The notes below the pieces were generated by a model, which ran no database searches, was not told the DNA's origin, and worked only from the letters and a program-made list of their open reading frames with translations. This document shows positions 1-28,098 of a stretch of DNA of 28,098 nucleotides, piece after piece (the first letter of the stretch is position 1; each line of letters begins with the position of its first letter). The DNA comes from a virus, in the IMG/VR virus record IMGVR_UViG_3300021957_000228, positions 1 through 28,098 of that record, one strand, 5' to 3'. Both the position numbers and the translations under genes were made by a program.

Positions 1-1
1 T

Positions 2-136
2 AACCAAGAAGGAGAAGAAGTTATTATGCAAATAGCTAAAACTGCTATAAACCTTATGGATGAACAACCAGGAACATCTGCTCATATTGCGTTACAGTCC
101 GTATTAGAGGATTATATAGAAGAAAACGGTTTATAA
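2..136 (+). CDS. 3' end of an unknown protein (partial)
   Basis: The reading frame is open from the window edge to a TAA at 134-136 and gives the last 44 residues of a protein whose start lies upstream. The visible part is acidic and probably helical, with EEVIMQIAKTA near its start and a C-terminus ending YIEENGL. An internal ATG at 26 could start a very short product, but the frame is open before it, so truncation by the window is the simpler reading. Ten bases separate it from the next gene, so the two are probably co-transcribed. I do not recognise the family. Confidence 0.6.
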   Translation, partial: NQEGEEVIMQIAKTAINLMDEQPGTSAHIALQSVLEDYIEENGL

Positions 137-146
137 TAATAATAAG

Positions 147-461
147 ATGAAAGACAACTTTAACTTAAGAGCATTCTTAATAGAAAATAAACTTACACAA
201 AACAGTCGAGCGTTAAAAGAAGAAGTAGACTATCACATTGAACTATTAGTTCCAAAAGTAGCCTTTGACGTTGAATCAGGAGATCTAGCAGATTCTCCAT
301 ATGAATTTGGTACTGAAGACGAAATAAAAAACGGAGAAGTAGATGTTACAACTTATACAGATGGTGATGAATTAGATGAGTGGGTTTTTGGTCGTAGCTA
401 TAAGCAAGCTAAACATTTTGAAAAAGAATACCCAGGTTTATTCAAAGTAGTAGTTAAATAA
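147..461 (+). CDS. Small protein with head-targeting-like N-terminus
   Basis: This 104-aa protein has no family I can name. Its first 20 residues (FNLRAFLIENKLTQNSRAL from residue 5) closely match the start of the candidate internal head protein at 9437 (FNLRKFLSENKLTTNSRVL). In both, a leucine, any residue and a glutamate fall at residues 11-13. That fits the (I/L)xE cleavage pattern known for T4 gp21 protease, so I infer a peptide that directs the protein into the prohead and is then removed. The remainder (residues 25-104) is acidic, with aromatic residues near the C-terminus (DEWVFGRSYKQAKHFEKEYPG). There is no Shine-Dalgarno sequence, and its stop codon directly abuts the next ATG, suggesting coupled translation. 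A minor internal head protein is likely; the enzymatic role, if any, is unknown. Confidence 0.75.
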   Translation: MKDNFNLRAFLIENKLTQNSRALKEEVDYHIELLVPKVAFDVESGDLADSPYEFGTEDEIKNGEVDVTTYTDGDELDEWVFGRSYKQAKHFEKEYPGLFKVVVK

Positions 462-1985
462 ATGAATATAATAGATAGAGTTATATTAGAATGGTCGTAT
501 AAGACCAAAAAAGGATATCCTGACATTAATAGTCAAGAGGATATGGCTTTGTTTGAATCTATATTTGGTTTTATTCCTTTATTAAATGAAGATAAAGATC
601 TAGTAAACCTTATTAAGAGTAAAATAAACAGATACGGTGATATAGAAGCTACTGCAGGTACATCTAAGATTGTTTTAAAATTTTCTGAAATTCCATCTAG
701 AGGAGCAAGTTCAAGCACACTTAGAGGAGAGGTATTTACAGAATTAGAAAAACTAGCTAACCAAGAAGAAGACATAACCTCTTACACTAAAGCCAGATCA
801 TCGAGTTCTTCAGTAGGGCAATCATTACTCACGTTTAGAGGAAATGATTATTCGATTATAGTAAAAGGAACAGCAGCAGAAGATAGTGCAGATACAGATG
901 TAAAAGAAGGTTTAGTTTCTTTATTCTATGTTAGTGATATTACTTCACCATTTACAGTAGAAAACATTTCAGAAAGAGCAGAACGTTTAATAAGTACAAT
1001 GCCAGCAGAAATTCCTGGAGAAGATTCAACTAGCACCAAAAAAATTGTTTCATACTTATCAGCGCTTGAACCTAAAAACTCGCATGTAAACTTTGTTAAC
1101 CAACCTCTATCTAGTGCTCTTGCTATTAAGGAAAAATACCCTAAAGCTAAACTTATACGTTCAGGAAAATTTGATGAGATAAGAAGTAAGGCCAAACAAC
1201 TTACCGGATATGATAAAGACAAATGGTGCCCCGGAGATTTATACGTACAGTTAAAAGGTATACCCGATATTAATTCTGCAGACAATATTGAAATAATTAA
1301 TAATTTCTTTGTGCAAGAATGGGGAGGTACTACAAACGTAGCAGGTGAAGAAGCTTCTTTAGTAGCAGTTTCTTTAAAACAGCAAAAAGCACAAGGTGGA
1401 AAAGCAAAAGGTCTTCTTGCTAAATACTCTAAAGTTAGATCAGATTATAATTTAACTAATGATGAAAAAGGGTACGATGTAGATCAGTTTAAAGAAGCAA
1501 TCGTACCATTAAGGAGTAAAATAAGCTCTTTAGTTGGATCTGCAGATAATGTGTCGTACAGCTTAGAAAGTATAAGTTTAGAAGATTTTGATATAGATCA
1601 ACTTAGAGGAAAATATGCGGCTTTGAAAGCTATTGAATTCCTATTTAAGAAGTTTCCACCAGGTAAAATAGCTGACGCAGTAGTTGCATTAGCAGGCTTT
1701 GCAATGTCTTTAACTGATGTTAACCCTGGTTTTTTTAAAATAATTGGTAACTCATCAGGAACTAATGCTACAGTAGAATCATACCCTCAAGGTACTAATA
1801 TAGTTCTCTACAATAAAGAAGGGGATTATAAAGATATTAAGATATTAGATACAGATAGTTACGGAGGAGTAAGAATATTATTTCACATACTAAAACGAGG
1901 TAAACCACACTTCGTCCAGATAAGTGCAAGGAACAATGGTAATACTCAAGGCACTTTAGAAATAGAAAAAATAAATCCAATATAG
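462..1985 (+). CDS. Unknown 507-aa protein with possible nuclease-like motif
   Basis: A large protein lying just before the terminase gene; I cannot assign it firmly. The N-terminus (ILEWSYKTKKGYPDINS, residues 8-24) resembles the opening of hypothetical proteins of marine T4-like phages, from memory. The centre has WCPGDLYVQ (W255 to Q263), followed about 40 residues later by EEASLVAVSLKQQKAQGGKA (E296 to A315, with K306). An aspartate, a hydrophobic strand and a strand ending in lysine in this order recall PD-(D/E)xK nuclease folds, although the usual acidic residue two before the lysine is Ser304. A Ser-rich stretch (SSSSSVG) lies near residue 115, and a hydrophobic helix (IADAVVALAGFAMSL) near 405-420. 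T4 has its small terminase gene at this place, but length and content do not fit gp16. An injected or virion-associated enzyme is possible; function is unproven. Confidence 0.8.
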   Translation: MNIIDRVILEWSYKTKKGYPDINSQEDMALFESIFGFIPLLNEDKDLVNLIKSKINRYGDIEATAGTSKIVLKFSEIPSRGASSSTLRGEVFTELEKLANQEEDITSYTKARSSSSSVGQSLLTFRGNDYSIIVKGTAAEDSADTDVKEGLVSLFYVSDITSPFTVENISERAERLISTMPAEIPGEDSTSTKKIVSYLSALEPKNSHVNFVNQPLSSALAIKEKYPKAKLIRSGKFDEIRSKAKQLTGYDKDKWCPGDLYVQLKGIPDINSADNIEIINNFFVQEWGGTTNVAGEEASLVAVSLKQQKAQGGKAKGLLAKYSKVRSDYNLTNDEKGYDVDQFKEAIVPLRSKISSLVGSADNVSYSLESISLEDFDIDQLRGKYAALKAIEFLFKKFPPGKIADAVVALAGFAMSLTDVNPGFFKIIGNSSGTNATVESYPQGTNIVLYNKEGDYKDIKILDTDSYGGVRILFHILKRGKPHFVQISARNNGNTQGTLEIEKINPI

Positions 1986-1992
1986 GATAGTT

Positions 1993-3567
1993 ATGGCAAA
2001 AGATATAAAAAAAATAATAGCACAAGAGTACTTTAAGTGTGCTAAAGATCCGGCCTACTTCATGAGGAAGTATTGCTATATACAGCATCCTACAAGAGGA
2101 CGTATACTATTTAATTTATATCCATTTCAGGATAAAGTATTACATTTATTTAGAGATCATCAATATCTAATTACTCTCAAGTCAAGACAGTTAGGTATAT
2201 CCACTTTAGCTGCAGGTTACTCTCTGTGGCTTATGTTGTTTCATAAGGATAAGAACGTACTTGCTCTAGCAACAACTCAAGCTACTGCAAGAAACTTAGT
2301 ATCTAAGACTATGTTTATGTATGATCAACTACCTAAATGGTTAAGATTACCAGCAGTAGAGAAAAATAAATTATCACTTAGACTAAAGAATGGATCGAAA
2401 ATTACAGCTAAATCTTCTAACGCCGATGCCGCAAGGTCAGAGGCAGTATCACTACTGCTTATCGATGAAGCAGCCTTTATTGATAACATTCAAGAAACGT
2501 TTACAGCAGCACAACAAACCTTAGCAACAGGTGGACAGTGTATGGCATTATCAACTCCTAACGGAATTGGTAACTGGTTCCATCAAACATGGGAAAAAGC
2601 AGAAAGCGCAGAAAATAGCTTTGTTCCTATTAAATTACCATGGACAGTACATCCAGAAAGAAACCAAGAATGGAGAGAACAACAAGACTCAGACCTTGGT
2701 CCTAGAATGGCTGGACAGGAATGTGATTGTGACTTCTTAGCTTCTGGAGATACTGTATTCGAACCAGATGACATGATGTTTTATGAACAAACATACTTAA
2801 AGGATCCTTTAGAGAGGAGAGGTGTTGACGGTAATTTATGGATTTGGGAAGGAGTTGATTACACTAAATCATATATGGTTGTAGCAGATGTAGCTCGAGG
2901 AGACTCTGCAGATTATTCTGCATTCCACGTATTTGATGTAGAAACCTGTACTCAAGTTGGTGAATACAAAGGTAAGTTATCTCCTAAAGATTTTGGAAAT
3001 GTACTAGTAGGAATAGCAACAGAATACAATCAGGCATTATTAGTAGTAGAAAACGCAAACATTGGTTGGGCTACGATAGAACAGATAATGGAACGTCAAT
3101 ATACAAATCTATACTATAGTACTACATCTCAAATGGAAACTGTAGAATCATATATGAGCAAATTTGAAAGAGATAAACTAGTTCCAGGCTTTACTATGTC
3201 TGTTAGAACTAGACCTTTAGTAATTGCTAAGATGATTGAATACATAAGAGAAAGAGGTGTTACCATACAGTCTAAGAGGTTATTAGGAGAGATGAGAGTA
3301 TTTGTATGGAAGAATGGAAAACCTCAAGCACAGATTAATTACAACGATGATTTACTTATTTCAGCAGCAACAGCACTATATGTTAGAGATACTGCTCTAA
3401 GACTAAGACAGCAAGGTATGGACCTAGCACGAGCACAGTTATCATCTTTTAGTAACCTTAACTCAAGAAACAAAGCAATCATAAATACAGTTGGAAACCA
3501 GCAAAATAATCCGTATATTGTAGATAACGGACGTACTCAAGAAGATATTTCCTGGTTATTAAAATAG
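1993..3567 (+). CDS. 17: Terminase large subunit (gp17-like)
   Basis: This is the DNA-packaging motor ATPase and nuclease, which docks on the portal, translocates DNA into the prohead and cuts the concatemer. The ATPase part shows a Walker A-type loop SRQLGIST (residues 64-71), Walker B with catalytic glutamate LLLIDEAAF (154-162; D158, E159) and a coupling motif ALSTPNG (185-191). The RNase H-like nuclease part shows acidic residues in VADVARGDSADYSAF (D299), LVVENANIG (E353) and NYNDDLL (D452/D453). The length (524 aa) is somewhat shorter than T4 gp17 at 610. The Walker A lysine of T4 (SRQLGKTT) is isoleucine here, a deviation seen in other phage terminases, where a basic residue earlier in the loop is thought to compensate. 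The gene starts 7 bases after the preceding stop and ends in TAG just before a promoter-like motif and the portal gene. Confidence 0.96.
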   Translation: MAKDIKKIIAQEYFKCAKDPAYFMRKYCYIQHPTRGRILFNLYPFQDKVLHLFRDHQYLITLKSRQLGISTLAAGYSLWLMLFHKDKNVLALATTQATARNLVSKTMFMYDQLPKWLRLPAVEKNKLSLRLKNGSKITAKSSNADAARSEAVSLLLIDEAAFIDNIQETFTAAQQTLATGGQCMALSTPNGIGNWFHQTWEKAESAENSFVPIKLPWTVHPERNQEWREQQDSDLGPRMAGQECDCDFLASGDTVFEPDDMMFYEQTYLKDPLERRGVDGNLWIWEGVDYTKSYMVVADVARGDSADYSAFHVFDVETCTQVGEYKGKLSPKDFGNVLVGIATEYNQALLVVENANIGWATIEQIMERQYTNLYYSTTSQMETVESYMSKFERDKLVPGFTMSVRTRPLVIAKMIEYIRERGVTIQSKRLLGEMRVFVWKNGKPQAQINYNDDLLISAATALYVRDTALRLRQQGMDLARAQLSSFSNLNSRNKAIINTVGNQQNNPYIVDNGRTQEDISWLLK

Positions 3568-3569
3568 AC

Positions 3570-3577
3570 TATTTATA
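3570..3577 (+). promoter_or_regulatory. Candidate late promoter, portal gene
   Basis: The sequence CTATTTATATAAAA contains the 8-base motif TATTTATA, 15 bases before the portal ATG. This copy overlaps the terminase stop region, in a gap of only 25 bp. It is one of nine intergenic copies in the window, all in the same orientation. Promoter function is inferred from recurrence and placement. Confidence 0.6.
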
Positions 3578-3592
3578 TAAAAACACAAATTA

Positions 3593-5479
3593 ATGGCAGA
3601 TAAATCGCTATTTGGACGTTTACAACGGCTCTTCTCTACAGATGTAGTAATTCGAAATGTTGGAGGAACACAGCTAAAAGTTGTAGACACAAATAATATA
3701 CAGACCACAGGTAAGTACCAGACCAATTCTCTTATGGATAGGTTTACTAGGTTATATACCTATAATAAAGCAAATATATTTAACCCTAATTTAAACTATC
3801 AGACGTTAAGGGTACAGTTATATTCTGATTATGAGGCTATGGATACTGATCCAATTATAGCATCTGCACTTGATATTATTGCTGATGAAGCAACAGTAAA
3901 GAATGATCAAAACGAAATACTAGGTATTAAATCTACAGACGAAAATATACAGAGAGTTCTTTATAACTTATTTTATGATGTATTAAATATAGAGTTTAAC
4001 CTTTGGTCATGGACTAGAAATATGGTTAAATATGGAGACTTCTTTTTGAAATTAGAAATAGCAGAAAAGTATGGAGTCTATAATGTACTACCTTATACTG
4101 TATATCATATCGCTCGACACGAAGGACATGACCCAGATAATCCTCAGAAAGTAGAATTTGAATTAGATCCAGACGGTATAACTGCTTCTACAGATACTTC
4201 TTATGCACCCGGTAAGCATAAGACTAAAAACGTAAAAATAGACAATTACGAAATGGCTCACTTCAGATTAATATCTGATACACATTACTTACCTTACGGT
4301 AGATCTTATTTAGAGCCAGCTAGAAAAATATTTAAACAAACATCTCTAATGGAAGATGCAATGTTGATTCATAGAATCATGAGAGCACCGGAAAAGAGAA
4401 TGTTCTATATTAACGTAGGTTCTATTCCTCCTAATGAAGTTGAGCAGTTTATGCAAAAGACTATTAATGGAATGAAAAAAACTCCTTATGTTGATCCACA
4501 AACCGGTCAATATAATTTGAAGTTTAATATGCAAAATATGATGGAAGATTTTTATCTTCCTGTAAGAGGTGGAGATACTGCTACTAAAATAGAAACTACC
4601 AAAGGTTTAGAGTACGATGGTACAAACGATGTACAGTACCTACAATCTAAATTATTTGCAGCATTAAAAATACCTAAAGCATACTTTGGATACGAAGGTG
4701 ATTTATCAGGAAAAGCTACTTTAGCAGCAGAAGATATTAGATTTGCTAGGACAGTAGAACGTATACAAAGAATAATGGAATCGGAATTAACTAAGATTGC
4801 ATTAGTACATCTATATACTCAAGGCTTTGAAGGAGAGAGTTTAACTAATTTTGAAATTAAATTAACTACACCTTCTATCATATTTGAACAGGAAAAGGTT
4901 GCTCTTATGAAAGAGAAGATTGATTTAGCTGCTCAAATGAAAGATTCTAAATTATTTTCTACTGACTATATTTACGAAAATATATTCGATATGTCTGAAG
5001 ATAAGTACATGGAAATGAGAGACCTTATGGTAGAGGATGAGAAACGTAAATTTAGAAGAACTCAAATAGAAGCAGAAGGAAACGATCCAGCTTCTTCTGG
5101 AGTTACATACGGTACTCCTCATGATTTAGCATCTATGTACGGTAGAAGAGCTACATCAACTCCAAAAGGAGGCGATAAAACAGATTTACCTATAGGATAC
5201 TCAGAATGGGGACAGCCAGGTCCAGAAGGCGGAAGACCTAGAGAAAGAGCATCAGTATACGGAACCACAGCAGGATTAGGAGGTAGAGATCCTTTAGGTT
5301 CTCATGGTTTAAAAGGAGGCTACCCTAGCGACGGAGAAAATGTTAACGAAAATACTATAGCAAAGAATATTTTAGCTAAAAATGAAGATTTGTTAAAGAA
5401 GATAGTATTTACAAAAAATAGTGACGAGGACAAAGAAGGGCTACTAAACGAAGATCAAATTAAAGATTTAGGTAAGTAG
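3593..5479 (+). CDS. 20: Portal vertex protein (gp20-like)
   Basis: The portal forms the dodecameric ring at one capsid vertex, nucleates prohead assembly and is the channel for DNA entry. The core (about residues 45-490) looks like T4 gp20: the N-terminal region contains YSDYEAMDTDPIIASALDII and a tryptophan-containing stretch near NLWSWTRNMVKYGD. The central part has RIMRAPEKRMFYINVG, and a conserved segment follows with KIPKAYFGYEGDLSGKATLA. At 628 aa it is about 100 residues longer than T4 gp20. The extra length is a C-terminal Gly/Pro/Arg-rich stretch (about 496-585, with SMYGRR and ASVYGTT as similar pieces) and an acidic helical end. It follows terminase directly, whereas T4 has sheath and tube genes in between. 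A TATTTATA motif lies 15 bases upstream; there is no Shine-Dalgarno sequence. Confidence 0.95.
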   Translation: MADKSLFGRLQRLFSTDVVIRNVGGTQLKVVDTNNIQTTGKYQTNSLMDRFTRLYTYNKANIFNPNLNYQTLRVQLYSDYEAMDTDPIIASALDIIADEATVKNDQNEILGIKSTDENIQRVLYNLFYDVLNIEFNLWSWTRNMVKYGDFFLKLEIAEKYGVYNVLPYTVYHIARHEGHDPDNPQKVEFELDPDGITASTDTSYAPGKHKTKNVKIDNYEMAHFRLISDTHYLPYGRSYLEPARKIFKQTSLMEDAMLIHRIMRAPEKRMFYINVGSIPPNEVEQFMQKTINGMKKTPYVDPQTGQYNLKFNMQNMMEDFYLPVRGGDTATKIETTKGLEYDGTNDVQYLQSKLFAALKIPKAYFGYEGDLSGKATLAAEDIRFARTVERIQRIMESELTKIALVHLYTQGFEGESLTNFEIKLTTPSIIFEQEKVALMKEKIDLAAQMKDSKLFSTDYIYENIFDMSEDKYMEMRDLMVEDEKRKFRRTQIEAEGNDPASSGVTYGTPHDLASMYGRRATSTPKGGDKTDLPIGYSEWGQPGPEGGRPRERASVYGTTAGLGGRDPLGSHGLKGGYPSDGENVNENTIAKNILAKNEDLLKKIVFTKNSDEDKEGLLNEDQIKDLGK

Positions 5480-5483
5480 TGCA

Positions 5484-5491
5484 TATTTATA
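5484..5491 (+). promoter_or_regulatory. Candidate late promoter, head-assembly genes
   Basis: CATATTTATATATAG carries TATTTATA 17 bases before the ATG at 5509, in the 29-bp gap after the portal. It could drive the run of genes to 10024, which has no further intergenic copy. Function is inferred. Confidence 0.55.
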
Positions 5492-5508
5492 TATAGTAAA
5501 CGTATAAG

Positions 5509-6363
5509 ATGAAGATAAAGCATTCGAAGTATAGAAATACTGGACTGATATTTGAATTATTAGTAAAGCAAATAGCGGCTGATACTCTAAATAGAGAACA
5601 GTCACCGGCTGTTAGTATTCTAAAGGAATTCTACGCATCCAAAAATTCTTTAGCAAAAGAATATAAACTCTACGATTTAGTAACTAAATCTAAAGGAGTA
5701 TCTCAAAAGCGAGCAGAAGCAATAGTATCCACAATTACAGAGGTATCAAGAAAGCTAAATCAAGATGCTCTTAAAAATCAGAAGTATAAATTAATTTCTG
5801 AGATAAAGAAGCATTATGACTTAGATGAATTTTTTAGTATTCAAGTTAGAGACTATAAAGCTTTAGCTTCTATGTACTGCTTATTGGAAGCACAGAATAA
5901 TGAAGAACTAGTAGACCCAAAATATTTAGTAGATAATAAAGTGACTCTATTAGAACACTTAACAGATAAATCTCAAAACTCAAATGACGTAAAGGATACT
6001 TTAATAGAAGAGTATTCTAAATACGATAAAGATTTAAAATTACTTACATTTAAAATACTGTTAGAAAAGTTTAATAATACATATAAAGACTTACTTCCAG
6101 AACAAAAAAATATACTTAAAGAATTTATTACATCAGTTAATTCTAAGAAACGTCTACATAATATAGTAAACGAAGAATTAAAGAAGATAAATTCAGAAGT
6201 TAATAAACTTACTTCTAAGGTGACTGATGAAGTAGTAAAAATAAAATTAGAAGAAGTAGCTAGATCTATAAAGGCAGTAAAGAATACTGAAAAGATCGAT
6301 GATACTCACTTAGTTAACTTAATGCAATTTTACGACTTAGTGAATGAATTAAAAACACTGTAA
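5509..6363 (+). CDS. Helical protein of the head-assembly block, function unknown
   Basis: A 284-aa, Lys/Glu/Leu-rich protein that looks almost entirely alpha-helical, with coiled-coil-like stretches (for example NEELKKINSEVNKLTSKVTD near residues 221-240). The opening MKIKHSKYRNTGLIFELLVK is distinctive and, as far as I recall, recurs in hypothetical proteins beside the portal gene in marine T4-like phages. No catalytic motif, signal peptide or membrane segment is visible. Its place between portal and protease corresponds to the T4 position of the small prohead core proteins gp67 and gp68, so a role in the prohead core or in portal-associated assembly is a reasonable inference. Its TAA overlaps the next ATG by one base (TAATG), which suggests coupled translation. 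Confidence 0.85.
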   Translation: MKIKHSKYRNTGLIFELLVKQIAADTLNREQSPAVSILKEFYASKNSLAKEYKLYDLVTKSKGVSQKRAEAIVSTITEVSRKLNQDALKNQKYKLISEIKKHYDLDEFFSIQVRDYKALASMYCLLEAQNNEELVDPKYLVDNKVTLLEHLTDKSQNSNDVKDTLIEEYSKYDKDLKLLTFKILLEKFNNTYKDLLPEQKNILKEFITSVNSKKRLHNIVNEELKKINSEVNKLTSKVTDEVVKIKLEEVARSIKAVKNTEKIDDTHLVNLMQFYDLVNELKTL

Positions 6364-6557
6364 TGAAGAAATCAGAAGCAGTATCGTTTATTAAAGAAGT
6401 AATGAAGGAGCTAGATGAAGCAAATGTAACTGGAGGAACAGCAACGTTTACACCAGGAACAGGAGCACAATATGCTACTCCTTTTGCTTTTGGTAAAGGC
6501 AATAGAGCTAAAAAGGCATTAAAGAAATTAGGATATAAACAGGTTAACCGTCCTTAA
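6363..6557 (+). CDS. 64-aa prohead-core-like protein
   Basis: A short basic protein that starts on the last base of the preceding stop codon. The first 19 residues form a helix with two sites fitting T4 gp21 cleavage, IKE at residues 10-12 and LDE at 17-19 followed by alanine. The remainder has a Gly/Thr-rich piece (GGTATFTPGTGAQYATPFAF, residues 24-43) and a basic tail (AKKALKKLGYKQVNRP). Size and position recall the small T4 prohead core proteins, but I see no sequence match to gp67 or gp68, so this is inferred from context. A 5-bp hairpin (6547-6561) spans its stop codon. Confidence 0.75.
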   Translation: MKKSEAVSFIKEVMKELDEANVTGGTATFTPGTGAQYATPFAFGKGNRAKKALKKLGYKQVNRP

Positions 6558-6561
6558 CGGT
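6547..6561 (+). other. Small stem-loop across a stop codon
   Basis: ACCGT (6547-6551) pairs with ACGGT (6557-6561) around a 5-base loop, spanning the TAA of the 64-aa gene. No T-run follows, so it does not look like an intrinsic terminator. It may slow or trim transcripts between the 64-aa and 750-aa genes, or be chance. Confidence 0.3.
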
Positions 6562-6589
6562 CTTAAAATAACAAATTAGTTGACTACTT

Positions 6590-8842
6590 ATGAGAACAGC
6601 AACAGAAAAATATCACGCGGTACTAGAAGGTAAACTTCAAGAAGCAGAATTTGTCCGTCAAATGAGACAAGCATATCCGCAATTTATCACCCAGTGGAAC
6701 GGATATAAAGATTCAATATCTATACTTAAACAAAAAAACCTTATTTTTGAAAAGAAAGAAGCAACAGTAAAAGATATTGATGTAATTGCAGATCAATTTC
6801 CTCTTAATACAATAGAAAGAGGTATTGATATGGAATTAGAAGCTAAGGGTATAGATTCAACAGGAAATGTATCTAAAGAAGATTATATGAAAGCTAGGGT
6901 TAAGGTAATAGCTAACCTCCAGAAAGATGCTAATCATTATATTAATCTAGTTGCTGGAGAATCAGCTAAAGTAGATAAGCATGATAAAATGGTTGAGCCT
7001 AAAAAAGGTAATGAAGTAGATGTTCACAATGGACTTAAGAAAGCTGATTTAAAAGAAAATTATACTAAACCAGTAAACGAATACGATCAAACAGACGCAG
7101 TAGCTGACTACATTAAAGATTATTATAGAAATCCAAAAACTGGTAAGAGTCTAATTGATGATGAAATCATTAGCGACTTTTATAAGACTCACCCTGAATG
7201 GGAAGAACAAGCAGATGGCTCTGAACAAGGTATGCAAGACGTACTAGATAACTTTCAAGAGTTTTTATCAGTAAATTACGAATCAGGAGTTGATTATATG
7301 CAAGAAAAAGTTGCTAAGTCTGCAGAAGATGTTATTGACCCAGCAGACTATGGAGCAATAGGCCAAGGATACTTAAAAGGATTTAATAAACCTCATTCAC
7401 TAGATGCAGATCAATTAGAAACTTTAGGTAGAAAAATAGTTGATAGTCTCCATAAAGGAGATTTTGATGCTGCTAAAGCTAAGTTTGTAGCAGAGGCAAT
7501 GTCTGATGATGAAATGAAAAAGATTGCTAAATACGGTAAAGATACTGATATGTCAGCAATTGATAATCTTTATAAGTTAGGACAGAAGTTTACTACTGAT
7601 TTTGATTACGAAGGAATGTTAAAAGCAGGAACGAGAGTAAGACTAAATACTCCTGTTGACCAACTACAACAATTATTTGATTCATTTGAAGATGTTAATT
7701 ACCATAGAGAAGGAGAATTTCTTTCTTATGCAATAGATGCTATAAAAGAAAAAGATAAAGCAGCAGCTTTAAATTATATTAAAGATTTTAAAAAAGCTTG
7801 TAAGAAAACACTTGAATCATTTAATGAAGGCGCTTCTAAAGTTAGAAAGCAACTTGAAGAAGTTGAAGAAGTAATTAACGAAAGAGTAGGTAGCTTGCAA
7901 GAGTTTATTGCTCTTATTAAAGACAGAGCTGAAGAAAACGGTACTACAGAAAGAGAAGAAGCAGAAGAGGTAATGTACGCTATAGGAGATCATTACAACA
8001 TTGGTGTTGATATTATGAAAGGTCCTTGGGATGACGACAATGGAGTAAACGAAGGTAGACGTAGAAAGACTCAAGGAGGTAAAGTAGTAACTGAAAATGA
8101 CTACGAAACTGGAGGGTATGTAGAAAGCATGGGTCCTTTATTTGATAAAGGCGTTAATATGTTAATTAAAGCTTGGGAAGAGTGGAAAATGGGGCCAATG
8201 ACAGAGCCTGGAATGATAGAGTTTGCTAAAAAAGACGTACTAAGTTACTTAGAAACTCAATTTATGGTTGAGAATTTAGAAGAAAAGAAAGGTACAGATC
8301 ACGACGATGACGGAGATATAGATAAAGAAGACTATATGGCCAGTAAAGATGCTGCTATTAAAAAAGCAATGGGTAAGGAGAAGATAGTTAAGGAAAATAT
8401 TAAATCTATAATTCTTAAGGTATTAGAAGAAGGTGTAATAAATGAAGCTGCAACAAATGCATTAGCGGAATTCTCTGAAACATACGGAGGATACGAAGGT
8501 ATGAAACAAGCTATTATATCACTACAGGATGTTGTAACTGATATTGAATCTTATTACGATAAAACTAGAACTAAGATACAGAAAGTATACGATACTTTAG
8601 GGGATATTAGAAATGAAGAAGGATTAAAAGTAGGAGGCTTTTTAGCACCAGCAATCGAACAAGCATTCAATAAAGATTTAAGACCAGCTGTTAAAGGAGG
8701 ATTTACTAAAGGATTAAACCAACCTAAAGTTAGAGTAATATCTCAAGCAGACATAGATGCTCATAACTCAGGTGCAAATCCTCTAGGAGAAGAGGAAAAA
8801 CAAAACGTATTCAGCCCAAATACAATAAACGGAGCATTATAA
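6590..8842 (+). CDS. Large head-region protein with EF-hand-like loop
   Basis: A 750-aa, acidic, mainly helical protein between the portal/core genes and the prohead protease. Near the C-terminus, residues 570-581 (DHDDDGDIDKED) fit a 12-residue EF-hand-type calcium loop: acidic at positions 1, 3, 5 and 12, glycine at 6 and isoleucine at 8. It is followed by YMASKDAAIKKAMGK, a pairing I recall from structural proteins of marine T4-like phages. The N-terminus has LQE at residues 16-18 followed by alanine, a fit to gp21-type cleavage, and INEA near residue 623 is another candidate. The N-terminal region (FVRQMRQAYPQFITQWNGYKDS, split here from residue 21) appears to be a separate conserved module. 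I infer a processed internal or core head protein, perhaps cut into several pieces. No enzyme motif is visible. It lies 32 bp after the 64-aa gene and 16 bp before the protease. Confidence 0.85.
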   Translation: MRTATEKYHAVLEGKLQEAEFVRQMRQAYPQFITQWNGYKDSISILKQKNLIFEKKEATVKDIDVIADQFPLNTIERGIDMELEAKGIDSTGNVSKEDYMKARVKVIANLQKDANHYINLVAGESAKVDKHDKMVEPKKGNEVDVHNGLKKADLKENYTKPVNEYDQTDAVADYIKDYYRNPKTGKSLIDDEIISDFYKTHPEWEEQADGSEQGMQDVLDNFQEFLSVNYESGVDYMQEKVAKSAEDVIDPADYGAIGQGYLKGFNKPHSLDADQLETLGRKIVDSLHKGDFDAAKAKFVAEAMSDDEMKKIAKYGKDTDMSAIDNLYKLGQKFTTDFDYEGMLKAGTRVRLNTPVDQLQQLFDSFEDVNYHREGEFLSYAIDAIKEKDKAAALNYIKDFKKACKKTLESFNEGASKVRKQLEEVEEVINERVGSLQEFIALIKDRAEENGTTEREEAEEVMYAIGDHYNIGVDIMKGPWDDDNGVNEGRRRKTQGGKVVTENDYETGGYVESMGPLFDKGVNMLIKAWEEWKMGPMTEPGMIEFAKKDVLSYLETQFMVENLEEKKGTDHDDDGDIDKEDYMASKDAAIKKAMGKEKIVKENIKSIILKVLEEGVINEAATNALAEFSETYGGYEGMKQAIISLQDVVTDIESYYDKTRTKIQKVYDTLGDIRNEEGLKVGGFLAPAIEQAFNKDLRPAVKGGFTKGLNQPKVRVISQADIDAHNSGANPLGEEEKQNVFSPNTINGAL

Positions 8843-8858
8843 TTAATATAATATAACT

Positions 8859-9437
8859 ATGGCACAACTACTAGTAGATATTACACCATTTAAATCAATT
8901 CTTAGAGAATCTAAGGAAAGACCCGGTGTATACGAAGTCGAAGGGGTAATGCAAAGAGCAGTATCTAAAAATCAAAACGGACGTACATATAGTAAGCCTA
9001 TTTTAGAAAGAGAATCAGCTAAATACATAAAAGAGTTTGTAGAGAATGGTAATGCCTTTGGAGAACTTGATCACCCTGAGTCTCCTATTGTCTCTCTTAA
9101 GAACGCATCTCATATAGTAAAAGACTTATGGTGGAAAGGAAACGATCTTATGGGACGTGTAGAACTACTAAATACTCCTTCCGGAAACATCGTAAAAGAA
9201 ATTATAAAAGCAGGACACACAATCGGTATTTCATCTAGAGGTACTGGATCAGTTCAACAAACAAATGAAGGTACTTTAGAAGTTCAAGACGATTTTGAAT
9301 TAGTATGTTGGGATTTTGTTTCAAATCCTTCAACTCATGGAGCATTTATGAACCCAGTAGCCTTATCAGAAGGTAAAATAAAAGTATCTAAATTTCATAA
9401 CTTAGATTGCATTATAAACGACATACTAAGAGCATAA
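8859..9437 (+). CDS. 21: Prohead maturation protease (gp21-like)
   Basis: A serine protease that is packaged in the prohead and cleaves scaffold, capsid and internal proteins before DNA filling. At 192 aa it is close to the usual length. Catalytic motifs of the family are visible: GELDHPES with H72, GISSRGTGS with S125/S126 as nucleophile candidates, and DFVSNPSTHGAF (152-163), which follows the nucleophile in this family. The N-terminal domain has a SKNQNGRTYSKPIL stretch typical of prohead proteases. It sits just before the scaffold and capsid genes, as in T4. Its TAA shares a base with the ATG of the next gene. There is no Shine-Dalgarno sequence; the leader is AT-only (AATTAATATAATATAACT). 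Confidence 0.93.
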   Translation: MAQLLVDITPFKSILRESKERPGVYEVEGVMQRAVSKNQNGRTYSKPILERESAKYIKEFVENGNAFGELDHPESPIVSLKNASHIVKDLWWKGNDLMGRVELLNTPSGNIVKEIIKAGHTIGISSRGTGSVQQTNEGTLEVQDDFELVCWDFVSNPSTHGAFMNPVALSEGKIKVSKFHNLDCIINDILRA

Positions 9438-10024
9438 TGGAAAATAGTTTTAACTTAAGAAAATTCTTATCTGAAAATAAATTAACTACTAACAGTAGGG
9501 TATTAGCAGAAACTGAAATATTAAAGGAAAGCGATGAAAACCAATTAGGAGCAGAACTTGCAAAAGCAATGGAAGCTGAATTTGGTAAAGACGGAGAAAA
9601 TGTAAACGAAGTCATTACTACTGTAGGTATACTCTCTTGGGCATTAGCTTCTAATACAGTTCTTGATATCTTAGGTAAGTATGCAGCAAAAGGATTTAGA
9701 AAAGCAGGCTTAGAAAAAGCAGCAGATAAAGCAGAAGCAGTACATAAGTGGGCACATAACAATGAAGTCAATATAGTTAAAGCAATTGCAGGTTTCTTAA
9801 AGCCTTTCGTTAAAGATGAGAAAAAAAGACAATTAGTTGCTAAAGGTTTATTTATTGCAATGTTAGCAGGACTTGGAGTCAAAGCAGGAGTTGGAGCACT
9901 AAATGCACTAAGAGGTGCAAATGTAGCCACAGCAACCATCTCAGCAGTTAAAGCAGCATTAAAAGGAAGAGACATAGCTGTTGTTGCAGGAGAAATAGCA
10001 GGTGCCGTTGCAGCATCAACGTAA
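9437..10024 (+). CDS. Candidate internal head protein with targeting peptide
   Basis: I start this 195-aa protein at the ATG at 9437 rather than one 30 bases upstream. The later start overlaps the protease stop (TAATG, as at three other junctions), and it places the peptide FNLRKFLSENKL at the N-terminus, matching the protein at 147. A gp21-type site (LSE, residues 11-13) would remove this peptide. Residues 55-75 and 125-195 are Ala/Gly/Val-rich with hydrophobic segments (for example GLFIAMLAGLGVKAGVGAL), so the mature part may associate with membrane or with DNA-packed interior surfaces. The section AHNNEVNIVKAIAGFLKPFV is amphipathic. Proteins of this layout are, from memory, frequent in marine T4-like phages without a known function. 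An internal head protein, possibly injected, is my inference. Confidence 0.8.
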   Translation: MENSFNLRKFLSENKLTTNSRVLAETEILKESDENQLGAELAKAMEAEFGKDGENVNEVITTVGILSWALASNTVLDILGKYAAKGFRKAGLEKAADKAEAVHKWAHNNEVNIVKAIAGFLKPFVKDEKKRQLVAKGLFIAMLAGLGVKAGVGALNALRGANVATATISAVKAALKGRDIAVVAGEIAGAVAAST

Positions 10025-10060
10025 GACAAAACTTTTATTTCGTTTTTCTAAAAAAGTATA

Positions 10061-10068
10061 TATTTATA
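10061..10068 (+). promoter_or_regulatory. Candidate late promoter, scaffold and capsid genes
   Basis: TATTTATA lies 94 bases before the scaffold ATG, the longest spacing of the nine copies. The transcript would carry a roughly 90-base leader with two perfect hairpins and run through scaffold and major capsid genes to the terminator at 12826-12854. Function is inferred from recurrence of the motif. Confidence 0.6.
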
Positions 10069-10075
10069 TAAGAAT

Positions 10076-10138
10076 ATACAGTCCCTTATACTGTATCTAA
10101 TACACATATATTTCCTATTGTAGTTCTCAATAACTACA
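10076..10138 (+). promoter_or_regulatory. Two stem-loops in scaffold-capsid leader
   Basis: The 5' leader of the scaffold gene holds two perfect 7-bp inverted repeats. ATACAGT (10076-10082) pairs with ACTGTAT (10090-10096) around a 7-base loop. TGTAGTT (10119-10125) pairs with AACTACA (10132-10138) around a 6-base loop, with one more G-U pair possible. Neither is followed by a T-run, so they do not look like terminators. They lie downstream of the candidate promoter and upstream of the ATG, so RNA stabilisation, processing or translational control of the most highly needed structural proteins are plausible roles. Confidence 0.55.
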
Positions 10139-10162
10139 GAAATCAAACTAACAAATTTAAAA

Positions 10163-11188
10163 ATGGCAAACAAAGATTTATTCAAGCAAGCTATTGCTGA
10201 AGCTAAATCTGTAAGAGAAGCTGCTATTGCTAACGCTAAAGAAGCTTTAGAAGAGTCTTTAACTCCTCATCTAAAAGATATGTTAGCTGCTAAACTTCAA
10301 GAGATGGATGATTCATCTAACGAAGAAGAAGTAGTTAAAGAATCTGAAGATGATGTAGAAGAAGTAACTACTGAAGCAACAGAAGAAGAAGCAATGGAAG
10401 GAACTTACAGTGAAGAAGAAGCAATGGAAGAAGCTGAGGATGATGCAGAAGAAGCTGCAGACGAAGCGGAAGAAGAAGAAGTTGCATCTGAAGATGAGCC
10501 AGCAGACGACGAAGATCTATCTGATCTTTCAGTAGAAGATTTTAAAGACCTAATTAGAGATATCATTAGCCAAGAAATGGGTGGTGATGCTGAAGATATG
10601 GGACCTGAAGTTGGAGCTGATATGGACGCTGGAGCAGAATTAGAAGAACCAGGCGAAGGGGAACCAATGGCTGGAGAAGAAGGTGACGAAGAGATTGACT
10701 TAGACGAACTATTAGCAGAACTAGACGAACTATCAGAAGGCGAAAGTGAAGATGATATGGAAGAAGGTAAAAAAGAAGAAGAAGCAATGGAAGAAGTTGC
10801 AATTGATTCTACTGTTAATGAAGAAACAAAAGAAGAACTCAAAGGAGCTTTAGAAACTATTGAAACTTTAAGAAGTGAACTTAACGAAGTTAATTTACTG
10901 AATTCAAAGTTACTTTATGTAAACAAAATATTCAAAGCTAATAGCTTAAGTGAAGCACAGAAAGTAAACATTATTGCTGCTTTCGATAAAGCTGAAACTG
11001 TGAAAGAAGTAAAATTAGTATTTGAAACAGTTAACGAAAATGTGGTTACTAAAAAAGAGACTACTATTAAAGAACACAAAGGATCTGCATCCAAAGCAAC
11101 TGGCGTTACAACTCGTAAGCCAGAAGTAATTAGTGAAGTATCTAGCGCTGTTCTAAGAATGCAAAAATTAGCTGGAATTATTAAATAA
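10163..11188 (+). CDS. 22: Prohead scaffolding core protein (gp22-like)
   Basis: The scaffold forms the inner core around which the capsid shell assembles and is later degraded by the prohead protease. This 341-aa protein starts with a basic/alanine-rich helix (residues 1-45). A very acidic Glu/Asp-rich middle follows (about 50-215, with the phrase EEAMEE repeated), then a coiled-coil-like segment (LETIETLRSELNEVNLLNSK, about 229-248). It ends in RMQKLAGIIK, a C-terminus I associate with this family in marine T4-like phages. The composition, helical character and position directly before the capsid gene, after the protease, support the call; T4 gp22 is 269 aa. Many glutamate sites could be cut during maturation. 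The leader has two hairpins and no Shine-Dalgarno sequence. Confidence 0.85.
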   Translation: MANKDLFKQAIAEAKSVREAAIANAKEALEESLTPHLKDMLAAKLQEMDDSSNEEEVVKESEDDVEEVTTEATEEEAMEGTYSEEEAMEEAEDDAEEAADEAEEEEVASEDEPADDEDLSDLSVEDFKDLIRDIISQEMGGDAEDMGPEVGADMDAGAELEEPGEGEPMAGEEGDEEIDLDELLAELDELSEGESEDDMEEGKKEEEAMEEVAIDSTVNEETKEELKGALETIETLRSELNEVNLLNSKLLYVNKIFKANSLSEAQKVNIIAAFDKAETVKEVKLVFETVNENVVTKKETTIKEHKGSASKATGVTTRKPEVISEVSSAVLRMQKLAGIIK

Positions 11189-11217
11189 ATTATTAAAAAA
11201 ACAAAACTTAATTAATC

Positions 11218-12804
11218 ATGGAATTAAACCAATTATTAGAGAGCTCTAACAATTTTAAGAGCCTACAGGCAGACGCAGCGCGTTTGGCTGATAAGTGGTC
11301 AGCTTCTGGTTTGTTAGAAGGAATTCAAGACGAAAAAGCCAAAAACAACATGGCAATGGTACTTGAAAACCAAGCAAAACAAATCGTAGCTGAAGCAAAC
11401 AATACAGGTGCTTCTGCAGCATCAGGTGCTGGCTTTACAGCTGGTGCAGGTGAGCAGTGGGCTGGTGTTGCTTTACCACTTGTAAGAAAAGTATTCGCTC
11501 AAATCGTAGCGCAAGACTTTGTAAGTGTACAACCAATGAACCTACCTTCAGGTCTAGTATTTTATCTAGACTTTAAATACGGTACTGCTGTAAACGGTAG
11601 AGCAGACGGAGGCAACATGTACGGTAACGTAACTGAAGCTGGTAGTAAAATGGCAGTAGATGCTGACGTTGCTGGTGGTCTTTATGGCGCTGGACAGTTC
11701 GGTTACTCTATCAATGAAAAATCTGCACCAGCAGCAGCAGTAACAGTTGCCGCAGCTCAATTAGCAGATATAGGATATGATGCTGAATTAACATTAGCAG
11801 ATTTCGAAACTGTAGAAATAGCTTTACCAGCAGATGCTGATGCAACAGGTGTAAGAGCTTTTGGTCTTGCAGGAGCAGCAACATTCGCTCAGTATACTAA
11901 AGTTGAAGGTAACAAAGTAGTATTTGTACAAGCAGTAGCAGGTGGTCTAGAAGACGCTGCAGATGTAGTATTAAACTACCACGTAGCACCAGGTGATAAC
12001 TCAAGAGGTGATTTTGAAGGATCTGGAGCAGACGGTAACAATGTTGCCCCTTCAGTTAGTATCCCTGAAATCGACGTACAATTAGCTTCTGAAGCAATTG
12101 TTGCTAAAACTAGAAAGTTGAAAGCACAATGGACTCCAGAATTTGCTCAAGATTTGAATGCTTATCATTCAATTGACGCTGAAGCAGAATTAACTTCAAT
12201 GTTATCTGAGTACATCTCTATGGAGATTGACCTTGAATTACTTGACATGTTAATCTCAGGTGCTGGTACTACTGAAAAGTGGTCTGCAGAGAATAACAAA
12301 GTATGGACAGGAGCTGCATGGTCAACTGCAGGATCTGATTTCTACAATACTCAAGGACAATGGTTCCAAACTTTAGGAACTAAATTGCAAAAAGTATCTA
12401 ACAAAATTCACCAGAAAACGTTAAGAGGTGGAGCAAACTTCGTAGTATGTTCTCCTTCTGTAGCTACAATCCTAGAATCAATTCCTGGATATGCTGCACA
12501 AACTGACGGTGATAAAGCACAATTTGCAATGGGCGTACAGAAAATCGGTTCTTTAGCGAACAGATTCCAAGTATACAAAAACCCTTACATGACTGAAAAC
12601 GTAATCTTAACTGGTTATAGAGGTGGACAGTTCTTGGAAGCAGGTGCAGTATATGCTCCTTACGTACCATTAATGATGACTCCTTTAGTATACGATCCAG
12701 ATACCTTTACACCACGTAAAGGATTGATGACTCGTTACGCTAAGAAGATGATTCGTCCAGAATTCTACGGTAAGATTTTCGTATCTGATTTAGCTCAGAT
12801 ATAA
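11218..12804 (+). CDS. 23: Major capsid protein (gp23-like)
   Basis: The HK97-fold shell protein. Two stretches match T4 gp23 clearly: VQPMNLPSGLVFYLDFKYG (residues 104-122; T4 has VQPMNSPTGQVF) and the region from about 296, with RKLKAQWTPEFAQDLNAYHS and then IDAEAELTSMLSEYI. Length is 528 aa against 521 in T4. T4 gp23 loses 65 N-terminal residues by cleavage after an FLTE; here IVAE at 56-59, followed by alanine, is the matching position. Valine rather than isoleucine or leucine would stand at the third residue before the cut. Residues 155-280 are an Ala/Gly/Val-rich region likely to be an insertion domain. It lies 29 bp after the scaffold gene without its own promoter-like motif, and a strong terminator follows. 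Confidence 0.96.
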   Translation: MELNQLLESSNNFKSLQADAARLADKWSASGLLEGIQDEKAKNNMAMVLENQAKQIVAEANNTGASAASGAGFTAGAGEQWAGVALPLVRKVFAQIVAQDFVSVQPMNLPSGLVFYLDFKYGTAVNGRADGGNMYGNVTEAGSKMAVDADVAGGLYGAGQFGYSINEKSAPAAAVTVAAAQLADIGYDAELTLADFETVEIALPADADATGVRAFGLAGAATFAQYTKVEGNKVVFVQAVAGGLEDAADVVLNYHVAPGDNSRGDFEGSGADGNNVAPSVSIPEIDVQLASEAIVAKTRKLKAQWTPEFAQDLNAYHSIDAEAELTSMLSEYISMEIDLELLDMLISGAGTTEKWSAENNKVWTGAAWSTAGSDFYNTQGQWFQTLGTKLQKVSNKIHQKTLRGGANFVVCSPSVATILESIPGYAAQTDGDKAQFAMGVQKIGSLANRFQVYKNPYMTENVILTGYRGGQFLEAGAVYAPYVPLMMTPLVYDPDTFTPRKGLMTRYAKKMIRPEFYGKIFVSDLAQI

Positions 12805-12825
12805 TCTTAACACAGAATAAAGATT

Positions 12826-12854
12826 AAGAGAGGCCTTCGGGCCTCTTTTTTTTT
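12826..12854 (+). terminator. Intrinsic terminator after major capsid gene
   Basis: AGAGGCC (12829-12835), a UUCG tetraloop (12836-12839) and GGCCTCT (12840-12846) form a perfect 7-bp GC-rich stem. It can be extended by a G-U and two A-U pairs, and is followed by a run of nine T (12846-12854). UUCG loops are exceptionally stable. This isolates the capsid transcript from the PhoH gene, which has its own candidate promoter a few bases on. Confidence 0.93.
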
Positions 12855-12858
12855 ATCC

Positions 12859-12866
12859 TATTTATA
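12859..12866 (+). promoter_or_regulatory. Candidate promoter, PhoH-like gene
   Basis: CTATTTATAATAGA carries TATTTATA 37 bases before the ATG at 12904 and immediately after the terminator T-run, which is where a new promoter would be expected. One of nine intergenic copies. Confidence 0.62.
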
Positions 12867-12903
12867 ATAGAATAGTGATAACAGTTTTTAATAAACATAA
12901 TAT

Positions 12904-13590
12904 ATGTCAAGTAACAACTTCCACGACGAAGTTTTTGTTGAGAAACGAAGACCTAAGAACCCAATAAAGTTTAAAATCAAATTAAACGAAGAACAAAAAG
13001 AAGCAAAAAAGTTAATATTAGAAAACCCAATAACAGTACTTAAAGGAATGGCAGGAAGTGGTAAAACACTTGTAGCTACCCAAGTCGCTCTAGACTTATT
13101 ATTTACAAAGAGAATAGATAAGATTATTATAACACGTCCAACTGTAGCTAAAGAAGAGATAGGATTTTTACCTGGCGATCTTCAAGCAAAAATGGATCCT
13201 TGGTTAGCTCCTATATACCATAACCTATTTATGCTATATAATGAAGAGAAGGTAAAGAAAGAAATGGAAGCAGGTAACATAGAGATAGTACCATTTGCTT
13301 TTATGAGAGGAAGAACCTTCTTAAATTCATTTGTAATAGTAGATGAAGCACAGAACGTAACTCATTCTCAGATGGAAACAGTGATAGGTAGGTTAGGTAA
13401 AAATGCTAAGATGTGTATATGTGGAGATATGGCACAAATTGACTTAAGAGATAAAAGAGAAACTGGATTTTCTTTCCTTTCTAGGCTAGAAGAACAAGTA
13501 GAAGGCTTTGTAACTCACTCACTAGCTAAGAATCATAGACATGATATAGTTGCACCTCTTCTGAAAGTGTATAAAACCTTCAGAGATTAG
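12904..13590 (+). CDS. phoH: PhoH-like ATPase
   Basis: A 228-aa P-loop ATPase of the PhoH family, which resembles the N-terminal half of superfamily 1 helicases. Visible motifs are Walker A GMAGSGKT (residues 48-55), ITRPTVAKEEIGFLPGD (76-92), Walker B VIVDEAQN (144-151; D147, E148) and the polar motif GDMAQID (174-180). Two arginine-containing segments (RDKRETGFSFL, KNHRHD) follow. PhoH genes are widespread in marine phages, but their function is unsettled; RNA binding or handling has been proposed. It is unusual that it lies between the capsid and neck genes, in the late structural block. It has its own promoter-like motif, is preceded by a terminator and is followed by another promoter-like motif. 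Confidence 0.95.
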   Translation: MSSNNFHDEVFVEKRRPKNPIKFKIKLNEEQKEAKKLILENPITVLKGMAGSGKTLVATQVALDLLFTKRIDKIIITRPTVAKEEIGFLPGDLQAKMDPWLAPIYHNLFMLYNEEKVKKEMEAGNIEIVPFAFMRGRTFLNSFVIVDEAQNVTHSQMETVIGRLGKNAKMCICGDMAQIDLRDKRETGFSFLSRLEEQVEGFVTHSLAKNHRHDIVAPLLKVYKTFRD

Positions 13591-13594
13591 CAGC

Positions 13595-13602
13595 TATTTA
13601 TA
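13595..13602 (+). promoter_or_regulatory. Candidate late promoter, neck genes
   Basis: CTATTTATATAAAA, identical over these 14 bases to the copy before the portal gene, lies 14 bases before the ATG at 13617 in a 26-bp gap. It would drive the four coupled or abutting genes to 16402. Confidence 0.62.
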
Positions 13603-13616
13603 TAAAACTTTAAGTA

Positions 13617-14759
13617 ATGGCAAACAAACAAATATGGGACGGCACTGCAACGTTTACTCCTGGGGATACTCCTTTTGGATTCTACGATAGTGATATAACC
13701 TTCCAAACAGATGCACAAAAGGTAGCAAAATTTGTGGGTACTCGTTTAGGATACCCTCTTATGGATGTTGAATTACAACAGCAGCAAATGTTTGCATGCT
13801 TTGAAGAAGCGATAACTACTTACGGTAATGAAGTATTTACTTATAAGATTAGAGAAAATTACTTAAGCCTTGAAGGAAGCTCAACTGGCAGTTTAATTAA
13901 TACACAGGTAGTAGATCCTACCCTAAGTAGAATTGTAGAATTATCAAAACACTACGGTACTGAAGCAGGAGTTGGAGGTAACGTAGACAGACACACAGGA
14001 TCTATAGAGACTATAAGTAATCAACAGAATTACGACTTAGATGCATGGGCAGAAAACGAAGGTATTGAAGGAGGTATAGAGATTAGAAAGATATTCTATG
14101 AAGCACCACCAGCAATACTACGTTATTTTGATCCATATGCAGGCACAGGCACAGGAGTTCAGTCACTTATGACTGCTTTTGACTTTGGATCCTTTAGTCC
14201 TGGTGTTAATTTTCTAATGATGCCAACTTCATACGATATATTAAAGACTCAAGCAATTGAATTTAATGATCAAGTAAGAAAGTCTACTTATTCTTTTGAA
14301 ATAGTAAACAATAAACTTAAGTTGTTCCCAATTCCTAGTAGAGCTGGAAAAATGCACTTTGAGTATTATAAGAATAGTGATAAGTCTAAGATTAATTATA
14401 ACACTGATACAAGCCTTATATCGAATGTAGGTGAAGTACCTTACTCTAACCCAGAATACAAAGGTATAAACAGTGTAGGACGTCAATGGATATTTAATTA
14501 TACCTTAGCTTTAGCAAAAGAAGTACTAGGGTATATAAGAGGTAAGTATCAAACAGTACCTGTACCGGGTGCAGAAGCAACTCTTAACCAAGCAGACTTA
14601 CTAGCTGATGCTAGAGCAGAAAAAACAGCATTATTAACGCAATTAAGAGAAACTTTAACCTCAACAGGTAGATCAGCTCAATTAGATGCACAAGCTAAAG
14701 AGTCAGAAGATGTAGAAAACATCTTAAAATCAATTCCAATGACTATATACATAGGTTAA
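13617..14759 (+). CDS. 13: Neck (head completion) protein, gp13-like
   Basis: A 380-aa structural protein at the start of a gp13-gp14-gp15-like run. The N-terminal segment (KFVGTRLGYPLMDVELQQQQ, from about residue 38, then FACFEEAITTYGNEVF) fits the pattern I associate with gp13-type neck proteins: LG-x-P, a strand, a glutamine pair and an EEA helix. The middle has aromatic-rich strands (IFYEAPPAILRYFDPYAG) and LKLFPIPSRAGKMHFEYYK, and the end is helical. In T4, gp13 and gp14 bind the portal after packaging and allow tail joining. The call leans on position as much as sequence, since order with the two following genes matches T4. An Ala-rich segment around 320-340 may be a linker. Its stop overlaps the next ATG (TAATG). 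Confidence 0.55.
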   Translation: MANKQIWDGTATFTPGDTPFGFYDSDITFQTDAQKVAKFVGTRLGYPLMDVELQQQQMFACFEEAITTYGNEVFTYKIRENYLSLEGSSTGSLINTQVVDPTLSRIVELSKHYGTEAGVGGNVDRHTGSIETISNQQNYDLDAWAENEGIEGGIEIRKIFYEAPPAILRYFDPYAGTGTGVQSLMTAFDFGSFSPGVNFLMMPTSYDILKTQAIEFNDQVRKSTYSFEIVNNKLKLFPIPSRAGKMHFEYYKNSDKSKINYNTDTSLISNVGEVPYSNPEYKGINSVGRQWIFNYTLALAKEVLGYIRGKYQTVPVPGAEATLNQADLLADARAEKTALLTQLRETLTSTGRSAQLDAQAKESEDVENILKSIPMTIYIG

Positions 14760-15058
14760 TGAAGTTATTAGATATTATATTAGAAATAGAATACAGAACG
14801 TACGAAGCAATGATGCAAGTTACTTTCTCTGAAGACGGTCCTGACGGATATGACGATGCTATTAGAGCATTACCTGGAGTTACAACATGTACTGTAGCGT
14901 CTAAAGACAAGGATAGTAAAAAAGCAACATATAAAGTAAAAATAATCAGCCAAAAAGAAGCTAAAGAAGCTTTTGATGCTTTAAAATCTAATGCTAAAGC
15001 TAAGTATAGTGATATAGCAGTAATAGAAGTAGGTGAACAAACTATAGAAGAAAAATAA
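14759..15058 (+). CDS. Small conserved protein within the neck operon
   Basis: A 99-aa protein overlapping both neighbours by one base (TAATG at each end), so it is almost certainly translationally coupled to the neck genes. The pattern is beta-alpha-beta like: YEAMMQVTFSE, DDAIRALPGVTTCTVASKD, ATYKVKIISQ, and KEAFDALKSNAKAKYSDIAV. It ends GEQTIEEK. This suggests a small ferredoxin-like alpha/beta fold. I recall similar small proteins in marine T4-like phages but know no function. No metal-binding cysteines or membrane segment are seen. Confidence 0.82.
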   Translation: MKLLDIILEIEYRTYEAMMQVTFSEDGPDGYDDAIRALPGVTTCTVASKDKDSKKATYKVKIISQKEAKEAFDALKSNAKAKYSDIAVIEVGEQTIEEK

Positions 15059-15543
15059 TGCTATTTGGATCTAACAGAGACTTTGATTTATTAATTAATA
15101 TCAATCGTGAGCTTTTAAAAGACATAATTGAACAGGAAGTTTTGTACCATAAGCTAAGTTTAGAAGATTTAGATGTTAATCTATATGGAGAAGCATTAGA
15201 AAAGACATATTGGAATGCAATTAAGATGTATTGCTTGATAACAAGAGGTGATCAAGTATATGATGTACAGGAATTTGGAATAGATTTAGGTAGAGAAGCT
15301 TCTTTTGCATTTATAAGACAGGATTTAGTAGATTCTAGTTTAGTACCTGAAGTAGGTGACATAATTCAATGGCAGAATGACTTCTATGAAGTAGATGCAG
15401 TTAGAGAAAACACGTTATTCTTAGGTAGAAATAATGAATATAACTTATCTGGACATGCTAGCGGCTTTGGGTCATCAGTATCAATAACAGTTGACTGTCA
15501 TTTGACTAGAGCAGATAGAGTTGGAATAACAGAAGTAAGATAA
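15058..15543 (+). CDS. 14: Neck protein, gp14-like
   Basis: A 161-aa protein whose pattern follows T4 gp14. After an N-terminal helix (ELLKDIIEQEVLYHKLSLED) come EFGIDLGREASFAFIRQDLV, then VPEVGDIIQWQNDFYEVDAV and TLFLGRNNEYN. T4 gp14 has the matching elements FGMQVQDEVTLSI, PKEGDLIYFPMDNSLFEI and FYQLG. It is shorter than T4 gp14 (256 aa). The role is in the neck collar that seals the filled head and receives the tail. It begins within the stop of the small protein before it and lies 1 base before the gp15-like gene, consistent with one coupled operon. Confidence 0.65.
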   Translation: MLFGSNRDFDLLININRELLKDIIEQEVLYHKLSLEDLDVNLYGEALEKTYWNAIKMYCLITRGDQVYDVQEFGIDLGREASFAFIRQDLVDSSLVPEVGDIIQWQNDFYEVDAVRENTLFLGRNNEYNLSGHASGFGSSVSITVDCHLTRADRVGITEVR

Positions 15544-15544
15544 T

Positions 15545-16402
15545 ATGGCAGGAAAGAAACCAATACCAAGAAGTCAAGCTAAACTATCGCAAGATAGCAT
15601 AAATAACTATGTTAATCCCGATTCAGGTGCTCCTATTAATGGTAAATACGCAGTTGATTCCTCAAAGAGTAGAGTAAATCAAATTAGTCGTAAAAACGAT
15701 AAAATAAAAAATCTAACCGTCGGTATAAAGGATATCGATGAATCTATACACTATTACTTTAATGAAGTACTAAGACCACAGGTAACTCAGAACGGTAAAA
15801 TAATAAACGTACCACTTGTATACGGATCTCCTGAACGTTGGGCTTCTATGCAGAAAGATGGTTACTATAGAGACAAGAACGGTAAGATGCAAGCTCCTTT
15901 AATCGTATTTAGAAGAGATAGTATTGAAAAAAATAGACAGTTAGGTAATAAGCTAGATGGAAACAATCCAAATAACTTCGGAATCTTTAAAAAGCAATTT
16001 TCTAAGAAGAATATATACGATAGATTTGGAGTTTTAAATAGTAGAAAACCAGTAGAAGAGTATTATGCAGTAGCAATACCGGATTATGTGAATATTACGT
16101 ATTCATGTATGATTTTTACTGATTATGTTGAACAGAATAATAAGATAATAGAAGGTATTAACTTCTCATCTGATTCCTACTGGGGGGATGCAAGTAAATT
16201 TAGATTTAGAGCACAAATTAACTCTTACACTACCTCAGCAGAAATAGTACAAGGAAATGATAGAATAATAAAAACAGAATTTCAAATAAACCTTTTAGGT
16301 CACATTATAACAGACGCGATAAATGCACATCCTCACAATAATAAGAAGTTCTATACCAAGTCAGAATTAAAATTTGGTGCAGAAACAGAAACTGATCTTT
16401 AG
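15545..16402 (+). CDS. 15: Tail terminator / sheath stabiliser, gp15-like
   Basis: A 285-aa protein with the layout of T4 gp15 (272 aa). It has INVPLVYGSPERWASMQ (T4 FIRVPITYASKEHF), then PDYVNITYSCMIFTDYVEQN (T4 PIKMIYELSIFTRYEDD), then FRFRAQINSYTTSAEIVQGN and IIKTEFQINLLGHI (T4 KIVLMSAAIDEAIDG and RIEWSLTFEVNGWM). gp15 forms the ring that ends the tail tube and sheath and joins the tail to the neck. A loop with DGYYRDKNGKMQAPLIVFRR is more extended than in T4. The similarity is judged by eye, so the identification is probable rather than certain. It closes the gp13-14-15-like set; a promoter-like motif and the adhesin genes follow. Confidence 0.6.
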   Translation: MAGKKPIPRSQAKLSQDSINNYVNPDSGAPINGKYAVDSSKSRVNQISRKNDKIKNLTVGIKDIDESIHYYFNEVLRPQVTQNGKIINVPLVYGSPERWASMQKDGYYRDKNGKMQAPLIVFRRDSIEKNRQLGNKLDGNNPNNFGIFKKQFSKKNIYDRFGVLNSRKPVEEYYAVAIPDYVNITYSCMIFTDYVEQNNKIIEGINFSSDSYWGDASKFRFRAQINSYTTSAEIVQGNDRIIKTEFQINLLGHIITDAINAHPHNNKKFYTKSELKFGAETETDL

Positions 16403-16405
16403 AGA

Positions 16406-16439
16406 ACGGGACTATTTATTGTAAAGGGTAAAATCCCGT
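16406..16439 (+). other. Inverted repeat enclosing a promoter-like motif
   Basis: ACGGGA (16406-16411) and TCCCGT (16434-16439) are perfect complements separated by 22 bases that contain the TATTTATT motif at 16413-16420. With no T-run after it, the structure is not a typical terminator. It may be an operator-like site around a promoter, a weak RNA hairpin at the 3' end of the gp15-like transcript, or chance. Confidence 0.4.
16413..16420 (+). promoter_or_regulatory. Candidate late promoter, large adhesin gene
   Basis: CTATTTATTGTAAA carries TATTTATT 52 bases before the ATG at 16473. It sits in the loop of an inverted repeat. One of nine intergenic copies of the motif. Confidence 0.55.
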
Positions 16440-16472
16440 CGGTTATAGTTGTATAAAAAATTAATTAAGTAG

Positions 16473-19400
16473 ATGACTAAGTTCACCGGCAGACTCTCAG
16501 GCTCTTTAGCCTTTATAAACAATGGCATTGTGTCCACCCAGCTTGTCCCGGGTGCAGAAGCATTACAGTTAACAGGTTCTCTTAATATATCAGGATCCCA
16601 ACTTACTTTCAATGGAAGAAATGTAATACAGGAGATTGACAACTTATCAAACCCTACATCTGCTTCTCTTGGACCATTAAATAGACATACAGCATCATTA
16701 AACTTATATACTGCATCTAATAATGTTAATATAAGTAATATACTCGGATTAACGTCAAGTATACCTCTTTTAAATTCTTTAACTTCATCATATGTTACTT
16801 CACCTGAATTAGCAAATATAATATCATCATCTATACAGATAAGCGATTTAGGATTTATAAAAGACTTTCCATCAGATATCATATCATCTTCTGCACAAAT
16901 AACTGCATTAGGTTTTGACATTAATGCTACCGTTCCATCAGGGACTGTATCATCATCTGTACAGATAGCTGAATTAGGATTTATAACAGGAAGTTCTGGG
17001 GAAAGTATTCCTTCCGGAACTGTATCATCTTCAGCACAAATTAGTAGTTTTGGGTTTATTTCTTCTTCCGATGTACCTTACAATGGAAATAGATTGATAT
17101 CTAATACTGCTCACCCTTTATTTAACATATTTAATCCAGGGACTGACGGTACTGTGACAGATTTCTTAGATGCTTTATTTTATCCTAATACTAGCCCAGT
17201 TATTAATACCGGGAATCAAGTTATAGCAGAATATACTGCTAATGGTACAAATATAGTAACACTTAATGCAACAGATCCTGAAGGTAATAGCGTTACTTTT
17301 TCATTAGACGGAACTTACACTGCAGGATTAGTAACAATTTCATCTGGAGTATTAAAATTAAATGCTAAAGCCATATCTCCTACTTTTAACACAGCAGATA
17401 GAGGAGACGGAACATTAGCACATCCAGTTCAAATAACAGTAACAGATTCTATTGGAGCTACCTCTACTAAAACAATATACATACACGTTACTCCTAACCA
17501 GGCACCTAAATTTAGACACCCTAACGTAGGGAGTAATATAATATCTTCATTTAGCGTATCAAGAAATGAAAATGCTAGTAGTGGAGAGATAGCCAAAATA
17601 TATTTTACAGATACAGAAGCAGATACTATTACGATAGATTCAACTGCTGATGTAAATGGACATTTTCAAGTAGCTCAATTTAGTAATTACGTATCTATAA
17701 GACAGTTAACAGCTTCTCTTGACTATGAAAGCATTACTTCTTATAATTTCTCTGTAACAGCATCTGATTCACATTATCAGACAGGAGAAGATAACGATTC
17801 ATTTACTGCTCTACCTATTACTATAAATGTAACAGATAATACACAACCTTCAGTAAATAACCAAACATTAGCTGGAGTAAATGAGAGTAGTGGTAACGGA
17901 GCATCAGCAGGAACAATAACAACAACAGATCCAGAAGGAGATACAGTAGTAATTAAAAATGCAGTTCTAGCTGGATTAGAGATTGACGGCAGTAACGTTA
18001 GTCTTGGCACATATTCAGGAACAGGTCATACAGATCCTAACGAAGACGCATTTGATATTTCTTCTAATGGTGTTGTAACAAGAAAAACAGGAGTTAATAT
18101 AAACTCAGATTTAATTAATAAGTATATCTACCGAGTTACTGTAACTGACTCATATAATAATGGTACAGACACAGGATTAATAAGTATACCTATAAGTGAT
18201 GATACCGTCCCAATAGTAAGTGGAGATACAACATTATATGTAATAGAGTCTGCAGAAGCTAATGATAGTGTATACGATAATGCAAACGGATATTCAGGTA
18301 CTACTTCAAGATTTACTGCTAATCAATCAGTAAATTGGAGTGTAACTCCATCAAATATATTTTCTATTAACTCTTCAGGGTATATTTCCCTTACTAATGA
18401 TCTAGCAGATTCTTCAAATGAAGGAGGAGATCAAATATCAGGTACTGTAACTGCAACTAACTCTTTTAGTAGTGTAGGAACGAAGTCATTTATAGTTAAT
18501 GTAACAGATAATCAAGCACCAAATATTACTTTTACTAATACTAATAGTAATTTAAACACAAATAAAGCAAAAACAGGGAATACTTTAACAACAATAAGTT
18601 TTAGTGATCCAGAAGGAAATGGTATAGATATTAGTTCATTTGTTTTTGACAATAACGGAAATAATAAAATAACAGCTACCACTGTTAATAATAGTACATA
18701 TCAAGTTAAACCATTGTCTAACTTAACTGCAGGTAGTTACACATTTAGTGCTACTATATCAGATGTAACAGGATTTGCAACTAGAACTTCATCTCATACT
18801 ATTAACATAGCTCAAGCAGATAACGGTACTTTAAGTCAGAACGGTACTTTTAGAATAATAGAATCTGGAACAAGTGGAGATGATATAAAAATTAATAGTG
18901 ACGGTAGAACAGGAACTACCGCGGATGTAAATGTAAGTTACTCTCCTAATTATGGAGGAGCAACAGTTCAAGCTTTTACTTCTAGTTTATCATATATAGA
19001 TGTTAGTTCAACTGGTAAGCTTTCTTTAGGTGATAATTTAGTTGGTTCACCTTATGCAGCTGGTGATACTATAGCTACTACAATATCGTATCAAGATCAA
19101 TATAATAATCACGGGTCTTCTAACGTAAACATTGCTGTAGTAGCAAATCAAGCACCTATAGTTACTGTAACTGAAGAATCAGGTTTAGAATCTGACAATA
19201 TAACAAATGGAACAACAGTAGCTATTGTAGGTATAACAGATGCAGAAGCAGATTATCCAATTACTGTTAACCTGACAGGAACTAACGCTGGCTCGTTTAA
19301 TGTCTCAAGTCAAAACGGTAACGGAACTTCTTGGAAGATAACAGCTAAAGGAGCATTAACCGCAGGTACTTACAACTTTGTAGTAAACGCTACAGACTCA

Positions 19401-20021
19401 TTTGGAAAAATAGGTACTGATTCAGCAACAATTGTAGTAACTCAATCATCAGATTACGGAAAAGTGTATGTATATACTTCAACATACGGCTCTGATGCAG
19501 GGTTTAACGCTAACTACTTAGGAGTAATGGGAGCAAGCACAGTTAATTTTGATACTCCTCCTGAAGTTACTGGTTATACTGCTAATACTTCATCTCCTTT
19601 TTACAAATTTAAATCTGGAGAAATAGGTAATAGCACAATTAACTTAGCAGGAGGTAAAGTAGCTACCTTACAAGCAGAAGCAACAGGTCAAGCTATGTTG
19701 GATAATGTTTTAGCAGCTATAGGTTCAATATCAACATCAACAACAGGACAGGTAATAGTTCTATTCCCTTCCGGTTCTGATATGGTTGTTCCTACATCTA
19801 TTGAAGAATCATTTAATAACGCAATAGGTGGAGCAGTACCATGTATGAATGTAGATGGTAATGGATTCGGAATAGAATCAGGAGAATTACATTCTATTAC
19901 TTTAGATTCAAGTCATCTTGGATATAACGAATGGTTTGTTTTTGGAAGAAAATCACAAAATGCAATTGGATCTAATTTCACAATCAGATTAGTACCAGCA
20001 GGTTTAAGTTTACCAACATAA
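16473..20021 (+). CDS. Large Ig/cadherin-like repeat adhesin
   Basis: A 1182-aa, Ser/Thr/Asn-rich, beta-structured virion protein. Residues 1-110 are a probable anchoring region (MTKFTGRLSGSLAFINNGIV). Residues 112-200 hold four copies of a 20-25-residue unit with core (I/V)(I/V)SSS(A/V/I)QI. A linker with DGTVTDFLDALFYPNTSP follows. From about 230 to 989 there are roughly seven domains of 100-120 residues with cadherin-like signatures (NATDPEGNSV, TTTDPEGDTV, SFSDPEGNGI). They are separated by linkers such as VTPNQAP, VTDNTQP, VTDNQAP and VVANQAP. The acidic TDPEG and NQAP spacing suggests calcium-stiffened rods, by family knowledge. The C-terminal 190 residues form a different domain, probably binding or capping. 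I infer a long fibre or decoration adhesin. No signal peptide is seen. It is co-directional with and 18 bp from the next fibre gene. Confidence 0.88.
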   Translation: MTKFTGRLSGSLAFINNGIVSTQLVPGAEALQLTGSLNISGSQLTFNGRNVIQEIDNLSNPTSASLGPLNRHTASLNLYTASNNVNISNILGLTSSIPLLNSLTSSYVTSPELANIISSSIQISDLGFIKDFPSDIISSSAQITALGFDINATVPSGTVSSSVQIAELGFITGSSGESIPSGTVSSSAQISSFGFISSSDVPYNGNRLISNTAHPLFNIFNPGTDGTVTDFLDALFYPNTSPVINTGNQVIAEYTANGTNIVTLNATDPEGNSVTFSLDGTYTAGLVTISSGVLKLNAKAISPTFNTADRGDGTLAHPVQITVTDSIGATSTKTIYIHVTPNQAPKFRHPNVGSNIISSFSVSRNENASSGEIAKIYFTDTEADTITIDSTADVNGHFQVAQFSNYVSIRQLTASLDYESITSYNFSVTASDSHYQTGEDNDSFTALPITINVTDNTQPSVNNQTLAGVNESSGNGASAGTITTTDPEGDTVVIKNAVLAGLEIDGSNVSLGTYSGTGHTDPNEDAFDISSNGVVTRKTGVNINSDLINKYIYRVTVTDSYNNGTDTGLISIPISDDTVPIVSGDTTLYVIESAEANDSVYDNANGYSGTTSRFTANQSVNWSVTPSNIFSINSSGYISLTNDLADSSNEGGDQISGTVTATNSFSSVGTKSFIVNVTDNQAPNITFTNTNSNLNTNKAKTGNTLTTISFSDPEGNGIDISSFVFDNNGNNKITATTVNNSTYQVKPLSNLTAGSYTFSATISDVTGFATRTSSHTINIAQADNGTLSQNGTFRIIESGTSGDDIKINSDGRTGTTADVNVSYSPNYGGATVQAFTSSLSYIDVSSTGKLSLGDNLVGSPYAAGDTIATTISYQDQYNNHGSSNVNIAVVANQAPIVTVTEESGLESDNITNGTTVAIVGITDAEADYPITVNLTGTNAGSFNVSSQNGNGTSWKITAKGALTAGTYNFVVNATDSFGKIGTDSATIVVTQSSDYGKVYVYTSTYGSDAGFNANYLGVMGASTVNFDTPPEVTGYTANTSSPFYKFKSGEIGNSTINLAGGKVATLQAEATGQAMLDNVLAAIGSISTSTTGQVIVLFPSGSDMVVPTSIEESFNNAIGGAVPCMNVDGNGFGIESGELHSITLDSSHLGYNEWFVFGRKSQNAIGSNFTIRLVPAGLSLPT
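16806..17072 (+). repeat. Four coding repeats with SSSAQI core
   Basis: Inside the large adhesin gene, residues 112-131, 132-153, 154-178 and 179-200 are degenerate copies of one unit. Cores are IISSSIQISDLGFI, IISSSAQITALGFD, VSSSVQIAELGFI and VSSSAQISSFGFI. The last two share the prefix PSGT. A single further copy occurs in the next gene at 20610-20669 (IPNGIVSSSAQITS). They are probably beta-structured shaft units of a trimeric fibre. Confidence 0.8.
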
Positions 20022-20039
20022 AAAAATAGATATAGACAA

Positions 20040-21203
20040 ATGCCATTATTCAGTTCAAAATTAGAGTTAACAAGTGCAGCCAGTGGTTCTGGAATTGCGA
20101 TAGCGGATGTAGATTTTATTCGTGGAGCATTTCGTACAGTAGCTAATACTGGTGCATTGAATAACATCCCCGTTACTCAAACATCTAATGGACAGATAGT
20201 ATGGGTAGAAGGAGAATCAGCTACATATCAAGCTACAGTTACACTAGCAGATTATGTAAATACAATTGAAGATACAGTTTCATGGTCAGTATTTACTGGC
20301 TTCGGTTCTGGAGGTGGAGGTTCAGTAGATTTTTCTACAACTTCAACTGACTTACACTCAAATAATGCAGGCGGTACATTAACAGTAGATTCTGGATTAT
20401 CTTATGTAGGTGGTGAATATATTTCGATTACGTATCCATTAGATATGACTAATGTACAAATTGCTGTAGTGACTGCTTATAGTGGAACGCAATTAACATT
20501 TTCACATGTATCAAATAATGGTAACTTATTAAATAGTAACGGTACTTGGATTATTAACCTCAGTGGTGCACCAGCACCAACCGTATATGATTATCCAGCC
20601 CTATCTAATATACCTAACGGAATAGTCTCTTCATCAGCTCAAATTACATCAGCATTATCGTCTAGTGATTTAGATATGGATGGAAACAAAGTTTTGTTTT
20701 CTAACGTATATTCTCAATTAGCAGATTTACCAAGCGCATCTAAGTACCACGGAATGTTTGCTCATGTACATGCAACAGGTAAAGCATATTTTGCTCATGG
20801 AGGTAATTGGGTCGAGCTAGCAAATGCTGGAGCAGGAGGTGATATAACATCTGTAGTAGCAGGAAGCGGATTAAGTGGAGGCGGAACCTCAGATGATGTA
20901 ACAATCACTTTAGATACTGGCTCATCACATTTTATAGATGCAATTACAGGATTATCTAATAGCGGTATATTTAGCCAAACAGGATCATACTACTCTACAA
21001 ATAACAATATAGAAATAAATGGTTCATTAGAACTAAAGTATGAAGGAAAAGGAAATCCTTTCTCTATAGCTTCAGGCTCTAAAGAACTAATAAAAATAAA
21101 TAACCAAGGGGTATTAATATTTACTTCTCAATCAACTACACCTACAGAGATAGATGGCGGAATGTATAGAGATTTAAATGGTAATTTTTTCTTAGGAATG
21201 TAA
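20040..21203 (+). CDS. Fibre protein with shared SSSAQI module
   Basis: A 387-aa structural protein. The N-terminal part (MPLFSSKLELTSAASGSGIA) and a section with TSNGQIVWVEGESATYQATV look beta-rich. Residues 191-210 (IPNGIVSSSAQITSALSSSD) repeat the unit found four times in the preceding adhesin. Then come YHGMFAHVHATGKAYFAHGG and a Gly-rich hinge (VAGSGLSGGGTSDDVTITLD). The end (INGSLELKYEGKG, ITFTS-like strands and TPTEIDGGMYRDLNGNFFLG) resembles the C-terminal module found in fibre proteins of marine T4-like phages. It probably forms a trimeric fibre section. Only 18 bases separate it from the adhesin upstream, with no promoter-like motif, so the two are likely co-transcribed. The exact fibre position is unknown. 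Confidence 0.8.
   Translation: MPLFSSKLELTSAASGSGIAIADVDFIRGAFRTVANTGALNNIPVTQTSNGQIVWVEGESATYQATVTLADYVNTIEDTVSWSVFTGFGSGGGGSVDFSTTSTDLHSNNAGGTLTVDSGLSYVGGEYISITYPLDMTNVQIAVVTAYSGTQLTFSHVSNNGNLLNSNGTWIINLSGAPAPTVYDYPALSNIPNGIVSSSAQITSALSSSDLDMDGNKVLFSNVYSQLADLPSASKYHGMFAHVHATGKAYFAHGGNWVELANAGAGGDITSVVAGSGLSGGGTSDDVTITLDTGSSHFIDAITGLSNSGIFSQTGSYYSTNNNIEINGSLELKYEGKGNPFSIASGSKELIKINNQGVLIFTSQSTTPTEIDGGMYRDLNGNFFLGM
20610..20669 (+). repeat. Single SSSAQI module shared with preceding gene
   Basis: Residues 191-210 of the fibre protein (IPNGIVSSSAQITSALSSSD) match the unit present four times at 16806-17072 (for example IPSGTVSSSAQISSFGFISS). A module shared by two adjacent genes points to exchange or duplication of fibre segments. 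Confidence 0.65.
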
Positions 21204-21212
21204 CATTAGACA

Positions 21213-21220
21213 TATTTATA
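21213..21220 (+). promoter_or_regulatory. Candidate late promoter, repeat fibre gene
   Basis: CATATTTATAATAGA carries TATTTATA 59 bases before the ATG at 21280; the following bases AATAGA match the copy at 12859. The remaining leader is A-rich with no Shine-Dalgarno sequence. Confidence 0.58.
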
Positions 21221-21279
21221 ATAGATAAAAAACAACGTAAATAAATTTTTAATAATTAACAAATAAAACAAAAATTAAA

Positions 21280-22557
21280 ATGGCAGAATGGAAAAAAATT
21301 ATTGTATCAGGTAGTGGACTATCCCAGCTAGATAACGATAGCGGCTACTTAACCTCTTTTGGTTCTGTAACACAGCACAATGACGTTACTAACGCTGGTT
21401 CAGGTAAAATCATTACTGATACAGAAAGAACAACTTTAGGAACAGCTTTACAATCTTTAGGTTCAGTAACTGGGCATACTGATGTATCATCAGCAGGTTC
21501 AGGAATAATCATTACTGATGCAGAAAGATTAGCTTTAGGTACAGCACTTCAAAGTTTAGGTTCAGTAACAGGACATACTGATGTTAGCAACGCTGGTTCA
21601 GGTAAAATCATTACTGATGCAGAAAGAGCTGCAATTGGTGCTTTAAATAGCTTCACTGGATCTTTAAATGCTAACTTTGCAACAGATGCAGAATTGGCAG
21701 CAGTATCAGGCGCTTTAGCTTCAGATATTTCAGCAATAGATAGTAACGTAACTACTAATTTAGCAGAAGGAACAGCTACAAATACAACTGTTAAAGTAAC
21801 ATCTTCAGACGGTACTGATGCAACATTAGCATCTGCATCTACAAGTAGAGCAGGTTTAATGTCTAAAGCTAAATTTGATGAAGTAGAGTTAAACAATAAG
21901 AAAGTTACTAACGCAGCTACAGCATTAAGCACAGGAACTGTAACAGGTACAACTTACGGAATTACTTCTGATGGAGGTAGTGACGATGTAATTTTAGCAG
22001 CAGCATCGACCACTAAGGCAGGTGTTATGTCAGCAACAGATAAGGTTAAGTTAAATGGCATTGATACAAATGCTAATGACTATACACTTACAATCGCAGA
22101 TGTTAAAGCTGTACTTGGAGGCGGTATGCCATCTAACACATTAGCAATTGGTGATGCTAACGACACTATTACTATTGGAAACGATTTAGTAGTAACTGGT
22201 GACTTAACAGTAAGCGGTACTACAACTACTTTAGATGTAACTAACTTAGATATAGAAGATCAATTTATCAACCTAGCTAAAGGTCTAGGAGGAGAAAAAG
22301 GTGGAATCGACGGTGGTATAGTTATCGAAGGTCAACAAACAGCATTTGGTTGGGATGAATCAGCTGATAGATGGGCATTTGACTACGAAGGAGCTTCTAA
22401 AGATCAGACAGCTATTGCTAGTGATGCATTTGCAGTAACAGTTCACAAACCAGCATTAGAAGAAGGTGGTGGAGCTACTCCAAATGCTAATTATGAAAAA
22501 GATGGTAACATCTATATTGCACCAAAAACAGGAGATATTTTCATATACGTAGAGTAA
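21280..22557 (+). CDS. Fibre protein with three 33-aa repeats
   Basis: A 425-aa structural protein. It opens with MAEWKKIIVSGSGLSQL, a peptide also found at the start of the fibre gene at 22929 (MPNWKKLITSGS), probably a common attachment to the baseplate or collar. Residues 27-125 hold three 33-residue repeats (GSVTGHTDVSNAGSGKIITD and relatives). The middle has two similar units of a type with ATLASASTSRAGLMSKAKFD and VILAAASTTKAGVMSATDKV. The C-terminal third has GDLTVSGTTTTLDVTNLDIE, followed by DQFINLAKG and a GGIVIEG-type section. That is a fibre module common in marine T4-like phages and resembles regions that fold as trimeric beta structures. A G/C-rich terminator-like hairpin follows 41 bp after the stop. 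Confidence 0.85.
   Translation: MAEWKKIIVSGSGLSQLDNDSGYLTSFGSVTQHNDVTNAGSGKIITDTERTTLGTALQSLGSVTGHTDVSSAGSGIIITDAERLALGTALQSLGSVTGHTDVSNAGSGKIITDAERAAIGALNSFTGSLNANFATDAELAAVSGALASDISAIDSNVTTNLAEGTATNTTVKVTSSDGTDATLASASTSRAGLMSKAKFDEVELNNKKVTNAATALSTGTVTGTTYGITSDGGSDDVILAAASTTKAGVMSATDKVKLNGIDTNANDYTLTIADVKAVLGGGMPSNTLAIGDANDTITIGNDLVVTGDLTVSGTTTTLDVTNLDIEDQFINLAKGLGGEKGGIDGGIVIEGQQTAFGWDESADRWAFDYEGASKDQTAIASDAFAVTVHKPALEEGGGATPNANYEKDGNIYIAPKTGDIFIYVE
21358..21654 (+). repeat. Three direct 99-bp coding repeats
   Basis: Residues 27-59, 60-92 and 93-125 of the fibre protein repeat FGSVTQHNDVTNAGSGKIIT / LGSVTGHTDVSSAGSGIIIT / LGSVTGHTDVSNAGSGKIIT, each followed by D(T/A)ER and a short helix. 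The DNA is also similar (for example CAGGTTCAGG or GGTTCAGGTA around each SAGSG or NAGSG), so copy number could change by recombination. Confidence 0.85.
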
Positions 22558-22598
22558 TACTAAATTGAAAATAAAGCTTTTGACTTAATAAACTTAGA

Positions 22599-22630
22599 AA
22601 GGGGGGGCTATATGTCCCCCTTATCTTTTA
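22599..22630 (+). terminator. Intrinsic terminator after repeat fibre gene
   Basis: AAGGGGG (22599-22605) and CCCCCTT (22616-22622) form a GC-rich stem around a loop of about 10 bases. Seven G allow more than one register. A T-rich stretch TTATCTTTT follows. The T-run is broken by A and C, so termination may be partial, which would let the small gene at 22646 be read. Confidence 0.75.
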
Positions 22631-22645
22631 TAAAAAATAATAGTT

Positions 22646-22831
22646 ATGCCTATAAAGAGTAGTAAAACAGTAGTAAAAGGGAAAACAAACACTTCCCCAA
22701 GTAATGAGTTATCTAAAAGAGAAATTGAGTTTCTTTTATTAAAAATGAAATCTGCCCAGTTTATAGGAGCAGAATTTGAACAATTCTACGCAGTATTTTC
22801 CAAACTAACAAATCAGTTAAAAGACAAGTAG
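22646..22831 (+). CDS. Small 61-aa protein between fibre genes
   Basis: A short, highly charged protein. The N-terminal 24 residues are Lys/Ser/Thr-rich and probably disordered (MPIKSSKTVVKGKTNTSPSN). The remainder is a predicted helix pair (LSKREIEFLLLKMKSAQFIG, then EFEQFYAVFSKLTNQLKD). Small proteins with a similar LS-x-x-EIEFLL opening are, from memory, frequent in marine T4-like phages; I know no function. It stands alone between a terminator-like hairpin and the promoter-like motif of the next fibre gene, and has no such motif itself, so expression probably depends on read-through. A chaperone or regulatory role is possible but unsupported. Confidence 0.72.
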   Translation: MPIKSSKTVVKGKTNTSPSNELSKREIEFLLLKMKSAQFIGAEFEQFYAVFSKLTNQLKDK

Positions 22832-22851
22832 TCCTTTACTCTTTACATTAC

Positions 22852-22859
22852 TATTTATT
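22852..22859 (+). promoter_or_regulatory. Candidate late promoter, receptor-binding gene cluster
   Basis: CTATTTATTATAAA carries TATTTATT 69 bases before the ATG at 22929. It would drive six tightly spaced genes to 27605, the putative receptor-binding cluster. The leader also contains CATAAATA at 22911, a closer match to the classic T4-like late motif, but as a single copy I do not call it. Confidence 0.57.
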
Positions 22860-22928
22860 ATAAACTAATTATTGGCCCGTAAGGGAAGTGGACAAAACTT
22901 TGTAGCCAACCATAAATAGAAATAAGAC

Positions 22929-24275
22929 ATGCCGAATTGGAAAAAATTAATAACTAGTGGTTCAGACGCTAGTTTAAGTAGCCTATCCCTATCAGGAGTA
23001 TCAGGGCAAAGTAGTGAAAAAACTTCACTAATGATTAATGGGAATGGATTAATCGGAACTAGAGAATTAGGTTCTCTTGCATTCTCATCAGCAACATATA
23101 ACAACTATACATTACCGTTAGGTTCATCATCTACAAGAGGTGGATTTAAGATTGGTTACTCGGAGAGTGGTAAAAACTACCCAGTTGAACTTTCCTCAGA
23201 AAAGATGTACGTAAATGTTCCTTGGACTGATACAAATACTCAATTATCAGATGCGGAAATAGCAGCTTTAGGGTATATTAAAACAGCTAGTGATACAAAT
23301 ACACAGAATACCTATTCAACTTCAGTTGTATCCTCAAGTGGTACTAAGTTAAGATTAACAGGTGCTGGAGAAGCTGGTGCAACTACAGATGATGTAAAAT
23401 TTGTTGGTGCAGGTGCAACTACTGTAAGTAGAACAGATGCAAGCACTATCACTATAACATCAACAGATACAAATACCGATACAGACACTCAACGAAGTGA
23501 CAAAGAAATTGAAGAAGTTATTGAAAAAAATGTAAACCCCGTAGTAAGTGCTACAGTATCTAATGATACTACCACTTTTACTAAGCAAGATGGTACTACA
23601 TTTGCATTAACAACATCAGATGCTAATAACAACACTGTAACTTCAATCAGAAAAGATAATTCAGGTACTTATCGTACTGGAAATATCAACTTAGTCGGTG
23701 GGGATAATGTAACTATAGCAGAAAAAGCATCAGGTGAATTTACTATTTCGTCAACAGATACAAATACAGATACAAATACTCAAAGAAGTGATGAAGAAAT
23801 TAGAGATGTAGCATCAGCGCAATGGACTAATGGTACAAACACTACTGTAGTTAAAGATGATGCTAATAATACCATTAAAATTAATTCTGTAAATACAACT
23901 TACCAAATTAGAAATGGTGAGCTATCACAACACAACTTTACCAGTGCATTAAAAGATAAATTAGATGCTATACCTTTTGTACAGGAAAACGATAATATTG
24001 ATATAGGTACAGAAACAATTATGACTGTTTATACTAGCCCTTGGAATGCAGTATTCTTTGATTACGTAGTAATAAAGGGCGGTAATATGAGAGCTGGTAC
24101 TGTAACAGCTGTTAATGACGCTACAAATGTAGAGTTTATAGAAACATCAACAGCTGATTTAGGAGATACCTCAGATGTAAAGCTTTTTTGCGATATTGAC
24201 ACAGATAGTATGAGATTCAGAGCTACGGTTAAGTCAAATGACTGGAAAGTAAAAGTTTTACCTAGAATGATATAA
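22929..24275 (+). CDS. Fibre protein with TDTNTQ repeats
   Basis: A 448-aa structural protein. Its opening MPNWKKLITSGSDASLSSL matches the start of the protein at 21280, suggesting attachment to the same site. Three units with a TDTNTQ-x-SD-x-EI core occur at about residues 99, 182 and 279: TDTNTQLSDAEIAALGY, TDTDTQRSDKEIEEV and TDTNTQRSDEEIRDV. They are separated by beta-rich stretches (TTFTKQDGTTFALTTSD, TNTTVVKDDANNTIKI). The C-terminal 95 residues (AVFFDYVVIKGGNMRAGTVT, VEFIETSTADLGDTSDVK, RFRATVKSNDWKVKV) match a known type of phage fibre tip domain, from memory. This looks like a trimeric shaft with a globular end. It precedes the lectin genes by 1 bp, so its C-terminus may carry or interact with them. 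Confidence 0.83.
   Translation: MPNWKKLITSGSDASLSSLSLSGVSGQSSEKTSLMINGNGLIGTRELGSLAFSSATYNNYTLPLGSSSTRGGFKIGYSESGKNYPVELSSEKMYVNVPWTDTNTQLSDAEIAALGYIKTASDTNTQNTYSTSVVSSSGTKLRLTGAGEAGATTDDVKFVGAGATTVSRTDASTITITSTDTNTDTDTQRSDKEIEEVIEKNVNPVVSATVSNDTTTFTKQDGTTFALTTSDANNNTVTSIRKDNSGTYRTGNINLVGGDNVTIAEKASGEFTISSTDTNTDTNTQRSDEEIRDVASAQWTNGTNTTVVKDDANNTIKINSVNTTYQIRNGELSQHNFTSALKDKLDAIPFVQENDNIDIGTETIMTVYTSPWNAVFFDYVVIKGGNMRAGTVTAVNDATNVEFIETSTADLGDTSDVKLFCDIDTDSMRFRATVKSNDWKVKVLPRMI
23220..23810 (+). repeat. Three TDTNTQ coding repeats
   Basis: Units with core TDTNTQ-x-SD-x-EI lie near nucleotides 23224, 23460 and 23751. The last two are almost identical over about 55 bases (TCAACAGATACAAATAC at each start) and are 291 bases, exactly 97 codons, apart. 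Confidence 0.7.
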
Positions 24276-24276
24276 T

Positions 24277-24996
24277 ATGGGAATATTTAGAGGACCAGTA
24301 TATAACAATGCTAGTGATATAGAAGGACCAACAGGGTGGTATAGAATAAATACGTCTCAAGGCATCGCAACTGTATGGGTAGACCAAGAATACGATGGAG
24401 GAGGATGGGTTATGGTTTTAGCCAACAGAAGATATACTGCTGGTATGAATAACCTAGAATATGTAGATGCTATCAATAATTGTAATTATAGAATAAACGG
24501 TAACGACGATACTACGAACGATGTACAAGATGCAAACAGAAAACTCTTAAATAAATCATACTCAGACGTTAATGCTTGGGTAGGTTTAAAGTTTTGGAGT
24601 GAATTAGCAGGAAGGGTATCATCTAATAGTATTAAAGTAGTACAGTATGTTCATACCTCAACAGTACCACTATCAGGTACACATACATATAGGTCAAGTT
24701 GGACTATGTCTGGCTTCTCTAGCACATATCGCTTTCAATCACGTTCAAATTTAACTAACATAGTAGGAGGTGTTACTCCCGGTATGTATTCTAGCGGAAA
24801 TGATTTAACAACATTTGATAACGATCAAGATACAAATGGCGGTAACTGTTCTACTTATTACAACAATAATCCCTGGTGGTATTCTTCTTGTTGGACTGGA
24901 AATTATTTTGCAGGCGGCGGCTATATAGACGGTCCGTATTGGGTAAGTTCTAACTCTGCTAATTCTTTTAGCTATGGCGCAGTATATATAAAATAA
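24277..24996 (+). CDS. Fibrinogen-like (FReD) lectin adhesin
   Basis: A 239-aa protein that is almost entirely one fibrinogen C-terminal-type domain, a lectin fold best known from animal ficolins and intelectin relatives. Signatures are GPTGWYRINTSQGIATVWVD (residues 17-36) leading into EYDGGGWVMVLANRR (38-52), which matches the DGGGW-T-x-x-RR hallmark. A likely calcium site is TTFDNDQDTNGGNC (178-191; D181, D183, D185). Then come NPWWYSSCWTGNYFAGGGY (199-216, one continuous run) and IDGPYWVSSNSANSFSYGAVYIK at the end. C191 and C205 are placed like the conserved second disulfide; the first cysteine of the animal proteins is replaced by W34, and C69 is unpaired by sequence. I infer calcium-dependent binding of host surface sugar, probably N-acetylated, as in ficolins. 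It is preceded by a fibre gene and followed by small genes and two LamG proteins. Confidence 0.85.
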   Translation: MGIFRGPVYNNASDIEGPTGWYRINTSQGIATVWVDQEYDGGGWVMVLANRRYTAGMNNLEYVDAINNCNYRINGNDDTTNDVQDANRKLLNKSYSDVNAWVGLKFWSELAGRVSSNSIKVVQYVHTSTVPLSGTHTYRSSWTMSGFSSTYRFQSRSNLTNIVGGVTPGMYSSGNDLTTFDNDQDTNGGNCSTYYNNNPWWYSSCWTGNYFAGGGYIDGPYWVSSNSANSFSYGAVYIK

Positions 24997-25002
24997 AAAG
25001 AT

Positions 25003-25215
25003 ATGGAGACAGAATTAAAAGATATGAAATTAGTACTCACAATATCGGGTAATACATTAACTCGAGTAGTAGAAGATTTAGACGGTAATACTATATGGAC
25101 TAATGGCGGAGAATATTATGATGATACTATGCCCTCTACACTTTTAGATGAGTATGAAACACAAATGAAACAACTTCCATTTTGGAATATAGTACAAGTA
25201 AGTAAAAATATATAA
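25003..25215 (+). CDS. Small 70-aa protein in adhesin cluster
   Basis: A short acidic protein, 6 bp after the fibrinogen-like gene and 3 bp before the next. It has two beta-like strands (MKLVLTISGNTLTRVVEDLD) and an acidic helix (LLDEYETQMKQLPFW). A second ATG at 25024 would give MKLVLTIS and may be the true start; there is no Shine-Dalgarno sequence to decide. I do not recognise it. Its size and position suggest a fibre-associated accessory or assembly protein. Confidence 0.68.
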   Translation: METELKDMKLVLTISGNTLTRVVEDLDGNTIWTNGGEYYDDTMPSTLLDEYETQMKQLPFWNIVQVSKNI

Positions 25216-25218
25216 ACT

Positions 25219-25545
25219 ATGTTTGAAAACAGAAGATGGCTGGTGATTCCAGTTGATAAAATAGATGATATAGACTTTAATCAGGTTTTGCAGCCAAATA
25301 AAGAATCTTTAAGAATATCAATAGATGGGACTAAGACTTTTATTAAGTATGAAGTAAATATTATAAAAGAAACTTACACCGAAACTTATCAAAACCCAGA
25401 AACAGAAGAAGAATTAACTAATACGTTTCAAGCAGGTACTTACGGAAGACCTTCAGTATATAGTGAAGAATACACAGAATATACTCATTTAGAAATACTA
25501 GAATTACTTTCAACTGAACAGTGGACTGAACAAATAGAAGAATAA
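25219..25545 (+). CDS. 108-aa accessory protein, possibly fibre assembly
   Basis: An acidic protein starting FENRRWLVIPVDKIDDIDFN, then VLQPNKESLRISIDGTKTFI and KYEVN. I recall this opening from small proteins beside fibre genes in marine T4-like phages, but their role is not established; a tail fibre assembly-type chaperone is the natural guess. The C-terminal half is Glu/Thr-rich and probably helical (YTHLEILELLSTEQWTEQI). It abuts the LamG gene by 1 bp. No membrane or catalytic motif is seen. Confidence 0.72.
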   Translation: MFENRRWLVIPVDKIDDIDFNQVLQPNKESLRISIDGTKTFIKYEVNIIKETYTETYQNPETEEELTNTFQAGTYGRPSVYSEEYTEYTHLEILELLSTEQWTEQIEE

Positions 25546-25546
25546 C

Positions 25547-26299
25547 ATGGGAACAAAAGTAGGACCTAAAATAAATACAGATGGCTTAATATTTTGTGCA
25601 GACCCTGCAAACCCTAAAAGCTTTGATGTGTCTACAAACGAATTAACAGATATTATAGGTAATAAGTCAATGACCTTAGGAACTAACACAACTGATGTTA
25701 CCACCTACGGTGTTAGGCACTTTGCTTCAACAGCTGGTGAAACTGGTTCTGGTACTTTAGATACCGGTATTAGGTACGGAACTATCGGTAATGGAGATAA
25801 AGTAGTTGGAGGAGATACATCATTCACCATTCATTTCTGGGTTTATAAAACAACAGGTGCTCCAAATAACTGGTGGCATACCATAACAGATGGACATTCA
25901 GGAGATATACTTACAGTTCAAAACGGCGGTAATGGGAACTTTGTGATTAGTATGAATAGCAGTTATGGAGGAAGCGGGGCAAGTGGTACTTATTCTGGAG
26001 TCAACTGGGCATCATGTAAAGAAAACTCATGGAATATGATTGGAGTTAGGTATGATATAGGAACTACTAAAATAAAAGCATTCGTCGGCAACCCAGATAA
26101 CGGAGTTACTTTTAGTAGTGAGTTAACTACATCACCAATTAATACAGCTTTTAAAATAAGAAATTTTAACGGATGGGGATCTGCCCAAAGTAGTTATCAC
26201 GCTGATAATTCTTTTAGTTATGTAACGGTGTACGATACTGCTTTATCCGACGATCAAATTGCTGAGAATTTTAATCAAATGAAACCTAGATTTAAATAA
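25547..26299 (+). CDS. LamG/concanavalin A-like lectin adhesin
   Basis: A 250-aa protein with one jelly-roll lectin domain. The opening GPKINTDGLIFCADPANPKS matches a common phage adhesin start and resembles that of the next gene (GPHLIKDNLTFGYD). Lectin-type strands follow: SFTIHFWVYKTTGAPNNWWH, ENSWNMIGVRYDIGTTKIKA and FSYVTVYDTALSDDQIAENF. The SFTIHFWVY and LSDDQIAENF elements are typical of LamG_3-type domains. I infer binding of cell-surface carbohydrate. It is preceded by the 108-aa protein (1 bp) and followed by the second lectin protein (1 bp). The domain fills residues 70-245; no shaft is present, so it probably attaches through partner proteins. Confidence 0.82.
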   Translation: MGTKVGPKINTDGLIFCADPANPKSFDVSTNELTDIIGNKSMTLGTNTTDVTTYGVRHFASTAGETGSGTLDTGIRYGTIGNGDKVVGGDTSFTIHFWVYKTTGAPNNWWHTITDGHSGDILTVQNGGNGNFVISMNSSYGGSGASGTYSGVNWASCKENSWNMIGVRYDIGTTKIKAFVGNPDNGVTFSSELTTSPINTAFKIRNFNGWGSAQSSYHADNSFSYVTVYDTALSDDQIAENFNQMKPRFK

Positions 26300-26300
26300 T

Positions 26301-27605
26301 ATGTACACAGGACCTCATTTAATAAAGGATAATTTAACATTCGGATATGACACCGGGTACGGAGTAGCAGATAACATTACATCTACAAGATTCTATAAAG
26401 GTGCACCTACTGTAAATTACATACATGGACAAAACGCGGTAGCACAGGATTCTTATACTACTTACACCGCAACTTCTGCAGGCTCTTGGAATACTAAGCA
26501 CCCTAATGCAATTCGTGCTTATAATGCTGGTGGTGGTGATATAACAGGATATATTAATTCAGGAGTTGGAGACTGGCAAAATACTTATCACGCACATTGG
26601 CAATACGACCCAATTTTAAAAAAACCCGTAGTGGTGATGAACGATTTCGACGGTCAATGGAAAGCAAAGAGCTACGGTACTGGATTAGGTACATGGACTT
26701 CGCAAGGTAAAACCCACGGAGATACTTATACGATCTCTTGGTTACAATGGGTGGATAATCTATCAAAAAACGCTAGAGCTGGATTATATACAAAAAACTC
26801 ATCAGGTGGCAATGGATTTCACGATGGACAAGCTAATAGTGCATCAGCATATAATACAAAGTTAAACACCTGGCAGAGAGTATACCAGACCTATACAACT
26901 AGCGCTAATAGAGATTTAAATCAATCATTAGCTTCAATATACATGTACGGGCATTATAGCCCAAGAGCTACAGTTAAAATTGCAGATGTACAGTTTACAT
27001 GGGGTAGTACCCCATTACCATATTCAGCAAAATCTGAAAGAACATCAACAGAATCTCTTATAGACCTAACAAACAAGTCAAATATTGATGTATCCACTAT
27101 ATCGTTTGATACTTATGGCCAACCTGAGTTTGACGGTACAGATGATATAATTAATACAGGTTTACTGAGCGGTAGAAACCCTAGCTCTAGCCCTTTTTCA
27201 ATAGAAGCCATAGTAAAATCAGATACAACATCAGGTAACCATATGTGGCTAGATGCTACTAATAATGGAAGCAGTCAGAGACTATACTGTGCTCATGCTT
27301 CTAAAGGGAGTAATACACCTATGGGAATACAGGCTAGTGGATGGTCTCATTCAATACCTCAAGATACAGAGTTTCATCATTACGTTTTAGTAATGGATGG
27401 TTCTGTGGCTAGATTGTATAATAATGGAGAACCACATTCAACAAAAAATTATACATCATATCAGATTCAGTCAATAAATGTTGGAGGAAGAAGCGGATAT
27501 AGATGGGTAGGTAAAATACCTGTTTTCAAAATACATAATGAAATATTTACTGCTGATAAAGTAAAACATAATTTTAACGTCTATAAAAATAGATTTGGAA
27601 TTTAA
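26301..27605 (+). CDS. Two-domain adhesin: CBM-like plus LamG-like
   Basis: A 434-aa protein. Residues 1-20 (MYTGPHLIKDNLTFGYDTGY) are related to the start of the preceding lectin protein. A jelly-roll carbohydrate-binding-type domain follows (about 80-235), with GDTYTISWLQWVDN, NTWQRVYQTYTTSANRDL and YGHYSPRATVKIADVQFTWG. The last ends with a typical edge strand of such modules (PLPYSAKSE). The C-terminal part (about 265-434) is LamG-like: PSSSPFSIEAIVKSDTTSGN, EFHHYVLVMDGSVARLYNNG and SGYRWVGKIPVFKIHNEIFT. A receptor-binding protein with two carbohydrate-binding folds is the best reading. Ligands cannot be told from sequence. Its stop is followed by a promoter-like motif and a new gene. Confidence 0.8.
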   Translation: MYTGPHLIKDNLTFGYDTGYGVADNITSTRFYKGAPTVNYIHGQNAVAQDSYTTYTATSAGSWNTKHPNAIRAYNAGGGDITGYINSGVGDWQNTYHAHWQYDPILKKPVVVMNDFDGQWKAKSYGTGLGTWTSQGKTHGDTYTISWLQWVDNLSKNARAGLYTKNSSGGNGFHDGQANSASAYNTKLNTWQRVYQTYTTSANRDLNQSLASIYMYGHYSPRATVKIADVQFTWGSTPLPYSAKSERTSTESLIDLTNKSNIDVSTISFDTYGQPEFDGTDDIINTGLLSGRNPSSSPFSIEAIVKSDTTSGNHMWLDATNNGSSQRLYCAHASKGSNTPMGIQASGWSHSIPQDTEFHHYVLVMDGSVARLYNNGEPHSTKNYTSYQIQSINVGGRSGYRWVGKIPVFKIHNEIFTADKVKHNFNVYKNRFGI

Positions 27606-27630
27606 AAAAACATTTAATATCTAAAGTAGA

Positions 27631-27638
27631 TATTTATT
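27631..27638 (+). promoter_or_regulatory. Candidate late promoter, last fibre gene
   Basis: GATATTTATTAAATA carries TATTTATT 38 bases before the ATG at 27677, in the 71-bp gap after the two-domain adhesin. One of nine intergenic copies. Confidence 0.55.
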
Positions 27639-27676
27639 AAATATAAGTATAACCTGGACAATGAAAGGTAACAACT

Positions 27677-28098
27677 ATGGCAAACGAATTTAAAGTAAAA
27701 CACGGTCTTCTAGTAGAAGGCTCAGGCTCGGTAGTATTAGACATACAGGGCTCTCAAGGACAATTATTCTCAATAACTGATGACTTAACTGGAGATTTAT
27801 TCTCAGTATCAGACATATCAGGAGTCCCAATATTTAACGTAAATGCATCTGGAACAACTTCCTTTGATGGAACAATATATCTTGAAGATACTCCAGCATT
27901 AGATACAGCTGCAGATACGTCAATAAAATTTTTAACAAGAAACCAAAAAGGTATTGTTAGTTACCATACTTTAGGTTCCAACGCATTCAATAGCTCAACA
28001 TTTTTACCATCAACAGGTAAAGCAGCTGATTCTAATTTACTAGATGGCATAGACTTACATACAGCTAGGAATAATGAAGCAAATAAAGTTGTTAGGAC
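27677..28098 (+). CDS. Fibre-like protein, N-terminal part (runs off window)
   Basis: The frame is open from ATG 27677 to the window end (140 codons). The protein begins MANEFKVKHGLLVEGSGSVV, then has LDIQGSQGQLFSITDDLTGD and LFSVSDISGVPIFNVNASG. The two repeated phrases (LFSITDDLTGDLFSVSDISG) are a fibre or structural signature I recall from marine T4-like phages. Later text includes FDGTIYLED and PALDTAADTSIKFLTRNQKG. AAAGG about 12 bases upstream is the only Shine-Dalgarno-like stretch I noticed before a fibre gene and is too far for a good site. The role is probably a long fibre or baseplate-linked protein; the rest of the gene lies outside. Confidence 0.85.
   Translation, partial: MANEFKVKHGLLVEGSGSVVLDIQGSQGQLFSITDDLTGDLFSVSDISGVPIFNVNASGTTSFDGTIYLEDTPALDTAADTSIKFLTRNQKGIVSYHTLGSNAFNSSTFLPSTGKAADSNLLDGIDLHTARNNEANKVVR

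What the first reader, a model, noticed from the sequence alone, without database searches (positions are those of the whole stretch)
462..1985. Unknown 507-aa protein with possible PD-(D/E)xK-like core before the terminase
WCPGD (residues 255-259) and a later strand ending SLK (K306), followed by a Gly/Lys-rich turn, resemble the layout of PD-(D/E)xK nucleases but with Ser at the usual acidic site. It sits where T4 has the small terminase, and I do not find a gp16-like gene in the window. It follows a probable internal head protein, so it may itself be virion-borne, such as an injected nuclease.
Basis: inference. Interest (0 to 1): 0.55.

Follow-up and report, generated by a model that had tools for sequence, protein, structure and literature searches.

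The report
Swappable nuclease-like phage head payload
This phage gene encodes a nuclease-like protein behind a short constant tag that looks like a phage-head loading signal, and close relatives of the phage carry completely different nuclease-like proteins behind the same tag at the same spot, suggesting an exchangeable weapon that the phage delivers with its DNA.

Summary
In detail: ORF 462-1985 (507 aa) has WCPGD 255-259 and SLK 304-306. D259, S304, K306 and an upstream E149 are invariant in 36 non-redundant homologs down to 21% identity. The larger finding is its architecture. Residues 1-37 are a near-invariant leader; behind it relatives carry at least 13 body types (112 distinct proteins), each with a conserved E...D...(S/E)xK pattern (13 of 13; 1.76 expected by column shuffling; Ser in 10, Glu in 3). 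Of 204 complete leader genes, 203 have the large terminase downstream. The window and L021 share leader and terminase (97-98% nt) but have unrelated bodies; homology stops at codon 37 and resumes at the stop codon. Right after the leader comes [LIVM]-x-E in 111 of 112 proteins (13.7% chance), like the T4 prohead-protease motif. A cyanophage homolog of a sister body is labelled 'virion protein'. I read it as a polymorphic, capsid-targeted, ejected nuclease-like payload. Against: fold searches found no PD-(D/E)xK match; activity, cleavage and ejection are untested.

The parts
462..572 (+). Constant leader, residues 1-37, near-invariant; predicted capsid-targeting propeptide
   Evidence: 15 leaders with differing bodies are 78-93% identical to the first of them; nucleotide homology to L021 runs 460-573 and then stops; modelled as helices 3-14 and 25-35
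582..590 (+). L41-N42-E43, predicted prohead-protease site; cleavage expected after E43
   Evidence: [LIVM]xE here in 111 of 112 distinct leader proteins; residues 38-40, just before it, are the only segment with pLDDT <50; T4 gp21 rule L/I-X-E read in PMC9026906
574..1978 (+). Swappable body cassette (codon 38 to the end of the gene)
   Evidence: Homology to L021 stops at 573 and resumes at 1979
591..875 (+). Accessory N-module, residues 44-138, nucleotidyltransferase-like arrangement
   Evidence: VIA Z 11.3, rmsd 2.3, 98 residues to OASL; no residue of it is invariant in the family
876..1715 (+). Nuclease-like core, residues 139-418
   Evidence: Holds the invariant E149/D259/S304/K306 set; related to the core of cyanophage and sister bodies, hhalign 96.3%, E 1.5e-9
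906..908 (+). E149, candidate metal ligand in helix 145-157
   Evidence: invariant 36 of 36
1224..1238 (+). W255-C-P-G-D259 motif
   Evidence: W, C, P and D invariant in 36 of 36
1371..1379 (+). S304-L-K306, end of strand 300-306
   Evidence: invariant 36 of 36; secondary structure
1716..1982 (+). C-terminal beta-rich region, residues 419-507
   Evidence: AlphaFold secondary structure; P422, F424, K426, D463 invariant
1993..3567 (+). Large terminase, fixed downstream neighbour
   Evidence: phrog_2 E 3e-49, Terminase_6N; downstream of 203 of 204 complete leader genes
8859..9437 (+). Prohead serine protease (S77), predicted processing enzyme
   Evidence: Peptidase_S77 E 3.9e-35, phrog_207

Best explanation
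The gene encodes a two-part protein. Residues 1-37 are a constant capsid-targeting leader that brings the protein into the prohead core; the S77 prohead protease of the same phage (window 8859-9437) then probably cuts after LNE-43. The remaining ~464 residues stay in the mature head and enter the host with the DNA. That body is a Mg-dependent DNase-like effector with an E149/D259/SxK306 site of the PD-(D/E)xK type, Ser standing at the usual acidic position. The phage clade keeps one such gene upstream of the terminase and exchanges the whole body by recombination, the leader and the terminase acting as homologous arms. The most likely target is unmodified DNA (host chromosome, plasmids or a competing phage); the phage's own DNA would be spared by 7-deazaguanine modification or lack of target sites rather than by an immunity protein. 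Shown here: constant leader, exchangeable bodies, conserved site pattern, fixed locus. Inferred: targeting, cleavage, ejection, DNase activity, target and self-protection.
For: Constant leader with 13 body types, 112 distinct proteins. Terminase downstream in 203 of 204 complete leader genes; in clusters 2, 3, 4, 6, 8, 9, 11, 12 within 14 nt, in cluster 0 in 24 of 30. Sampling by terminase: of the 80 nearest loci 59 have the leader, 5 a diverged leader, 16 are cut at or near a contig end. Cassette exchange: 22 of 62 pairs with terminase >=90% nt identical have different bodies; precise breakpoints between window and L021. E...D...[SDE]xK in 13 of 13 clusters vs 1.76 expected; in 17 diverged immuto-type proteins the only invariants beyond residue 41 are G169, E172, G194, D195, E204, K206. 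LxE-type site in 111 of 112, pLDDT minimum at residues 38-40. S77 protease present. In 17 of 26 long homologs the protein carries a further N-terminal domain found in gp079, the product encoded just upstream of the leader gene in phage immuto. Sister-body homolog labelled virion protein in S-SCSM1, whose virion proteome was measured by MS. The same upstream gene family occurs with 11 body types, so no body-matched immunity gene is seen. DpdA found in 8 of 13 records, all 8 of those >=113 kb.
Against: No PD-(D/E)xK structure was matched by the whole model or the core alone; no Pfam, PHROG or PDB sequence match to a nuclease. The pattern test was designed after seeing the motif, and for small clusters it is weak (cluster 12: 1379 of 2000 shuffles). 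Ser for Glu could mean an inactive enzyme; no relocated acid was identified. LxE is short; strict L/I-x-E is the first match in only 71 of 112 (counted). Cyanophage relatives lack this leader, and no terminase lies in the stretches read around them. The link between the GenBank label of SSCSM1_90 and the MS list is inferred. DpdA has no background rate here, and one of the eight matches is weak (29% identity).
Confidence: 0.6

Rival explanations
1. Ejected counter-defence protein: the body is delivered like the T4 internal proteins and blocks host restriction or other defences; its nuclease-like site binds DNA or mimics a nuclease but does not cut.
For: T4 Ip1, Ip2 and Ip3 are injected and each blocks a different type IV restriction enzyme (PMC12373910, abstract and section 10); a polymorphic set would fit variable host defences; Ser replaces Glu in 10 of 13 bodies.
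Against: Three body types keep ExK; D and K are invariant even where little else is, which suggests catalysis rather than mimicry; the bodies are about 270-470 aa, larger than T4 IPs (8-20 kDa).
Confidence: 0.17
2. Packaging or head-completion nuclease, or a functional stand-in for the small terminase: it acts on concatemeric DNA together with the adjacent terminase.
For: Fixed position next to the terminase; T4-like phages have a packaging-linked virion nuclease of the REase fold (gp4 head completion; PMC7824862 passage).
Against: Bodies of unrelated sequence sit beside terminases 98-99.6% nt identical, hard to reconcile with a partner-specific packaging factor; no terminase lies in the stretches read around body relatives in cyanophages.
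Confidence: 0.1
3. Homing-type selfish endonuclease: the body cuts alleles that lack it and so drives its own spread into the slot by the terminase.
For: Precise cassette exchange with conserved flanks; PD-(D/E)xK homing enzymes exist (recalled).
Against: A homing gene does not need a capsid-targeting leader; every evaluable locus already holds a body (64 of the 64 not cut at or near a contig end), so there is no empty allele to invade, though it could still cut rival alleles.
Confidence: 0.1
4. Not a nuclease: the E/D/SxK residues are structural or serve another enzyme activity, and the protein is an internal structural or nucleotide-binding protein.
For: Fold searches returned no nuclease; residues 37-138 resemble nucleotidyltransferase folds.
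Against: No invariant residue lies in 37-138, so no conserved transferase site; the same E/D/(S,E)xK pattern in 13 body types, three with canonical ExK.
Confidence: 0.13

Closest known systems
Phage T4 internal proteins (IPI, IPII, IPIII, Alt) with capsid targeting sequences
   Same: N-terminal propeptide followed by an L/I-x-E type site, an S77 prohead protease in the genome, variable mature parts (passages of PMC9026906)
   Different: Leader of ~37-43 residues instead of 10-19 (IPs); large nuclease-like bodies instead of small inhibitors; one fixed locus beside the terminase with at least 13 interchangeable body types
MuF polymorphic toxins of temperate phages
   Same: Constant phage-head N-terminus with exchangeable C-terminal effectors, many of them nucleases (passages of PMC5576092)
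   Different: No MuF domain in the Pfam scan; T4-type phages; no small immunity-type ORF following the gene in the window, the next gene is terminase; all bodies seen share one site pattern
CCGG-family restriction enzymes (Cfr10I, NgoMIV; permuted PD...K...D/E site)
   Same: Conserved D and K with the acidic residue missing from the usual (D/E)xK position (passages of PMC6344858 and PMC551604)
   Different: No sequence or fold match found; the replacing acid is not identified; E149 in an upstream helix is only a candidate
Cyanophage protein family T4-like GC 533 (related to phrog_1462), for example S-SSM5_176, Syn1_159 and the homolog SSCSM1_90
   Same: Homologous core: KWxPxD...SLKK, R and E in matching order; hhalign 96.3%
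   Different: No leader, no terminase in the stretches read, function unknown; SSCSM1_90 is labelled virion protein

Membership tests
PD-(D/E)xK nuclease superfamily | Catalytic D followed by (D/E)xK | tested here: inconclusive
   D259 and K306 invariant, but Ser at the acidic position; ExK present in 3 of 13 sister body types
PD-(D/E)xK nuclease superfamily | alpha-beta-beta-beta-alpha-beta core | tested here: inconclusive
   Order of helix 145-157, strands 230-232, 260-263, 300-306, helix 340-359, strand 364-368 fits, but no PDB nuclease matched, and strand 364-368 is absent from the model of the core alone
PD-(D/E)xK nuclease superfamily | Metal-dependent phosphodiester cleavage | not testable with these tools
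   needs an assay
CCGG-type permuted site (PD...K...D/E) | Conserved acid downstream of the catalytic K | tested here: inconclusive
   E335 is nearly invariant but its place relative to the site was not measured
T4-type internal (IP) proteins | N-terminal propeptide ending in L/I-x-E | tested here: met
   LNE at 41-43; [LIVM]xE in 111 of 112 leader proteins. Met as a sequence feature only: that it targets the capsid and is cut is inference
T4-type internal (IP) proteins | S77 prohead protease in the same genome | tested here: met
   window 8859-9437, E 3.9e-35
T4-type internal (IP) proteins | Presence in the mature head and ejection | not testable with these tools
   only indirect: homolog of a sister body labelled virion protein
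MuF polymorphic toxins | MuF domain at the N-terminus | tested here: not met
   no MuF match to P0001 at E<=1
MuF polymorphic toxins | Exchangeable C-terminal effector | tested here: met
   13 body types
MuF polymorphic toxins | Small immunity-type ORF next to the toxin | tested here: not met
   terminase follows directly in the window; upstream gene family shared by 11 body types
Small terminase (gp16-like) | Conserved partner of the adjacent large terminase | tested here: not met
   unrelated bodies beside terminases up to 99.6% nt identical

The most novel reading that the evidence does not exclude
T4-like phages of aquatic bacteria run a viral polymorphic-effector system: one fixed gene slot beside the terminase, a constant ~40-residue prohead-targeting leader, and a population-level pool of interchangeable restriction-enzyme-like nucleases ejected with the genome to destroy unmodified host or rival-phage DNA, the phage being protected by 7-deazaguanine in its own DNA instead of by immunity proteins.
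Probability: 0.35. Interest if true: 0.87.

Novelty: new variant of a known kind. Interest (0 to 1): 0.72.

Why it matters
If right, a clade of T4-like phages, sampled here from metagenomic contigs and one cultured Flavobacterium phage, carries a modular payload slot: a natural signal that loads large enzymes into a T4-type head, plus at least 13 nuclease-type bodies. It would be a polymorphic-toxin-like system in T4-type phages, with DNA modification in place of immunity genes, and it would give function to several unknown-function families (phrog_1462, phrog_13937, phrog_2496). It is directly testable in Flavobacterium phage immuto.

Tried and rejected
Sequence databases: Pfam and PHROGs scans of P0001 gave nothing usable (best Pfam Spermine_synt_N, E 0.0046, below its cut-off); scans of 36 homologs and of representatives of other body types gave no nuclease family. 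Profile searches of solved structures were chance-level. Phage records: tblastn of P0001 matched only residues 1-45, in immuto phages. Scans of bacterial and archaeal genome contigs with the immuto-type alignment and with the P0001 core found no relative, so no bacterial restriction enzyme is offered as a source.

Structure: whole-model Foldseek best E 0.0094 to poly(A) polymerase; VIA showed residues 37-138 as nucleotidyltransferase-like (Z 11.3). I considered a transferase reading and set it aside because no residue of that stretch is invariant. The core alone gave Foldseek E >=2.0 and VIA Z <=5.7: inconclusive, not negative.

Considered and down-weighted: small-terminase substitute, homing endonuclease, inactive decoy (see rivals). 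An immunity gene was looked for and not found upstream or, in the window, downstream; in the immuto-type clusters 0.9-2.3 kb separate the gene from the terminase and I did not examine those genes for immunity. hhalign between the immuto-type profile and the P0001 core gave no relationship, so common descent of all bodies is not claimed.

Literature: ten searches listed no paper on leader-linked nuclease cassettes beside the terminase; the library lacks most subscription journals. Seen as passages: PMC9026906, PMC6344858, PMC551604, PMC7824862, PMC5576092, PMC9602691; abstract, outline and section 10 of PMC12373910; all others as search listings only.

Full report
Observation. The ORF 462-1985 (507 aa) is real and WCPGD 255-259 and SLK 304-306 are as described. 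It lies 7 nt before a T4-type large terminase; an S77 prohead protease (8859-9437) follows further on, and then a 528-aa ORF (11218-12804) that I take for the major capsid protein by position and recalled resemblance. No Pfam or PHROG family explains the protein.

A constant leader. A scan of 2.9 million viral contigs returned 55 loci. Many matched only the first 37-49 residues, at up to 97% identity, with nothing in common afterwards. Searches with leader alignments widened this: 204 complete leader genes (loci of different calls overlap, so these are not 204 contigs), 112 distinct proteins, whose bodies beyond residue 37 fall into 13 clusters by BLAST; three more were truncated. Some clusters share modules: clusters 0 and 3 their first ~80 aligned body positions; 0 and 11, 1 and 10, and 4 and 6 other stretches (hhalign). 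So 13 is a count of body types, not of independent origins.

A fixed slot. Of the 204, 203 have the terminase downstream; the other has only 1 kb of sequence left. In clusters 2, 3, 4, 6, 8, 9, 11 and 12 the gap is at most 14 nt; in cluster 0, 24 of 30 are; in the immuto-type clusters (1, 5, 7, 10) 0.9-2.3 kb intervene. To remove the bias of searching by leader I also searched by terminase: of the 80 nearest loci, 59 had the leader directly upstream and 14 were cut by a contig end; of the remaining 7, five carry a diverged leader (EWAWRSKxGTPS...) with bodies related to clusters 1 and 10, and two are body fragments near a contig end. All 59 fell into known body clusters (12 of 13 seen). In seven long contigs there was one full leader match each; three contigs had a second, marginal match.

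Cassette exchange. Among 86 marine-type genes with a usable terminase, 62 pairs have terminases at least 90% identical in nucleotides, and 22 of these pairs have different body types. The window and L021 differ in body (clusters 4 and 8) although terminase and leader are 98.0% and 97.3% identical; in the pair L084/L021 the leader is 100% identical. Between window and L021 homology covers window 460-573, stops after codon 37, and resumes at 1979, just before the stop codon. L036/L055 (clusters 2 and 9; terminase 99.6%) behave the same way.

What the bodies share. In each cluster I looked for a conserved D with hydrophobic neighbours and a conserved [SDE]xK 6-64 positions later, and listed conserved E residues upstream. 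All 13 clusters have it, each with at least one conserved upstream E; column shuffles of the D...[SDE]xK part predict 1.76. The informative clusters are the diverse ones: cluster 0 (4 of 2000 shuffles), clusters 1 and 2 (0 of 2000). In small, near-identical clusters the test says little (cluster 12: 1379 of 2000). Ser fills the acidic site in 10 types, Glu in 3 (clusters 1, 7, 10; read from the alignments). The immuto-type alignment is the cleanest: in 17 proteins the only invariant residues beyond residue 41 are G169, E172, G194, D195, E204, K206. The test was built after the motif had been seen.

The window's own body. A scan with the body alone found 75 viral loci, many with other N-termini. 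In 36 non-redundant homologs the invariant set is K148, E149, S217, R233, D253, K254, W255, C256, P257, D259, F283, S304, L305, K306, A310, G313, K384, P422, F424, K426, D463 (chosen from the complete, M-starting homologs of at least 480 aa). Of 26 long homologs, 17 carry at the N-terminus a domain that in Flavobacterium phage immuto belongs to gp079, encoded directly upstream of the leader gene gp078. The core is related to cluster 6 and to its cyanophage homologs (GC 533; hhalign 96.3%, E 1.5e-9).

Structure. AlphaFold of the whole protein: pLDDT 88.3, pTM 0.70; helices 3-14 and 25-35 for the leader; the only segment below 50 is 38-40, next to the LNE site. E149 sits in helix 145-157, D259 just before strand 260-263, K306 at the end of strand 300-306, an order that fits a PD-(D/E)xK core. 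But PDB searches found no such fold: whole model Foldseek best E 0.0094 (poly(A) polymerase), VIA best Z 11.3 for residues 37-138 against OASL; the core alone (pLDDT 85.9) best Foldseek E 2.0 and VIA Z 5.7. In the predicted viral library the best matches are uncharacterised Campylobacter and Synechococcus phage proteins. The fold is therefore not established; the nuclease reading rests on conserved residues.

Targeting and processing. Right after the leader, 111 of 112 distinct proteins have [LIVM]xE within residues 35-48; 14-residue windows elsewhere in the same proteins have it 13.7% of the time. The strict T4 rule L/I-X-E (PMC9026906 passages) is the first match in 71 of the 112; the rest are V-x-E, but for the one miss. 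The window capsid protein has a V-A-E at residues 57-59 (read), which resembles the cut site of T4 gp23 (the T4 site is recalled). T4 IP propeptides are 10-19 residues and act as capsid targeting sequences. Two other window ORFs (147-461 and 9437-10024) carry a different short N-terminal tag that also leads into an LxE.

Virion evidence. A homolog of the cluster 6 body in Synechococcus phage S-SCSM1 (SSCSM1_90) is labelled virion protein. That study found 45 virion proteins by mass spectrometry, 13 of unknown function, and names neighbour ORF91, NMNAT, among them (PMC9602691 passages); that ORF90 is one of the 13 is my inference. The cyanophage relatives lack the leader and no terminase lies in the 7 kb stretches read around three of them, so they support virion residence of this kind of body, not the role of the leader.

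Self-protection. No body-matched immunity gene was found: terminase is downstream, and in the 100 proteins where an upstream ORF was found (of 112), one upstream family of 74 spans 11 body types. Phage immuto encodes DpdA and the 7-deazaguanine pathway; DpdA was found in 8 of 13 records tested, in all eight of 113 kb or more, one weakly at 29%. This fits protection by DNA modification but has no background rate.

Mechanism and rivals. Best reading: constant leader, loading into the prohead core, cutting after LNE-43, ejection, and DNase action on unmodified DNA. Leader, exchange and site pattern are shown; the rest is inferred. Rivals are an ejected anti-restriction protein as in T4 (PMC12373910, abstract and section 10), a packaging nuclease, a homing enzyme, or a non-nuclease.

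Comparison and novelty. It works like T4 internal proteins in delivery and like MuF polymorphic toxins (PMC5576092 passages) in modular design, but it lacks a MuF domain and an adjacent immunity-type ORF, and the bodies share one nuclease-type pattern. The missing acid resembles the permuted site of CCGG-family restriction enzymes (PMC6344858 and PMC551604 passages), without proof of kinship. I file it as a new variant of a known kind. Ten literature searches listed nothing describing it.

Noticed in passing
147-461 and 9437-10024: Two window ORFs share a different N-terminal tag (NFNLRxFLxENKLTxNSRxLxE); four more tagged ORFs occur in the 150 kb of phage immuto that I read. It looks like a second class of head-targeting tag.
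   Followed up: partly
window 147-461 against L021 665-672: The tagged 104-aa gene upstream is absent in L021: homology ends at window 139 and resumes at 460 with only a few bases between in L021, so it is a presence/absence cassette too.
   Followed up: partly
window 9443-9479 and L021 444-480: The DNA that codes for the second tag recurs at 86% identity in L021, and related stretches recur several times upstream in L084, possible recombination anchors for small cassettes.
   Followed up: no
L307 and L308 (phages DLP_6, Syn1): Body relatives without the leader sit beside a protein with a KxDG ligase-like motif (motif recalled) and near a cytidylyltransferase gene; in S-SCSM1 (L306) an NMNAT gene follows directly and is reported in the virion proteome.
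   Followed up: partly
L293 18607-37015 (phage immuto): 7-deazaguanine DNA modification genes (QueC, QueD, QueE, FolE, DpdA, QueF annotated); DpdA also in the long relatives tested.
   Followed up: partly
L304 3875-4699 (Sinorhizobium phage phiM12 gp154) and L307 2992-3909 (phage DLP_6): Leaderless homologs of the cluster 11 body in phages of other hosts, annotated hypothetical.
   Followed up: partly
window 6590-8842: A 750-aa protein of unknown function between the portal-like ORF and the protease, possibly a prohead core protein (position only).
   Followed up: no

Follow-up and report, generated by a model that had tools for sequence, protein, structure and literature searches.

The 239 amino acid protein encoded at 24277..24996 of a metagenomic record of a marine phage (IMG/VR IMGVR_UViG_3300021957_000228, whose 28,098 nucleotides are called the window here) has a fibrinogen-like (FReD) fold and rather probably serves a T4-like phage, with a host probably among Bacteroidota of aquatic habitats, as an exchangeable adhesin of the tail. 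The adhesin would probably recognise glycans of the host surface in a calcium-dependent way. This reading draws on the fold, on the positions for calcium and disulfide, on the context of fibre and LamG genes, on a constant small partner gene and on a homologue fused to a fibre. Phages are described to use lectin folds known from animal immunity, i.e. C-type, C1q, LamG and discoidin, with FReD absent from that survey (PMC7824862), and in the literature phage "fibrinogen" proteins were found mentioned only in passing (PMC3909814; PMC12629253). If the adhesin reading is correct, the ficolin fold is to be added to the phage lectin folds, here as an adhesin that stands alone and has a small partner of its own. 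Annotations of phage FReDs are already known; what is new is a stand-alone phage FReD family among fibre genes, with a constant partner and a docking-like peptide. The invariant small partner gene, the common N-terminal peptide and closer bacterial FReDs all go beyond the first-pass annotation of this DNA.

The FReD fold of the 239 amino acid ORF is certain for practical purposes. Its score for Fibrinogen_C of Pfam (PF00147) is 24.1 bits against a curated cut-off of 22, and the same model was matched by 16 of 20 family members scanned singly (E <= 0.01; best 1.7e-10). Ficolin-3 was found with the ORF as phmmer query (7.4e-8), and a profile search of the PDB with the family gave ficolin-3, ANGPTL6, tenascin, fibrinogen and FIBCD1 (best E 4.4e-10), the matches running in order through the GGGW part on the N-terminal side and through the C-terminal part. 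The AF2 model used, built from a 29-sequence alignment, has a pLDDT of 87.9 and a pTM of 0.90 (pLDDT was 30 from a 4-sequence alignment), and every one of its 50 best matches in the PDB is a FReD (Foldseek, E from 4.9e-9; TM 0.53-0.61 by query length; identity 13-20%). The fold had been proposed from the sequence together with the profile, structure prediction and Foldseek checks, and all of these now agree with it, as does the Pfam match above cut-off (E 4.4e-10; pTM 0.90; 50/50 FReDs). The gene is under purifying selection, with a dN of 0.21 and a dS of 1.32 in the comparison with locus L001 (dN/dS about 0.16) and a dN/dS of 0.16-0.30 for closer gene pairs.

Functional positions were mapped from FIBCD1, in which calcium is bound by D393, by D395 and by the carbonyls of residues 397 and 399, a disulfide joins C401 and C414 with a cis peptide preceding C414, and the acetyl pocket (S1) is formed by Y405, H415, Y431 and W443 (PMC3908420). 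Setting C401 equal to C191 gives D183, D185, 187, 189 and Y195, and C414 equal to C205 gives W206 for H415, while Y431 was placed on Y216 by profile alignment; columns were counted over 28 scorable family members. The predicted calcium ligands are the side chains of D183 and D185 and the carbonyls of N187 and G189, and a disulfide C191-C205 is predicted. The D-x-D calcium site and the two C-terminal cysteines noticed in the first-pass annotation were both found again, the former as D181-x-D183-x-D185 just before C191 (D183 and D185 in 27/28 each) and the latter as C191 and C205 (each 28/28). Its DGGGW...RR hallmark was retained in part: DGGGW is present at residues 40-44, but the RR is not a family feature, with R51 in 24/28 and R52 in only 7/28. 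The only family member without the calcium Asp pair is the FReD of L071 (L071:7989-8720; TTYDNYGYWNACA).

Two tyrosines fit a pocket of the FIBCD1 S1 type, Y195 for Y405 (27/28) and Y216 for Y431 (26/28), whereas His415 is replaced by W206, the column being Trp in 28/28 and never His. Y195, W206 and Y216 are predicted to be the aromatic residues of the pocket, probably together with Y233, which is perhaps the counterpart of W443. As far as the alignment tells, the family has kept its pocket, though with Trp for His; acetyl specificity cannot be claimed. It is quite unlikely that the FReD binds no ligand and serves the fibre only as a structural cap or for trimerisation at its end: the change of the acetyl-site His to Trp and the divergence of some phage FReD-like ends would suit such a role, but the calcium and predicted pocket positions are among the best-kept columns of the family alignment, and a mere cap would not need them. 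For an adhesin, calcium-dependent glycan binding is plausible; the glycan, possibly with acetyl groups, would belong to the host surface and be bound in the calcium-organised pocket beside the C191-C205 loop.

Ficolins, tachylectin 5A and FIBCD1 have the same fold as the phage protein (Foldseek E down to about 1e-8, TM 0.53-0.60 by query length), and have in common with it the calcium Asp pair, the C-terminal disulfide positions and two pocket tyrosines. The phage FReD differs from these animal lectins by the lack of the N-terminal disulfide (no conserved N-terminal Cys was found in the family alignment), by the Trp at the position of His415 and by a chain that carries no stalk of the collagen or coiled-coil type, with 14-19% identity in structural alignments. 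Of two scans of genome contigs the first gave no relatives and the second two bacterial FReDs, in secreted-type multidomain proteins of the MAG contigs L115 (Tissierellia; Pfam 2.8e-18) and L114 (Myxococcales; Pfam 7.7e-14). The phage family profile matches them with E values of 8.4e-31 and 9.3e-19, respectively, scaled to the size of the PDB search, and by this measure they are the FReDs closest to the phage family outside phages. They have in common with it the pattern GNCA-x-x-YGN-x-x-WWY-x-x-CW, including the Trp for the acetyl-site His, but lie within large proteins with TIG or P-domains and keep the N-terminal Cys pair which is absent in the phage FReDs. Recent capture from animals is unlikely and was rejected as an origin, since the bacterial FReDs match the phage family profile far better than animal FReDs do; by this measure the phage proteins are to be placed near the bacterial FReDs.

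In the library of viral structures (BFVD) the best matches of the model include fibrinogen-named proteins of Prochlorococcus phage P-SSM4, an uncultured phage and Pseudomonas phage PaBG. The first-pass statement that the fold is uncommon as a stand-alone phage receptor-binding protein needs the correction that FReD-like proteins as such are already annotated in P-SSM4, PaBG and uncultured phages. P-SSM4 Q58LR8, PaBG S5VVF2, P-RSM4_044 and a protein of S-CAM4 are phage-encoded and Fibrinogen_C-like, as is the window family, but these proteins of cyanophages and other phages are only weakly similar to it and many are end domains of longer fibre proteins. P-RSM4_044 (L037:5671-6555), annotated as hypothetical and below the Pfam cut-off, has a fibre-type N-terminus and a divergent FReD-like C-terminus and adjoins a fibre gene.

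The FReD gene of the window lies in the following series of genes:

20040..21203, + strand, baseplate wedge / tail-fibre connector-like protein (PHROG tail fibre protein 4.5e-13; baseplate wedge tail fibre connector 7.9e-7)
22929..24275, + strand, 448-aa fibre-like protein (weak PHROG match, "virion structural protein", 5.9e-5)
24277..24996, + strand, stand-alone FReD protein, 239 aa plus stop, with the FReD at about residues 17 to 239
25003..25215, + strand, 70-aa partner ORF (cluster c2), starting 6 nt after the FReD stop
25219..25545, + strand, 108-aa ORF (cluster c3, by clustering), often in FReD neighbourhoods; no Pfam match
25547..26299, + strand, LamG-type protein (cluster c0, classed by clustering, own Pfam match absent), N-terminus MGTKVGP
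26301..27605, + strand, 434-aa LamG (Laminin_G_3) protein (Pfam 2.1e-9), N-terminus MYTGP

Judged by its matches, the connector-like gene marks the tail region. The adhesin-type neighbourhood of a stand-alone protein, as first described, is borne out by the PHROG and Pfam matches of the flanking genes and by clustering. Only 1 nt separates the stop of the 448-aa gene from the FReD start, and the C-terminal 88 amino acids and residues 55-121 of its product recur in other phages, in one of them in an annotated head fibre protein. This likeness, together with a weak match to a PHROG of the head and packaging class, would fit a virion decoration that sticks to polysaccharides of the environment or of animals (chitin, algal glycans, mucus) and concentrates the phage near its hosts, rather than a protein for the host receptor; FReDs such as FIBCD1 do bind chitin (PMC3908420). 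We consider the decoration unlikely, as the neighbourhood contains the baseplate/fibre connector and the fused homologue described below is a fibre tip. Further adhesion-type domains are present upstream in a 1182-aa protein (16473-20021) matching Cadherin (2.1e-8) and Big_13 (1.2e-7).

The cultured phages nearest in their major capsid protein are Flavobacterium phage immuto (69%) and then Microcystis phage Mel-JY01 (52%), and the window phage appears to be T4-like with a likely host in the Bacteroidota. In immuto two LamG proteins follow directly after a fibre-like gene; they are named structural by the depositors, a label that was not traced to an experiment. These LamG tail proteins occupy the same genomic slot as the FReD and carry the same kind of N-terminal peptide, but their fold, a concanavalin-like sandwich, is unrelated. 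The stand-alone adhesins of the gp38 type in T-even phages are likewise encoded by a separate gene adjoining the fibre gene, the likeness being one of gene arrangement.

An ORF of about 70 amino acids, of one family, was found directly downstream of the FReD at all 27 stand-alone loci (26 directly, and L068 through L101 of the same contig), its start being mostly a few bases from the FReD stop or overlapping it. For the reverse search a DNA pattern for the C-terminus of the partner was used, because the partner alignment is without conserved stretches, and 22 contigs were found. The FReD is directly upstream of the partner in 21 of these, the remaining one having only 249 nt of upstream sequence, but as the pattern was built from FReD-linked copies, distant free-standing partners could be missed. 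Most of the 22 contigs were known before; the new testable ones (L096, L106 and L111) have the FReD in 3/3. The partner ORF has no Pfam match, no credible PHROG match and no match in the cultured-phage collection, in which it was also not found beside FReD-like proteins, whether of cyanophages or of other phages. An assignment as Rz-like spanin (PHROG E 0.024) was rejected, since only 2/16 members match and other weak matches point elsewhere.

The 70-aa protein may be a dedicated folding or attachment partner of the FReD. A possible, though somewhat doubtful, extension is that the two genes form a portable cassette, in which the small chaperone or adaptor and the N-terminal peptide would plug the lectin into the fibres of quite different phages. 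The strict pairing of two genes with variable neighbours, which resembles a mobile cassette, could also be explained by a non-virion pair acting during infection, e.g. a cell-surface factor blocking other phages and controlled by the small ORF. Such a pair is very improbable, given that no signal peptide is evident by eye in the FReD N-terminus, that this N-terminus has a peptide in common with the LamG neighbours, and that a homologue is fused to a fibre.

The adhesin reading accounts for this peptide as a docking element. The N-terminus of the window FReD is MGIFRGP, and MAEIHGP begins both the FReD of L054 and an immuto LamG protein. An N-terminus of the form M-x(2-6)-GP is present in 13/28 FReDs and 37/81 LamG proteins, compared to 3/271 of the remaining plus-strand ORFs at these loci. 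The counts are descriptive, since members of a group are related to one another and the Fisher p-values overstate their independence; the peptide is also short and absent from about half of either group. One of these three other ORFs (L057:10310-11065) is itself a borderline Fibrinogen_C protein. The pattern is suggestive of a common docking peptide, by which FReD and LamG proteins would dock on a common site of the virion, and if so it points to one socket for interchangeable lectins.

In L077 and L079 a 734-aa fibre ends in the FReD, which is preceded by a phage-fibre-type N-terminus and a Gly_rich_2 domain. The adjoining 602-aa protein is similar in its N-terminus and glycine-rich stretch but has, by its C-terminal motif, a LamG-like end. 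FReD and LamG thus sit at one and the same position of a common scaffold. In L077 the fused FReD is followed by a 68-aa ORF, which may or may not be a homologue of the partner (E 0.45). Residues 118-206 of the 734-aa fibre (L077:6447-8651) are similar to proteins of the haloarchaeal viruses HRTV-16 and Hardycor2.

Cultured phages gave no match to the window FReD protein and no isolate with this FReD family, the best tblastn match being P-RSM4/S-TIM4 with an E value of about 0.8, whereas more than 40 further FReD loci were found in IMG/VR (36-82% identity, many of them near-copies). The upstream gene differs among these loci, its C-termini being classed by eye: very long fibres with an S74-like end in L039, L042 and L051, fibres with the end HPTKEGKKL...EGPE in L046, L054, L074 and others, LamG proteins in L044, L057, L066 and L068, and further types at other loci. 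An S74-type chaperone or another fibre-type C-terminus is frequent in the upstream genes, by the same classification. The L057 phage carries, besides its family FReD, a second and different FReD-like protein of 251 amino acids (10310-11065), also with a GP-type N-terminus and with a Fibrinogen_C score of 21.8 bits against the cut-off of 22. In three related phages the adhesin cluster is followed by two genes which, as an impression from sequence, look like sugar transferases (L001:10617-12483, L003:9345-11140 and L004:4103-5892).
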